Assembly (NCBI RefSeq): GCF_900111485.1
Contig: NZ_FOIC01000007.1
Span: 1 to 64,000 of the forward strand
Source of the DNA: Natrinema hispanicum
GTDB lineage: Archaea; Halobacteriota; Halobacteria; Halobacteriales; Natrialbaceae
Direction of reading: 5' to 3'
Length of the DNA stretch: 64,000 bases
Within the stretch, counting starts at the first letter, position 1; each line of letters opens with the position of its first letter. This document shows, piece by piece, positions 1-64,000 of this stretch. Position numbers and translations under genes: made by a program. A model generated the notes under the pieces. That model saw only the letters and a list, made by a program, of their open reading frames with translations. It was not told the origin of the DNA and made no database searches.

Positions 1-7749: not shown

Positions 7750-8817
7750 ATGAGCGACGATCGACTCCGCATGACGCCGGGTCCGACAGAGGTCCCGGCA
7801 GCCGTCCGCGAGCGGATGAGCGAGCCACTGCCGAATCCTGACGTCGAACCCGAGTTCTTCGCGTTCTATCGCGACCTGCTCGAGAAACTCGCGGCGATCT
7901 ACGGCGACGACGAGATTGCCATCCTCGGCGGTGAGGGAATTCTCGGACTCGAGGCCGCCATCGCGTCGCTGGTCGAACCGGGCGACCGGGTGCTGTGTAT
8001 CGCAAACGGCCTCTACGGCGAGGGATTCGCTGATTTCGTCGAGATGGCCGGCGGCGAGGCGGTCGTCTGTGATGCGCCGTGGCGCGAGCCGCTCGATCTT
8101 GCGGCGATCGAATCCCACCTCGCAGCCGACTCGTTCGACGTGGCGACGATGGTCCACTGCGAGACGCCGACGGGCGTCCTCAACGACATCGAACCGGTCC
8201 TCGAGGCCCTCGACGACCACGACGTCATCAGCATTGTCGACGCCGTCTCCTCGCTGGGCGGGACGGCGGTCCCAACCGACAAAATCGACGTCTGTCTCGG
8301 TGCCTCCCAGAAGTGTTTCAGCGCGCCGCCGGGGCTGACCGTCTGCTCGATCAGCGACCGCGCGTGGGACAAAATCGAATCCTTCGAGACGCCGAGTCTC
8401 TACACCGACCTCGAGCCGTGGCGCGACGCCGCCGACGAGGAGTGGTTCCCCTACACGCACCTCGTGTCGAACCTCTATGGGCTCGATACCGCGATCGATC
8501 TGCTGCTCGAGGAAGGCCTCGAACACGTCTTCGAGCGCCACGAGCAGGCTGCAGCACACTGCCGCGATCGGGCGGCCGATCTCGGGTTGTCGCTGTACCC
8601 CGACGAGGCGCAGCCGTCACCGACCGTGACGGCCCTCGAGATTCCAGGACGGGCGCAAGCAGTCCAGTCGACGTTGGCCGACGACCATGATATCGTCCTT
8701 GCGACCGGCCTTGGCGATCTTTCCGACGACATCCTCCGGATCGGCCACATGGGACACAACGCGCGTCTCGACCGCGTCGACCGGACGATGGACGCGCTCG
8801 CGGCCGTTCTCGAGTAG
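7750..8817 (+). CDS. Class V (PLP) aminotransferase, alanine-glyoxylate/serine-pyruvate type
   Basis: 355 aa, fold-type I PLP enzyme. It starts MSDDRLRMTPGPTEVP, where TPGPT is the family's N-terminal signature. GGEGILGLEAAI, HCETPTGVLNDI, VDAVSSLGGT and GASQKCFSAPPGL follow; the Lys in SQK (about residue 188) should form the Schiff base. The family transaminates alanine or serine with glyoxylate or pyruvate, or acts in phosphonate or purine catabolism; sequence alone does not choose. A start nine codons upstream exists, but the promoter position favours 7750. Confidence 0.92.
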   Translation: MSDDRLRMTPGPTEVPAAVRERMSEPLPNPDVEPEFFAFYRDLLEKLAAIYGDDEIAILGGEGILGLEAAIASLVEPGDRVLCIANGLYGEGFADFVEMAGGEAVVCDAPWREPLDLAAIESHLAADSFDVATMVHCETPTGVLNDIEPVLEALDDHDVISIVDAVSSLGGTAVPTDKIDVCLGASQKCFSAPPGLTVCSISDRAWDKIESFETPSLYTDLEPWRDAADEEWFPYTHLVSNLYGLDTAIDLLLEEGLEHVFERHEQAAAHCRDRAADLGLSLYPDEAQPSPTVTALEIPGRAQAVQSTLADDHDIVLATGLGDLSDDILRIGHMGHNARLDRVDRTMDALAAVLE

Positions 8818-8986
8818 CGCCACACGCAACTGGCCATCACCTTCGTACTGGCCGGCATGCAATGAGCAATTCGTGACAAGAAATACGTCGACCTCTGTCG
8901 GTAGGACAAAATCCCCATATATAATGGCATTCATGCATCATTTAAGCTTGAAACAGACAGCCAACGCCCCCAAATAAAAACAAACA

Positions 8987-8995
8987 ACAATTAAG
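8987..8995 (+). promoter_or_regulatory. Probable TATA box of the cstA-like gene
   Basis: ACAATTAAG lies within an AT-rich stretch (8890-9000) about 40 nt before the ATG, which leaves room for a short leader carrying the Shine-Dalgarno-like sequence at 9021-9026. Confidence 0.45.
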
Positions 8996-9020
8996 GTTAT
9001 TCGACCCGCTTCAGTTGTAT

Positions 9021-9026
9021 AGAGGT
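9021..9026 (+). promoter_or_regulatory. Shine-Dalgarno-like AGAGGT before the cstA-like gene
   Basis: AGAGGT ends 3 nt before the ATG at 9030. Most genes in this window appear leaderless, so a purine-rich site here is notable. It favours 9030 over the in-frame ATG at 9015. Confidence 0.45.
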
Positions 9027-9029
9027 ACC

Positions 9030-10868
9030 ATGACACAAGTAATATGGATCATTGCGGCAGTACTGGTGACGTTTACCGCCGGCTATGTGGGGTATTCGCG
9101 ATATCTGACACGGTTCGTCGAACTTGACGAGGACGCGAAAACACCCGCACACAAATACGAGGACGGGCAGGAGTACGTCCCCTCGAAAAAACCGGTGTTG
9201 TTGGGGCATCACTACTCGAGTATCGCAGGTGGGGCACCGATCGTCGGTCCGATTACGGCCGGTGCAATCTGGGGGTGGGTGCCCGCGTTGCTGTGGATCG
9301 CCATCGGGAACCCGCTGATGGGCGCTGTTCACGACTTCGTCTCGCTGTCGGGCAGTCTCCGCCACGAGGGGAAGTCGATCGGCTACATGATCGGCGAGTA
9401 CGTCGGCGAGAGCGGCAAGAACATGTTGCTGTGGTTCGCGTTCCTGACGATTGTGCTCGTCGTCGCGGTGTTCGCACTGGTCGTCGCGATCGTCTTCAAC
9501 GCGTACCCACAGGTCGTCACAGCATCGTTGCTCTACATTGGCCTGGCGCTGGTATTCGGCGTTTATCTCTACCAATTCAATGGCCCGTTCATCCCGGGAA
9601 CGATCGTGTTCGTCGCCGGGGTCTTCGTTTCCGTCTGGGTCGGTCTCCAGTATCCGCTGGCACTGTTCGCTGGCGACTACCCGGCTGGGACGATCGTGTT
9701 GTTCGGCGGAGCCGGCAACTGGGTGCCCGGCGCGGGTGCACTCGGCGGGAACACTGCAGCGTGGATTCCCTTCGTCATGGTCTACGCTGCGATCGCGAGC
9801 GCGCTGCCCGTGTGGGTGTTGCTCCAGCCGCGTGACTACCTGTCGTCGTTCCTGCTGTACACCGGGGTCGGCGGCGCGACCGTCGCGATCATCGTCGGGA
9901 CGTTCCTCGGGACGTCGTCCCAGTCGCTCGTCATCGATAGCTCCATCGGTGCGTTCGAAGGCTTCTGGGGCGTCGAAGAAGCCGGGTTAGCACCGCTGTT
10001 CCCACTGCTATTCATTACGATCGCCTGTGGGACGATCAGTGGGTTCCACTCGCTGGTTTCCTCGGGGACGACTGCCAAACAGCTCGACAAGGAGACCGAC
10101 GCCCGGCTGATCGGCTACGGTGGCATGCTCGGCGAAGGGCTCCTCGCAGCCGTCGCTCTCTCGACGCTTGCGGTCGCCGGCTTCGCCGATCCCGAGGGTG
10201 GGATCGGTGCTGCGCTGCCAAACTTCGCCGAAGGCGGCGGCATCATCTTGACGAGTCTCGGCGTCTCCGAGTCTGTTGGTGCCGTGTTCATGGCGCTGGT
10301 GCTCTGTAGCTTCCTGCTGACCTCGACGGACACGGCCGTCCGTCTGGGCCGGTACATGATGGAAGAGATCGTCGGCACGCCCGCTGGACGGACTGACACG
10401 GGACTGAGCGCCGATCCCGCGTCGTTCTTCCGCGGCCGGTACACGAACCCGATTATTCAGGTCGTCCCCGCATACCTGCTGGTCGTCTCCGGGCAGTGGG
10501 TCGTCCTCTGGCAGCTCTTCGGTGGGGCAAACCAGCTGCTTGCGGCACTGGCGCTGCTGACCGCGACCGTCTGGCTGGCAAATTGGGACGACAGCAAACA
10601 GCTCGTGTCCACCGGCGTCCCGATGGCGATCATGGTGGTGATTACCATCCTCGGACTGTCGATCTTGGTGTTCTACGAGAACCTGTACCTGAACCTGCTA
10701 CAGGGTGGCGCTGGCTCGCTCGAGGCGATGCTCTCGTCGGCCGTCCAGATGGTGATCGGGCTCGTGCTCATCGTTCTGGCGCTGGCACTCGTCAGGCTGG
10801 GGTACAGAAACATTAGCAACGTCCGTCGTGGCCCCGAGACGCCTGCCGCCGAACCGGGCGACGACTAA
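9030..10868 (+). CDS. cstA: Carbon-starvation CstA family transporter
   Basis: 612 aa, many (about 15-17) membrane segments. Hallmarks of CstA appear near the N-terminus: FTAGYVGYSRYLTRFVEL, then DGQEYVPSKKPVLLGHHYSS and IAGGAPIVGPITAGAIWGW, GNPLMGAVHDF. In bacteria CstA and its homologue BtsT import peptides or pyruvate into the cell by proton symport; which applies here is unknown. It stands alone, with an AT-rich 5' region of about 200 bp and a Shine-Dalgarno-like sequence, a more bacterial-style leader than its neighbours. Length is near the family norm. Confidence 0.93.
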   Translation: MTQVIWIIAAVLVTFTAGYVGYSRYLTRFVELDEDAKTPAHKYEDGQEYVPSKKPVLLGHHYSSIAGGAPIVGPITAGAIWGWVPALLWIAIGNPLMGAVHDFVSLSGSLRHEGKSIGYMIGEYVGESGKNMLLWFAFLTIVLVVAVFALVVAIVFNAYPQVVTASLLYIGLALVFGVYLYQFNGPFIPGTIVFVAGVFVSVWVGLQYPLALFAGDYPAGTIVLFGGAGNWVPGAGALGGNTAAWIPFVMVYAAIASALPVWVLLQPRDYLSSFLLYTGVGGATVAIIVGTFLGTSSQSLVIDSSIGAFEGFWGVEEAGLAPLFPLLFITIACGTISGFHSLVSSGTTAKQLDKETDARLIGYGGMLGEGLLAAVALSTLAVAGFADPEGGIGAALPNFAEGGGIILTSLGVSESVGAVFMALVLCSFLLTSTDTAVRLGRYMMEEIVGTPAGRTDTGLSADPASFFRGRYTNPIIQVVPAYLLVVSGQWVVLWQLFGGANQLLAALALLTATVWLANWDDSKQLVSTGVPMAIMVVITILGLSILVFYENLYLNLLQGGAGSLEAMLSSAVQMVIGLVLIVLALALVRLGYRNISNVRRGPETPAAEPGDD

Positions 10869-10974
10869 CGACCTGCGGACGATCCGTTTTTCCAGCCACG
10901 TTCGTTCGTTGCTGAACGCTGCTACTGCCAGAACGAGAGTCCTCGACCTCGACGGCTGCATTGTCACGCGATCG

Positions 10975-11583
10975 TTATTGCCAGAAGCGTCTCGCGAACC
11001 GCGAGAGAAAGCCCTCCTCGGGAGTCGTCACGTCGTCCCAGAGGGTAAACGCCTCCGCGACATCGGCAGCCTCGCTGGCGACGTGGGTCTCCTTCTCGGG
11101 GACGACAACGACCAGATTGACTTCGTAGTGGCCGTGGTAGCCGAACTTCAGTAACGTCCGGTCGCGAAAGCCATCGACGAACTCGCGGATGTCGTCAGGC
11201 AACTCGTCGGCAGCGAGGACGAACGTGAAATCCGTCCCGAAGTGTTCCTCGTCGGCGACGACGTGTTCGTCCGCCAGGTCGTGGCCGAGCTCGACGAGGC
11301 GCTCGAGCCCTGCCACCGTCGGCGTCGATTCGCGTCTGGCAAAGAGGTATTCTTCTGCTTCGTGGTCGGCGTAACTCAACGCCGGGTGAAAGAACTGCTT
11401 CTGGCTGCGCACGCGCATCTCGCCGTAGAGGGCCCACCGCTGGCCGCCAGCGCGATGGTCTTTCTCGAGATCGTAGTTGTACATCAGCCGGTCGGAGACC
11501 CGATCGAGATACTCGTCGTCCCAGTCTGGGACGGCCTCGCGGATCTCCACCGGTAGCTCCGCTGGCGTCGCTTTTTCGCTCAT
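10975..11583 (-). CDS. Conserved haloarchaeal protein, function unknown (202 aa)
   Basis: Soluble, acidic, no cysteines. It begins MSEKATPAELPVEIREAVPDWDDEYLDRVSDR in part and contains the segment KFGYHGHYEVNLVVVVPEKE, suggesting an alpha/beta domain with a buried strand. I do not recognise a named domain or catalytic motif. The gene is monocistronic, convergent with the cstA-like gene (106 bp between the stops) and divergent from the small gene at 11811. Confidence 0.75.
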   Translation of the reverse strand: MSEKATPAELPVEIREAVPDWDDEYLDRVSDRLMYNYDLEKDHRAGGQRWALYGEMRVRSQKQFFHPALSYADHEAEEYLFARRESTPTVAGLERLVELGHDLADEHVVADEEHFGTDFTFVLAADELPDDIREFVDGFRDRTLLKFGYHGHYEVNLVVVVPEKETHVASEAADVAEAFTLWDDVTTPEEGFLSRFARRFWQ

Positions 11584-11810
11584 CGTGTCCCGGTGGTGAG
11601 TGACGGTGGCCGTTCACAACCCGGCGCTCGAGCTGTTCTATCCAGTTTCGTGACCTGTTCTCCCATACCACTGGTTGCCGTCGGAATGGCAAATACCCGT
11701 CGGTGATCGGACTCGATACGGTAGCCGATCGACCCCGCGTCCCGACTCCTTGCCCCACTCGGTCGGCAGGTTTTAGCCCTCGGAGACGTACTATTGTGCA
11801 AGGGATACGC

Positions 11811-12050
11811 ATGGGAGGAAAGAAAACCGAAGCCTGTGGCCGCTGTTCCATGTCGACGGTCGTCGACATCGCGTCGTCCAGCGACGACGGTGACGGCGAC
11901 GCCGAGGTGACCGACGCTCGAGATCCGTTCGGCGACGCCGCGATCGAGGTCGACGACGAGACGCTCCGGCGCGTCTCGCCGGGTGCCTGGATGGAACGGC
12001 TGACCGAGCGACTCGACGACCTCGGTCGGCGGCTCATCTACGGTCGCTAA
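11811..12050 (+). CDS. Small haloarchaeal protein with CxxC near the N-terminus (79 aa)
   Basis: ATG 11811 to TAA 12050. It begins MGGKKTEACGRCSMSTVVDI, so a single CxxC, followed by an acidic Ser/Asp-rich linker and an amphipathic C-terminus LTERLDDLGRRLIYGR. Function unknown. An earlier in-frame ATG at 11703 gives a basic, non-haloarchaeal N-terminus and is rejected. A TTTTAG at 11771-11776 may be the promoter, which would leave a short leader. Confidence 0.65.
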   Translation: MGGKKTEACGRCSMSTVVDIASSSDDGDGDAEVTDARDPFGDAAIEVDDETLRRVSPGAWMERLTERLDDLGRRLIYGR

Positions 12051-12072
12051 TTCAGCGCAGCCGTCGCTCGGC

Positions 12073-12297
12073 TCAGGACATCGTCACGAGATACGTCATC
12101 GCAAACAAAAGGATCGCAGCCGTCGCGACGTTGACGACCCCGAACTCGAGAAAGCCCAGATACGACAACCCCCAGACGATCGTCCAGCCAAAGAGCGTCG
12201 ACAAGACGGCATTCATCACGAGCAGGACTCGAGGGTCTCCCTCCGAGGAGTCCACACCGGCCTCGAACCCATCCACGTCGGCATCGCCATCGCTCAT
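12073..12297 (-). CDS. Small two-helix membrane protein (74 aa), function unknown
   Basis: Begins MSDGDADVDGFEAGVD with an acidic N-terminus, then two hydrophobic segments (VLLVMNAVLSTLFGWTIVWG and FGVVNVATAAILLFAMTYLV). Such small proteins are common in haloarchaea and unassigned. The start at 12297 is preferred to 12315 because a TATA-like CTTAAC (12321-12326, reverse orientation) lies 27 nt away. Confidence 0.65.
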   Translation of the reverse strand: MSDGDADVDGFEAGVDSSEGDPRVLLVMNAVLSTLFGWTIVWGLSYLGFLEFGVVNVATAAILLFAMTYLVTMS

Positions 12298-12424
12298 ACA
12301 GGGAGACGACGCCATCGCTACTTAACTGTTCGTCGGCAGCAGTTCACCAACACCTGCGGCCACTCCATTCGGAACCGACGCGATCACGGTATAGCTCTTT
12401 GCTCCTTGAGAACGAACGGCGCGT

Positions 12425-12745
12425 ATGCACCTTCGCAATCGTCACGGGACACCCGTCGATCCCGTTCCATTCGTCGTGGTCGTCGGGCTCACGTTCATGG
12501 TCCTGCTGTCGTTCGGTCCGCTGTACGGACGGGAGCTGGGGTTGGCCCTCGAGACGGCGATCGTGCTCTCGGCAGCACTATTCGCGCTCACCGTTATCGT
12601 CGCCTTTTATCGACAGGTCTGGACGTTTCGTCCGGAGACGGCAGACAACGTCCCGTCGTCGGTCCGCGCCGAGCGACTGTTCTATCTGATCCCGATTCTC
12701 ACAGCACTCATCATCGCACTTTCAATTCCGCTACTGCTCAGGTAA
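12425..12745 (+). CDS. Membrane protein, function unknown (106 aa)
   Basis: Three hydrophobic segments: VPFVVVVGLTFMVLLSFGPL, ETAIVLSAALFALTVIVAFY and LIPILTALIIALSIPLLLR, the last ending the protein. Acidic or charged loops between them. No family recognised. A TATA-like GTATAGC at 12389-12395 is about 33 nt upstream. Confidence 0.6.
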   Translation: MHLRNRHGTPVDPVPFVVVVGLTFMVLLSFGPLYGRELGLALETAIVLSAALFALTVIVAFYRQVWTFRPETADNVPSSVRAERLFYLIPILTALIIALSIPLLLR

Positions 12746-12848
12746 TCGGACACCAATGTGGCGATAGGGTTCCGTCGCGACCCTGCGATCATGCATCCGT
12801 GATACATACCCGCATAGCGTTATTGTCATCCCCGGCGAATAGCCGACT

Positions 12849-13052
12849 ATGGGACTCATCGAGTCGCTGAAAACGGCTTTCGCGTCATCAGCGCCGAACG
12901 ACCGTCCCGACGACGGCTCCAACGGCGCGTACTGGTGTGACGACTGCGACATCCGGATCAGAGACGTCGATCTCGAGGGAGAACCAGTTTGTCCGAATTG
13001 CGAAACCGAGATGCGCTTCGAGCGCTCGACCGGCCGGAGCTGTGCGTGCTAA
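12849..13052 (+). CDS. Small zinc-ribbon protein with C-terminal CAC (67 aa)
   Basis: One zinc ribbon is visible (WCDDCDIRI and CPNCETEM), followed by FERSTGRSCAC, so six cysteines in 67 residues. The TAA stop (13050-13052) directly abuts the stop of the convergent CobW-type gene. Whether zinc-handling by both genes is more than coincidence is inference. Function unknown. Confidence 0.75.
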   Translation: MGLIESLKTAFASSAPNDRPDDGSNGAYWCDDCDIRIRDVDLEGEPVCPNCETEMRFERSTGRSCAC

Positions 13053-14309
13053 TCAGGGCTCGCGGAGGACGATGTCCGCGTCCTGCTCGTCTGGGAAGGG
13101 GCCCTCGAGCGATACGTCCCACTCCTCGTCGGTGACGAGGGCGTCCTCGAGGGCCGCCCGGAGCGCCGATTCGTCGTAGTCGGTGCCGATAAAGACGAGT
13201 TCGGTGCGTCGATCGCCGTGCTCGTCGTGCCATTCGAGGTCGGGACGGTTCGATCGATACATGTCGCGTTCGATTTCGGGCAGGCTCGCGATCCAGGGGC
13301 CCTGCGCGGTGGCGCGGATCGATGGCCCGGCCTGGGCGATCGCGACCCGCATGTCGTTGTCGGCGATCCAGGCAGTTCCCTTCGCGCGGACGATCGCCGG
13401 CGGGAGGTCCTCGAGAAACGCGGCGAATCGATCGGGGTGGAACGGTCGGCGGCGGCGGTAGACAAAGGAGGTGACGCCGTAGACCTCGTCGGGGTGGTGA
13501 TGGCCGTGATGGTCGTCGTGATGGGTGTCGCCGCCGTGACTGTGCTCGTCGTGAGTTGCGGTCGTTTCGTGGCTGTGATCGTCGTCGGCTGACTCGAGTG
13601 CGCGCTTCCAGCCTGGCAGGTCGTTTACTCGGCTGGGGTCGAACCGCTCCGCGCCGAGCAGCCGATTGGGGTCGACTGCCGAAAATTCGGTGCGGATCGT
13701 CTCGGCGTCCGGTTGCAGTGCCCCGACGAGTTCGTCGGCCTCTGCGAGCTGTTCGTCGGTGCAGAGATCGGCCTTGTTGAGCAAGACGACGTTCGACACC
13801 TCGACTTGTTCGACGAGCAGGTCCGACAGCGGGCGATCGCCTTCGCTGCCCTGTCGTTCCGGCGTTCCCTCGCCCGCGAAGGCCTCGAGAAACGCGGGCG
13901 TGTCGAGGACGGTCACCAGTGTATCGACGTCGTATCGGGCTGCGACGCGGGATTCAGTCGTAAACAGCCGCGCGACGGGAGCGGGCTCGGAGATGCCCGA
14001 CGACTCGACGATGAGGTGATCAAATGAGCGGTCGCGGGCCAGCCGGACCACGGCGGTCTCGAGGTCATCCTGGAGTTCACAGCAGATACAGCCGTTCGAG
14101 AGTTCGGCGACGCCGTCGTCGAGTTCGAGTTCCGATCCCTCCGCGACGAGTTCGGCGTCGACGTTGACTTCGCCCATATCGTTGACCAGAACGGCCAGCG
14201 TCCGGTCGCCAGCGTTCGACAGCAAGTGGTTAAGCAGCGTCGTTTTGCCAGCACCCAGACTGCCCGAGAGAACTGTTACCGGGATTTCCCCATCCGTATC
14301 CGTCTCCAT
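13053..14309 (-). CDS. CobW/COG0523 family GTPase, probable metal (zinc) chaperone
   Basis: 418 aa G3E GTPase. Walker A GSLGAGKTTLLNHLL lies at about 15-29, the family's metal-binding CxCC motif in NGCICCELQDDL, and NKADLC is the base-recognition motif. A His/Asp-rich loop near residues 240-275 (HSHETTATHDEHSHGGD, HHDDHHGHHH) precedes the CobW C-terminal domain. COG0523 proteins deliver Zn, Co or Ni to client enzymes using GTP; the long His loop suggests zinc or nickel storage. A TATA-like sequence (CTTTCAAG reverse, about 14333-14340) is 27 nt before the ATG. Confidence 0.92.
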   Translation of the reverse strand: METDTDGEIPVTVLSGSLGAGKTTLLNHLLSNAGDRTLAVLVNDMGEVNVDAELVAEGSELELDDGVAELSNGCICCELQDDLETAVVRLARDRSFDHLIVESSGISEPAPVARLFTTESRVAARYDVDTLVTVLDTPAFLEAFAGEGTPERQGSEGDRPLSDLLVEQVEVSNVVLLNKADLCTDEQLAEADELVGALQPDAETIRTEFSAVDPNRLLGAERFDPSRVNDLPGWKRALESADDDHSHETTATHDEHSHGGDTHHDDHHGHHHPDEVYGVTSFVYRRRRPFHPDRFAAFLEDLPPAIVRAKGTAWIADNDMRVAIAQAGPSIRATAQGPWIASLPEIERDMYRSNRPDLEWHDEHGDRRTELVFIGTDYDESALRAALEDALVTDEEWDVSLEGPFPDEQDADIVLREP

Positions 14310-14383
14310 ATCTCGCTTCAGGGGCCACAGCGTCTTGAAAGCGAGCCACGAGAGTTTTGAGCGTTCGGCACCCAGAGACAGGC

Positions 14384-14680
14384 ATGGATCTGGCCGACCG
14401 GATCGACGCGTTTCGTGAGACGCTCGAAGAGTGGTTGCGAGGGCTCTATCACGGCATGATCTCGCATCCGGCCTACGAGAAAATCGAGAAGGAAGCCGAG
14501 GACGCCGAGGACGCCTTCATTCTGGCGTGTTTCCCGGACGCTTTCGGCATTCCGTCACCGGTTTCGTACTACACAGCCGAACTGCTTCCGTATCTCGAAG
14601 ACGAGTTCGAGGCGTGGGAACGGCGGCTGTGGGACCGTGGCACGTATCTCGAGCGCAAGGGCCAGCAGTACCACTTCTAA
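14384..14680 (+). CDS. Small helical protein translationally coupled to the ArsA/Get3 ATPase
   Basis: 98 aa starting MDLADRIDAFRETLEEWLRG. Contains AEDAEDAFILACFPDAFGIPSPVSYYTAELLPYLEDEF, a mixed helical stretch with one Cys. The TAA overlaps the next gene's ATG (TAATG), so the two are probably co-translated. A TATA-like GTTTTGA at 14354-14360 lies 27 nt before 14384, favouring it over 14357. I do not know the family; the coupling suggests a partner of the ATPase, which is inference. Confidence 0.75.
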   Translation: MDLADRIDAFRETLEEWLRGLYHGMISHPAYEKIEKEAEDAEDAFILACFPDAFGIPSPVSYYTAELLPYLEDEFEAWERRLWDRGTYLERKGQQYHF

Positions 14681-15654
14681 TGGAGCCATTCGTCTTCTTC
14701 GGTGGGAAAGGCGGCGTCGGCAAAACGACCGTCTCGTGTGCCTATGCGCTGCGCTGTGCGCGCGCCGGCCAGCGGACGCTTGTCGTCTCGACCGACCCTG
14801 CTCACTCCGTCACCGACGTGTTCGACCAGCCGTTCGACGACTCTCCACAGCCGGTCGACGGCGTCGACGGACTCGACGCAATGCAGATTGACCCCGAGGA
14901 CGAAGTCACCCGTCACCTAGACGAGATCCGCCAGGACCTCTCCGAGCAAGTGTCGGCGTCGATGGTCAACGAGATCAACCGCCAACTCGAGATGGCCCAC
15001 GGCACGCCAGGCGCCTACGAATCGGCGCTGTTCGATCGCTTCGTCGACGTAATGCGCGACTCGGACGCGTACGACCGCGTCGTCTTCGACACTGCGCCAT
15101 CGGGGAGCACGCTCCGGCTGCTTGGCTTGCCAGAACTGCTCGAGGGGTGGATCGACCGGCTGATGTACAAGCGCCGGACGAGTATCGACCTCTTCGAGAA
15201 GGCCGCAATCGGCAACAACGAACCACGCCGCGTGATGGAGGGCGATCCCGTCCTCGCGCGGCTTCAGGAGCGCAAGGAGTTTTTCGAGTTCGCCGGTGGA
15301 GCGCTGCACGACGACGCTGCCTTTTTCCTCGTCGTGAACCCGGACGAACTCTCGCTGAACGAGACCGAGCGTGCGATCGCCGACCTTCGGGACAAGGACC
15401 TCGAGATTCGCGGTCTCGTCGCCAACAAACTCACGCCGTCGCCCGACCCCGACGAGAACGGCCGCGGCGCACGCTACCTCCGCGAGCGTGTCGCAACGGA
15501 GGACGAACGCCTCGAGACGCTCCGATCGGAGTTCGAACCGCCGCTGGTCGCCGAGATCGGCTGGCGGAGTTCGGAGGTGAAGGGCGATCTGTTAGACGAC
15601 GTCGCCGCAGAGCTCGACATCGAGACGGCCGTCGAACCGCCGACGCACGTCTGA
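14680..15654 (+). CDS. ArsA/Get3-family ATPase
   Basis: 324 aa, single ATPase domain. The deviant Walker A FFGGKGGVGKTTVS starts at residue 6, and the switch motif STDPAHSVTDVF and FDTAPSGSTLRLL follow. In eukaryotes Get3 inserts tail-anchored membrane proteins; in bacteria ArsA drives arsenite efflux. No arsenical genes are near and the protein is single-domain, so Get3-like targeting is the more natural reading for an archaeon. The Get3 zinc CxxC is not seen. The start overlaps the previous gene's stop. Confidence 0.9.
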   Translation: MEPFVFFGGKGGVGKTTVSCAYALRCARAGQRTLVVSTDPAHSVTDVFDQPFDDSPQPVDGVDGLDAMQIDPEDEVTRHLDEIRQDLSEQVSASMVNEINRQLEMAHGTPGAYESALFDRFVDVMRDSDAYDRVVFDTAPSGSTLRLLGLPELLEGWIDRLMYKRRTSIDLFEKAAIGNNEPRRVMEGDPVLARLQERKEFFEFAGGALHDDAAFFLVVNPDELSLNETERAIADLRDKDLEIRGLVANKLTPSPDPDENGRGARYLRERVATEDERLETLRSEFEPPLVAEIGWRSSEVKGDLLDDVAAELDIETAVEPPTHV

Positions 15655-15744
15655 TTTGGTGGCCGTTTGGACCCGGCACGTTTACTCATGGCACGCTGAA
15701 AGCGGAACAAAACCCGTTTAGCCCGGCCGCTCCAGGGACGAACA

Positions 15745-16944
15745 ATGAGTACGAGTTACCGAATCGGACTCGTCGGCAAACCCTCCGTCGGCAAGTCCTC
15801 CTTTTTCAATGCGGCGACGATGAACGACGTGCCCGAGGGGGCCTACCCGTTCACGACCATCGATCCCAGCGTGGGCGAGGCCTACGTTCGTGTCGACTGT
15901 GCAGCACCGGAGTTCGACGAGGAGTGTACACCCAACGTCGGCTACTGCGACCACGGGACGCGATTCGTCCCGACGAAACTCGTCGACGTCGCCGGGCTGA
16001 TCCCCGGCGCACACGAGGGTAACGGCCTTGGGAACCAGTTCCTCTCGGACCTGAACGAAACCGACGTGCTCGTCCACGTCGTCGACTTCTCCGGGAAGAC
16101 GGACGCCGAGGGCGAACCCACCGAGGGCCACGACCCGCGAGACGACATCGCCTTCCTCGAGGAGGAACTCGACCAGTGGTACCTGGGCGTCCTGAAGAAG
16201 GGCATCGAACGCTACGAAACGGGCTACACCACCGAGGACGACGCCATCGAAGAAGAGCTCGCCGAACAGATGAGCGCGTTCAAAACCAACGAAGACGAGA
16301 TCAAACGTCTCATCCGACGCGTCGACATCGGTTTCGAGCCCGACGAGTGGGAGGAAGCGGACAAACTCGAGTTGGCTCGCGAGATCCGCAAGGAGACCAA
16401 GCCGATGGTGATCGCGGCGAACAAGATGGACACCCCCGAGGCACAGGCAAACTACGAGGAGATCACGAACGATCCCGACTACGACCACCTGACGATCGTT
16501 CCCTGTAGCGCCCACGCCGAGAAGGCGCTGAAGTCGGCCGACAAGGCCGGCGTCGTCGACTACCGACCCGGCGATAGCGACTTCGAGATCACCGGCGACG
16601 TCTCTGGCGATCAGGAACAGGGACTCGAGCAGATTCGAGACTTCCTTGACGAGTTCGGCGCGACGGGCGTACAGGCGGCCCTCGAGACGGCGCTGTTCGA
16701 CGTCCTCGGCGTGACGCCGGTGTTCCCCGGCGGCGCAAACGGGCTGGGCAACGAACGCGGCGAGGTGCTGCCCGACTGTTATCTGATCCCGCCGAACTCG
16801 ACCGCGGAGGACTTCGCCTACAGCCTGCATTCGGATATCGGCGACGGCTTCCTGCACGCGATCGACTGCCGGACGAACCGGCAACTGGGTAAGGACTATG
16901 AAGTCGAGCCCCGGGACGTGATCGAAGTCATCACGACGAACTGA
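15745..16944 (+). CDS. ychF: YchF/Obg-family redox-regulated GTPase/ATPase
   Basis: 399 aa. Walker A GLVGKPSVGKSSFFNAAT (about 8-25), the switch region YPFTTIDPSVGEAYVR, VDVAGLIPGAHEGNGLGNQF, the NKMDTP motif, and a C-terminal TGS domain (GDGFLHAIDC, QLGKDYEVEPRDVIEVI). This is the archaeal type with an insertion after the switch region. YchF binds ribosomes and hydrolyses ATP or GTP in translation quality control. A GTTTAG at 15716-15721 is 27 nt upstream of the ATG, consistent with a leaderless message. Confidence 0.95.
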   Translation: MSTSYRIGLVGKPSVGKSSFFNAATMNDVPEGAYPFTTIDPSVGEAYVRVDCAAPEFDEECTPNVGYCDHGTRFVPTKLVDVAGLIPGAHEGNGLGNQFLSDLNETDVLVHVVDFSGKTDAEGEPTEGHDPRDDIAFLEEELDQWYLGVLKKGIERYETGYTTEDDAIEEELAEQMSAFKTNEDEIKRLIRRVDIGFEPDEWEEADKLELAREIRKETKPMVIAANKMDTPEAQANYEEITNDPDYDHLTIVPCSAHAEKALKSADKAGVVDYRPGDSDFEITGDVSGDQEQGLEQIRDFLDEFGATGVQAALETALFDVLGVTPVFPGGANGLGNERGEVLPDCYLIPPNSTAEDFAYSLHSDIGDGFLHAIDCRTNRQLGKDYEVEPRDVIEVITTN

Positions 16945-17011
16945 GACTCGAGAGCCGGCGAGTCCGTACTGTGCCGACAAGTTCTCGTCGCGGGCCCACG
17001 TTAGGCCGACA

Positions 17012-18649
17012 ATGAGTATGGGGAAGCCCGCCGCCTTTCGGCCGACGAAACCCGACGTCGCGGTGTTCGTCTCCGGCGTCACGAGCATGGGTCTCGAAAT
17101 TCTCGCCGGTCGGATCATCGCCCCCCAGTTCGGCAGCAGTATCTACACCTGGGGCAGCATTATCACCGTCTTTCTGGCCGCGCTAAGTCTGGGCTACTGG
17201 CAAGGCGGGAAGAAGGCAGCGACGGCGTCGAACCGGCGCATGAGCTGGCTGCTGTTGGGGACGGCGGCATACGTCGCCGTCGTGATCTACGGGAGCGATC
17301 AACTGCTGCTCTCGGCATCGGCAATCCCGCTGCCGGCCCGCTATGCCTCACTCCCGGCCGTCATCATGCTCTTCGGGCCGCCAACGTATCTGCTGGGCTT
17401 CATTAGCCCATACGCGGCCGAACTCTCCCAGAAGGAGGGGACCGGCGAAGCGTCGGGCCACGTCTACGCCCTCGGCACCATCGGCAGCATCGTCGGCGCG
17501 GGCGCGACGACGTACGTCCTCGTTCCCGCACTCGGCATCGATATGATCGGCCTCCTGTTTGGGTTCATCCTCGTCGGGACCGCGTTCGCGCTGACGCTGC
17601 CCAGACTCACCCCGAAGCCGGCGTCGGCCAGCGTCGCGATCGCGATCGTGCTCGTCGTCGCGGCTGGCCTCGGCCCGGTCGCGTTCGACCACCGCGGCGA
17701 CGTCGTCTACCAGACCCAGACGGCCTACCAGGAACTCGAGGTGATCGACGACGGCGACGTTCGGACGCTGTATCTCGATGGCGCACGCCACAGCGCGATG
17801 GACCTCGAGGATCCCGACCGACACGTCTTCGAGTACACACGCTACTTCCATCTCCCCATGTTGATGGTCGACGATCCGGACGAGGTCGAGAACGTCCTGT
17901 TCATCGGCGGGGGTGGCTACACTGGCCCGAAGGACTTCGAGCGGAAGTACGACGTCGACATCGACGTTGCCGAACTCGATCCAGCAGTGACGCGGACGGC
18001 CAAGGAGTACTTCCGCCTCGAGGAAAGCGAGAACCTGACTGCACACACAGAAGACGGCCGGATCTTCCTCCAAGAGACCGACAAGGAATACGACGTGATC
18101 GTCCTCGACGCCTATCAGAAGGATCAGGTTCCCATCCACCTCACGCAAGTGGAATTCATGGAACTGGCCGAAAGCCATCTAGATGAGGACGGCGTCTTGC
18201 TTGCGAACGTCATTGCCGCACCGAGCGGTCCCGGTTCGGCGTTCTACCGGGCACAGTACAAGACGATCGACGAGGCCTTCGCGTCGACCTACAGCTTCCG
18301 CACCTCGAGCTGGGACTCCGTCCAGAACATCGAAATCGCCGCGACAAAAGCCGAGACGAACTTTACCGAGGCCGACGTCGAGACACGAAACGACCAGCGC
18401 GACCTGGGAATCGACTTGCGCGGTGAGGTCAGAAACTACATGGACGCGCCAAATACCGACGACGTGCCGCTGCTGACCGAGGATCACGCACCCGTCGACA
18501 ACCTCCAGGCGTCGACGGTGGGCCAAGAGTACGTCATCGAGCAAACTGGAGAAGACGAGACACAGCCGGAGCCAGCGTCTATCACAGTCGGGCCGGAACT
18601 GCCCGCACACGCACGGCCGACATCGGGACTCGAGTCGATACCGGCCTGA
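17012..18649 (+). CDS. Membrane-anchored spermidine-synthase-like protein
   Basis: 545 aa in two parts. Residues about 15-215 hold six to eight membrane segments (for example VFVSGVTSMGLEILAGRIIA, LGTIGSIVGAGATTYVLVPA). From about 230 a SpeE-like SAM fold follows: FIGGGGYTGPKDFERKYD, AELDPAVTRTAKEYF, and VIVLDAYQKDQVPIHLTQVEF, where spermidine synthases bind the amine. This fused architecture is widespread in archaea and bacteria; its product is unproven, and the aminopropyl-acceptor pocket cannot be judged by eye. Either of the two ATGs (17012 or 17018) could start it. Confidence 0.88.
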   Translation: MSMGKPAAFRPTKPDVAVFVSGVTSMGLEILAGRIIAPQFGSSIYTWGSIITVFLAALSLGYWQGGKKAATASNRRMSWLLLGTAAYVAVVIYGSDQLLLSASAIPLPARYASLPAVIMLFGPPTYLLGFISPYAAELSQKEGTGEASGHVYALGTIGSIVGAGATTYVLVPALGIDMIGLLFGFILVGTAFALTLPRLTPKPASASVAIAIVLVVAAGLGPVAFDHRGDVVYQTQTAYQELEVIDDGDVRTLYLDGARHSAMDLEDPDRHVFEYTRYFHLPMLMVDDPDEVENVLFIGGGGYTGPKDFERKYDVDIDVAELDPAVTRTAKEYFRLEESENLTAHTEDGRIFLQETDKEYDVIVLDAYQKDQVPIHLTQVEFMELAESHLDEDGVLLANVIAAPSGPGSAFYRAQYKTIDEAFASTYSFRTSSWDSVQNIEIAATKAETNFTEADVETRNDQRDLGIDLRGEVRNYMDAPNTDDVPLLTEDHAPVDNLQASTVGQEYVIEQTGEDETQPEPASITVGPELPAHARPTSGLESIPA

Positions 18650-18681
18650 CTCAACTTCCCCGAGCACGCTGTTGCGACCTG

Positions 18682-19476
18682 TTACTCCGAAAGTGCGTCG
18701 ACCTCGAGTGACGTCGCCGTCCGCCAATAGTGATCGAGTGAGTCCTCGGCCCACGCGCGGACGGCGTCGTCGTCGGTGTCGACGGCGGCCCGCAGGATGC
18801 CGTTCTCGTCGCGCAAGAGCAGACAGACGTCCGCGTCGACGATCATGATCGCGATCGGGACGCCCTCCTCTCGAACTCTGATCTCGGCGTTGTCGGCCGA
18901 CAGCAGCGCCTCGAGCTGACCGCGAAGTCCGGACTCGTCGGCCAGCGCGTCGATCGCGTTCTGGCCGAAGACCCCCCTGAAGCGCTGCTCGCCCGCAGTC
19001 ACACGGTCTCGAACGACGCCTAGCGTCTGCTCGTTGAACGTATGCGAAAACGTCCGGACTTCTTCACCCGTCCGGAGAAACTCGAGCAACCGACTCAGCG
19101 GCGCGTTCGGCCGCGTCGCGCTGGGAGTGGTAATCGTCGCGTCCGAAAGCCGCCGCAGGTCGAACTCCATCGCGTGGGTCGGCAAGTAGTCGACGATCTC
19201 ACGCAGTTTGGCCTCCGTCTCGAGGATCTCCTGGAGATCAGTGAACCCCTCTGCGACCAGTCGCCCCGTCGCGGTCGCGACGTATGCATTGCCGTCGTGT
19301 CTGATCCACGACCGGTCCGCAAAGTCACCGAGGATCCGACCCAGCGTCGCCTGCGAGGCTCCAGTCGCCGCAGCTAGTTCGGTCCGCGTGTGTCGCCCGT
19401 CCGAGAGCAACCGGAGGACCTCAACGCGATTTGACGACAGTGCGAGAAACTCGATCTCCTCGAGCGCCGATTCCAT
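18682..19476 (-). CDS. Winged-HTH transcription regulator (haloarchaeal, ArsR-like N-terminus)
   Basis: 264 aa starting MESALEEIEFLALSSNRVEV. The N-terminal wHTH (about 5-75) includes RTELAAATGASQATLGRILG; the C-terminal half is an alpha/beta domain like those seen in haloarchaeal regulators annotated as DUF1724-type or MarR/ArsR-like, with GVPIAIMIVDADVCLLLRDE near the end. It is divergent from the DMT transporter gene across a 163-bp gap up to the latter's leader, so it may control that gene. The start is set at 19476 because upstream residues are alanine/arginine-rich and unlike the family. Confidence 0.8.
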   Translation of the reverse strand: MESALEEIEFLALSSNRVEVLRLLSDGRHTRTELAAATGASQATLGRILGDFADRSWIRHDGNAYVATATGRLVAEGFTDLQEILETEAKLREIVDYLPTHAMEFDLRRLSDATITTPSATRPNAPLSRLLEFLRTGEEVRTFSHTFNEQTLGVVRDRVTAGEQRFRGVFGQNAIDALADESGLRGQLEALLSADNAEIRVREEGVPIAIMIVDADVCLLLRDENGILRAAVDTDDDAVRAWAEDSLDHYWRTATSLEVDALSE

Positions 19477-19611
19477 ACGGGTTCTCGTCGCCGCCGCGGC
19501 AAATTGGTTTCGCACCGTGCAAGGTTTTCAGAGGGTGCAGCAATAGCAGGGTCTCGGCCGCTTTCTCGGCTCGTCCGCTTTTCTTACTATGAAATGTTTT
19601 CTGAATCAAAC

Positions 19612-19617
19612 TATAAA
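19612..19617 (+). promoter_or_regulatory. TATA box of the DMT transporter transcript
   Basis: TATAAA is 28 nt before the ATG at 19640, not before the transporter ATG at 19714. The transcript therefore probably begins with the small reading frame at 19640. Confidence 0.65.
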
Positions 19618-19639
19618 CCCGGAGTTCGTACGGTGTAGT

Positions 19640-19714
19640 ATGATCATCTTCGCGATTCGCGCGTCGGCTGCTCTCGAGTCGGCGCAATCGGTCCACACGG
19701 GGGTGGCGGGATAA
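19640..19714 (+). CDS. Possible 24-codon leader peptide ahead of the DMT transporter
   Basis: ATG 19640 is placed at the expected transcription start of the TATA box at 19612. The frame encodes 24 residues starting MIIFAIRASAALESAQ and ends in TAA, whose last A is the first base of the transporter's ATG (TAATG). Such an overlap supports translation by coupling. The peptide itself has no recognisable domain and could be just a leader. The evidence is placement only. Confidence 0.4.
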   Translation: MIIFAIRASAALESAQSVHTGVAG

Positions 19715-20700
19715 TGATGTCCCGTCGCAGTGCCGTCTTCTTCGCGCTCTCGAGTCTGCTCTTCGGTGGGACCTTCGTCGCCGCGAAAGCCGGGCTCGCG
19801 TACTTCCCACCACTGCTGTTCGTGGCGCTGCGCTACGACATCGCGGCGGTGGTCATGCTGGCGTACGTCGGGCTGACCGGTTCGCGGTCGGCGCTGCTCC
19901 CGCAGAGTCGCGGCGACGTTGCCAGCATTCTCGCGACCGGCGTCCTCGCGATCGGGGTGACGAACGCCTTGCTGTTCGTCGGCCAGCAGTACGTCTCGAG
20001 TGCCGTCTCCTCGATCATCTACAGTCTCAACCCGATCATGACGCCGGTGTTCGCCGCGGCGTTGCTCTCTGATGAACGCCTCTCTCAGCGCGGCGCGGCC
20101 GGGATGGGACTTGGCCTCGTCGGCGTCGGCCTCGTGGTCAGCCCGGATCCCGCAAATCTGCTGGCGGGAGCCGTCGGTAAGGGCATCCTCTTCGCCGCCG
20201 CGATCAGCGCCGCATTGGGTGCCGTGTTGATCCGCCGGGCCGACAGCGACCTCTCGAGTCCGGTCCGCGTCGCTTGGGGGCTGCCCTTCGCCGCAGCGCT
20301 GAGTCACCTGCTGGCCTGGGCAAGCGGCGAGTCGGCGGCTGCGATCACGTGGACGACCGAGGCGCTGCTGGCGCTTGGCTACGTGAGTGTCTTCGCTGGT
20401 GCCATCGCCTACGTCGCCTACTTCGGGCTTATCGATTCGGCCGGCGCGATCCGCGCGAACCTGATCTTCTACGTCGTGCCCGTCGTCTCGACGCTCGGCG
20501 GCTGGGCACTGCTCGGTGAGACGATCGATGCGCTCGCGATCGCCGGCTTCCTGACGATCTTCGCCGGCTTCGCCGTGCTCGGCAGCAAGTCGATCGATAT
20601 CGGCTCGCTGCTCCCGGATGTCGGCTCCGACGTGGCGTCCTCGTCTGCCGACGGCGAGTCGGTCGTCAGGGAGGAACCGCGGGGCTACCGCTCGGACTGA
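19714..20700 (+). CDS. EamA/DMT-superfamily transporter
   Basis: 328 aa with about ten membrane segments in two EamA repeats, for example FFALSSLLFGGTFVAAKAGL and ITWTTEALLALGYVSVFAGA. The family moves small metabolites, often amino acids or nucleotides, out of or into the cell; substrate unknown. It begins ATGATG; the first ATG is used because of overlap with the leader frame. The polar C-terminal tail (DVGSDVASSSADGES) is acidic. Divergent to the wHTH regulator at 18682. Confidence 0.88.
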   Translation: MMSRRSAVFFALSSLLFGGTFVAAKAGLAYFPPLLFVALRYDIAAVVMLAYVGLTGSRSALLPQSRGDVASILATGVLAIGVTNALLFVGQQYVSSAVSSIIYSLNPIMTPVFAAALLSDERLSQRGAAGMGLGLVGVGLVVSPDPANLLAGAVGKGILFAAAISAALGAVLIRRADSDLSSPVRVAWGLPFAAALSHLLAWASGESAAAITWTTEALLALGYVSVFAGAIAYVAYFGLIDSAGAIRANLIFYVVPVVSTLGGWALLGETIDALAIAGFLTIFAGFAVLGSKSIDIGSLLPDVGSDVASSSADGESVVREEPRGYRSD

Positions 20701-20737
20701 TTCGCTGGCGCTCGAGGCGCTCACTGTGGATCGGCAA

Positions 20738-21076
20738 TCAGAACAGCGACAGTTCGCCGGTCACGCTGTCGACACGATCGTCGGCTGCCGGGCCGACGGC
20801 GAGCGCGGTGACCGTGCCGGGCTCGAGTTGGGTGTGGCCGGCGTCGCGGATGAGCGCGTTGGGGATGCCGTTACTGTCGGCGATCTCCGAGAGTTCGTGT
20901 AGTTGTCGTTCGCTCTTGCCTTTGAGGACGACCTTTTTTTGGCCGCCCTGTTTCCACTGGGATTGTAGCTGGCTATCTGCCTTTTCGTATGCCGACAGCG
21001 ACGCGTGGGCGACCTGTGCGGCGAGTTTCCCCTGTCCCATGCCGATGTCGGTTCGAGCGACGATGGCCTGTTTCAT
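20738..21076 (-). CDS. pth2: Peptidyl-tRNA hydrolase, archaeal type (Pth2)
   Basis: 112 aa starting [29 protein letters not shown] in part, the Pth2 signature. [40 protein letters not shown] and the C-terminal SVTGELSLF follow. The enzyme releases tRNA from peptidyl-tRNA dropped by ribosomes. Longer upstream frame extension is non-homologous; a TATA-like AAGTAAAGG (reverse, about 21100-21108) is 27 nt before 21076. Divergent from the MFS gene at 21246. Confidence 0.95.
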
Positions 21077-21245
21077 AGCCGACTCGAGGATGGGGACACC
21101 TTTACTTGTACCTATACTGACGCCGGGAGCAAGACGGCCCGACAGGTTCGGTTCGCTGTCGATCCGACCAGTCACGATCGGGCAGCTTCGACTGACAGTC
21201 CAGACGACGAGAGCATTGATATGGTAGTGGACACCACACCGGACC

Positions 21246-22418
21246 ATGCAGGAGCGTCGTCGGGTTCTCGTCGTGACGTCGGTCGCGCTGTTCTTCTCGG
21301 TACTGGTCTGGTTCAACTATTCGGCGGTACTGCCTCTGATCGTCGAGGAGTGGGGCCTCTCTGGGACTGAAGCGGGGATCGTGTTCGGCGCACTTCAGGC
21401 GGGCTATCTCGTTGCGATCGTTCCTGCCGGCGTGCTCGCGGATCGCTACTCGCCGCGGTGGGTGATCGCCGTCGGCGCGACCGGGACCGCCCTCCCGAGT
21501 CTCGCGTTCGCCGCGGTCGCTGACGGTCTCCTCGTCGGCACTGCCTTACGATTTCTCTCCGGGCTCTTCGTCGCCGGTGTCTACGTTCCGGGCATGCGCT
21601 TTGTCAGCGATTGGTTTCCCGAAGTGACGCGCGGTCGGGCGCTTGGACTCTACATCGCCACCTACGAACTCGGCAGCGGCTTCTCGTTCGTCTTTGCGAC
21701 GATCGCCGCGGAGGCAGTCGACTGGCGGCTTGCGATTGCCGCCACGAGCGTCGGCGCGCTGTTCGTCGCGCCGATGATGCTCGGCTTGACTCGCGACAGC
21801 CCTGAGCGGACGACATCGGCGACCGGCGGATTCGATGTCTCGGTCCTCCGAAACCGGGAGTACCTCGCTGCGGTCAGCATCTACTCGTGGCACAACTGGG
21901 AGCTATTCGGCGTCCGCAACTGGTTGCTGGCCTTCCTCGTGGCGACGCCGGCGTTCGTGGCGACCGACTCGGCGGTCCTGCCGGGGCTGGTCGTCGGTGC
22001 AATGATTGCCATGAGCGGCGTCGGCAACGCCGCCGGTGGCTGGCTCAGCGACCGCGTTGGCCGGCCACAGACGATCGCCGCCGGTCTCGGTGCCAGTACC
22101 GTCCTGAGTGCGACGTTCGGCCTCCTCGGTGGACTGCCGCTGTCGGCGCTCGTCGCCGTGACACTCGCCTACGGCGTCGTCCTCGCGCTCGATAGCGCGC
22201 CCACGTCGACGCTCGTCACCGAGGTCGTCGCCGACGAACACGTCGGCACCGCGCTGTCGGTCCAGTCGCTGGCTGGCTTTTCGACGACGGTCGTCTCACC
22301 GATCGTCTTCGGACTGGCACTCGACCGTGGCGGCTACGCCGCGGCGTTTCCGACGCTCGCCGCCGGTGCGTTGCTTGGATTGCTGTCAGTCGGTGCGCTC
22401 GTGTGGCTCGAGCGATAA
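21246..22418 (+). CDS. MFS transporter
   Basis: 390 aa, twelve membrane segments by inspection. Between segments 2 and 3 the family motif is [14 protein letters not shown], and [23 protein letters not shown] is the typical N-terminal half-transporter. Substrate unknown; exchangers of organic anions or sugars look similar. It stands alone between divergent pth2 and the convergent gene at 22484. Confidence 0.85.
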
Positions 22419-22483
22419 CGGCTCGAGCGAGTTCAGACCGAGTCGTCGCCCGTCGCCACTCTGCAGGCGGCTTTGTCGCTCGC

Positions 22484-23299
22484 TCACAGGACGATGGCCT
22501 CGTTGCGAAGGAGCTCTCGTTCCGTCCGTTTTGCCTCCGGACCCGCTTCGACGAGTGTCGGCTTGTCGACTGGCTCCGAAAACCGATCCGGGTCCGGCTC
22601 GAGTGACTCGAGCATCGCAGAAAAGACCGAGCCGCGCCGGCCGCCGGCCGAGACGATGCCGCCGTATTTGCGTTCCTCGAAGGAGGTGTTGTCCGGGCTG
22701 GGAAACTCCTCGCGGATGATCTGTGCGGTCTCTCTGAGATACGTTGCCGCCTGCTGCTGTGAGTAGCAACTGTCCTCGTAGTACGCCTCGGCGTATTCGT
22801 CGGCTAGGTCCTCGGTGGAGTGCGCCGGTGATTCGTAGCAGATCGACTTCGTCGTCGTGTATCCATCGGTAAAGCGGATGTTCATCGTAAAGCTATCCGG
22901 ATACCGGAGGATGACCGGTGAAAACATCATCTCCGTAATTGTGGTTCGTTGTTGAATCCGCCACAGTCCCTCGAAGTAGTAGGCAGCCAGTGCCCCAATC
23001 CGGTCGTCGCGATCGCCACGGGCATATGCCATCGCGACCTCCTCGTAGTCATCGCCTGCAATCCGCCTGAGCCGCCGCTCGAAACTCTCGGCAATGCGCT
23101 CGAGTTCTGCCTCGTAGGCAGCCAGCAGTGGAACCTCGGGATCGGCGAGTAACTCCGCTTTCCGCTCTCGAGCGTCCGCCACGGTCATCATGTTCTCGTG
23201 GAAGGCTCGCTCAGCTGTGGTGTCGGGAAGTGGAACCCGAACCGCACGTTGATGCAAGACTTTCGTATCGCCGTTGAAGCGATCCCGTTCCCCATCCAT
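22484..23299 (-). CDS. Conserved haloarchaeal protein of unknown function (271 aa)
   Basis: Soluble, mixed alpha/beta. Long helical stretch ARERKAELLADPEVPLLAAYE and ERIAESFERRLRRIAG near 40-85, then FTMNIRFTDGYTTTKSICYE and EDSCYSQQQAATYLRETAQ. I do not recognise a domain. The start at 23299 (MDGERDRF) is preferred to 23323: the AT-rich TATA region 23322-23335 lies immediately before 23323, so the message would start near 23300. Confidence 0.65.
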   Translation of the reverse strand: MDGERDRFNGDTKVLHQRAVRVPLPDTTAERAFHENMMTVADARERKAELLADPEVPLLAAYEAELERIAESFERRLRRIAGDDYEEVAMAYARGDRDDRIGALAAYYFEGLWRIQQRTTITEMMFSPVILRYPDSFTMNIRFTDGYTTTKSICYESPAHSTEDLADEYAEAYYEDSCYSQQQAATYLRETAQIIREEFPSPDNTSFEERKYGGIVSAGGRRGSVFSAMLESLEPDPDRFSEPVDKPTLVEAGPEAKRTERELLRNEAIVL

Positions 23300-23321
23300 G
23301 CACCGCCGTTCATCATGTATC

Positions 23322-23335
23322 ATTATAATTTATTA
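23322..23335 (-). promoter_or_regulatory. AT-rich promoter of the gene at 22484-23299
   Basis: On the reverse strand TAATAAATTATAAT is centred about 29 nt before the ATG at 23299. It is the basis for choosing that start. Confidence 0.5.
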
Positions 23336-23430
23336 GGCCGCTCAGTCTACAATTTCATGTGAGCGATAAGATTTAGATATTACCATACAGTATGTGTGGT
23401 AGCTCGTTGGCCGCTCGAGCCGGACCGAGG

Positions 23431-23437
23431 AATTTAG
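23431..23437 (+). promoter_or_regulatory. TATA box of dcd
   Basis: AATTTAG is centred 29 nt before the ATG at 23463, fitting a leaderless message. Confidence 0.55.
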
Positions 23438-23462
23438 GGCCCCGTACTCGCTCCTACTCGGT

Positions 23463-24065
23463 ATGATCCTCTCCGATGCGGATATCTTAGCGCGTCTCGA
23501 GGCCGGCGACCTCGTCGTCGAGCCTCTCGACGACCCAGAATTGCAGATCCAACCCGCGAGCGTCGATCTTCGGCTGGGACGAGAATTCCTCGAATTCCAG
23601 CGGACGAACATCCCCTGTATCCACCCGAACTCCGAGCAGGAAGTCGACGAATACGTCACGGAAACGATCGTCGATGACGGTGACGACTTCATCCTCCATC
23701 CCGGCGACTTCGTACTGGGGACGACCCACGAGCGCGTCGAGATCCCGCCGGACCTGATCGCCCACGTCGAGGGGCGCTCCTCGCTGGGCCGGCTCGCCGT
23801 CGTCGTCCACGCGACCGCCGGCCTCTGTGACCCCGGCTATCGCGGCCAGATCACCCTCGAGCTATCGAATCTCGGGACGGCACCGGTCGCGCTCACGCCG
23901 GGCATGCGCATCTCCCAGCTCACCTTTACCGAACTCACGACGGAAGCTGAACGCCCCTACGGCAGCGAGCGTGGCTCGAAGTATCAGGATCAGGACGGCC
24001 CGCAGGCCTCGCGGATCCAGAGCGACGACGAGTTCGGTGGCGACCAGCTCGAGCGCGATCGGTGA
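23463..24065 (+). CDS. dcd: dCTP deaminase
   Basis: 200 aa. [21 protein letters not shown] opens the protein, [14 protein letters not shown] follows, and the trimeric dUTPase-fold motifs [29 protein letters not shown] contain the catalytic Glu and Arg/Ser pocket. The enzyme deaminates dCTP to dUTP for thymidylate synthesis; some archaeal homologues are bifunctional deaminase/dUTPases, which sequence reading alone cannot settle. Length is normal. The acidic, charged C-terminal tail after [15 protein letters not shown] is typical of haloarchaea. Confidence 0.95.
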
Positions 24066-24230
24066 ACGGCGACGGCTGATACTGCCGGACAAAACGGTTT
24101 ATCCCTCGATCGCACCCAAGACGCTGTCGCCGACGGCGACAGCCGCCAAGACGCGATCGAGTAGTCACTGACGGTTGTCCGGTAGTCTGAACACGCCGGC
24201 AGGCCGGTCACTTTTGGCCCGGGCATCGCG

Positions 24231-24368
24231 ATGGACACTCCCCACGGTGGGACGCCATCGACGAGCGCGACCGCAGCGACGCCCGCGAGACTCGAGGCGA
24301 TCCAAGACGCGGTGCCCGTCGCCGACGGCCGGGAAACGGTAGACGACGGACTCGGTGCACTGCTTTGA
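24231..24368 (+). CDS. Possible small ORF (45 aa)
   Basis: ATG 24231 to TGA 24368 gives MDTPHGGTPSTSATAATPAR and a C-terminus that is more acidic. Third positions are GC-rich and composition is plausible for a haloarchaeon, but no domain is visible and no TATA box lies at the usual distance. Listed because the 380 bp between dcd and the next gene otherwise holds only this. Low confidence. Confidence 0.25.
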   Translation: MDTPHGGTPSTSATAATPARLEAIQDAVPVADGRETVDDGLGALL

Positions 24369-24445
24369 GTTCCGATCGACTGAGAGACGTGTCGCCGGCT
24401 GTTGCAGGCACCACCTGCTTGTCTCAGGTTGCAGTACCGATGGAC

Positions 24446-24745
24446 ATGTGCGCCACCTTTTCCGACGACGACGTCGGTAAGGCCGTCGAGAACGGTAACG
24501 GCGAGGCGGTCGGCGTCATCACCGCAGTCGAGGGCGACATCGCCCATGTCAAGCCGGATCTGTCGGCCGTCGAATCGATCACATCGTCGCTCGGCTGGGA
24601 GGGGGCTGCCGAGATGACCGTTACGCTCGAACGGACGATCATCCGAGAGCGTACCGGGGATGCCGTTCGGCTCGAGGGAGCACTTCCGCTCTCGAATGCA
24701 GCCGACGATGGAAGCAGAACTGAACGAGACGCCGTCAATGACTGA
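24446..24745 (+). CDS. Haloarchaeal small protein, PRC-barrel-like (99 aa)
   Basis: Starts MCATFSDDDVGKAVENGNGE and continues AVGVITAVEGDIAHVKPD and SITSSLGWEG, which resembles a widespread family of short haloarchaeal proteins that look like a single PRC-barrel domain. Function is unknown; PRC-barrel proteins bind RNA-processing or photosystem partners. ATGs at 24440 and 24446 are equally placed; the second matches the pattern of homologues as I remember them. The stop is 14 bp before the repeat element at 24759. Confidence 0.65.
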   Translation: MCATFSDDDVGKAVENGNGEAVGVITAVEGDIAHVKPDLSAVESITSSLGWEGAAEMTVTLERTIIRERTGDAVRLEGALPLSNAADDGSRTERDAVND

Positions 24746-24758
24746 GACGCGCTCCTGT

Positions 24759-24830
24759 CTGTCAGTGCCGGTGGGACCGCAATCCTCGCACTGCGGTCCC
24801 ACCGGGACATCGTCACAGCAGACCGTATGA
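24759..24830. repeat. Repeat element, copy B: CTGTCAGT box, 14-bp hairpin, conserved tail
   Basis: CTGTCAGT at 24759-24766; perfect stem CCGGTGGGACCGCA at 24768-24781 and TGCGGTCCCACCGG at 24792-24805, with a 10-nt loop; tail 24806-24830 ends ACAGCAGACCGTATGA. Compared with copy A (6590-6663) the tail is 22 of 25 identical, while the stem differs but stays paired. It sits between convergent genes; the rest of the gap to 24987 shows nothing else. Confidence 0.7.
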
Positions 24831-24987
24831 GGCCATGGCACGTCAGTCGACCCGACCGACCTGACTCCCGCGATCCGTGAAACGGCTCCGATCGACCGGG
24901 GGCCGACGAGTCAAAAACAGCCGGGAGAACGACGATGATTCTGGGACCGGGAGCGATCGAGTATTCCCTGGCTTTTGTCCGGTCGTA

Positions 24988-26271
24988 TCAGGAGCGTCGC
25001 TCGCCGATTGCGTCGCGCAGGCGGCCGGGCACGTCGAGCATGGAGATGCCAAAGCCGAACAGTACCATCAACACGTAGACGCCAAGCGTCGAGGTCCAGA
25101 CGACCAGCAGCGAGAGGATCGCCCACGGGCCCGCAAGGAAGTAAAACGCCGCGATTGACATTGCAGTCCCGTAGAGCAAGACGATGTACGGCCCCCAGTC
25201 GCGGGCGTGGCCGCGCCGAACGCGTCTCCGAACGTAGCGTTTGAGTTCACTCTCGAGGGACTCTTTTCTGACGGTGCGGTCTTCGACGTCGTCCTCGAAG
25301 GTTTCGACGCGATCGCGCAGCCGCTCGATCTCCTCGCGCAGTACTTCGGAATCGTCCGCGCGGTCGTGTGTCCGGGCGCTCGCGCGGTCGCTGGCGCGGT
25401 CCTCGGTCGCCCCCTCGTCGGCACCCGTGGCGTCGTCGGTCATCGCTTCTGTCGAGACCTGTCGTCCGCGGGGACTTTGTAGCTGCCGATCCACTTCACG
25501 GTCGGCTAGGGTCGCGTTGAGGACCGCCCCGAAGACGAGGATGATCGCACCGGCGTACAGCCAGACGAGCACGAGGAACACGGCACCGAGCGCGCCGTAG
25601 ATCGTGTAGCCGGTTGTGAAATCGGTATAGAGGGAGAACGTCCCGCTCAGCACGACCCAGCCGACGGCTGCGACGACCGTTCCTGGGAGCGCCTCACGGA
25701 TCTCAACACTGGCGTCCGGAAAGATAACGTACAACGGGAGGAACATCGCGAGCAACCCCACGATGACGAAGAATTGGCCGATGATCGCCACCTCAACTCC
25801 CGGCACGACCAGGATCAGGAACTCGAGAACACCGACCCCAACGAGACCCAGCGTGATACTGATCGCGACGATTGTCGCGTCCCAGAACGTATCGAGCAAC
25901 GATTTCGATCCAACTGTCCCGTATACCTGAGAGAAGGCCCGATCGAGACCGCGCAGGACTCGACTCGAGCCCCACAGCAAGCCGAGGATGCCGACGACGG
26001 TTGCACTTTGCCGGCCAGTCTCGTCGATGATCGTTTCGGCCAGCACCTCTCGGGCCGCCGGCGTGAGGATGTCGCTGGCCGCAACCGAGAGTTGCGCTGC
26101 AAGCGTCTCGCCGCCGATCGACGCCGCGATTCCAAGTGCCAGGAGCGTGAGTGGGACGAGCGAGAGAAAGCCGTAGAACGCGACGCCGGCAGCGAGTAGC
26201 GTCACCTGTTCGTCTCTTGCGAGCCGAAAGGCCCGCCCCACGAGCTCGAGCCTTCGTCTGTGATCGATCAC
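24988..26271 (-). CDS. YihY/BrkB-family membrane protein with C-terminal extension
   Basis: 427 aa. Residues 1-270 are a typical BrkB/YihY membrane domain (about six segments, LAAGVAFYGFLSLVPLTLLA and LLWGSSRVLRGLDRAFSQVYG among them). Unlike the usual roughly 300-aa family member it continues with an acidic linker rich in Asp/Ala, a predicted coiled coil (REEIERLRDRVETFEDDVED), and two further hydrophobic segments near the C-terminus (about 365-405). Members have no settled function; some bind lipids or act in transport. The C-terminal fusion is not explained. Confidence 0.85.
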   Translation of the reverse strand: MIDHRRRLELVGRAFRLARDEQVTLLAAGVAFYGFLSLVPLTLLALGIAASIGGETLAAQLSVAASDILTPAAREVLAETIIDETGRQSATVVGILGLLWGSSRVLRGLDRAFSQVYGTVGSKSLLDTFWDATIVAISITLGLVGVGVLEFLILVVPGVEVAIIGQFFVIVGLLAMFLPLYVIFPDASVEIREALPGTVVAAVGWVVLSGTFSLYTDFTTGYTIYGALGAVFLVLVWLYAGAIILVFGAVLNATLADREVDRQLQSPRGRQVSTEAMTDDATGADEGATEDRASDRASARTHDRADDSEVLREEIERLRDRVETFEDDVEDRTVRKESLESELKRYVRRRVRRGHARDWGPYIVLLYGTAMSIAAFYFLAGPWAILSLLVVWTSTLGVYVLMVLFGFGISMLDVPGRLRDAIGERRS

Positions 26272-26418
26272 ACCACCTCCTTCGATCCGCCCAGCAATAT
26301 GTAATCACATGGCACGGGGGCACAACTGGCTGTTAGAAGGATCCCTGTGCGCTGCAGTCTCAGGCTGGCGAGACTATCGGCGCTGTAGCCGCTTCCTTCG
26401 AGTGGCTCCGAGACCCAG

Positions 26419-27534
26419 CTACTCGAGACTGTCCGCTGTCGCCGCGCGAATCTCGCCGATGTTCGCGTCCGTTTTGAACGTCGTGCCGCCATAGTGGGCT
26501 CTCGAGGCCTCGTAGCCGGCGTCGCGGAGGTCAGCGAGGAAGTCATCCATCGCGTTAGCGGGCAGCCCCCAGTTCCGACAGAGCTTGTGCTGGTCGTAGT
26601 GGGTCGGTTCGTCGAGTTCCGCCGCGAGCGTGTCACAGAGTTCGCGCGCCTGTGGCGCGGTGCCGAACGTATAGGGAATTTCGTCCCGAACGGCGGCGAT
26701 GAAATCCGGGTCCTGAACGGGGCCGAGCCAGACCGGCCCGGCAGTCAGCATGCGATTCCCGTCGCAGTGGGGGCACGTCTCGAGCGGATCGGCGATCAGG
26801 CCGGGATCGGCCTCGCGGTAGAGACAGTCTTCACAGTGGTAGATGTGGCCTAATTCGTCGATCGCTGCGTCGGCTGACGTGGCCTTGTGCTCGAGCTCGA
26901 GATACGTCCGGACGTAGTGGCTGGTCGCGTGGGTCAGGATCGGTTCGACGCCCACGTCGAAGCGGGCAGCGCTCCGGGCGAGCGCGGAGGTGAGAACGCG
27001 GACGCCCATCTCGGCGTGGTAGTCCGTGTTGCGCGGCACGGCAGAGTACGAGCGGACGCCGCTGTTGAAATGGGCCCCACATAGCGGTGCGGTGTCAGTC
27101 GCGGTGACGCAGACGAGATCGCGGCAGTTCGCGAAGGCCGCGTCTGCGAAGGGCATCGGCGTCCCGTAGGGGTCGAGATCGATCACGTCGAACGGCTCGT
27201 CATGCATCAAGGCGTTGACGTTGCGGTGTTCGACCGTCGCCTCGCAGTCGTTTCGCTCGAGGTTGTCCCGCGCGAGATCGACTGCCTGTTCGTCGACGTC
27301 ACAGCAGGTGACGTCCCAGCCGTCGGCGGCGGCTCGAACCCCACGGACGCCGCTTGCGGTCATCGCATCGAGATACGACGTGGCGCGCTCTTCGCGCTCG
27401 CGGTAGGCCCGCAGCGTCGCGATCGTCAGATCCCGGTTCAACTCCTGTCGCGGGTTGTAAAAGACCGCCTCCTCGATGCCCTCGGTCTGTTCGCCGGGCA
27501 CTTCGAGTTCGACCCCGCCCTCGGTGACGCGCAT
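26419..27534 (-). CDS. trm1: tRNA (guanine(26)-N(2))-dimethyltransferase Trm1
   Basis: 371 aa from [13 protein letters not shown] (27534). It carries [14 protein letters not shown], the SAM-binding [25 protein letters not shown] (the catalytic DPPY-like motif) and a C-terminal zinc ribbon CEDCLYR and CPHCDGN. Trm1 methylates G26 of tRNA twice. The upstream in-frame ATG at 27585 is rejected: a CCGTTTTTCGCC run on the reverse strand centres near 27559, about 25 nt before 27534. It is divergent from the SWIM protein with 101 bp between. Confidence 0.95.
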
Positions 27535-27606
27535 ACCACGTCTCGGCGATAGCGGGCGAAAAACGGTGTGGTCTCGAGTGGCCACGCTGGCCGGACAACC
27601 AAACCG

Positions 27607-27613
27607 ATTTTAC
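27607..27613 (+). promoter_or_regulatory. TATA box of the SWIM protein
   Basis: ATTTTAC is centred 26 nt before the GTG start at 27636, supporting that unusual start codon. Confidence 0.5.
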
Positions 27614-27635
27614 AGTTGGGCGCACAGTTCCGGAC

Positions 27636-27992
27636 GTGTCGAAGGCCAATCCCGTCGAGCGATGGCAAGCCGCTCTCGAGGAAGCTGGCGAGCTCACGCC
27701 CGAGATCGTCAGCGAAATCACGCGGATTCACGGCGACCGCGGGGTGCAGGCGATCGAGGCCGTCGGCGAGAACCGGGTGAAGGCCTACCGCGATTTCACG
27801 ATCGTCGTCGGCTACGACGACGAATACATCGTCGAGGATGGGAACTGTACCTGCAAGGACAGCGAGTACAACCTGGACGACGACGACCCGACCGAACGCT
27901 GCTGGCACTCACTTGCCGTCGCGATCGCACGGCGAGTGGGCCACGTTGACTACCACGACATGTGGTACTCCGACGTGCGCGAATTCCTGTGA
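27636..27992 (+). CDS. Small SWIM-zinc-finger protein, GTG start (118 aa)
   Basis: Starts at GTG 27636 (SKANPVERWQAALEEAGELT follows the Met). The SWIM signature CxC...CxH is seen as NCTCKDSEY and ERCWHSLAVAIARR. SWIM proteins bind DNA or act with RecA-family recombinases (Sws1 in eukaryotes); the haloarchaeal version is small and unassigned. The C-terminus ends with YHDMWYSDVREFL. No other domain. The gene is divergent to trm1 and convergent with the Orc1/Cdc6 gene. Confidence 0.8.
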   Translation: MSKANPVERWQAALEEAGELTPEIVSEITRIHGDRGVQAIEAVGENRVKAYRDFTIVVGYDDEYIVEDGNCTCKDSEYNLDDDDPTERCWHSLAVAIARRVGHVDYHDMWYSDVREFL

Positions 27993-28026
27993 CAGCAGCC
28001 TCCCGCCCAGCGAATCGCTGATCCCA

Positions 28027-29226
28027 CTACTCGGATTCGTTACAGGCAGCGATGATGACCTTCGGATCGTCGATCAGCCGATTTTCCATATAATTGCCTT
28101 TTCCTCGTCCGGCCCATTTGCGTTCCTGCTCGATGATCGAGAGAAACTCGAGTTCCGAGAGGATGTCACGGACGCGGCGGAGCTTCAGGTGATCGGACTC
28201 GTCGCGCTCGCAAAGACGCTTGTAAAGATCGTAGGCCTCATTCGTCGTCACCGGTGCGTTATCGCCCTCCTTTTGCTGGGTGAGTAGCGCCATTGCCTCG
28301 AGGACCAGCTTCGCGTGACTCGGACTCTTGGAGATGAGTTCGGCGAGCCGACTCGTCTCCTCACGTTCGTGGGCGTGATCGACGCAGTCCTCCGTGACGG
28401 ATTCGAGGTCACTCTCCTCGGCAATCTCGCCAGCAAAGCGGAGAATGTCGATTGCCTTCCGGGCGTCGCCGTGTTCACGGGCAGCGAGTGCGGCCACGCG
28501 GGGGATGACGCCGTCCTCGAGGACGCCCTCGTGGAACGCGTCCGAACGCGATCGCAGGATCTCACGGATCTGGGTCGCGTCGTACGGCGAGAAGACGTAC
28601 TCCCGTTCGCAGAGGCTGGATTTGATTCGCTCGTCCAGCGAGTCCTTGTAGCGAACCTTGTTCGAGATGCCGATGACGCCGATCGTACTCTCGGTGAGTG
28701 CGCCGGATTCGACCGCCCGCGAGAGCTGCATCAAGATGTCGTCGTCCTCGATCTTGTCCACTTCATCTAGAATGATCAGTGCGACGTCGTATCGACTATC
28801 GACGATCCGCCAGAGCCGTCGATAGTACTCCGAGGTGCTCAACCCCGAGTGAGGAATCGAGATATCCGTTGTCGCCTGGTCGTTGAGTTGGTGGCCAGCC
28901 GACTGGACAGCCTGTGTCTCTGTCGACTCCTGCAGGCAGTCGACGTAGGCGACACCGATCGAGACATCGTTGTCCTTCGCACGCTCGATGGCCTGGTTGG
29001 TGATGAATTTCGAACAGAGGGACTTCCCAGTTCCCGTTTTCCCGTAGACGAGGACGTTGTTGGGTGTGTTCCCGCGCGTGGCCGGTTTGATCGCGTTCGC
29101 GAGATCCGTTAGTTCGTTCTCACGACCGATGATCCGGTCGCCGTCGGGGAGGTGCGAGACCTGCAGGAGTTCCTTGTTCCTGAAGATCTCGTTTTCGCTG
29201 CCGAAGTAATCCATCGAATCAGGCAT
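28027..29226 (-). CDS. Orc1/Cdc6 family replication initiator
   Basis: 399 aa AAA+ ATPase with C-terminal winged helix. LPDGDRIIGRENELTDLANA opens the ATPase; Walker A VLVYGKTGTGKSLCSKF, Walker B LIILDEVDKIED; sensor-1 region TIGVIGISNKVRY. The WHD from about 300 contains VLEAMALLTQQKEGD and the wing. Archaeal Orc proteins bind origin repeats next to their own gene. Here the gene faces away from an array of 19-bp boxes starting 45 bp upstream of its start. TTAAGTACT on the reverse strand (about 29254-29262) is a candidate TATA box, with box 1 just above it, so the protein may repress itself. Confidence 0.95.
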   Translation of the reverse strand: MPDSMDYFGSENEIFRNKELLQVSHLPDGDRIIGRENELTDLANAIKPATRGNTPNNVLVYGKTGTGKSLCSKFITNQAIERAKDNDVSIGVAYVDCLQESTETQAVQSAGHQLNDQATTDISIPHSGLSTSEYYRRLWRIVDSRYDVALIILDEVDKIEDDDILMQLSRAVESGALTESTIGVIGISNKVRYKDSLDERIKSSLCEREYVFSPYDATQIREILRSRSDAFHEGVLEDGVIPRVAALAAREHGDARKAIDILRFAGEIAEESDLESVTEDCVDHAHEREETSRLAELISKSPSHAKLVLEAMALLTQQKEGDNAPVTTNEAYDLYKRLCERDESDHLKLRRVRDILSELEFLSIIEQERKWAGRGKGNYMENRLIDDPKVIIAACNESE

Positions 29227-29270
29227 TCAGTTGTCGGAGACATTCCCCGGAGAGTACTTAACCTGTTCGA

Positions 29271-29597
29271 ACCGCGGTGCCGCTGTATCCACATCATTTT
29301 GCATTTTGAGGGGCTAAACGGCAGAAAAAGCACCCCATGGTGCCGCTGTATTTGTGAAACAGGACCCCGGAGTTCCGCTGTAATCGACGCAGGAGTCTCC
29401 TGACGGTCACCCCGCAGTGCCGCTGTATCGCGAGCGAGCAGCCCAAGCTCAAAAAGTAGTTGGACTGATCCGGTCGCAGCCGAGTACCGGATTTCTCCTG
29501 TATAAATGCAAATAGGTTTCTATAGGGACTGTTCCAGTCGTTCTCTACCCCGTAGTGCCGCTGTATGCGGAGACACACACCCCGTAATGCCGCTGTA
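29271..29597 (+). repeat. Array of six direct 19-bp boxes (ORB-like)
   Basis: Copies at 29271 (17 nt, shortened), 29332, 29364, 29409, 29547 and 29579. The core TGCCGCTGTA is perfect in five; the copy at 29364 has TTCCGCTGTA. A degenerate form (13 of 19) lies at 29484-29502. Copies at 29332/29364 and at 29547/29579 are both exactly 32 bp apart. Confidence 0.85.
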
Positions 29598-29907
29598 AGT
29601 GCCTGGCAGTGTTGGGTCACGAGAAACGGGGGTTCGAAAGGGAAAACCAACCGGCCGATGGATTCAGCAGGCCGCTCGAGCGAACAGTCAGAACGGGCTG
29701 CAACCCACTTTATCGATTCGAGCGGCGGTTCTGCGTTCGAAACCGATTGAACGCGACTCCGTTCAAAACACTTAGTGAACGATTACACACCAATCATATT
29801 TAATGATACCGTCTTTCGAGTCGATCGTCAGGGTACCGAATTCGCCGTTCTACTCGATCAAAACGGTTTCACAGGGATAGCCCGATAGAGTCGCTATTCT
29901 GCGATCT

Positions 29908-29926
29908 TACAGCGGCATCGTGGGGT
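29908..29926 (-). repeat. Inverted copy of the 19-bp box
   Basis: Reverse complement reads ACCCCACGATGCCGCTGTA, the same box facing the array. It marks the distal border of the origin-like region. Confidence 0.85.
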
Positions 29927-30038
29927 GTGTCTCTTCTCTCTCGCTCAACTTCGCTGCTCGTGTCATTGGTCACTAGCGTTCGCGTCGCTACTCTGGTCGA
30001 AAACCCTCGAGTCAAAACGAATCGGATCCGCGATGAAA

Positions 30039-30701
30039 CTATTCTTCGGCGCAGATTTCCACGAAGTTCTGCAGAATCCGTAATCCAGTCTCACCGCTTT
30101 TCTCGGGGTGGAACTGCGTCCCGAAGACGTTGCCCGCCTCGTTTGCGACGATCGAGGGGAACTCCCGTTCGTAGTCCGTCGTCGCGACGACTGCGTTCTC
30201 GTCGTCGGGGGCCGCGTAGTAGGAGTGGACGAAGTAGGCGTACTGTCCATCGATCCCCTCGACGAGAGGGTGCTCGCGTTCGACCTCGAGTTCGTTCCAG
30301 CCCATGTGGGGGACCTTCTGGCCTTCGGCGAATCGGACGTTCGTCCCGGAGATCAGATCGAGTCCCTGGACGGCCGACTCACCGTCGGTTTCTCCCTCTT
30401 CACTCGTCGTGAGCAGCATCTGCATGCCGAGACAGATACCAAAAAGCGGTGTACCGCTCTCGGCGACCTCGAGGAGGTCCTCGCGAAGCGGATCGGCATT
30501 CTCGACGCCTTCGCGGAACGCGCCGACACCTGGCAGGACGACGCCGTCGGCGTCGTGGAAAGCCGCAGGGTCGTCGGTGATCTCGACGTCGGCACCCGCA
30601 CGCTCTAAGCCGCGGGTGACGCTCCGGAGATTTCCCAACCCGTAGTCGACGATGACAACGGAGGCCAGCGTTTCCTCCGGTGGGGACGAAGCAGTGCTCA
30701 T
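30039..30701 (-). CDS. hisH: Imidazole glycerol phosphate synthase, glutaminase subunit HisH
   Basis: 220 aa. Class I glutamine amidotransferase: VVIVDYGLGNLRSVTRGLE, VVLPGVGAFREG, nucleophile Cys90 in GICLGMQML, and catalytic His198 and Glu200 in QFHPEKSG. HisH feeds ammonia to HisF, which makes imidazole glycerol phosphate and AICAR in histidine synthesis. No hisF is in the window; haloarchaeal his genes are usually scattered. The start at 30701 (MSTASSPPEE) is chosen because upstream sequence is not conserved-looking. Confidence 0.95.
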   Translation of the reverse strand: MSTASSPPEETLASVVIVDYGLGNLRSVTRGLERAGADVEITDDPAAFHDADGVVLPGVGAFREGVENADPLREDLLEVAESGTPLFGICLGMQMLLTTSEEGETDGESAVQGLDLISGTNVRFAEGQKVPHMGWNELEVEREHPLVEGIDGQYAYFVHSYYAAPDDENAVVATTDYEREFPSIVANEAGNVFGTQFHPEKSGETGLRILQNFVEICAEE

Positions 30702-30962
30702 ACGTCTACTCGGTGTGGCCCGTTCAAGTGAATTGCCATTCGGGCAATCATCCTCACGGGGCGAAGGGGGCCCACAGCCAAGACTGCCGGTCGACTGCCA
30801 TCGGTGGTGAGCCTCGCTCTCGTCTCCGCCCAAAGTATTGCTCATCATTGTAAATACTAAAAGAGGCTTGATGCGAAGAGGTCAGTGTTCTCGTTGGTAA
30901 CACAGTCCCAGTACAGTTTCGCTCAGGTTCCCCTCGAGTTCAAGAATCTCCGGAACGAACCA

Positions 30963-30968
30963 TTTAAA
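30963..30968 (+). promoter_or_regulatory. TATA box of the MFS gene at 30993
   Basis: TTTAAA is centred 28 nt before the ATG at 30993. The divergent gap to hisH is 291 bp; the remainder shows no other clear signal. Confidence 0.6.
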
Positions 30969-30992
30969 TGCAGGAATTGACCCCTCTCGAGG

Positions 30993-32321
30993 ATGGCATC
31001 TGTCTCCGGTATCGAAGGCACTATTAACAATCGAACACTGAATAATAATTGCGTGGCGAATACAAGACTAACACGACTCAGACACACGATACGAGATCTC
31101 TTTGACGCGCGTGGCGTCCCGGCAGCGGACCAGCGGCTCATCGGCTATACGACGGGGGCACATGCACTCGATCACCTCGTCATCCTCTCGATTCCGCTGT
31201 TTATCCCCATCTGGATCGCCGAGTTCCAGGTGACGACGTACGAACTGGGCCTGCTCGTAACGCTCATGACCGGGCTGTACGGAGCCATGGCGCTCCCGTC
31301 TGGCATTCTCAGCGATCGGTTCGGCGCGGACACGGTGATCACCGGCTTCTTGCTGTTGACCGGTGGGGTGTTCCTGGCCGTTCCCTTCATCGATTCGTTC
31401 GCGGCATTGGCAGTCGTGGTCGCACTGGCAGGCGTCGGTGCTGGATTCTACCATCCGCCGGCGCTCGCCTTCATCAGCCGTGAAGCGGAGGCACCGAGCA
31501 AGGGCTTTGCCTACCACGGCATCGGCGCGAATCTCGGGATCGGTATCGGGCCGCTGCTCATCACTGCCGGACTCGCGGTCAGCGACTGGCGAACCGTCCT
31601 CGGACTGCTCGCGGTCCCACTGCTGGGATTCGGCGTGCTCTTTGCTCTCCGTGGTCCCTCGGACTCGAACGACCACACGGCGTCGACGCACTCGCTCGGT
31701 GACGTCCTCTCCCAGCTCCGTGCGCTCGTGACTCCCGTCTTCCTTGGGATCATCGCCGTCTACGTGTTCGCGGGGATCTACTACCGCGGCACGCTGACCT
31801 TCCTCCCGCAGTTCATCGACACGCTGTCGTCGCTGCCGAGTCTGGATCTCGCCGGAGCGTCCGTCGGTGCCGGGCAGTGGCTCTACTCGCTGATCTTGCT
31901 GACCGGCTCGGTCGGCCAGATCGCCGGGGGCCATCTCGGCGAACGCTTCGAGATCGAGCGCGTCCTGCTTGGCGTCTTCGCCGCGACGAGTCTCGCGTTG
32001 CTCGCTCTGGGTGGCCTTTCCGGCACTGCCGTCATCGGGGTCGGGCTCGTCTTCGGTGCCCTCCTCTTTACCCTCGCGCCGCTCCAATCGTCACTCGTCG
32101 CGAAACACACGCCCGATGCGGGCCAGGGAATCGGCTTCGGGCTCGTCTTTACCGTCAACTTCGGGATCGGCGCGCTCGGTGCCTCACTGGCCGGCTGGCT
32201 CCTCTCGAGCAGTTCGTACTCGCTACTCTTTGGCGTCCTCGCCGTGTTCCCGCTCGTCGCGGCCGCCGCGGTGCTTTCGGTCTCGAAGACAGGCCGCCCT
32301 CCTGAATCGCACGCACAGTAG
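30993..32321 (+). CDS. MFS transporter (Fsr/fosmidomycin-resistance-like)
   Basis: 442 aa, about twelve membrane segments. The family motif between segments 2 and 3 is PSGILSDRFGADTVITGF, and ALAGVGAGFYHPPALAFISR is a close match to the FYHP segment of Fsr-like MFS exporters. The N-terminus is a polar 40-residue stretch before the first segment. Substrate unknown. Followed by trmO after 30 bp on the same strand. Confidence 0.85.
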   Translation: MASVSGIEGTINNRTLNNNCVANTRLTRLRHTIRDLFDARGVPAADQRLIGYTTGAHALDHLVILSIPLFIPIWIAEFQVTTYELGLLVTLMTGLYGAMALPSGILSDRFGADTVITGFLLLTGGVFLAVPFIDSFAALAVVVALAGVGAGFYHPPALAFISREAEAPSKGFAYHGIGANLGIGIGPLLITAGLAVSDWRTVLGLLAVPLLGFGVLFALRGPSDSNDHTASTHSLGDVLSQLRALVTPVFLGIIAVYVFAGIYYRGTLTFLPQFIDTLSSLPSLDLAGASVGAGQWLYSLILLTGSVGQIAGGHLGERFEIERVLLGVFAATSLALLALGGLSGTAVIGVGLVFGALLFTLAPLQSSLVAKHTPDAGQGIGFGLVFTVNFGIGALGASLAGWLLSSSSYSLLFGVLAVFPLVAAAAVLSVSKTGRPPESHAQ

Positions 32322-32351
32322 CCCACTTCCAATCACAGACACACGACACTC

Positions 32352-32783
32352 ATGACGATCACCTTCACACCAATCGGACACGTTCGCTCACCGTACGACA
32401 CTCCCGCAGACGTCGACCACGACGCAGTCGACGAGACGACCGGCGAAATCGTCCTCGAGGGCGACTACGAAGACGGCCTCGAGGGCATCGACGACTTCTC
32501 ACACATCGTCGTTTTCGCCCATTTGGACGAGATCGACGAATACCGACCGATTGCTCGGCCGCCACACGCCGACGACCTCGAGGTCGGCACCTTCGCGACG
32601 CGGAGTCCCCACCGACCGAATCCACTCGCCCAGACCACCGTCGAGTTGCTCGAGTGCGACGGGACGACGCTGCACGTCAAAGGACTCGATCTCGTCGACG
32701 GAACGCCCGTCATCGACGTGAAACCCTACGTCGGTTCGATCGACGACGAGGACGTGTCCTTCGGGTGGCTCGAGGACCTCTGA
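32352..32783 (+). CDS. TrmO (TsaA) tRNA m6t6A methyltransferase family protein
   Basis: 143 aa. The family signature is visible: ITFTPIGHVRSPYD, IDDFSHIVVFAHLDE, RSPHRPNPLAQTTVELLE and LDLVDGTPVIDVKPYV. TrmO N6-methylates t6A37 in some tRNAs using SAM. It is 30 bp after the MFS gene and may share its message. Normal length for a single-domain archaeal member. Confidence 0.9.
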   Translation: MTITFTPIGHVRSPYDTPADVDHDAVDETTGEIVLEGDYEDGLEGIDDFSHIVVFAHLDEIDEYRPIARPPHADDLEVGTFATRSPHRPNPLAQTTVELLECDGTTLHVKGLDLVDGTPVIDVKPYVGSIDDEDVSFGWLEDL

Positions 32784-32894
32784 GACCGAATAGTGCTTCT
32801 CAACGAGGCTGTTCGGACAGCAGCCACCCCACAACCGTAGCGACTGCTGTCGAAGGCGTTGGCCTCGCACTTTTGTAACGTGGATACTTAAGTA

Positions 32895-34028
32895 GTGATC
32901 GTGACCGCGCGAGAAAACGAGGGGCAGCCGAACGGTGAGCGCGTCAATCACCCTCTCGGTGACCGATCGCCCGTAAGCGCCGCCGATCGGCTGTCACTCG
33001 ACGAAGGGACCCGCAGCGAGGGAACTGATCCGCTGTCGAACTGCGCTTCCCGTGTTGACACACCGTCGACGACGGACAGCGGCATCGCTGTTTCAGTTAC
33101 TGGGCTGCGAAAGCGCTTCGGCGACGGAACGGAGTCCGTTATCGCCGTCGACGACGTTTCCTTCGACATCGAAACCGGCTCGATTGTCGGTCTGTTGGGA
33201 CCGAACGGCGCCGGAAAAACGACGCTCATCAAGTCGATTCTGGGCATGGTGCTTCCAGACGAGGGGTCCGTTCGGATCGGCGGCATCGATGTCTATGAAC
33301 GGCCTCGAGACGCGTACGCGCACGTTGATGCGATGCTCGAGGGAGCCCGGAACGACTACTGGCGGTTGACCGTCAGGGAGAACCTGCGGTACTTCGCGAC
33401 GATCAGCGGCGTCGACCCGGATTCGGTTCGCGAGCGCCACGAGCGGCTGCTGATGCAGTTGGGACTTGCGGAGAAAGCGGACGTTCCCGTTCGCGAGTTG
33501 TCGCGAGGGATGAAACAGAAAGTCTCGTTGGCCAGCGTCCTCGCTGGCGGTGCCGAGGTCGTGTTCCTCGACGAGCCGACCCTTGGACTGGATATCGAGA
33601 GTTCGCGAACGCTCCAGCGGGAACTGCGACGCCTCGTCGAGGAGGAAGCGCTCACCGTCGTGCTCAGCAGCCACGACATGGACGTCGTCGAGACGGTGTG
33701 TGACCGCGTCCTCATTATGTCCAACGGCGGGATCATCGCGGACGACACCGTCGACGCGCTGCTGTCAGGCTCCGATTTGCACTCCATTGAGATTACGAGT
33801 CGCGATCTCGAGTCGGCCATCGTCTCGACCCTCGAGGAACGCTTCGAGACGATCAGCGTCGAACCACGCGAGCGAGGGCACCGGATCACCGTGACGACGG
33901 ACAGCGACGGGCTGTACGCGCTGTTTGCCCACCTCCGCGCCGAAGACGTTTCCCTCGAGGGTGTCCGGACGATTGAACCGGATCTCGAGGACGTCTTCGT
34001 CGACTTGACGGCTGGGAGGGACCCATAA
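32895..34028 (+). CDS. ABC transporter ATP-binding protein
   Basis: 377 aa. Walker A GLLGPNGAGKTTLIKSI (about 94-110), the Q/E-loop region EGARNDYWRLTV, signature ELSRGMKQKVSLASVLAGG, Walker B VVFLDEPTLGLD and H-loop VLSSHDMD. It belongs to the ABC-2 exporters (drug or lipid type). The first 63 residues are poorly conserved polar sequence, so the true start is uncertain: GTG 32895 or 32901; a TTAAGT box at 32888-32893 lies too close to either. The stop TAA overlaps the permease's ATG. Confidence 0.88.
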   Translation: MIVTARENEGQPNGERVNHPLGDRSPVSAADRLSLDEGTRSEGTDPLSNCASRVDTPSTTDSGIAVSVTGLRKRFGDGTESVIAVDDVSFDIETGSIVGLLGPNGAGKTTLIKSILGMVLPDEGSVRIGGIDVYERPRDAYAHVDAMLEGARNDYWRLTVRENLRYFATISGVDPDSVRERHERLLMQLGLAEKADVPVRELSRGMKQKVSLASVLAGGAEVVFLDEPTLGLDIESSRTLQRELRRLVEEEALTVVLSSHDMDVVETVCDRVLIMSNGGIIADDTVDALLSGSDLHSIEITSRDLESAIVSTLEERFETISVEPRERGHRITVTTDSDGLYALFAHLRAEDVSLEGVRTIEPDLEDVFVDLTAGRDP

Positions 34029-34837
34029 TGGCCAGCCAGCAGGGAACGGATGAAACGCCGCGGTCGGCCGGGTACTATCACCTCGCGCGGGCAGTGCTTT
34101 CCCGCGAATTTCTGATCTTCGTCCGCTATCCCGCCAACGCGATCGGCGGCATCGTAATCTCGGTGTTCTTCTTCGGCGTCCTCTTCTATGGCGGACGGAT
34201 GATCGCCGGACAAGCGCTGACCGACTCGATCGAGGGGATCATCGTCGGCTACTTCCTGTGGACGCTGTCAGTGGGCGCGTACTCCTCGATATCGAACGAC
34301 ATCGCGAGCGAGGTCCAGTGGGGAACCCTCGAGCGTCACGTGATGACGCCGTTCGGGTTCGCACCCGTGGCGCTGTTGAAAGGCGTCGCGAAGATTGTCC
34401 GGACGTTCATTACCTCGACGGTCATTCTGGTCGTGATGATGCTTCTCACCGGGACGACGCTCCAACTAAATCTGCTTACGATCGTCGTCGTCGCGACGCT
34501 GAGCATCGTCTCGGTGCTCGGACTTGGGCTCGCAGCCGGTGGGGTGACGGTGCTCTACAAACAGATCGGCAACTGGCTGAACCTCCTCCAGTTCGGGTTC
34601 ATCGTTCTCATCTCCGCTCCCGCGTTCGACCTCGGGTGGATGCAGGTGCTCCCGCTTGCCCACGGCAGCGCCCTCCTTCAGCGGACGATGGTCGACGGTA
34701 TCCGTCTCTGGGAGTTCACAGCGTTCGATCTCACGTTGTTGTTCGTCACTGCGGCCGGCTATCTGGCGCTTGGGTATGTCGTCTTCCAGTATGCGACCCG
34801 CCGGGCGCGACGCCTCGGTGTGCTTGGCGACTACTGA
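34028..34837 (+). CDS. ABC-2 type transporter permease
   Basis: 269 aa with six membrane segments, for example AIGGIVISVFFFGVLFYGGR and LLTIVVVATLSIVSVLGLGL. It begins at the overlapping TAATG with the ATPase gene, a clear coupled pair forming one exporter. Substrate unknown. Confidence 0.88.
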   Translation: MASQQGTDETPRSAGYYHLARAVLSREFLIFVRYPANAIGGIVISVFFFGVLFYGGRMIAGQALTDSIEGIIVGYFLWTLSVGAYSSISNDIASEVQWGTLERHVMTPFGFAPVALLKGVAKIVRTFITSTVILVVMMLLTGTTLQLNLLTIVVVATLSIVSVLGLGLAAGGVTVLYKQIGNWLNLLQFGFIVLISAPAFDLGWMQVLPLAHGSALLQRTMVDGIRLWEFTAFDLTLLFVTAAGYLALGYVVFQYATRRARRLGVLGDY

Positions 34838-34927
34838 TCGACACGGATCGGTCACTACACTCCGCGCTCGAGTCGATTACCGACCGGGTCCCGCGTCTGG
34901 TATCGACAACACGGCGGCTGACTGGTG

Positions 34928-36049
34928 TTACTCACCTGTGAACGCGCGTCCACGGGCAACGAGCCGAAAGGTCTGTCCTGCGGTAATCGTCCAGATGAGC
35001 AGTAGCAGCGCCGTCACCCCGATCAGAATGTGGCCGAAGACGGCGACACCGAGGAAGGTCGCGAGCACGTCGGCCGAAACGGCGAACGCACCGATCGGGA
35101 AGGTGTAGGCCCACCATGTAAAAAAGAACGGGTGGGTTCGACGCGTGACGTAGTAGGCGACGAGTGCGCCAGTCAGGACGAACCACCAGGCCGAAAAGCC
35201 CCACAGCAACAGCGCCAGTAGCTTCAGGAGGGGCACCAGCGGTGCGACCGCGATGTCGAAGCCGACGCCAGCCTGTAACGCGTGAGTCAGTCGTGCGAGA
35301 TCGATGACGAGGACGGACGTCGGCGCAAGCCCGATGGCGAACGTCGGGGCAAGTTTCTCGTGGGGCAGCGTCTCGTAGGCGTACCGGTAGAGGACGATCG
35401 AGCCGAAAAACAGGAACAAGAAAGTTCCCACGCCGAGGGCGACCACTGAGACGGTGAAGATCGTCTGCCCGGTGAGCGTGCCAGCGTAGTACTCACTGGC
35501 AAGCAGGAATCCGAGCAGCGGAATCACGAGGTGGGACACCGGCGGGATGTACCACGCGAAGACGCCGTCGTCGGGACCGATCCGGTCGTTGGTGAACATG
35601 AGCGTGACCAGCAGGAAGCCAAAGCCGAAGATGCCGACGCTCCCAGCGGCGAACAGGACCGTCAGGAGTGGTCGCAGCGTTGCCGCTGGCAAAACGTCGC
35701 CCATCGTCTGAGCGAGACCGACGCCAAGCACGATCAACGTGATCGGCATCGTCGGGAAGAACTGACTCCGGATCGGGTGGGTCAAGTCGGCCCACACCCG
35801 GTCGGGATAGAGGACAAGCCGCAAGCACCACGGGATCAGGTACGTGACCGTCGCGACCACCGTCAGGCCGACGAACGCCACAGCGAGCGTCGCGACGGGG
35901 GCGAGATCGGCCCGTGTGGCGACCAGCGCGAGTGCGATACCGAGCACGCCCGTCCCCATCGTCGATCCGAACCACTGTGGTCCGAAGAACTCGATCGTGG
36001 TCGCGATCCGTGACCACGTGTCGTCTGTGGTTCGTTCTACATTACTCAT
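34928..36049 (-). CDS. TDT/SLAC1-family (TehA-like) anion or dicarboxylate transporter
   Basis: 373 aa, about ten membrane segments. Opens with FFGPQWFGSTMGTGVLGIAL, the SLAC1/TehA pattern, and has PLLGFLLASEYYAGTLTGQT. Homologues are malate exporters, sulfite exporters (Ssu1) and anion channels (SLAC1). Sequence does not decide the substrate. Convergent with the ABC permease; 90 bp between stops. Confidence 0.85.
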   Translation of the reverse strand: MSNVERTTDDTWSRIATTIEFFGPQWFGSTMGTGVLGIALALVATRADLAPVATLAVAFVGLTVVATVTYLIPWCLRLVLYPDRVWADLTHPIRSQFFPTMPITLIVLGVGLAQTMGDVLPAATLRPLLTVLFAAGSVGIFGFGFLLVTLMFTNDRIGPDDGVFAWYIPPVSHLVIPLLGFLLASEYYAGTLTGQTIFTVSVVALGVGTFLFLFFGSIVLYRYAYETLPHEKLAPTFAIGLAPTSVLVIDLARLTHALQAGVGFDIAVAPLVPLLKLLALLLWGFSAWWFVLTGALVAYYVTRRTHPFFFTWWAYTFPIGAFAVSADVLATFLGVAVFGHILIGVTALLLLIWTITAGQTFRLVARGRAFTGE

Positions 36050-36201
36050 ACACAGCTAATATAGTAGCAGGTGGGCACAACTGCATTTGAAGGTGTCGAC
36101 TACGCTCTGTGACGACTTCCAAATCCAGTCTGTTCTCCTCCCGATCCAGTGATATATTCTACTTTTTACCTCGACAGCCGATTCACAACGGATTTGGTTG
36201 T

Positions 36202-36558
36202 ATGGTGAACACTGCACAATACAACGGTGAGCGACGTTTCCCTGACGATCACCTCGAGTCTATCGAGTCCACCCTGTCTGTCGAAGCTGACATCGACGAT
36301 CCCGACGAACTAGTCGCTCGCGGCGAAGAACTCTGTCACGTTCACGCAGCGCTTCGCGAGGGGCTGCACGCCGACGTTACCGTCGAAACTGACGCGTTCT
36401 GGCTGCCTTCGTCGACTTCGATTCTTCGAGCGAAGTGTCACGCGGGTCCGACTGCCGGCTCTCAAAAGCCGTCGAGTCGTGTTTGCCCGCCGTCGCTGTC
36501 GTCGACGTCCGCGAGCTCTGCTGCTCGCTGGAGTGCGTTCTCGAACGTCTCCGCCTGA
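36202..36558 (+). CDS. Hypothetical protein, possibly shortened or degraded at its C-terminus
   Basis: ATG 36202 gives MVNTAQYNGERRFPDDHLES and a clearly acidic first 65 residues (LSVEADIDDPDELVARGEEL), typical haloarchaeal coding sequence. From about residue 66 the frame turns Ser/Arg/Pro-rich and runs 97 bp antisense into the uracil-DNA glycosylase gene. The useful coding part probably stops near 36400-36460. A TATA-like region GATATATTC lies around 36152-36160. No family recognised; could be a truncated remnant. Confidence 0.4.
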   Translation: MVNTAQYNGERRFPDDHLESIESTLSVEADIDDPDELVARGEELCHVHAALREGLHADVTVETDAFWLPSSTSILRAKCHAGPTAGSQKPSSRVCPPSLSSTSASSAARWSAFSNVSA

Positions 36559-37058
36559 CTGCGATCGTACAGCGTCGCCGCCGGGTGGACACAGATCAGC
36601 AATCGTCGCGGCGTCCCGTTGATCCGGACCTCTTCGAGCGAGCCCGCTTCTTTGGTGACCGCGACCGACCGATCGAGGAGGTGTTCGCTCGGGACTTTCC
36701 CCAGCGTGACGATCACCTCGGGATCGAGGAGGTCGATCTCGTGCTCGAGGTAGTCCCGGCAGTGCTCGAGTTCCTCAGTCGTTGGATCACGGTTTTCGGG
36801 CGGGCGACAGCGCACGCAGTTAGTGATCCGAACGTCAGCGCGTGCGAGACCGACGGTTCGGAGGCCGTCGTCGAGGACCGAGCCGCTGCGGCCGACGAAC
36901 GGTTCGCCCTGTTCGTCTTCGTTGGCCCCAGGTCCCTCGCCGACGAACAGCAGGTCGGCGTCCTCGGGGCCGACACCGTTGACGATCTGGCTCCGCGAGT
37001 CGACCAACGCCGGACAGCGCGTACACTCTGTGACACGGAGATCTTCCATCTTTCCCAT
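36462..37058 (-). CDS. Uracil-DNA glycosylase, family 4 (Fe-S type)
   Basis: 198 aa. Fe-S cysteines fit Cys12, Cys15, Cys84 and Cys100 (ECTRC, NCVRC, EHC). Motif A is VGEGPGANEDEQGEPFVGRSG, with the Glu/Asp typical of family 4, and motif B is CVHPAATLY. The enzyme removes uracil from DNA. The C-terminus GQTRLDGF fits a PCNA-interaction (PIP) box Qxx(L)xxF, which would tie repair to the replication clamp. The start could also be MEDL at 37049. Nearest same-strand genes are DUF99 and DUF5786 upstream. Confidence 0.93.
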   Translation of the reverse strand: MGKMEDLRVTECTRCPALVDSRSQIVNGVGPEDADLLFVGEGPGANEDEQGEPFVGRSGSVLDDGLRTVGLARADVRITNCVRCRPPENRDPTTEELEHCRDYLEHEIDLLDPEVIVTLGKVPSEHLLDRSVAVTKEAGSLEEVRINGTPRRLLICVHPAATLYDRSQAETFENALQRAAELADVDDSDGGQTRLDGF

Positions 37059-37109
37059 ACTGGTGGCTCACGCGGTCACCTTCTACCTCTTTCGGGACGT
37101 ACGTGCCGG

Positions 37110-37685
37110 TCACTCCGAGTGGTCAACCGAACGAGCGTACGAATCGGCCGCGCGAGCTGCCAGCCGGGCGACGCGAATCGGCTCCGGACGGCCACCTGCG
37201 GGCGTAAACGCCCGAACGATCTCGTCCGTCTCGCTGGGCTCGAGGCCGATGGCCCTGACGTAGACGGTGTCGCCGTCGAGCGATAGTTCGCGTCGCTCGG
37301 GCAGTGCCCGGTAGGTCTCGAGGCGTGCCTCGAGTTCGGGACCCGAAAACGCGTCACGAAGCCCAGCCGCGAGTCCGTCGCTCGCCTCGAAGGTGACGGC
37401 GATTACCGGTCGCTCGGCTGCCTCGTGAATCCGTGACAGGTCGAGAATATTGTACCATGCGGGGGCGACAGCGCCGAGCATGACGTACCGGGCGTCCGGT
37501 CGCTCGAGGTCGTCGAACAATCCGAGAACGGCAGCAGTCGCGTCGGTGCCACCGACATGACAGGAACTGTACGCGAGTCCGTCACAGACGCGGTCGGCGC
37601 GAACGACGGCACCAGCGAGCGTGCTTCGACCTCGATCACCGCGGTACGATTCGGCGATGCCCAGCGCCCGCACCCCGGACTTCAT
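37110..37685 (-). CDS. DUF99 (UPF0215) family protein, endonuclease-V-like fold
   Basis: 191 aa. Opens MKSGVRALGIAESY with the DUF99 'ALGIDES'-like start, then STLAGAVVRADRVCDGLAYS, GGTDATAAVLGLFDDL, and VMLGAVAPAWYNILDLSRIH. The family is archaeal and structurally related to endonuclease V by published comparisons; its activity is undetermined. The start ATG (37683-37685) overlaps the stop of the DUF5786 gene upstream (TGATG), so they form one operon. Confidence 0.88.
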   Translation of the reverse strand: MKSGVRALGIAESYRGDRGRSTLAGAVVRADRVCDGLAYSSCHVGGTDATAAVLGLFDDLERPDARYVMLGAVAPAWYNILDLSRIHEAAERPVIAVTFEASDGLAAGLRDAFSGPELEARLETYRALPERRELSLDGDTVYVRAIGLEPSETDEIVRAFTPAGGRPEPIRVARLAARAADSYARSVDHSE

Positions 37686-37864
37686 CAGGTCTCGTCTTCG
37701 TCTTTGATCTCCTTGAGCCGGTCGAGGAGTTCGTCGCTCGATGCGCCGTTTTCGAACTCGATGGTTCCGTCGTGGCTGTTCGATCCCGACTTGACTGCGT
37801 CATCGTCGTCAAAATCAGCGTCTACCTCCTGCTGCTCGGATTCGTCGTAGCTCCCGAATCCCAT
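37685..37864 (-). CDS. DUF5786 small acidic protein (59 aa)
   Basis: Starts MGFGSYDESEQQEVDADFDD in the haloarchaeal DUF5786 pattern and ends ELLDRLKEIKDEDET. Highly acidic, no cysteines, probably an unfolded tail plus a short C-terminal helix. The TGA overlaps the next gene's ATG by one base. Function unknown. Confidence 0.85.
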   Translation of the reverse strand: MGFGSYDESEQQEVDADFDDDDAVKSGSNSHDGTIEFENGASSDELLDRLKEIKDEDET

Positions 37865-38053
37865 ACAGTGTCCACTATGGGGTTCGGGTTGAAAAATTCA
37901 GTGGTCACTGGTTTATTAGGGGTCCCCAAGTCGCCGGGACGTTCCGGAGGTGGCCCAACACGACCGGTTCGAGCATTGAATATAACTATCTCGTCATATA
38001 GTGGACCGGTCGGAGAACTGTCGGACGGTCCAGAGCAGTCATCGATGATACCG

Positions 38054-38058
38054 TTTTT
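38054..38058 (+). promoter_or_regulatory. TATA-like T-run before the MBL protein
   Basis: TTTTT at 38054-38058 (in CCGTTTTTGCC) is 28 nt before the ATG at 38084, so the long upstream frame is not translated. Confidence 0.45.
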
Positions 38059-38083
38059 GCCCCCGGCCGTCAACGGCTCCTGT

Positions 38084-38752
38084 ATGGAAGTTCACCACGT
38101 CACCGAGGACGCGGAGACGTTCACCAGTAACGTCTATCTGGCTGTCGACGACCGGCCTACACTGATCGATGCCGGTGCGATGGAGGGCATCGTCGACGAG
38201 ATTCGGCAACACACCGACGGGCTTGAGGCCGTCGTCATGACTCATCAACACGGCGACCACGTCGCCCAGCTCGAGGCCGTCGTGGAGGCGTTCGACCCCG
38301 AGGTGTACGCCTACGCCGACCATCCGATGCGTACCCACGCGATCGACGACGGCGACACGGTCGTGATCGGTGACGAGGAGTTCGAGGTCGTCTACACGCC
38401 GGGCCACGCCGACGACCACGTGTCGCTCGTCTCCGAGTCGTCGCTGTTCTCCGGCGACGTGGTCGTCCACGACGACGGCGCGTTCGACTACGGCAGCTTC
38501 GGCCGCACCGACATGGCCGGCCAATCCCGCGAGCGACTCATCGAGAGCATCCGGGACCTCCTCGAGCGCATGCCAGACGGGGGTCGCGCGAGCGACGCGA
38601 GTGCGGCCTCGGGAGACGAGCGAAGCGAGTCTGCCGGCGTCGAGCACATGTACGCGGGCCACGGCGGCGTCTTCCACGGCGATGTGCGCGATGTGGTCGA
38701 GACGGCGCTCGAGCGAGCGGAGAAGCGAGAGCCGAAGTACCCCGACGAGTAG
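38084..38752 (+). CDS. Metallo-beta-lactamase fold hydrolase with a low-complexity insert
   Basis: 222 aa. MEVHHVTEDAETFTSNVYLA, zinc-binding THQHGDHV, YTPGHADDHVSL, and LFSGDVVVHD make an MBL-fold protein like glyoxalase II-type hydrolases. The last third is broken by an insert of about 20 residues, GGRASDASAASGDERSESAG, whose DNA is rich in the GAGCGAAGCGAG type of sequence, before the final metal His in YAGHGGVFHG. Substrate unknown. Confidence 0.85.
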   Translation: MEVHHVTEDAETFTSNVYLAVDDRPTLIDAGAMEGIVDEIRQHTDGLEAVVMTHQHGDHVAQLEAVVEAFDPEVYAYADHPMRTHAIDDGDTVVIGDEEFEVVYTPGHADDHVSLVSESSLFSGDVVVHDDGAFDYGSFGRTDMAGQSRERLIESIRDLLERMPDGGRASDASAASGDERSESAGVEHMYAGHGGVFHGDVRDVVETALERAEKREPKYPDE

Positions 38753-38827
38753 CTCCGCGAGCGCTGCGCGTACCGGGTGCTGTAGCTCTGGTCGAGTGGG
38801 ACTGGTGTGAGAAAACTGCTCGCTCGA

Positions 38828-38977
38828 TTATGCCGCGCGCGCTTCCTTCGCCTTGGGGCGAAGCTTCTTGTAGCCGCACTTGCGGCAGCGCTTGGCGTCT
38901 TTGGAGTTGCGAGCGTTACAGCGCATGCAGATCTGCTTCTCGAGCATCCGTTTCTCGGCGGCGTCGAAACTGGCCAT
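38828..38977 (-). CDS. rpl40e: 50S ribosomal protein L40e
   Basis: 49 aa starting [20 protein letters not shown]. Two zinc-binding CxxC pairs ([13 protein letters not shown]) and a basic C-terminus [11 protein letters not shown] match archaeal L40e. It belongs to the large ribosomal subunit. A TATA-like ATTAAATG (reverse, 38999-39006) stands 26 nt before the ATG. Length is normal. Confidence 0.97.
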
Positions 38978-39095
38978 ACCCGCCCTTTGCCCGTGGTGCA
39001 TTTAATCGCTGTGATCCGAACGGGGCGTTTGCGTCTCGAGCGACTGGTTCAGGAACCAACAGTTAGGTGAAGGTAACACGAAGTGGCCGATACTG

Positions 39096-39998
39096 ATGAC
39101 CGACCCGATCAGGTGGACGCTTGATCCACGTGAAAGCTGGCTTGCGCGGCTCGCGACGTACGCGCCGTACGGGCTCTTTGGCGGAGCCGGCCTTCTGGCC
39201 CTAATTGGCGCTCTGGCGGTCATCGTCTTCGGGACGGTCGACGCATCGGTACTAGCGGTGCTCGTGGTCCTCGCACTTGTCGGCGGGCCACTGTCGCTGC
39301 TATATCTGTGGCTCCTCGTGAACTACGGGTCGAACGGGTCGAAGTGGCTCGCACAGCACACGAGGGCCCACGTCACGAAACGCGGTGTCGTCCTCTCGGC
39401 GGTCGTTGGCGGGCTCCTTATCGTGACCGCGATCGCTATCGCAGCCGAGTTGTTGGCCGTCTTCGCCGCCGCTGTGCTGGTCTCGGTCATGTTCGGCAGT
39501 CTACTCACGACGCCGGTCGCACTCGAGCCACGGGAACGACGACTGACCCTCGGCGACGACGATGGGTTCGGTAGCCCGACCGTGGTGGGCCTCGAGAACG
39601 TCACCAGCATGTGGTGGTTTCCGCTGGGGCCACTGTCGCACTGGCGGCTCGTCGTGCTCCGGCGAGTACGGGGGAACCCGGTGGTCGTTCCGGTTTCGGA
39701 TCGACACCTCGAGACGGTCGAGTGCACGCTCGAGGCAGGCCTCGCCGCGACCCCAACCGCAGAGCCGAAGACGGCTGGAACGACGCGCCCGATGCGAATC
39801 GTGCTGGCCGCGATCGGGATCGGGTTCCTCATGACTGCAGTCGGGTTCACTGTGCTGATCGAACAGACGGGAATGACTGCTGGTGGGCGAGTGGTCGTTC
39901 CCATCGGGCTCCTCGTTATGTTCGCCACAGTCGTGCTCGGCTACGCTGGATACGAGTCGTGGCTCGCGCGCCGTTCAGAACCGTCGTCGGACGGGTGA
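39096..39998 (+). CDS. Membrane protein of unknown function (300 aa)
   Basis: Two pairs of membrane segments (about 22-75 and 98-140) frame a cytosolic middle (ALEPRERRLTLGDDDGFGSP), and two more segments lie at the C-terminus (about 232-290). The middle reads like a PH-type membrane-associated module, VVGLENVTSMWWFPLGPLSH, but I cannot assign a family. Stands alone between L40e (divergent) and tsr3 (convergent). Confidence 0.65.
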   Translation: MTDPIRWTLDPRESWLARLATYAPYGLFGGAGLLALIGALAVIVFGTVDASVLAVLVVLALVGGPLSLLYLWLLVNYGSNGSKWLAQHTRAHVTKRGVVLSAVVGGLLIVTAIAIAAELLAVFAAAVLVSVMFGSLLTTPVALEPRERRLTLGDDDGFGSPTVVGLENVTSMWWFPLGPLSHWRLVVLRRVRGNPVVVPVSDRHLETVECTLEAGLAATPTAEPKTAGTTRPMRIVLAAIGIGFLMTAVGFTVLIEQTGMTAGGRVVVPIGLLVMFATVVLGYAGYESWLARRSEPSSDG

Positions 39999-40038
39999 CG
40001 ATGACCGTGGCTGGCGGTTCTAGTGGCTGCCCGCTCCG

Positions 40039-40542
40039 TCACTCCTCGTCGGCCAAATAATCGTCTTGGACCGCGACGACTTCGCTCGAGTCCGCACACT
40101 CGCTGTACCGACGTAGCGGTTCCTCGTTGAGCGTCAGGAAGGTCTCACCCCAGCGAAACGGCTCGAGGATGTCCTCGGCTAACTCCCAGTCACCGAGGAT
40201 ACAGGCCGCGCCGGCGAGTGCTTCGACGGTCGTCAACTGGAACGGGCGACCGTAGTTGATCGGATTCGCGGCGACGAGAAAGGGGAGTGCCCGATGAATC
40301 CCGCGCATCTTGAACGAGGCCGCCTCAGCGGACTCCCACGAGCAGTCGAGGGCGACCAGCGTCCCCAGCCCGTCGTCGGCGTCGGCCGGCGAGAGCGCCT
40401 GCTCGGCGTGGGGATTGAGCACGATCCCGTAGGGTACCTGCCCCATCGACCGATAGAGGGTCGCCTTGTCGAACTTCTCGAGGCGACGCGCGGTGCACTT
40501 ATCGGGGTCGTCGTCGCCCTCGTAATAGACGTGACACTCCAC
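40039..40542 (-). CDS. tsr3: Tsr3 / DUF367 18S/16S rRNA aminocarboxypropyltransferase
   Basis: 167 aa from GTG 40542 ([21 protein letters not shown]). [33 protein letters not shown] and [17 protein letters not shown] follow the Tsr3 family closely. The enzyme transfers the acp group from SAM to a hypermodified small-subunit rRNA base late in ribosome assembly. The GTG start is supported by a TATA-like GCTTTTCT on the reverse strand (about 40565-40572), 27 nt away; longer upstream frame is unlike the family. Confidence 0.92.
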
Positions 40543-40628
40543 GCAAGGGGATAGGGCAGGCCGCGAGAAAAGCACACGGTTCGGGACCGGAGTCGTACGC
40601 TTTTGTCGATGGCGACGAATGCGGTGAT

Positions 40629-40976
40629 ATGGATCCGGAGTCGGACGTGACGGACGACGGTCGTGCGCTCGTCCGTCGGTATTACGACGCGCTCGACGAG
40701 CACGACTACGGCGCGCTCGAGGACCTTCTCTCGCCGGCGTTCTCACAGCGCCGTCCCGACCGCACGTTCGAGGACCGCGAGACGTTCGTCGCGTTCATGC
40801 GCGAGAAGCGACCGAATCCCGACACCAGCCACGACCTCGCGTCGGTGATCGTCGGGGACGACCGCGTCGCGGTGCGCGGCCGCGTGACCGACGACGGGAC
40901 GACGCTGTTCGAGTTCGCGGACTTCTTCGAACTCGAGGATGGACAGATCGGCCGACTCGAGACCTACTCGCGGTAA
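40629..40976 (+). CDS. NTF2-like/SnoaL-like protein
   Basis: 115 aa. Single NTF2-like domain: [20 protein letters not shown] (about 12-31), [40 protein letters not shown]. Such small domains bind small ligands or act as enzymes; no catalytic residue can be assigned. CTTTTGT at 40600-40606 stands 26 nt before the ATG. Its stop directly abuts the stop of the convergent gene. Confidence 0.85.
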
Positions 40977-42119
40977 TTAGGCCGAACAGTTGTTTGGCCC
41001 AAGCTCGAGTTCGACCCGGTCTTCCGGCGGAATCGCAGTGACACCGCGGTTGAACTCGATGATCTCCTCGTAGTTCGAGGGCTTCTCGCCGGCGTCAGCC
41101 ATGCGATCGACGAACGCGTCTTTTTCGAGTCCGAGCAGGTCGATGCCCGTCCGCGCGTCGCGGATCGTCGTCCGGATCGGCTCGCCAGGTGCGCCGTGTT
41201 CGAACTCGCCGTCCGCGGTGACCGTCACGTGTCCTGGGAGGACGACGAGACTCTCGGGTTCGGACAGAATCGTCTGATGAAGCGTCTTGTAGAGCATTCT
41301 GGCTCCCCGTTCTCCCTCGTCGTCGCTGAACTCGAGTTCTGTCCGGCCCGTCGAGTCGACGTGGAGCGTATCGGCGGTCAGCAACGCGCGGTCGTCGACC
41401 AGCAGGGAGATCATCTCACTCGTGTGGCCCGGTGTGTGGAGGGCTTTGAACTCGCGCTCGCCGACGGAGAGGACGTCGTTGTGCTCGAGTGGGGTGTACT
41501 CACGTTCGACATCGCGCTTGCTGGCGTGCTCGCCGAGGTAATAGGGCACCTCGAGGTCGTCGGCCAACTGGTGACCGCCGGAGATGTGGTCGGCGTGGAC
41601 GTGCGTGTCGATCACGCCCGTAATCGTGAGATTTGCTTCCTCGGCGGCGGCTTCGTACTCATCGGTGTCTGCGGTCGGATCAACGACGACGGCCTCGCCC
41701 GTCTCCGTACAGCCGACGAGATAGCCCAGACAGCCCTTCGCGCGCCGCTGAAGTTGGACGATCGTCAGTCCCTCACCGGCGTCGATATCGACGCGGCCAT
41801 AGACGCCGCTCCAGCCCTTCATACCGCTATCGACGGCCATGACGTCGAACTCGTCGGTTGCTGACTCCAGCCGTGTCGCTAGATTGCTTGAGGAGATTCC
41901 CTTCGCACAGATAGCGATCACACGATCGGCGTCGCCGACGACGTCTTGCAGGTCCTCGAGTTTGCCGTCGAGTTCTTCCTCGGGACCGAACGGAAAGTTG
42001 ACTGCACCAGAGACGTGCCACGACTCGTAGCTGTCTTCTGGACGGGTATCGACAAGGGCGAAGTCGGCGTCCTCGTCTTGCAACTCCGCGAGCCGGCCCG
42101 GCGAAATTGTGGTAACCAT
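40977..42119 (-). CDS. Rhodanese plus metallo-beta-lactamase fusion (persulfide-dioxygenase-like)
   Basis: 380 aa from MVTTISPGRLAELQD. The N-terminal rhodanese domain (about 1-105) has FALVDTRPEDSYESWHVSGA and the loop position AICAKGISSS, with Cys in the active site. The MBL domain (about 125-330) has THVHADHISGGHQLAD and TPGHTSEM. The order is rhodanese first, then MBL. Such proteins process persulfide or thiosulfate or act like ETHE1; sequence does not decide. Start chosen at 42119, with the earlier ATG giving an unlikely N-terminus. Confidence 0.88.
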   Translation of the reverse strand: MVTTISPGRLAELQDEDADFALVDTRPEDSYESWHVSGAVNFPFGPEEELDGKLEDLQDVVGDADRVIAICAKGISSSNLATRLESATDEFDVMAVDSGMKGWSGVYGRVDIDAGEGLTIVQLQRRAKGCLGYLVGCTETGEAVVVDPTADTDEYEAAAEEANLTITGVIDTHVHADHISGGHQLADDLEVPYYLGEHASKRDVEREYTPLEHNDVLSVGEREFKALHTPGHTSEMISLLVDDRALLTADTLHVDSTGRTELEFSDDEGERGARMLYKTLHQTILSEPESLVVLPGHVTVTADGEFEHGAPGEPIRTTIRDARTGIDLLGLEKDAFVDRMADAGEKPSNYEEIIEFNRGVTAIPPEDRVELELGPNNCSA

Positions 42120-42331
42120 ACACGATTGTATTGCCTCGAGTGACGTAAGCACCGAGTCGTCAATTGCCGGGGCCGACGTCACCACCGGACGACACCGGTC
42201 TCAGTGGCTTCACGGTCGAGTCACACGCCGGTTTGCGTGACTCTGAATGGTGGCTGATCGAACCTGCAGACTCACAGCCCGGCGGATCGTCGAGTGTAGT
42301 TATTTAACTGATACAAACGCAAAGGGCCAGT

Positions 42332-43861
42332 ATGGCTCTGTCAGATTTCGTTACCGCCGTCGTTGCTGTCCTCCGTCGTCGGCCGTCTGATCTCCTCCCG
42401 CTGTACCTCCTCGGCGCTGCGATCCCCGCGATCGTCCGTGTCGTGCCACTGCTCGCGCTCGGTGTTGCCTACCTGCAACTCTCGGCGACCGGTCGACTCG
42501 AGACGATCCGCGCCCGCCTGATCGACCTCGGGTCGCCACCGGACCCCAACGCGAGTCCAGAGGCGTTCGAGACGTGGGCCAGTGGGCTCGAGCCGCTCGT
42601 CGACCAGCTCGTGACGCTGCCGTTGCTCGCACTCATCGGCATCTCGGTTGTCGCGAGCGTGCTGATGTTCGCAGTACTGTCAGCCGTCGTCGCCGCAGGC
42701 CAGCTGTCGGCCTGCTACGGCCGGCTTCGTGGGCGTCGCGGACTCCGCATCGGGCTCGACGGTGCATCCCGTTTCTGGCGTCGGGTTCTCGGGCTGTTCC
42801 TCCTCGAGTTGCTGTGCTGGGCGATCGTCCTCGGTGCCGTCGGCGTCGGCACGGCGCTGTTCGCCGGCGGCGTCTCGCTCGCGGCCGGTTCGGGAGCCGT
42901 CGCAATCCCCATCGTCCTGCTGGGCGCGTTCGTCGCGTTCCTCGGCTTGCTCGTCGTTCGTGCCCTCTTTGCGTTTGCGCCGGTCGCGATCGTCGTCGAC
43001 GACGCAGGCGTGTTTGCCTCCCTCCGGAACGTCCTCGGATTCGTTCGCGCACAGCCGGTAAACGCGGCGTTCTACTACGTGCTCGCGATCGGCGTGCTCG
43101 TCGCGCTCTCGACGATCACGGGCCTGTTTTCGCTGGTCGATATCGCTACCATCGGCTCGCTGCTCTCTGCGCTGATTGCCATGCCGGTGCTGGATCTGTT
43201 GAAGACTGCCGTCTACTGTGGCTACCGGGATCGATTGCGACCCCCGGAGCCACCGACGCGATCGCTTCGCGACGGGATTCGGGCTGGGCTCCGTCGCGGC
43301 TGGCAGGAACTGATCGGGTTCGTCCGAACGCACCCAGGAACCCACCTGTTCGCCGCTGCCCTCGGCCTCCTCGGATTCTGGATGGGATGGGCTGCCGCCG
43401 GCCCCTTCGTTGGCACGTTCGAGGCCTCGATCGCGGCCCGTCTCGAGGGAGAGTTCCCGCCGACGATGGCGGCGAACCTGTTCGGCAACAACTGGCTGGT
43501 CGCACTCACGACAGCCTACGCCGGAGCTGCGTTCGCGATTCCGGCGATCGTGTCGTTGCTGTTCAATGGTGTCAGCCTCGGCATTTTCGCCCGGCTCGAG
43601 GTCGATCCGCTGGAACTCGCCGCATTCGTCCTCCCACACGGTGTCCTCGAGATTCCGGCAATCCTCGTCGCAGGCGCACTCGGCGTCTCCGTCGGTGGGA
43701 GCGTTTGGCGAACGTGGCGAGGACGCGCCGGTCGGGCGGCACTTGCGGAGACGCTCGAGCGAGCGTTCTGGGTCCTGATTGGAATCGGAATCCTGCTTGC
43801 GGTCGCGGCGCTTCTCGAGGGTTTTGTCAGCCCGTATTACTACCGGCCGTTTATCTCGTAG
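42332..43861 (+). CDS. Membrane protein: N-terminal multi-span domain fused to a SpoIIM-like C-terminal domain
   Basis: 509 aa. The first half (about 1-300) has six or so segments (VTLPLLALIGISVVASVLMF in part, LVVRALFAFAPVAIVVDDAG) and resembles DUF4013/DUF7847-like haloarchaeal membrane domains. The second half (about 325-500) is a SpoIIM-type domain with the conserved HGVLEIPAILVAGALG and FNGVSLGIFARLE. SpoIIM-like proteins in non-sporulating prokaryotes are usually linked to ABC systems of unknown role. A TATTTAAC box at 42301-42308 is 28 nt before the ATG. Confidence 0.8.
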   Translation: MALSDFVTAVVAVLRRRPSDLLPLYLLGAAIPAIVRVVPLLALGVAYLQLSATGRLETIRARLIDLGSPPDPNASPEAFETWASGLEPLVDQLVTLPLLALIGISVVASVLMFAVLSAVVAAGQLSACYGRLRGRRGLRIGLDGASRFWRRVLGLFLLELLCWAIVLGAVGVGTALFAGGVSLAAGSGAVAIPIVLLGAFVAFLGLLVVRALFAFAPVAIVVDDAGVFASLRNVLGFVRAQPVNAAFYYVLAIGVLVALSTITGLFSLVDIATIGSLLSALIAMPVLDLLKTAVYCGYRDRLRPPEPPTRSLRDGIRAGLRRGWQELIGFVRTHPGTHLFAAALGLLGFWMGWAAAGPFVGTFEASIAARLEGEFPPTMAANLFGNNWLVALTTAYAGAAFAIPAIVSLLFNGVSLGIFARLEVDPLELAAFVLPHGVLEIPAILVAGALGVSVGGSVWRTWRGRAGRAALAETLERAFWVLIGIGILLAVAALLEGFVSPYYYRPFIS

Positions 43862-43886
43862 CCCCAGACCGGTTTCGCCGGCGGTT

Positions 43887-43995
43887 ATACTGTCGGACAG
43901 AACTATTTGAAGGTCGCTCGCTCATATTCGGCTGTCACCGCCGGCAACAGCCGGTTTTCGCGAGCGACTTCTCACTGACTTCTGTCCGACAGTAT
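43887..43995. repeat. Nested palindromic element (16-bp perfect inverted repeat, inner stem)
   Basis: Outer arms ATACTGTCGGACAGAA (43887-43902) and TTCTGTCCGACAGTAT (43980-43995) are perfect inverse copies. An inner pair GTCGCTCGC (43913-43921) / GCGAGCGAC (43960-43968) and a central GCTGT/ACAGC (43931-43935, 43947-43951) extend the structure. Size and shape fit a small non-autonomous mobile element or a stable extruded hairpin. It stands between the SpoIIM-like gene and the histidine kinase gene. Confidence 0.75.
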
Positions 43996-44103
43996 TAGCG
44001 AACCGAAGGCACTGGGGAGCGTCGAACTCGAGAGCACGAGAGCCGGACGACGGATCTCACGGCCGGCGAGTAGCTTATCCCCGTCACTGGCCACTATGCC
44101 GTA

Positions 44104-47007
44104 ATGAGTACATGGGCGGACGCCACAAACGAGGTATTCTGGAACGATGCCAACGACGAGGTGGCGCTCGATCGGTATCGGACGCTGGTCGAGACGATCG
44201 ACGACGGGATCTACCAGCTCGATGCCGACGGGACCTTCGTCGCGGTAAACGAGACGCTCGTCGAGGTGACCGGCTACGACAGCGATGACCTCCTCGGCGA
44301 ACATATCTCTCTCCTTCTCGCCGACGACGATGTCGACCGGATCAACCGCCAAATCTCGAGCTGTCTCGAAACGGACGACGATACCACTGGGACCGTCGCG
44401 CTCGCCGTTCACACCGCAGGCGGGGAGACGATCCCATGCGAACTACGGCTCACCCCGCTCCAAGAGGGCGGCGAGTTCCGGGGAACGATCGGCATCGCTC
44501 GAGATCGCTCCGAGACGAAGCGCCAGCGAACACGTCAGCGCACGCTCGACAGGATCTCCGACGCGGTCTACGCGGTCGACGACGAGTTCCGATTTACCTA
44601 CATCAACGGTCCCGCCGAGGATCTCTTGCACCGCTCGGAGGGCGACCTGCTCGGTGAGCGCCTCTGGGACGTATTCCCCTCTGCCGCCGAGAACGACACG
44701 GCCCGAGCAGCGTTTCAGACGGCGATGCGGTCCCAGGAATCGACGCGCTACGACCGCTACGACGACACGCTTGACTCGTGGATCGAAGCGACGCTCTTTC
44801 CCTCCGAGACCGGTATTACGGTCTCCGTCCGTGACGTGACCGAGCGCAAGACTCGTAAGCGAGAGTTAGAGCGCTTTGAGCGCATCGCCGAGACCGTCGA
44901 CGACGGCGTGTATACGACTGACCACGAGGGGCGGTTCGTCTTCGTCAACGACGCGTTCGTCTCGATGAGCGAACACACTCGAGCGGAGCTCCTCGGCGCG
45001 CACGGTTCTGTCTTCTTTGGAGACCGATTCGTTGACACGGACGAACCGGAGTGGCGCAAACTGGTCACCGGCGAGTGTGATTCGATCGAGTTCGAGACGG
45101 ACATCACCGGCCCCGGCGGTGAGACGCTCACGGTCCACAACAAGTTCGTCCGCCTCGAGACCGGCGACGAAATTGGACGTGTCGGTGTCACGCGAGACAT
45201 CACTGACCGCAAAGCATACGAACACGACCTCGAGCGGTACGAACGCATCGTCGAGACCGTCGGAGATGGTGTCTACCTCCTCGATGAATCCCACCAGTTC
45301 ACGACCGTTAATAGCGCGTTCGCGTCGCTGACAGGCTACGACCGCGACGAACTCATCGGATCGCACGCGGAACTCGTCTTTGGCGAGAAGTATGTCGAAA
45401 TCGCCAACGCCAAACAGGCCGAAATGGAGGCCACTGGGTCGTCAGTCGCGGTCTTCGAAGAGGAACTATATCCGGCCACTGGCGATCCGATTATCGTCGA
45501 GAGCCGGTTCACGCTATTCGAGTTCGGCGACGGCGAACGGGGGCGAATCGGCACCGTCCGTGACGTCACTGACCGCGTTGAACACGAGCGCGAACTCAAG
45601 CAGTACGAGACGATCGTCGAAACCGTCAACGACGGCATCTACGTGGTCGACGAGGACGGCCGATTTACGATGGTCAACGACGCGTACACGGACCTGACCG
45701 GCTACTCCCGAACTGAACTGCTCGGGTCGCACGTCTCCCTCGTCGGCGACGACGAAACCATCGAGCAGGCCAAAGAAGTGGAGTCGGAACTGGCGGCAGG
45801 AACCGCCGAGGAGCCGATGGTCGAAGCAGCGATCCGAACAGCGGACGGAGATCGCGTTCCGGCTGAGGCGACGTTCTCGCTGTTGTCGGGCGACATGCGC
45901 GAACGAGTCGGCGTCGTCCGCGACATGACAGAGCGCAAAGAGCACGAACAGGCGCTCGAGGAAAGCGAGCGTCGGTACCGCACCCTCGCAGAGAACTTCC
46001 CGAACGGTGCAGTCGCGCTCTATGACGAGGACCTGACCTACACTGTCGTCGGCGGAGAGCTACTCGACGACCTCGAAATCCCCACAGACGACATCGTTGG
46101 CACACCCATCTCCGAGCGCTATCCCGCCGACTTTGTCGAGGAGATCGAACCCCACTTCCGTGCCGTCTTCGATGGCGAATCGAACTCGTTCGAAACGAAA
46201 TACCACGGCCGAGAGCTCCTTGCGTATACGCTTCCCGTTCGGAACGCCGGCGACGAGATCTATGCTGGGATGCTCATGATACAAGACATCACTGAGCGCG
46301 AGCAGTACCGCCGGAAGCTCGAGGCGTCCAACGAGCGCTTAGAACAGTTCGCATACGTCGCCTCCCACGACCTGCAAGAACCGCTGCGGATGGTCACGAG
46401 TTACCTCCAGTTGATCGAGCAGCGCTACGATGACGTCCTCGACGATGACGGCAAGGAGTTTCTCGAGTTCGCTGTCGACGGCGCAGAACGGATGCGTGAG
46501 ATGATCGATGCCCTCCTCGAGTATTCCCGGATCGAGACGCGAGGCAATCCACTCGAGCCCGTCGATCTGAACGTCGTCGTTCAGGACGTCCTCGCGGACC
46601 TCCAGATACGGATCGACGAACATGACGCAACGATCGTAATCGAGGAGCTGCCACATGTCGAGGGCGATTCCAGCCAGCTCCGGCAGGTCTTTCAGAACCT
46701 GCTGTCGAACGCGATCACCTACAGCGGCGACGAGCCGCCGGCGATAGAGATCTCGGCCACGCGTGATCGCGAGAACTGGGTCATCTCGGTTCGCGACGAG
46801 GGGATCGGGATCGACCCGGCCGACACGGATCGCATCTTCGAGGTGTTCCAGCGGCTGCACAGTTACGACGAGCACGCTGGGACGGGAATCGGGCTGGCAC
46901 TCTGTAAGCGGATCGTCGAGCGCCACGGCGGGGACATTCGGGTCGACTCCGACCCCGGCGAAGGGACGACGTTCTCGATTACACTTCCCGCGACAGCATC
47001 CACGTGA
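44104..47007 (+). CDS. Cytoplasmic six-PAS sensor histidine kinase
   Basis: 967 aa. Six PAS domains (about 24-140, 145-260, 260-378, 380-498, 500-620, 620-740); those at positions 1, 3, 4 and 5 share the opening R/QYxxIVETVxDGIY and look like tandem duplicates. HisKA with phospho-His in SHDLQEPLR (about residue 755), N-box QNLLSNAITY (about 865), G boxes DEGIGID and GTGIGLALC. No membrane segment, so it senses a cytosolic cue such as redox or light. No response regulator is next to it. A TATA-like TAGCTTATCC at 44071-44080 is 27-30 nt before ATG. Confidence 0.93.
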   Translation: MSTWADATNEVFWNDANDEVALDRYRTLVETIDDGIYQLDADGTFVAVNETLVEVTGYDSDDLLGEHISLLLADDDVDRINRQISSCLETDDDTTGTVALAVHTAGGETIPCELRLTPLQEGGEFRGTIGIARDRSETKRQRTRQRTLDRISDAVYAVDDEFRFTYINGPAEDLLHRSEGDLLGERLWDVFPSAAENDTARAAFQTAMRSQESTRYDRYDDTLDSWIEATLFPSETGITVSVRDVTERKTRKRELERFERIAETVDDGVYTTDHEGRFVFVNDAFVSMSEHTRAELLGAHGSVFFGDRFVDTDEPEWRKLVTGECDSIEFETDITGPGGETLTVHNKFVRLETGDEIGRVGVTRDITDRKAYEHDLERYERIVETVGDGVYLLDESHQFTTVNSAFASLTGYDRDELIGSHAELVFGEKYVEIANAKQAEMEATGSSVAVFEEELYPATGDPIIVESRFTLFEFGDGERGRIGTVRDVTDRVEHERELKQYETIVETVNDGIYVVDEDGRFTMVNDAYTDLTGYSRTELLGSHVSLVGDDETIEQAKEVESELAAGTAEEPMVEAAIRTADGDRVPAEATFSLLSGDMRERVGVVRDMTERKEHEQALEESERRYRTLAENFPNGAVALYDEDLTYTVVGGELLDDLEIPTDDIVGTPISERYPADFVEEIEPHFRAVFDGESNSFETKYHGRELLAYTLPVRNAGDEIYAGMLMIQDITEREQYRRKLEASNERLEQFAYVASHDLQEPLRMVTSYLQLIEQRYDDVLDDDGKEFLEFAVDGAERMREMIDALLEYSRIETRGNPLEPVDLNVVVQDVLADLQIRIDEHDATIVIEELPHVEGDSSQLRQVFQNLLSNAITYSGDEPPAIEISATRDRENWVISVRDEGIGIDPADTDRIFEVFQRLHSYDEHAGTGIGLALCKRIVERHGGDIRVDSDPGEGTTFSITLPATAST

Positions 47008-47077
47008 CTACATCGACCTTCGATTCGTAGTCCGTGAGTCGTCAAAGCAGCTGCCGGGGTATCGCGGGTCAGCGTCG

Positions 47078-48454
47078 CTATCGATATGCCTCGAACTCCT
47101 CGCCGAATAGCAGGAAGTACGCGGTGCCGACGAGGCCGATTCCCGTCGCGATAGTGAAGGCGACAACCGGATCGCCGGCGAACACTTGCGCGCCCGTCAG
47201 CGGGTTCGAGATGCCGTCCCAGAGCAGGCCGCCGAGCGCGGCGCTCGGGATGACCACCACGTTCCGCAGGAGGTAGTACGCGCCGGTCACCCGGCCGCCG
47301 GCACCCCGTTCGGCGGGGCCGACGATCAGTGCCTTGTGGGCCGGCAAACCCGCGAACCGAAGCCCCGAGAACGCAAAGAGGACCGCGAGGACGGCCGGAT
47401 CGGCGGGCGCGTTGATCAATAGGACCGGAAAGACCGCATAGACCACGAACCCGAGCGCGACGACTGGCTTTAGCCCGACGCGTTCGGCAGCCTTCGCGAC
47501 CGGGACCATCGTCAGTAGGGCGACGACCATCTCGAGTCCCAGCAAGAGCCCGAAGTACGACTGCGGCGAGAGGGCAATCGTGCCAACCACCGGTAACGAC
47601 AGTGAGAGACCGACCTCGAGAAACTGCGTGACGACGAGCACGAAAAAGACGTAGACCATCCCGTTGGCGAAGCGGACCAGCGTATCGCCGATCAGCAGGG
47701 GGCGAAGTTCGTCGGGCATCGCACGGAGATCGGTGAGAAGCTGGGAGACGCCCTCGAACTCCTTTCCGATGTCGTCTTCGTCGGACCGGTAGCGGACGTG
47801 CTGGATGACTGTCCCGATAACGCCGAACGCGACGGCGACGAGCAAGAGCAGTTGGAAGGCAGCTAAGACTGCACTGTTGCTCGAGCCGAACGGCGCGAAC
47901 AGCGCGGCGGCGACCAGCGGGCCGACGAGGAAGGCACTCCGGCGGAACGTCTCGGTGCTTGCAAAGCCAGCGGCCAGCTGCGAGGGTGGGACTGCCTGCT
48001 TGACGATGGCGAAGGTCGCCCCGAGCCCGAATGATTTCCACGCCTGTGCGAGCAGCAAGCCGAGAAAGATTGCGACGATCGCAAGCGAAGTCGGGCCCAC
48101 GGTGACGTCTGCCAAGGCGGGTGCGACGAGCCAGATTCCAAAGCCAAGCGTCGAGCAGAAGCCAAAAACCGTCAGAGCGTATCGCGAGCCGAGCCGATCC
48201 GAGATCGCGCCGCCGGGATAGGGATAGACGGCACTGATGACGTTTCCGAACGTGCCAAAGAGGCCGATGACGAACACGGACGCCCCCAGCGCCGACATGT
48301 ACTCGGCCATATAGCGGCCAGTCATCTGGAAGCCGAGACTAAAGGCGAACATCGCCACCGAGAGGACGAGGACGTCCCGCTCGAGCGCGAAAAACTGCCG
48401 GAACGCGTCCAGCGGATCCGCCTGCTCGTCCGCGGACTCCTGCGGGAGGCTCAT
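47078..48454 (-). CDS. MFS transporter
   Basis: 458 aa, twelve membrane segments, loop motif GGAISDRLGSRYALTVFGF between segments 2 and 3. A 40-residue central cytosolic loop (RYRSDEDDIGKEFEGVSQLL) separates the halves. Substrate unknown. Convergent with the histidine kinase gene (70 bp between stops) and divergent from the DUF502 gene. Confidence 0.85.
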   Translation of the reverse strand: MSLPQESADEQADPLDAFRQFFALERDVLVLSVAMFAFSLGFQMTGRYMAEYMSALGASVFVIGLFGTFGNVISAVYPYPGGAISDRLGSRYALTVFGFCSTLGFGIWLVAPALADVTVGPTSLAIVAIFLGLLLAQAWKSFGLGATFAIVKQAVPPSQLAAGFASTETFRRSAFLVGPLVAAALFAPFGSSNSAVLAAFQLLLLVAVAFGVIGTVIQHVRYRSDEDDIGKEFEGVSQLLTDLRAMPDELRPLLIGDTLVRFANGMVYVFFVLVVTQFLEVGLSLSLPVVGTIALSPQSYFGLLLGLEMVVALLTMVPVAKAAERVGLKPVVALGFVVYAVFPVLLINAPADPAVLAVLFAFSGLRFAGLPAHKALIVGPAERGAGGRVTGAYYLLRNVVVIPSAALGGLLWDGISNPLTGAQVFAGDPVVAFTIATGIGLVGTAYFLLFGEEFEAYR

Positions 48455-48575
48455 AGTCGCTGCTTTACAGGCCGGCGGCTTGAACCATCTGTGTCAGGCG
48501 TCATCGAATGTCACTGCCGGCGGAAAAATGCGAGAAAGGGAAGGGCTCATTAGCCAGTAGTGTGAGTTTCAGGAC

Positions 48576-49265
48576 ATGGCATCGTGGAAACGGGACTTCG
48601 CCAGTGGGCTCGTCGTCCTGGGTCCCATTCTCGTCACGCTCTACGCTATCTATTGGCTTTATGGACTGGTTGCCGGTCTGACACCGGGGATGATTCTCAA
48701 CGCCGACGCGCTCGAGCCGCTCATTTCGGGCTCGAGCGTACAGGCCGAACAGACGCGCGAGCAGGTGGCCCAGTTCCTCCGCGTGATCGTCGCGCTGACC
48801 GTGTTCGTCATCCTGACGTTTTCGGTCGGCTATCTCATGCGGACGACCATCGGTGGGCTGGTCGAACGGCTCGTCGACAACCTGGCGAATCGGGTGCCCG
48901 TGATCCGGGTCGTCTACAACGCCTCGAAGATGGCCGCCGAGACAGCCTTCGGCGAACAGGAATCCCTCCAGAAACCGGTCAAGATCGAGACTTGGGAGGG
49001 ACTACGGATGACGGCGTTCAAGACTGGCAAGGTGACCAACGACGGCCGTGAAGTCCTGTTTCTACCGACCTCGCCGAACATCACGACGGGCTACGTCGTC
49101 GAAGTCGACCCCAGCGAGATCACCGAACTCGAGGAGGACGTCGAGGACGCGCTGACGCGCGTGCTCAGTGCCGGCTTCGGTGACGCAAATCACCGTGGCA
49201 TGGACGCCGGGATCTCGATCGACGTCATCGACGAAGCGAAGACGAGCCGAACCGATGATGACTAA
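48576..49265 (+). CDS. DUF502 family membrane protein
   Basis: 229 aa. Two N-terminal membrane segments (FASGLVVLGPILVTLYAIYW and LRVIVALTVFVILTFSVGYL), then VPVIRVVYNASKMAAETAFG and VLFLPTSPNITTGYVVEVDP, the DUF502 core. Function unknown; members are widespread in bacteria, plants and archaea. Normal length with an acidic tail. Confidence 0.88.
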   Translation: MASWKRDFASGLVVLGPILVTLYAIYWLYGLVAGLTPGMILNADALEPLISGSSVQAEQTREQVAQFLRVIVALTVFVILTFSVGYLMRTTIGGLVERLVDNLANRVPVIRVVYNASKMAAETAFGEQESLQKPVKIETWEGLRMTAFKTGKVTNDGREVLFLPTSPNITTGYVVEVDPSEITELEEDVEDALTRVLSAGFGDANHRGMDAGISIDVIDEAKTSRTDDD

Positions 49266-49679
49266 TGACCGTTTGCGCTGTGGTCTGTCGCGCTGACGGC
49301 AGCAGAGCCGCCGCACAGCGCGATGTCCCACGGTAAAACCTCGAGAGAGCCGCCCTCTCTCGGACCTCGCGAGAGCGAAGCTCCTGCGCAGTTTCGATCA
49401 AAAGCACCGGAAGACGATCCTGCTCGCTATCGCTCGCAGGCTGTGTCTTTCGAGCCGTCGTTCGCTCTGTCTTCGCGCGGCGTTGCGGCGCGTAGCGCCG
49501 CGTGCGGCTTCGCTCGCGGTCGATGATTTGGTCCCTGCCTGCCCGCCCCCGACTCGCGCGGCTCGAGCAGCTGCGAGAGCCGCGCTCCCGGCCACAGTGA
49601 TCACACGGTCGAAGACAGGAGCAACAAGAGCAGAACCCCACATAGCCAGCCCGCGATCCGGTTTACCGCCAGGAATCGG
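49266..49679. other. Palindrome-rich non-coding tract (414 bp)
   Basis: No frame has haloarchaeal codon usage: all candidate proteins are Arg/Ser/Ala-rich. The tract is full of short inverted sequences, the clearest a perfect hairpin GCGGCGC-GTA-GCGCCGC at 49485-49501, plus GAGAG/CTCTC and TCGCTCGCAG-type stretches. It may form structured RNA or be a decayed region; no gene is called. Confidence 0.5.
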
Positions 49680-50618
49680 TTACTCGATGTCGACGAACTC
49701 GAACCACTCGGCGTACTCGTCGGGGGCTTCTTCGACAATCTCGAAGAACTTCTGCTGGAGTTCCTCGGTCACGGGGCCGCGCGAGCCGTCGCCGATGACG
49801 ACGTTGTCGACCTTCCGGATCGGCGTGACTTCGGCCGCCGAGCCGGTAAAGAACAGTTCGTCGGCGGTGTTGAGTTCGCCACGGGAAATAGAGACGTTGT
49901 CGTGGACGGTGTAGCCAAGATCCTCCGCGATCGTGATCACGGAGTCGCGGGTGATACCGTCGAGGATCGATTCCGAGAGTGCAGGCGTGTAGATCTCACC
50001 GTCGCGCACGAGGAAGACGTTCTCGCCGGGACCTTCGGCGACGTGGCCTTCCTTGTTGAGGACGATCGCTTCGGCATAGCCGTTGCGTCGAGCCTCTTCG
50101 CCGGCGAGCATGCTGTTGACGTAGAGGCCGGTCGTCTTGGCGTTGGTCGGGATCTGGCTCGAGGAGTGTTTCCGCCACGAGGAGATCATCACGTCGATGC
50201 CGTTCTCGAGGGCGTCCTCGCCGAGGTAGGCACCCCACGGCCAGACCGCGATGGCGGTGCGGGTCGGACAGTCCTTGGGGCTCACTCCCAGAGAGTTGTA
50301 GCCGTAGTAGGCGATCGGGCGGACGTAACAGGAAGGGAGTTCCTGGCGTCGAATGAGTTCTTTCGTCGCTTCGGTGAGTTCCTCTTTCGTGAACTCGATG
50401 TCCATCTCGTAGGGCTTTGCAGACTGGAACAGCCGCTCGAGGTGTTCCTCCCAGCGGAACAGCGCGGGACCCTTTTCCGTTTCATAACAGCGTGCGCCCT
50501 CGAAGACGCCCGACCCGTAGTGGAGGCCGTGCGTGAGAACGTGGACCTGCGCCTCGTCCCAGTCGACGAATTCGCCGTCCATCCAAATCGTGTCGACGTC
50601 CATCTCGTCGAATCCCAT
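49680..50618 (-). CDS. ilvE: Branched-chain-amino-acid aminotransferase
   Basis: 312 aa, fold-type IV PLP enzyme. MGFDEMDVDTIWMDGEFVDW, HVLTHGLHYGSGVFEGARCY, the PLP Lys in TNAKTTGLYVNSMLA, and GYAEAIVLNKEGHVAEGPGENVF follow the IlvE family. It makes or breaks Val, Leu and Ile from 2-oxoacids. The start 50618 (not 50681) is favoured because ACTTAGTACA on the reverse strand, about 50641-50650, puts a TATA near 29 nt upstream. Confidence 0.93.
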   Translation of the reverse strand: MGFDEMDVDTIWMDGEFVDWDEAQVHVLTHGLHYGSGVFEGARCYETEKGPALFRWEEHLERLFQSAKPYEMDIEFTKEELTEATKELIRRQELPSCYVRPIAYYGYNSLGVSPKDCPTRTAIAVWPWGAYLGEDALENGIDVMISSWRKHSSSQIPTNAKTTGLYVNSMLAGEEARRNGYAEAIVLNKEGHVAEGPGENVFLVRDGEIYTPALSESILDGITRDSVITIAEDLGYTVHDNVSISRGELNTADELFFTGSAAEVTPIRKVDNVVIGDGSRGPVTEELQQKFFEIVEEAPDEYAEWFEFVDIE

Positions 50619-50678
50619 GATCAGAACTGTTGAAAGCCCCTGTACTAAGTGTTCGCGGTTTGCCGCTGTAGGCCGGTG

Positions 50679-50693
50679 CATACGGACTGCTGT
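50679..50693 (+). repeat. Degenerate inverted copy of the hairpin-repeat tail
   Basis: CATACGGACTGCTGT matches the reverse complement of the copy A/B tail (CATACGGTCTGCTGT) in 14 of 15 bases. No matching perfect stem follows, so this is a degenerate or partial copy C. It lies between ilvE and ribB. The adjoining gap (50619-50786) holds no gene. Confidence 0.5.
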
Positions 50694-50786
50694 CAGTCAA
50701 TTCCGACACAGCCACGACTCGCCATGCGGACGTGCCAAGACCCAGTGATAGCAGCCCGCCTGACGGACGGTTCGTCCGATCGAGCG

Positions 50787-51509
50787 TTATTGTCGCGTGG
50801 CGTTCCCGAGCCGCTCGAGGACGTCTTGACCCTCGAGGTAAGCGAAGTCGTGGCGCTCGGCGTAGGCATGGGCGTCGTCAGGGGAGAGTGCCTCACCAGT
50901 GTCGTCGTCGAGCATCTCGCAGACGACGATGGCGGACGACTGGTCGGCGGCCTCAGCGAGTGCGAGGGCGAGTTCCGTGTGGCCCTCACGCTGGGCGAGC
51001 AGGTTGGGGGCACCTTTCAGTAGATGAACGTGGCCGGGGACGCGGAACTCGTCGGCGAAATCCGTCGCCTCGGGCGTGGCAGCGGCCTCGCCGAGCGCCT
51101 GGATAGTCGTCGATCGATCCTCGTCGGTGATGCCGGTGTACGTATCGCGGTGGTTGACCGTCAGCGAGAACGACGAGCGGTCGTCGTAGCCGAGCTCGTG
51201 ATCGGCCGTCGCAGGGTGATCGACCGCCTCCGAATAGAAGGGGAGGTCAAAGGTCTCTGCGACGTCGTGGCCCAGTGCAACGCAGACCAGCCCGCCTGCG
51301 TCGTTACGAAGCCGGGCGACGGCGTCGGGCGTCACGGCGTCGGCGTGATAGATCAGATCCGTCTCACCCTCGCGGTCGGCCGCGTCGTGGACGAGAATCG
51401 GCTCGCCCGCCCGCAGCGACTCGAGGGCGTGGTCGAACGCGCTCGAAGCGGCACTCGCCCCTGCTGTCGCCCCGTCGGCGTTCGATCGTGGGCCGGCGTG
51501 GCCCGTCAT
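50787..51509 (-). CDS. ribB: 3,4-dihydroxy-2-butanone-4-phosphate synthase
   Basis: 240 aa. [20 protein letters not shown] is the RibB acidic loop (metal and ribulose-5-phosphate), [20 protein letters not shown] follows and the [11 protein letters not shown] motif closes the domain. The enzyme makes the four-carbon unit of riboflavin. Its start ATG (51507-51509) overlaps the upstream riboflavin kinase stop (ATGA), so the two are one operon. RibA is not fused. Confidence 0.93.
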
Positions 51510-52213
51510 TCGCGATCACCCACGGAGACGGTGACGTGATCGCCGTCTTCCAGCCCGAGTTCCTCGCGGAGCTTGTCGGGGGCGATCACCTCGAGCTGGT
51601 CGTCGTCGTGGTGGGTGCGTTCGGGTGCAATCGTGTACGCACCCTCGTAAACCTCGCCGTCGGCGGTTTCGATCGTCGCGGGATAACAGACGGCGGGACC
51701 GTAGGTTCGCTCCTCGGACTCCCAGCCGTCGATGGGCACGGGCTCGAGCGAGGCCATGGCGCTGCGTCGGCGGACACTGTCCTCACGGAGATCGACGTTC
51801 AACGTGCCGGGAAACGGCTCATAGCCCAGTCGTTCCTCGAACTGGCGCTGGTATCCCGACAGCGAGATGTAGTGGCGACCCTCGCCCATCCCACTGGTGA
51901 CAGTGCCCTCGAGTGCGATCTGTGAGTCCGTCTCGAAGATACGCCGGTAGTCCTCGTACTCGGCGTGAAGCGTCCGTTCGCCGGTCTCCGTAATCTGGAC
52001 CCACTGGCCGTCGCTGACGGTATCGCGTTCGAGCAAGTCGGCACTCTCGAGGCGCTGAAGCCGCCGTGAGGCGGTCTGACTCGACGCGCCGAGCCGGTCG
52101 GCGAGATGCGAACAGGAAATTTTGACGTCGCCCTCGAGTCCGCCCTCGAGTGCGAGCAGTTTGAGCACGGCGAGTTCGTCGTGCCCGACGGCGGACTCAG
52201 CTAGCACTGACAT
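51506..52213 (-). CDS. CTP-dependent riboflavin kinase with N-terminal wHTH (RbkR-type)
   Basis: 235 aa from [20 protein letters not shown]. The N-terminal wHTH (about 10-95) includes [20 protein letters not shown]. The kinase domain (about 97-230) contains [33 protein letters not shown] and the C-terminal [20 protein letters not shown]. Archaeal proteins of this double type (RbkR) are known both to phosphorylate riboflavin with CTP and to regulate rib genes. Coupled to ribB downstream, as expected. The start fits a TATA box at 52237-52243. Confidence 0.93.
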
Positions 52214-52236
52214 ACACGTCTCTATACCGTAGCTCC

Positions 52237-52243
52237 CTAAAAG
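52237..52243 (-). promoter_or_regulatory. TATA box of the riboflavin kinase-ribB operon
   Basis: Reverse strand CTTTTAG centres 27 nt before the ATG at 52213, supporting a leaderless message and this start. An RbkR operator, if present, should lie nearby; none could be picked by eye. Confidence 0.55.
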
Positions 52244-52413
52244 CATATCGAATGTGGGATGCGTAACGAAATTGTGATGGAATTCCGGCCGGGAAGCGCG
52301 TACATGGATGTCTCGAGGCGAGTGGAAAAAAGCCACCGGTCGGCGGGACGTGAATACCTCGGAGCCGAGGAGCAAACGGGGACGGATCGCACGCGAGAAC
52401 GCTGACCGAATTA

Positions 52414-52444
52414 CGAGAGCGGATACCACCAATGGTGGCTCTCG
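52414..52444 (-). terminator. Bulged hairpin just after the AI-2E-type gene
   Basis: CGAGAG (52414-52419) pairs with CTCTCG (52439-52444) around the perfect palindrome CCACCAATGGTGG (52426-52438), with a 6-nt bulge. It sits 13 bp after the stop at 52457 in transcription direction. It may be a terminator or 3'-end structure; there is no T-tract. Confidence 0.4.
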
Positions 52445-52456
52445 CGCCGACGATGC

Positions 52457-53656
52457 TCACCCCGATCCGATGTCGGTTCGGTCGACATCCGACGGCGGGG
52501 CTTTTTCGCGCTCGGGGACGCTTTCGGTAAACTCGTCGAGCGTATGCCCTGGTTCGACATCGACGCGCTCACGGTTGGGATTGGCCAGAACCGGGAGGAT
52601 CAGCCGGACGAAGGTCACGATAAACAGCATCAGGAACGGCCCGAGGAAGATCCCGTACCAGCCAAACAGTGGCGGACCGAATAAGTATGCGAACATGACC
52701 AGCCCGGTGTTGAGCATTCGCCCGGAGAGGTACGGCCGGATGTACGTCCGGACGAGGTTGTCGAACGCGATGATCATGACCGCGAGGAAGACCAGCGGGA
52801 ACCAGAGGAGCCGCGGATCACTCAGCGCGGCCTGCACTGCAAGCGTCCCAGCGATCGCAAAATAGACGATCGATCGACCCACGAGCGGCACGAGCGTGAA
52901 GAGACCGGTGACGACGGCGAACAGTACCGCCGACGGGATCGCCAGGTCAGCGGGCGCAAAGAAATTAAACACCGTGTAGATGATCGCCGAGAGGATGATC
53001 ACCGCAAAGATCGTCATCGTGTAACCGAAGTAGACCGAACTCAGCCCGCGATCGACGGTGGAGAGATAGTCCGTCGCCAGACTCTCCTCGCCGAACACGT
53101 TCGATTCGAACCAGGTGGCGATGTTGCGGTCGCTGATCAGCAGGAAGAACGCGATCAGCAGCGAGATGAACATGTTAAACAACACTGCACCGACGGCCCC
53201 GATCGCCTGTCCGACGGAGCCGATTAGGGTTTGGACCGACGGGTCCTGAACCAGTACGACCGTCGTGTCGTACACCTCCGAGGGCGTGTTCGGAAGCTCC
53301 GAGACCTGGACCGGTAACTGCGCGAGAATTCTATCGACCGGGAGGTCCGCGACTGCCGTTACCAGTTGCCCGAGCGCGACGAGCAACACCGCACCGATCA
53401 TTACGACGATCGGGACGACGATCAGCAGCAGCGTCAGTGCGGCGACGAGCGTCGGCGAGGCGATCCGCTGCTCGAGTCGCCGGGTGATCGGCCGTGCGAC
53501 GTAGTAGATGAACAGCCCGAAGACGAGCCAGGGGAGGTACTGGTCGACGACGAGCCCCAGCACGGCCAGCAACACAGCTCCTAGCACCCACCAGCCGAGA
53601 TGGCCCTGTGCTGCCCAAACGCGGACGTTCCGGACTGATGATTCGGTTTCTCCCAT
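52457..53656 (-). CDS. AI-2E family transporter-like membrane protein
   Basis: 399 aa. About eight membrane segments; the family pattern is LPWLVFGLFIYYVARPITRR near the start and LRTYIRPYLSG-like RPYLSGRMLNTGLVMFAYLF plus GPPLFGWYGIFLGPFLMLFI. Members export autoinducer-2, Na+/H+ or peptides in bacteria; here the substrate is unknown. The frame remains open far upstream, but that part is antisense to the glycosyltransferase gene; a TTAATAG box (53680-53686 reverse) is 27 nt before 53656. Polar C-terminal tail. Confidence 0.88.
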   Translation of the reverse strand: MGETESSVRNVRVWAAQGHLGWWVLGAVLLAVLGLVVDQYLPWLVFGLFIYYVARPITRRLEQRIASPTLVAALTLLLIVVPIVVMIGAVLLVALGQLVTAVADLPVDRILAQLPVQVSELPNTPSEVYDTTVVLVQDPSVQTLIGSVGQAIGAVGAVLFNMFISLLIAFFLLISDRNIATWFESNVFGEESLATDYLSTVDRGLSSVYFGYTMTIFAVIILSAIIYTVFNFFAPADLAIPSAVLFAVVTGLFTLVPLVGRSIVYFAIAGTLAVQAALSDPRLLWFPLVFLAVMIIAFDNLVRTYIRPYLSGRMLNTGLVMFAYLFGPPLFGWYGIFLGPFLMLFIVTFVRLILPVLANPNRERVDVEPGHTLDEFTESVPEREKAPPSDVDRTDIGSG

Positions 53657-53884
53657 GGGTAGTGATACCACAGACACACTATTAACGAACGTCCGTCTTC
53701 GGCCTGAATGACCCGAAACCAGACGGTTCCGCGATAGTTCTGTCCGGGACGGCGATCTCGACATCTGAACGCTCAGCTGTGTGTTTTCCCGACACAGGGA
53801 GTCATGATTGGGAGAGACACCTCCCTTGCACAATGCAAGCCATCGTGCTTTGTCGCGACCCGTTGAGCGTTGCGACAGACCTAT

Positions 53885-55048
53885 ATGAAGCGGTTCCTCG
53901 AGGCGCTGTTCGGGCTGGTCGCACTGACTGGACTTCCGTATTTGATCTATCTCGGCGTCTACTACCTCCGACGGCCGTCGGGGACGCCCGCCAACACGTG
54001 GCCGCGAGAGCCGTCGGTGAGCATCGTCCTGCCGACCTACAACGAGGCTGCCATCGTCGAGTCGAAACTCGAGGAACTGGTCGAACTCGACTACCCGATG
54101 GCAAAGGTCGAACTCGTCGTCGTCGACTCGAGCGACGACGGGACGGCCGATCTGGTCGAGACGTTCTTCGCCGGCCGAGACGAACCGCAGCTGACGCTCA
54201 TCCGCGAAGAGGAACGCCGGGGGCTTGCAGTCGCGCTGAACGAGGCCTACGCGGCCGCGGCCAACGAGGTCGTCATCAAGACCGACTGTGACTCCCGGAT
54301 CGCACCCGATGCTATCCGGCGGGCCGTGGCGAACCTCGCCGACCCCGAGGTCGCAGGGGTGACTGGCCGCAACGCCGAGGTCATCGGCGACAGCGAAGTC
54401 GAGCGGGGCTATCGCGACATCCAGACGATGATTCAGGTGCTCGAGTCCCACATCGACTCGACGCTGATCTTCCACGGGCCATTTTCGGCGTTCGAACGCG
54501 ACGCGATCGTCCCGATCGACGAGGACTCGATCGCCGACGACACCGAACTCGCGCTCAAGATTCGACGCAACGGCGGCCGAGTCGTCTTCGATCCGGCGAT
54601 CCACTACAAGGAAGCCGCCCACTCGTCGTTCGGCAAGCGTCGCGAGCAGAAAGACCGGCGCGCGATGGGGCTGTTGCGACTCCTCTGGCGACAGCGTGAC
54701 GCTCTCGGCCGCCACGGAGCCTACGGCCGGGTCGTCCTCCCCTTCAACTGGTGGTTCATGGTCGTCTCGCCGTGGCTCGTCGCGTCCGGACTCGCACTGG
54801 CCACGATCGGTTCGCTGGCTATTTTGGGTCCGCTCGGATTGGCGACGCCGGCCGGTATCGTCGCGTTCACGGCGCTTGGCTCTCGCGACGCGCTCGGGCC
54901 ACTCCAGCCACTCTATTCGCTGTTCGACACGCAGATTTCGCTGTTTCGTGCGAGCGTCACCCTCCTGCGAGCGCGCGCCAATGGCGACGACGAGACCCAC
55001 GACGGAACGTGGACGCCGGACGAGGAACTCCGAGAGGTGTTACAGTGA
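53885..55048 (+). CDS. Membrane-anchored family 2 glycosyltransferase
   Basis: 387 aa. One N-terminal membrane segment (FLEALFGLVALTGLPYLIYL), GT-A domain (about 40-265) with VSIVLPTYNEAAIVESKLEE, the DxD-like KTDCDSR, and the acceptor region AHSSFGKRREQKDRRAMG; two more membrane segments near 285-335. Such enzymes make the first sugars on dolichol phosphate or extend exopolysaccharide. First gene of the glycan cluster; the next gene's GTG overlaps its stop (GTGA). Start 53885 (MKRFLE) preferred over 53870. Confidence 0.9.
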   Translation: MKRFLEALFGLVALTGLPYLIYLGVYYLRRPSGTPANTWPREPSVSIVLPTYNEAAIVESKLEELVELDYPMAKVELVVVDSSDDGTADLVETFFAGRDEPQLTLIREEERRGLAVALNEAYAAAANEVVIKTDCDSRIAPDAIRRAVANLADPEVAGVTGRNAEVIGDSEVERGYRDIQTMIQVLESHIDSTLIFHGPFSAFERDAIVPIDEDSIADDTELALKIRRNGGRVVFDPAIHYKEAAHSSFGKRREQKDRRAMGLLRLLWRQRDALGRHGAYGRVVLPFNWWFMVVSPWLVASGLALATIGSLAILGPLGLATPAGIVAFTALGSRDALGPLQPLYSLFDTQISLFRASVTLLRARANGDDETHDGTWTPDEELREVLQ

Positions 55049-56289
55049 CTGACGTCGCGATCCTCCACGACCGCTTCCCCGGTATCGGTGGTGGCGAGGA
55101 GTTCGCCATCGAGGCCGCACGCGTCCTCGACGCGCCGATCTACACCGCCTACGTCGCCGCGGGGACTGACCTCCCCACCGACGTCAGCGTGGTCCCGTTC
55201 CGCCAGGAAAAATACACCTCACTGCCCTGGCAGCCGTTTCTCGAGTGGCGAAACGAGGGAATGAATCCCCTCGAGACGCTCAACGTGGCCCTCGACATGA
55301 CCGACGCGCATCCGGCGCTTGCAGAGTACGACGTGATATTAGAGAGCGCGCCGCTGTCGAAATCCTACGTCCCCGAGGTCGACCAGCGGATCGTCCACTA
55401 TCCACATAGTCCGCCGCGCTGGCTCTATGACCTCTATCGGGACCGACTCTCGTCGTTTCGCAAACCGATCGTCGAGGCCGGCGTCAAGGCCTACGCGAAG
55501 GGGTGGCGCGCGCTCGACAAGGAAGCCAACGACTACGTCGACCAATTCGTCGCGAACAGCGAACTGGTCCGGGACCGAATCCGGCGCTACTACGACCGCG
55601 ACGCGACGGTAATCTACCCACCAGTCACCGGCGATTGGCGCAACGAGGGCGACGACGGCTACTTTGTCACGTGGTCGCGACTCGCCCCCGAAAAGCGGAT
55701 CGGCCTGATCGCGAAGGCCTTTGCGGGGCTGGACGAACGTCTCGTGATCGCTGGCGACGGCCAGCAACGCGAGCGACTCGAGGCGTTCGCGGCGAAGCAC
55801 GACAATATCGAACTCCGGGGCTACGTCGACGACATCGAGTCGCTGGTCGCACGGGCCACTGCCGTCGTCTACGCGCCGAAACAGGAGGACTTCGGCCTCG
55901 TCGGTGCGGAGACGATGATGGCCGGCAAACCCTTACTCGGCGTCGACGAGGGGTTCACGCGGTATCAGGTACAGGGTGGACGGACAGGGCTGTGCTTCGA
56001 GCCGACTGTCGCGTCGATCCGGGAGACGGTACGGCAGTTCGATCCCGACGACTTCGACCCCGTCGAGATTCGTCAGACCGCCAGACGCTACGAGTACGAC
56101 CGCTTCGCGGAAGACCTGCGCGCGGTCGTCGTGGAGACGGCGGCCGCCGACGTCGCTCCCGACACCGCTGACGAACTAGAAGCCGGTCGGCGGTCCCGCC
56201 CCCGATTCCGGAGACGCCACCTTCCCGAAGCGACCCGGGCCGTCGACACGGATCGCGATACGTCGCTTGAGGAGGTGGCCGACGAGTGA
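55045..56289 (+). CDS. Family 4 glycosyltransferase
   Basis: 414 aa, GTG start overlapping the previous stop. GT-B fold: N-terminal DVAILHDRFPGIGGGEEFAI, C-terminal RLAPEKRIGLIAKAFAGLDE, VIAGDGQQRERLEAF and the donor-binding APKQEDFGLVGAETMMAGKP with the E-x7-E motif. It transfers a nucleotide-sugar residue with retention; sugar unknown. The last 60 residues are an Arg-rich then acidic tail. The next gene's GTG overlaps its stop as well, so three genes run as one coupled string. Confidence 0.9.
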   Translation: MTDVAILHDRFPGIGGGEEFAIEAARVLDAPIYTAYVAAGTDLPTDVSVVPFRQEKYTSLPWQPFLEWRNEGMNPLETLNVALDMTDAHPALAEYDVILESAPLSKSYVPEVDQRIVHYPHSPPRWLYDLYRDRLSSFRKPIVEAGVKAYAKGWRALDKEANDYVDQFVANSELVRDRIRRYYDRDATVIYPPVTGDWRNEGDDGYFVTWSRLAPEKRIGLIAKAFAGLDERLVIAGDGQQRERLEAFAAKHDNIELRGYVDDIESLVARATAVVYAPKQEDFGLVGAETMMAGKPLLGVDEGFTRYQVQGGRTGLCFEPTVASIRETVRQFDPDDFDPVEIRQTARRYEYDRFAEDLRAVVVETAAADVAPDTADELEAGRRSRPRFRRRHLPEATRAVDTDRDTSLEEVADE

Positions 56290-57005
56290 CGGAACCCACA
56301 GACGGCTCGCTTCTGCGGCCAATCGATCATCCTGACCCCGTCATCTCCGTGGTCATCCCGACGATTCCCACAAACAGTCACGACGCCGTCGTCGCGTCGC
56401 TTCGCGAGCAGACAGCCGACGCATACGAGGTGATCGTCGTCGACGATGCGACGCTCGACATCTGCGAGGCGCGAAACGACGGGATCCGCGCTGCCCGCGG
56501 CGAAATCGTCGCACTGACCGACGACGACTGTCTGCCGCCGCGAGACTGGCTCTCGAAGATTCTGGCCGCGTTCGATCGCGATCCGGAACTCGTCTGTCTC
56601 GAGGGTGCCGTCTCCGGCGGGCGGACCTACGACGGGGAGCGCCGGTACGTCGGCTGTAACCTTGCGTTCGATCGCGATACGGCACTCAGCGTCGGTGGCT
56701 TTCGCTCGACGTTCGCCGGTTGGCGCGACGACACCGAGTTCGGCTGGCGGATGGAACGCGACGCCGACGGCCACTGTGCGTATCACGACGAGGTCAGGAT
56801 GAACCATCCCGACCCGCCACGGGCGACGCTCGACGAGGCGCTCGAGGCCCGCCTGAAACGGAAGTATCCCGACCGCTACGAGACGGTTCTGGTCCCCGAC
56901 ACGCTCACGGGGCGGGTAAACGACTGGCTGTGGCGAAAGGGGGTCTGGAACCTCGTCGACACGGTCCGGTATGACCTGCCGAACGCGATTCGATCCAACA
57001 GATAA
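56286..57005 (+). CDS. Family 2 glycosyltransferase
   Basis: 239 aa, GTG start at 56286. GT-A with VISVVIPTIPTNSHDAVVAS, VIVVDDATLDICEARNDGIR, LTDDDCLPPRDW (DxD), and the galactose/rhamnose-type GGFRSTFAGWRDDTEFGWRM. No membrane segment. Its stop is 16 bp before the first sulfatase-like gene. Confidence 0.9.
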   Translation: MTEPTDGSLLRPIDHPDPVISVVIPTIPTNSHDAVVASLREQTADAYEVIVVDDATLDICEARNDGIRAARGEIVALTDDDCLPPRDWLSKILAAFDRDPELVCLEGAVSGGRTYDGERRYVGCNLAFDRDTALSVGGFRSTFAGWRDDTEFGWRMERDADGHCAYHDEVRMNHPDPPRATLDEALEARLKRKYPDRYETVLVPDTLTGRVNDWLWRKGVWNLVDTVRYDLPNAIRSNR

Positions 57006-57021
57006 CCCTCCATACGAATTC

Positions 57022-58440
57022 ATGACGAACGTTGCACTCATCGTCCTCGATACGCTGCGATACGACGCCTTCGAGGAGCACTTCGACTGGCTGCCCGGCC
57101 GGCGATTCGAGTACGCCTGGAGTACCAGCCACTGGACGGTCCCCGCCCACGCATCACTGTTTACGGGACGGTACGCCAGCGAGGCCGGCATCTACGCCGG
57201 CGCACAGACGTTCGACTGCCCTGAACCGCTGCTCGCCGAACGGCTGCAGGATGCCGGCTACACGACCCGGGCATTTAGCGCGAATCCCAACATCTCGCCG
57301 GTGTTCGACGCCGATCGTGGCTTCGAGCAGTTCGAGAAGAGCTGGCGACTCAAACACCACGGTGAGGACCTCTTCGACTGGGACGGGTTCATCGCACAGA
57401 CACGCGACAGCGGCCCCGAGCGGTACGCGCTCGCGCTCAAAGAAGTGGTTCTCGGGGACAACCGAACGCTCCCGTCGCTGAAACACGGCGCAAAATTGAA
57501 ACTGCGCGACACTCGCTTCGGTCGCCATACAGCGGTCGTCGACGACGGTGCGAGCACGGCGCTCGAGCTCGCCCGCGAGACGGCGTTCGGCGACGACGAG
57601 TTCCTGTTCATGAACCTGATGGAGGCTCACTCGCCGTACGACCCGCCTTCAGAGTGGAAGACCGTCGACGTCGACATCGAGGGGCTTGCCGCCTCGCTGG
57701 GCGAGCCGAAAGACGACCCCGCGGATATCGAACGGGCCTACGACGACAGCGTCCGCTACCTCTCGCATATGTACGAGCGGCTCTTCGCGGCCCTGCGCGA
57801 CTCCTTCGACCTGATCATTACAGTCAGCGACCACGGCGAACTCCTCGGCGAACACGGCGGCTGGGAACACCTCTCGGGAATCTATCCCGAACTCGCCCGG
57901 GTCCCGCTGTCAGTCTACGACGCACGCGATGGCCCCGTCGAGGGGATCACAACCGATAGCCGGTCGGTGACCCTCATGGACGTCTACGAGACGGTTCTCG
58001 CCGGGGCCGGCATCGAGTCCAACCTCGCCACTCGAGGCCGCGATCTCACTGCGCTCTCGGAACGCGACGCCGAGACTGCTGTCGAGCGCGACGATGCCGA
58101 TGCTGCGGCCCACGGCGAGCGCGCACCCGGCAAGTTCCGCGAGGGAGAAACCCTCGTCGAGTATCACGGCCTCCCCGACCGACACATAGACGCCATGCGC
58201 CGGAAAGGGTTCGAGGACATCGCGTACCGAACTCGGTGGCTCGAGGGAGTCGCGCTCGGCGGGTACTTCGGCTACGAAACGTTCGACGGATTCGCGGAGT
58301 GGGGTGACACGCCTTACGAGGACCCGCAGGCGCGACTGCGCGCCCTCGTCGACGCGCTCGAGCGCCGCGAGGACGTCGAAGAAGACGGCGAACTCGACGA
58401 ATCGGTGATGCAACAACTCGAGGATCTGGGATACGCATGA
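57022..58440 (+). CDS. Sulfatase-like (alkaline phosphatase superfamily) protein, Thr nucleophile
   Basis: 472 aa. Metal Asp10 in IVLDTLRYDAF, presumed nucleophile Thr39 in SHWTVPAHASLFTGRY, MEAHSPYDPP, and SDHGELLGEHGGWEH. A true sulfatase needs C/S-x-P-x-R; here it is T-V-P-A-H, so formylglycine cannot form. LtaS-like phosphotransferases use Thr in this place. No signal peptide or membrane segment is seen: the metal site begins at residue 10. It ends EDLGYA and its TGA overlaps a tiny frame. It may hydrolyse or transfer phospho-groups on glycan intermediates (inference). Confidence 0.88.
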   Translation: MTNVALIVLDTLRYDAFEEHFDWLPGRRFEYAWSTSHWTVPAHASLFTGRYASEAGIYAGAQTFDCPEPLLAERLQDAGYTTRAFSANPNISPVFDADRGFEQFEKSWRLKHHGEDLFDWDGFIAQTRDSGPERYALALKEVVLGDNRTLPSLKHGAKLKLRDTRFGRHTAVVDDGASTALELARETAFGDDEFLFMNLMEAHSPYDPPSEWKTVDVDIEGLAASLGEPKDDPADIERAYDDSVRYLSHMYERLFAALRDSFDLIITVSDHGELLGEHGGWEHLSGIYPELARVPLSVYDARDGPVEGITTDSRSVTLMDVYETVLAGAGIESNLATRGRDLTALSERDAETAVERDDADAAAHGERAPGKFREGETLVEYHGLPDRHIDAMRRKGFEDIAYRTRWLEGVALGGYFGYETFDGFAEWGDTPYEDPQARLRALVDALERREDVEEDGELDESVMQQLEDLGYA

Positions 58441-58487
58441 TTGGGCGTCGAATCCACACGTCGCACTCGAGAGAGGTGCGTAGCTGA
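58437..58487 (+). CDS. Bridging 16-codon mini-frame
   Basis: ATG overlaps the sulfatase-like stop (ATGA) and its own TGA overlaps the next gene's ATG (TGATG). It encodes MIGRRIHTSHSREVRS. It may serve only to carry ribosomes across the gap, and may also be coincidence. Confidence 0.35.
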   Translation: MIGRRIHTSHSREVRS

Positions 58488-59440
58488 TGGGGATCAGCCG
58501 ATTCATCCGAAACGTGCCCGACCGCGGCGTTCGCCGGTCGCTTGAGGTCGTCTACGAGTGGGTAGGTCGGCATATGTGGATGGGTGAGTTCGCCGATCGG
58601 ACCGTCTTCGAGCGCGAGTGGGACGTCCTCGTCCTGCTGGACGCCTGCCGGGTCGACCTGATGGCTGAGGTTGCCACCGAGTACGACTGGCTCCCCTCGC
58701 CGACCGACGTCGAGACAGGGGCAATCGACTCGGTCGCGGGGTCGTCGAAAGAATGGATGCGCCGGACGTTCACGCCGGCGCATGCGGCGACCCTCGAGCA
58801 GACGGCGTACGTGACGGGGAATCCGTTCTCCGCGGCGGTCCTCGGTGATGAGCATTCACTCGGACTGCTCGACGAGGTGTGGCGGTACGCCTGGGACGAC
58901 GACGCCGGCACGATCCGGCCCGAACCGATCACCGACCGCGCGATCCGCGTCTGTCGGTCCGGGGAGTTCGACCGCGTCATCGTCCACTACATGCAGCCCC
59001 ACGTCCCGTTTCTCGAGCGACCGGACCTTCACGCAGGTTATCGCCCGGCACACTGGGGGTCGCCAGGTTCGGTCGTGGATCCGGACGAGGCTGGACTCGA
59101 CGCCTGGGGACGGGTGCGACGCGGCGAGTTGGACAGAGACGAGGTATGGGCGGCCTACGCCGACAACCTGCGAATCGGACTGGCGTCGATGGCGACACTT
59201 CGGCGCAACGTCGACGGCACGCTAATCGTGAGTTCCGACCACGGCAACGCGATGGGCGAACTCGGCATCTGGGGCCACCCCGACAAGCCCGTCTCGAGCG
59301 TCCGGCGGGTGCCGTGGATCGAACTCGAGGCCCGTGACGAAACGACCAGACAGCCGGCGCTCGAGGCGGAGTCGGACCGCGATCGCGAGGTCAGCGTCGA
59401 CGTTCAGGACCGCCTGACGTCGCTTGGATACACGGAGTGA
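58487..59440 (+). CDS. Sulfatase-like (alkaline phosphatase superfamily) protein
   Basis: 317 aa. Metal Asp52 in VLVLLDACRVDLM, a candidate nucleophile Ser86 or Ser87 in VAGSSKEWMRRTF, HYMQPHVPFLERPD, and SSDHGNAMGELGIWGHP. No C/S-x-P-x-R. There is no export signal; the first 45 residues are basic-amphipathic, perhaps membrane-touching. Smaller than family sulfatases (450-550 aa). Ends LTSLGYTE. Followed within 67 bp by the next glycosyltransferase. Confidence 0.85.
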   Translation: MGISRFIRNVPDRGVRRSLEVVYEWVGRHMWMGEFADRTVFEREWDVLVLLDACRVDLMAEVATEYDWLPSPTDVETGAIDSVAGSSKEWMRRTFTPAHAATLEQTAYVTGNPFSAAVLGDEHSLGLLDEVWRYAWDDDAGTIRPEPITDRAIRVCRSGEFDRVIVHYMQPHVPFLERPDLHAGYRPAHWGSPGSVVDPDEAGLDAWGRVRRGELDRDEVWAAYADNLRIGLASMATLRRNVDGTLIVSSDHGNAMGELGIWGHPDKPVSSVRRVPWIELEARDETTRQPALEAESDRDREVSVDVQDRLTSLGYTE

Positions 59441-59445
59441 GACTC

Positions 59446-59511
59446 ATGACGAGACAACTCGGCCGACAGACGAGAGACGATGCGACCGCAACGGGGGAGG
59501 ACTCGTCGTGA
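59446..59511 (+). CDS. Bridging 21-codon mini-frame
   Basis: ATG 59446 lies 6 bp after the preceding stop. The frame starts MTRQLGRQTRDDATATG and ends with TGA overlapping the next gene's GTG (GTGA). Arg/Thr-rich, no domain. Offered as a possible coupling device. Confidence 0.3.
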   Translation: MTRQLGRQTRDDATATGEDSS

Positions 59512-60419
59512 GCTCCCCCAGCACTGCCCTCGGTCTCAAAGTGTTCAACCGCACCGAGAAACTCGAGCGGCTCCTCGAGTCGGTCCCTGCGAACGCCTAC
59601 GAGACGGTCTACATCGCCGACGATGGGCGGACCGAAGAGCGCGACCACCTCTACGAGCGATCGTGGCCGTTCGATCTCGAGTTGATCGACCTGCCATACG
59701 ATGCGGGGCTCGGCGTCGGCCGCAACGCGATCGTCGATGCCCTCTCCGAGGAGTACTTGACGGTCGTCGATAGTGACCACGAGGTGCCGACGAACGTCGA
59801 TATCCTCGCGCGCCAGCTCGAGGCCCGCCCCGAGTTCGGCGGGATCAGTGGCCTGTTGCTCGAGCACGGACGGATTCAGGGATTGTGTCACGATCTGTTC
59901 GAGGACGGCGATGTGCTCATCCGTGATACGGGTGCGAAGACGGCAGCACAGGTAGCGGGCTACCCGCTCGTCGAGTTCGACTTCGTGCCGAACGTCGTGA
60001 CGTTTCGACGGGACTGTCTCGAGGAACAGTCCTGGGACGAAACCTACGTCATCGGCCGCGAACACCTCGACTTCTTCGTCGCCCACTGGCAGACAACCGA
60101 CTGGCGATTCGGGACCTGCCCCGCCGTGCTCTTCCCACACCACCCCGGCGGCGGCAGCGAGTACGACGCGAACCGGCGAGACCGTGCCAAACTGCTGGCG
60201 AGCAAGGCGTACTTCCGCGAGAAGTGGGGCTACGATCAGGTCGTCGCCCGCGAGTTCTGGCTCGGAACGCAGTCCGTCGACAAGCCACTCGCAATCCTCG
60301 ATAGCGACCTCCCGCTTCCAACGTGGCTCGAGGCAAAAGTGATGGACGCACGAGACGCCCGGCTGCGCATCGAGGCTATGGCACCGACCCACGTGCTGCG
60401 ACAGGTGATCCAGCGATGA
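59508..60419 (+). CDS. Family 2 glycosyltransferase-like protein
   Basis: 303 aa from GTG 59508 (SSPSTALGLKVFNRTEKLER after the Met). GT-A features: TVYIADDGRTEERDHLYERS, LPYDAGLGVGRNAIVDALSE and the DxD-like VDSDHEVPTNVD, then GREHLDFFVAHWQTTDWRFG. No membrane segment. Upstream in-frame ATG at 59424 lies within the previous gene; GTG overlaps the mini-frame's stop. The next gene's ATG overlaps its stop (ATGA). Confidence 0.85.
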   Translation: MSSPSTALGLKVFNRTEKLERLLESVPANAYETVYIADDGRTEERDHLYERSWPFDLELIDLPYDAGLGVGRNAIVDALSEEYLTVVDSDHEVPTNVDILARQLEARPEFGGISGLLLEHGRIQGLCHDLFEDGDVLIRDTGAKTAAQVAGYPLVEFDFVPNVVTFRRDCLEEQSWDETYVIGREHLDFFVAHWQTTDWRFGTCPAVLFPHHPGGGSEYDANRRDRAKLLASKAYFREKWGYDQVVAREFWLGTQSVDKPLAILDSDLPLPTWLEAKVMDARDARLRIEAMAPTHVLRQVIQR

Positions 60420-61549
60420 CGTCCGACGCGGACACGACCCCAGCAGAAACGACGCTGCTCGTCACCGTCGACTCGCTGCGTGCCGATCGGTTCGACGAGA
60501 TGGAACGGACGCAAGAATTTCTCGAGCGGACGCACCCGCGAGCGTTTTCGACGTCAACGGCGACCTTCGGGAGTTTTCCCGCTATTATCGGCGGTGAGTA
60601 CGCGGCTGGTGGCGGCCTCGGGGACGGGACGAGTGTCGCTCGCGCGTTCGACCGCCACTGCGTCGGCGTGACGACGAATCACCTTCTGTCGGCCGAATAC
60701 GGCTACGACGACGGCTTCGACTCGTTTAGCTCCCCAAAAGGTGGCGGTGAGACGCTCAAAGAGAAGGGGGCAGTGGTGCTGGACCGAGGGACCCTTGCCT
60801 ATCGGATCGCAAGCTGGAGCTGGAACCGGTATCAGGCGCTTCGGAGTCGCGTGACCGACCTCGAGAAGTCGTTTCGACCGGCAGACGACGTGATCGAGCA
60901 GTTCCTCACGGAATGCGAGGGACACGATTCGTGGTTCGGCTGGCTCCATTTCATGGAGCCACACCATCCGTACGATCCGGACACCACAGGCGTCAGTCGG
61001 GCCAAAGCCCAGCGAGTGACACGCCGCGTCCTCTCGGGGCGCGGCTCGACGGCAGACGAAGACCTCGTTCGCGATCTGTACCGCCGGGAGATCGTCGAAC
61101 TCGACCGGAAACTCGCGCGGCTCTGGGAGGCGATTCCCGACGAGACGCGCGTCGTCTTCTGTGCCGACCACGGCGAACTTCTGGGTGAAGACGGCCTGTG
61201 GGGCCATCCCGGCGAGATGCGGCCGGAACTGTTACGCGTCCCCTTCGGGACGCGGAACGCGCCCGACCTCGGCGATGTCGTCTCGCTCGTTGACGTCCCG
61301 ACGGTCTTCACTGGGCGTGAACACGGCGTCGGCACGCTCGAGCGCGAGGTCGCCTTCGCTGCCTACGGCGAGCAAAAGGCGGCGATGAACGCCGAGCACC
61401 TCGCGACGAACGATGGAACCGTTCGACTCACAGACGGCGACCCGGCGACCGATCCTGCGCTCGAACGACAGCTCGAGCGGTTCGATCCCGAGTACGTGGT
61501 CAAAGAGGACGCGCTGCAGGAGGACCTGGAGGACCTAGGATATGCATGA
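60416..61549 (+). CDS. Sulfatase-like (alkaline phosphatase superfamily) protein, Ser nucleophile
   Basis: 377 aa, ATG overlapping the previous stop. Metal Asp19 in LLVTVDSLRADRF, candidate nucleophile Ser53 in TFGSFPAIIGGEY (S-F-P-A-I: no Arg at the +4 position), FMEPHHPYDPD, and CADHGELLGEDGLWGHPGEM. No signal peptide. Ends LEDLGYA. Same general form as the gene at 57022 but shorter. True sulfatase action is doubtful for the same reason. Confidence 0.86.
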   Translation: MTSDADTTPAETTLLVTVDSLRADRFDEMERTQEFLERTHPRAFSTSTATFGSFPAIIGGEYAAGGGLGDGTSVARAFDRHCVGVTTNHLLSAEYGYDDGFDSFSSPKGGGETLKEKGAVVLDRGTLAYRIASWSWNRYQALRSRVTDLEKSFRPADDVIEQFLTECEGHDSWFGWLHFMEPHHPYDPDTTGVSRAKAQRVTRRVLSGRGSTADEDLVRDLYRREIVELDRKLARLWEAIPDETRVVFCADHGELLGEDGLWGHPGEMRPELLRVPFGTRNAPDLGDVVSLVDVPTVFTGREHGVGTLEREVAFAAYGEQKAAMNAEHLATNDGTVRLTDGDPATDPALERQLERFDPEYVVKEDALQEDLEDLGYA

Positions 61550-61590
61550 TCGGTGAGCAACGACCGACTGACGGAGGGATCGACAGATGA
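61546..61590 (+). CDS. Bridging 14-codon mini-frame
   Basis: ATG overlaps the preceding stop (ATGA), and its TGA overlaps the next gene's ATG (ATGA). Encodes MIGEQRPTDGGIDR. The same double-overlap geometry as the frame at 58437, and both begin MIG. Confidence 0.35.
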   Translation: MIGEQRPTDGGIDR

Positions 61591-62510
61591 CGGTGATCAT
61601 CCTAGCACTGGACGCCCTCGATGCCGGACTGGTCGACTACTTCGATCTCGATTCGTTTCGGCTCGCCTCGAGTGGCGACCTCGGGACGTTCGCGCACACA
61701 CAGGATCTGCCGTACACGCCGGAGGTGTGGGCGACGGTCGCGACCGGTCTGCATCCCGAGGAGCACGGCATCACTGGCGGCGGGACGAGCGAGTGGGATA
61801 ATCCCGTCCTCGAGGGGCTCTCGCGCATTTCCGGTCGACTCGACGAGTCGACGCGCGGCACGCTCGGAAAAGTCGTCCGCTCGCGGACGGGCGAACGCGA
61901 ACGGATCGGCCGCACGGATGCCGAGTCGATCTTCGATGCTGAGGGCGCAGTCGTCCACAACTGGCCGGGCGTCGCTGACGGCCGGCCACTGCAGCGGGCG
62001 TGGGACCTGATGAACGCCGTCGCTGAAGGGATGTCTCGGAGCGAGTTCGAGCGCGAACTGTTCGGCCAGTGTGCCCAGCAGTTTGCCTGGGCGCGCGAGA
62101 TGCTCCGCCATCCCGTCTCGATCGCTGGCGTCCACGTCCACGCCCTCGACGCTGCCGGCCACGCCTACGCCGACGACGAGGACGCGCTCCGACACGCCTA
62201 CGCCCGCGTCGGCGAGTTCGTCGAGGAGATGGTCGACGCACTCGAGGACGGCGACGACCTGCTGCTCCTTAGCGACCACGGCATGCGCACTGCATTCTAC
62301 CCGCCTGATGCTGGCAAGAATCCCGCGACGCACTCTTGGCGGGCGTACGCGAGTGCAACGACCGACACCCGTCCCGAATCAGTGTTCGACGTCAGAGACT
62401 GGGTCGACACACACGTCAGCGACACGCGTGTCGAACGTGAGAACGACGAGGGCGGAGAGACCATCGACGTCCCCGAAGATCATCTGCGCGAACTCGGTTA
62501 CCTCGATTGA
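61587..62510 (+). CDS. Alkaline phosphatase family protein (type I phosphodiesterase/NPP-like)
   Basis: 307 aa. Metal Asp9 or Asp12 in IILALDALDAGLVDYFD, nucleophile Thr44 in LPYTPEVWATVATGLHPEEH, HVHALDAAGHAYADDED, LLLSDHGMRTAFYP and the metal His in NPATHSWRAY. Closest to nucleotide pyrophosphatase/phosphodiesterase or phosphonoacetate-hydrolase-like enzymes. Ends LRELGYLD. Its nearest relative in this window is the convergent gene at 62537; the stops are 26 bp apart. Confidence 0.88.
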   Translation: MTVIILALDALDAGLVDYFDLDSFRLASSGDLGTFAHTQDLPYTPEVWATVATGLHPEEHGITGGGTSEWDNPVLEGLSRISGRLDESTRGTLGKVVRSRTGERERIGRTDAESIFDAEGAVVHNWPGVADGRPLQRAWDLMNAVAEGMSRSEFERELFGQCAQQFAWAREMLRHPVSIAGVHVHALDAAGHAYADDEDALRHAYARVGEFVEEMVDALEDGDDLLLLSDHGMRTAFYPPDAGKNPATHSWRAYASATTDTRPESVFDVRDWVDTHVSDTRVERENDEGGETIDVPEDHLRELGYLD

Positions 62511-62536
62511 AAGGCGATGGGACAGGTACCGATCGG

Positions 62537-63487
62537 TTACTCGAGGTAGCCCAGATCCCGAAGCTGTTCTTCCGTCGTGTCCATCACTGCCGGCTGTCGC
62601 TCGGCTCGCCTGTCGTCGCTGTCGGCAGCGTGTTCGTCGACCCAGTCGCGAACGTCGAACACGCTTTCTGGCAGATCAGCGGCGAGCGTTGTCGATGCGA
62701 GCGCCCGCCAGCTGTGAAAGCCGGGTTTGGAATCGCCGTCGATCCACTCAACTTGCATGCCGTGATCCGACAGCACCAGCAGTTCGTCGACGTGCTCGCG
62801 GACGGACCCGAGCAGGCGATCGACCCGTTCGTACACCTCCCGCAGGCGGTCCGGGTGTGTCGCGAAGGCGTGGCCGGCGGCATCGAGGGCGTGCATGTGG
62901 ACCCCGGCAACGGCCACGTCCGTCTGTCCCATCCCCTGCAACCAGCCGGCCTCGAGGCCGGCATTCCCGTACAGCCGCCGCCAGAGTTCGTCGTCAGAGA
63001 TGTCATCGCGCGAGGCGAGGTTGAGCCAGTGCCAGGTTTCGCTCAAGTGTTTTCCAGGGGTGACGCCGGGCCACCAGCGGACGACGCGATTGTCAGGCTC
63101 AAAGAGGTGCGAGTGGTCGGTCTGTCGGAGCGTCATCCCGACGCCGTCGGTTCCGCTGCCGTCTTCGGCCGCACCGCCGTCTCCGCGCAGCCACGTGCCG
63201 ATCTTAACACGCGCGTCCTTTGGCAAGAGATAGGGAGCCACCGCACTCGCGTACTCGAGGACCGGATTGCGCCACTGCTGTTGCTCGCCGGTCGAGGCGA
63301 GGCCGTGGCTCGGCGGCTCGACGCCCGTCGCAACCGATGTCCAGACCTCGAGCGTATTCGGGTTCTCGCCGGAATGGGCGAACGTCTCGAGTTTCCCGTG
63401 GGTCTCGAGCAACATGTTCTCACACCCCCACTCGCGGGCGAGGTCGTAGTCGGCGGCGTCAAGGGCGATAATCCCCAGCATCGTCAT
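62537..63487 (-). CDS. Alkaline phosphatase family protein, paralogue of 61587-62510
   Basis: 316 aa. Metal Asp10 in LGIIALDAADYDL, candidate nucleophile Thr45 in ENPNTLEVWTSVATGVEPPS, HMHALDAAGHAFATHPDRLR, VLSDHGMQVEW and GFHSWRALAS. The order of motifs follows the neighbour step by step, with an insert GDGGAAEDGSGTDGVG near 100-115. Ends LRDLGYLE. Starts at MTMLG (63487) or MLG (63481). Tail-to-tail with its paralogue. Confidence 0.86.
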   Translation of the reverse strand: MTMLGIIALDAADYDLAREWGCENMLLETHGKLETFAHSGENPNTLEVWTSVATGVEPPSHGLASTGEQQQWRNPVLEYASAVAPYLLPKDARVKIGTWLRGDGGAAEDGSGTDGVGMTLRQTDHSHLFEPDNRVVRWWPGVTPGKHLSETWHWLNLASRDDISDDELWRRLYGNAGLEAGWLQGMGQTDVAVAGVHMHALDAAGHAFATHPDRLREVYERVDRLLGSVREHVDELLVLSDHGMQVEWIDGDSKPGFHSWRALASTTLAADLPESVFDVRDWVDEHAADSDDRRAERQPAVMDTTEEQLRDLGYLE

Positions 63488-63624
63488 GCAGAGACACACC
63501 ACGACTGGCCTCTTCAACATCCGGGCAGCGTCTCTCTTGGTGTCGCTGACGGGGGTGGCCGAAGATTGAACCCTTGCTATCGATTCGACGATCGGAGCAG
63601 GCGGTACACTGATACGCCCGGATA

Positions 63625-63798
63625 ATGAGTGTGACCGCACGCAACTACGCTGGTGCTAGCCTAATGCTGCGTCCCCTCCCGTGTCGTTTCCGTCGATCGA
63701 ACGTGATCGCTCGAGCGGTGGCTGGCGTGGTCAGCTCCATATACCACGGGAATCGAGCTAGAATCGCCGCTCTGTCGCCGTTGGCTCGAAACGAATGA
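63625..63798 (+). CDS. Possible 57-codon frame overlapping the flippase start
   Basis: ATG 63625 (MSVTARNYAGASLMLRPLPC) to TGA 63796-63798, overlapping the flippase ATG (ATGA). Basic and Arg-rich, unlike ordinary haloarchaeal proteins, so translation is uncertain. The 307-bp gap 63488-63794 otherwise holds the divergent promoters and no clear gene. Confidence 0.25.
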   Translation: MSVTARNYAGASLMLRPLPCRFRRSNVIARAVAGVVSSIYHGNRARIAALSPLARNE

Positions 63799-64000
63799 CG
63801 GACGCGACGTCGGTCAGCCTCGGCGGCGAGACAGTGAAGGCGACGGCCGCGAAGTTCACGATGGCTGCGATCGGCTTCGCTGGCACCATCGTCTTCGCGC
63901 GGGTGCTCGGGCCGGCCGGGTTCGGCGGGTTCTATCTGCTCTTCTCGCTGGTCAAACTCGGCGATCGCGCGGTCAACGGCTGGGGAACGGCGATCATGAA
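63795..64000 (+). CDS. Polysaccharide/oligosaccharide flippase, N-terminal part (cut by window end)
   Basis: 68 residues visible: MTDATSVSLGGETVKATAAK then FTMAAIGFAGTIVFARVLGP and AGFGGFYLLFSLVKLGDRAV. The VFARVLGPAGFGGFYLL part is the usual first hydrophobic helix pair of Wzx/RfbX-like flippases (MATE/MVF superfamily), which move lipid-linked glycans across the membrane. Its presence at the end of the glycan cluster supports surface-glycan assembly. Confidence 0.8.
   Translation, partial: MTDATSVSLGGETVKATAAKFTMAAIGFAGTIVFARVLGPAGFGGFYLLFSLVKLGDRAVNGWGTAIM

Follow-up and report, generated by a model that had tools for sequence, protein, structure and literature searches.

Related short reading frames in bacteria and archaea

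The closest described counterparts of the arrangement reported here are mycobacterial. Shell et al., 2015 (PMC4633059) describe leaderless small ORFs coupled to the gene downstream, one of which has an unconserved sequence but a conserved linkage. The upstream ORF (uORF) analysed here, which precedes a transporter gene of Natrinema hispanicum, resembles these ORFs in its predicted leaderless start, in a length within their range of 5–50 codons and in a stop codon that overlaps the next start; as in that one mycobacterial example, the peptide is unconserved while the linkage is kept, and delivery of ribosomes to the downstream gene has been discussed for the mycobacterial ORFs (PMC4633059) and is stated as an idea in a 2025 review (PMC12548453). 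The mycobacterial system is bacterial and is backed by transcript mapping and ribosome profiling, whereas the present case is archaeal and read from sequence alone; it also differs in concerning one transporter family, in extending across an order, and in showing more spacings than the RTGA overlap. The kind is already known in mycobacteria, and the uORF is, as far as its layout tells, an order-wide archaeal member of it.

Other described systems share single features with this locus. Gene pairs of Haloferax volcanii (Huber et al., 2019, PMC6728339; Huber et al., 2023, PMC10666635) have the same -4, -1 and other short spacings and carry a Shine-Dalgarno (SD) motif inside the upstream frame; those pairs, however, are annotated genes tested with reporters, whereas the upstream partner here is a filler frame predicted to open the mRNA. 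The 16 uORFs that Babski et al., 2016 (PMC4983044) report from long haloarchaeal 5'-UTRs are likewise short (15–31 aa) and precede haloarchaeal genes, several of them for transport. They were sought in 5'-UTRs of 150–250 nt and all have low isoelectric points. Here the leader is about 74 nt long, the peptides have net charges centred around 0, and the uORF ends right at the transporter start. For bacterial leader genes, Korolev et al., 2016 (PMC4833913) raise a similar hypothesis of a leader frame that increases expression by reinitiation, with a peak distance of 10–11 bp in Actinobacteria, compared with -7 to +3 nt here. Searching titles and abstracts of the openly licensed literature, we found neither this uORF nor a conserved archaeal uORF for ribosome delivery.

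A short frame between the promoter and the transporter start

The window is the whole stretch of DNA analysed, 64,000 nucleotides of N. hispanicum (contig NZ_FOIC01000007.1, positions 1 to 64,000, forward strand). The features relevant here are:

18682–19476, minus strand: divergent regulator with an HVO_A0261 N-terminal domain and a FilR1 middle domain (domain search)
19580–19601, no strand assigned: operator-like element TTTC-N7-GAAA-N3-TTTC, likely a site of the regulator; its last TTTC opens the promoter block
19598–19617, plus strand: basal promoter block, with a BRE-like element at 19602–19611 (TGAATCAAAC) and TATAAA at 19612–19617
19640–19714, plus strand: predicted leaderless-type uORF, 24 codons and TAA, its peptide sequence free to vary
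19699–19706, plus strand: SD-like stretch GGGGGTGG, within the last uORF codons and 7 nt before the transporter ATG
19714–20700, plus strand: EamA/DMT-family transporter, 328 aa (PF00892, E 8.6e-34)

The uORF consists of ATG 19640–19642, the 24 sense codons MIIFAIRASAALESAQSVHTGVAG and TAA 19712–19714, and the TAA shares 1 nt with the transporter ATG (19714–19716), which is followed directly by a second ATG at 19717. The earlier note had placed TATAAA at 19612, a 24-codon frame at ATG 19640 and a TAATG overlap with the transporter start at 19714, and all of these positions were confirmed. The transporter scores 117.2 bits for the EamA domain, against a Pfam cut-off of 28.2; NCBIfam gave only matches far under the curated cut-offs, to models for exporters and amine/amino-acid transporters. 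It is 79–98% identical to its counterparts at 12 named loci, 11 from Natrinema and 1 from Haloterrigena. Paralogous DMT genes are found as loci L002–L004.

The uORF ATG lies 28 nt from the first T of TATAAA in the window; the usual distance in the genus is 31 nt. The promoter block commonly reads GAACGAAACTATA in relatives and GTGAAATATTTTCTGAACGAAACTATA within the genus, and the haloarchaeal BRE motif is given as CGAAA (PMC4983044). Measured over 400 kb of a congeneric genome, TATA-like words most often stand 28–32 nt from the first ATG of long ORFs. The distances of 28 and 31 nt fall inside this peak, which fits the leaderless start that the earlier note predicted. Leaderless transcripts make up 72% of the protein-coding transcripts of H. 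volcanii (PMC4983044). We predict a transcript start at 19640 or only a few nt away.

Judged by its architecture as a single case, the uORF in the window is unremarkable. We scanned 464 kb (the window and the 400 kb of congeneric genome), and the layout occurred at 1 of 405 long ORFs under a strict rule and at 2 of 388 under a relaxed rule, the case in the window included each time. The relaxed scan, which covered ORFs of at least 150 aa and a fixed list of TATA-like words, gave no sign of a genome-wide class: shifted control positions had counts of 0–4, and the starts of the 388 long ORFs were not enriched over them. The second candidate of the same layout lies in the congeneric genome (L136:10065), where a 15-codon frame with a GTGA overlap and GGAGGTGG precedes a 762-codon ORF.

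The arrangement is kept across genera

We collected orthologous loci from a search among relatives, which gave 28 further loci of the same genus and one other (L033), and from an order-wide search, in which 185 of 392 genomes had a transporter match at E <= 1e-75. From the matches listed, regions were picked to spread over genus labels (9 new loci from the order-wide search, then 8 and 80 more), and the orthologue set is accordingly a sample. In total 127 loci were located, 29 of them from the same genus and with 43 genus labels among them; 126 have an upstream region, the locus at a contig end (L120) being excluded from uORF counts. Our rule took the best promoter-anchor match and the first ATG, or else GTG, 26–36 nt after the TATA position, and required a stop within -4 to +6 of the nearest in-frame transporter start, equivalent to a spacing of +3 to -7 nt. 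A first, looser rule had accepted ATG or GTG 20–42 nt after TATA and found the uORF in 103 of 126 loci; the limits were narrowed once these first results had shown that it picked early out-of-frame ATGs, and the count rose to 111 of 126.

These 111 loci, which are not independent counts because loci share ancestry, represent 37 of the 43 genus labels. Dinucleotide-shuffled leaders would pass at 38% per locus, or at 31% when the length was also changed at random, and the genus-weighted count was 35.3 of 43, compared with 15.7 and 11.6 for the two shuffles. A control for reading frame, excluding the 8 of 126 loci without an ATG or GTG within the narrow limits, found a stop at the transporter start in the uORF frame in 111 of 118 loci, whereas the two alternative frames reached only 10 and 4. 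Outside the genus the difference persisted (82 of 89, against 3 and 4 of 89), as it did under the looser rule (103 of 124 against 17 and 6, and outside the genus 76 of 95 against 9 and 6). The retention of the uORF in 111 of 126 loci, together with the failure of the other two frames, indicates that it is more than chance. It is the comparison between genera that carries the argument, since within the genus no constraint was apparent and one of the other frames is also free of stops. The linkage between stop and transporter start that the earlier note proposed thus holds across genera; that note had counted a frame without conservation as evidence against its reading, and the orthologues retain the frame.

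The length of the uORF ranges from 11 to 35 codons, most commonly 23–25. Among the named loci, of which at least 80 were listed, all 17 examined with a widened list of TATA words have a uORF, including 10 Haloferax species; a locus of H. volcanii was not found among the 80 named loci listed. In 91 of 111 loci a TATA-like word precedes the uORF start by 24–36 nt, and in only 2 of 111 does one lie at this distance from the transporter start; the first figure is partly built in, because the uORF ATG was searched for at a set distance from the promoter, and the second is not. This supports the assignment, made in the earlier note, of the TATA box to the short frame and not to the transporter. The distance from TATA to uORF start was 27–35 nt in the 111 loci (26–36 nt being required), and was 28 or 31 nt in 85 of them. 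At three loci (L006–L008) the start position reads ATGATG, suggesting that the uORF start moved one codon upstream, in frame, through a state with two ATGs.

The loci that fail the rule are of several kinds. Inspection by hand revealed a uORF with another start in 8 of the 15 (L037, L097, L104, L106, L109, L118, L123 and L126, none counted among the 111), and including these raises the genus labels with a uORF to 39 of 43. At L039, L108 and L124, which share one genus label, and at L055, the uORF overlaps the transporter by 10–13 nt. The least similar locus, L041, has no uORF. Two further loci, L084 and L090, lack the uORF, and there the transporter ATG itself lies 28 nt after the TATA position; the transporter looks leaderless at both, and this layout supports the place 28–31 nt after TATA as an initiation site. 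L038, a doubtful case among the loci that pass, does so only because GTG is accepted as a start.

The stop-start junction

The uORF stop stands at a spacing of -4 nt from the transporter start in 38 of the 111 loci, -1 in 26 and 0 in 21, with rarer spacings of +2 (10 loci), +1 (8), -7 (7) and +3 (1); prokaryotic gene pairs most often have spacings of -4 or -1 (PMC10666635). All three relative frames of uORF and transporter occur (81, 22 and 8 loci) with the stop still at the start, and three genus labels each hold all three, suggesting that stops were re-established beside the start after changes of frame.

The SD-like stretch reads GGAGGTGA in many relatives, and the copy in the window is weaker than most of theirs. 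Of the 111 uORF loci, 97 have at least 5 exact nt of GGAGGTGATCC within the 20 nt that precede the transporter start, compared with 2–10 of 111 for four other 20-nt windows, and in 71 of 111 loci a match of this length is spaced 7–10 nt from the start. The anti-SD sequence behind this matching is the generally known one; a pattern for the 16S 3' end had 0 matches in the N. hispanicum assembly.

Transporter start codons in the orthologues were assigned by similarity, and 63 of the 111 uORF loci have GTG, which is compatible with a site of reinitiation. To our knowledge, this share is high for haloarchaeal genes.

Probable ribosome delivery and alternative explanations

We consider it likely, with a probability of about 0.8, that a leaderless uORF of free sequence supplies ribosomes to the transporter by termination and reinitiation. 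The promoter at 19598–19617 would start a transcript on ATG 19640 or only a few nt from it, where ribosomes would begin in leaderless mode and make a 24-codon peptide without conserved sequence; they would terminate at TAA 19712–19714 and reinitiate at the overlapping ATG 19714, probably with help from the SD-like stretch at 19699–19706. The uORF would then be a ribosome delivery device, with selection acting on a start near the 5' end and a stop beside the transporter start and not on the peptide. Hand-over of ribosomes is the most likely function, and not a useful peptide, because the position of the uORF is kept across genera while its peptide varies. The leaderless initiation and coupled translation that the earlier note predicted are consistent with this anatomy, and the net effect of coupling may be to allow, raise or limit transporter synthesis. 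Work on H. volcanii describes the step that would be involved. There, SD motifs do not act in de novo initiation at 5'-UTRs, most SD removals at gene overlaps lowered reinitiation, and premature stops in the upstream gene abolished downstream translation (PMC6728339). Reinitiation in H. volcanii also needs a short spacing, falling to about half at 13–14 nt and near zero at 22–23 nt, and in E. coli it requires no more than the final 15 nt of the upstream gene (PMC10666635). With its stop held between -7 and +3 nt and an SD motif inside the frame, the uORF would offer what such a mechanism needs.

A short leader with a coupled stop and start before a transporter is also the textbook layout of a peptide-sensing attenuator, in which a metabolite is sensed through the nascent peptide or through how far the ribosome has advanced and the transporter is switched accordingly, and the earlier note had suggested an attenuation device. 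Many loci of the genus share MIFAIHASA-like peptide starts, as such a device might require; distant genera, by contrast, have no common peptide that we could see by eye, and the conservation of the peptide that the note had asked about in relatives was not borne out. Within the genus the pN/pS of the uORF was 0.97, much as in the other frames, no selection at the peptide level was found (column-shuffle test, p 0.78), and avoidance of nonsense changes was not significant (1.2 expected, 1 inferred; L029, with a 3-nt deletion, was excluded from both analyses). No run of sensed codons was seen by eye in the uORF. The leader had no match in Rfam, its folding is ordinary (z -0.62), and a consensus fold of 10 of the 29 genus loci has almost no covariation, with two-sided change in 1 of 28 predicted pairs. 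The single terminator-like site (19487–19500) is located before the promoter, and a site of its kind is expected by chance in the scan, which covers bacterial-type sites only; a sigma-70 scan, unsuited to archaea, returned 0 sites. With an unconserved peptide and no RNA switch found, a sensing leader peptide is not supported, and we regard attenuation as very unlikely. That the short frame encodes a small protein with a function of its own is scarcely credible: such proteins are common in haloarchaea (PMC4983044), but this one has no conserved sequence, varies from 11 to 35 codons, has a net charge centred on 0 and does not have gene-like GC3 (0.66–0.68, compared with 0.87 in the transporter). 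The frequent Glu-Val at the C-terminus of the peptide probably reflects the SD sequence GAGGTG read in frame.

The variable peptide, and the SD-like matches at 7–10 nt from the transporter start, would also suit an untranslated 5' leader of 74 nt with an SD site, in which the short frame is incidental. We give this little credence, since the frame control separates the uORF frame sharply from the other two, L084 and L090 retain an ATG 28 nt from TATA, and SD motifs in H. volcanii do not support de novo initiation (PMC6728339). A different reading of identical anatomy is that the uORF is mainly a brake: leaderless initiation at the first ATG would be unavoidable and only part of the ribosomes would reinitiate, setting a constitutive limit on a membrane protein. 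This is compatible with ribosome delivery, but the coupling would have the opposite sign. In 24 of 37 genus labels most transporter starts are GTG, which fits a brake; the concentration of SD-like sequence before the start, however, favours efficient reinitiation, and the two lineages that look directly leaderless suggest that a brake is dispensable there, though it could operate elsewhere. We consider a brake rather unlikely as the main role.

If ribosome delivery is the correct reading, the uORF would be a 5'-terminal archaeal mini-ORF that an entire order retains for where it lies and not for what it encodes, recognised without experiment from comparison of genomes. The loci would also provide roughly a hundred naturally occurring versions of a junction between termination and reinitiation, covering three frames, spacings of -7 to +3 nt and two losses, in a group with genetic tools. 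Start annotation and lists of small proteins in haloarchaea may misread such frames. Should H. volcanii also carry the uORF, the transcript starts and ribosome profiles already published would allow a direct test; ribosome profiling of H. volcanii was reportedly carried out by Gelsinger et al. in 2020. It is possible, though we put it forward tentatively, that haloarchaea, where de novo initiation at 5'-UTRs is not driven by SD motifs, initiate translation of selected genes by an additional route through leaderless mini-ORFs of free sequence. This order-wide case, whose stop has stayed at the transporter start through changes of relative frame, would be an ancient example, and regulation may act at the reinitiation step itself.

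The divergent regulator

In 122 of 127 loci and 42 of 43 genus labels the regulator is found divergently oriented upstream of the transporter, and the two genes form a very stable pair across the surveyed loci. The element TTTC-N7-G(A/C)AA-N3-TTTC occurs twice in the window, at 19508–19529 near the regulator start and at 19580–19601 abutting the transporter promoter. Among the 126 loci with an upstream region, TTTC-N6-8-GAAA was present 20–220 nt upstream of the promoter anchor in 100, compared with 0 for a complement-only control, and GAAA was present at most 9 nt upstream of the anchor in 79. The two elements are probably operators of the regulator. In the ORF list the regulator begins at GTG 19515 (18682–19515); ATG 19476, a codon that is aligned in relatives, is the more likely start.
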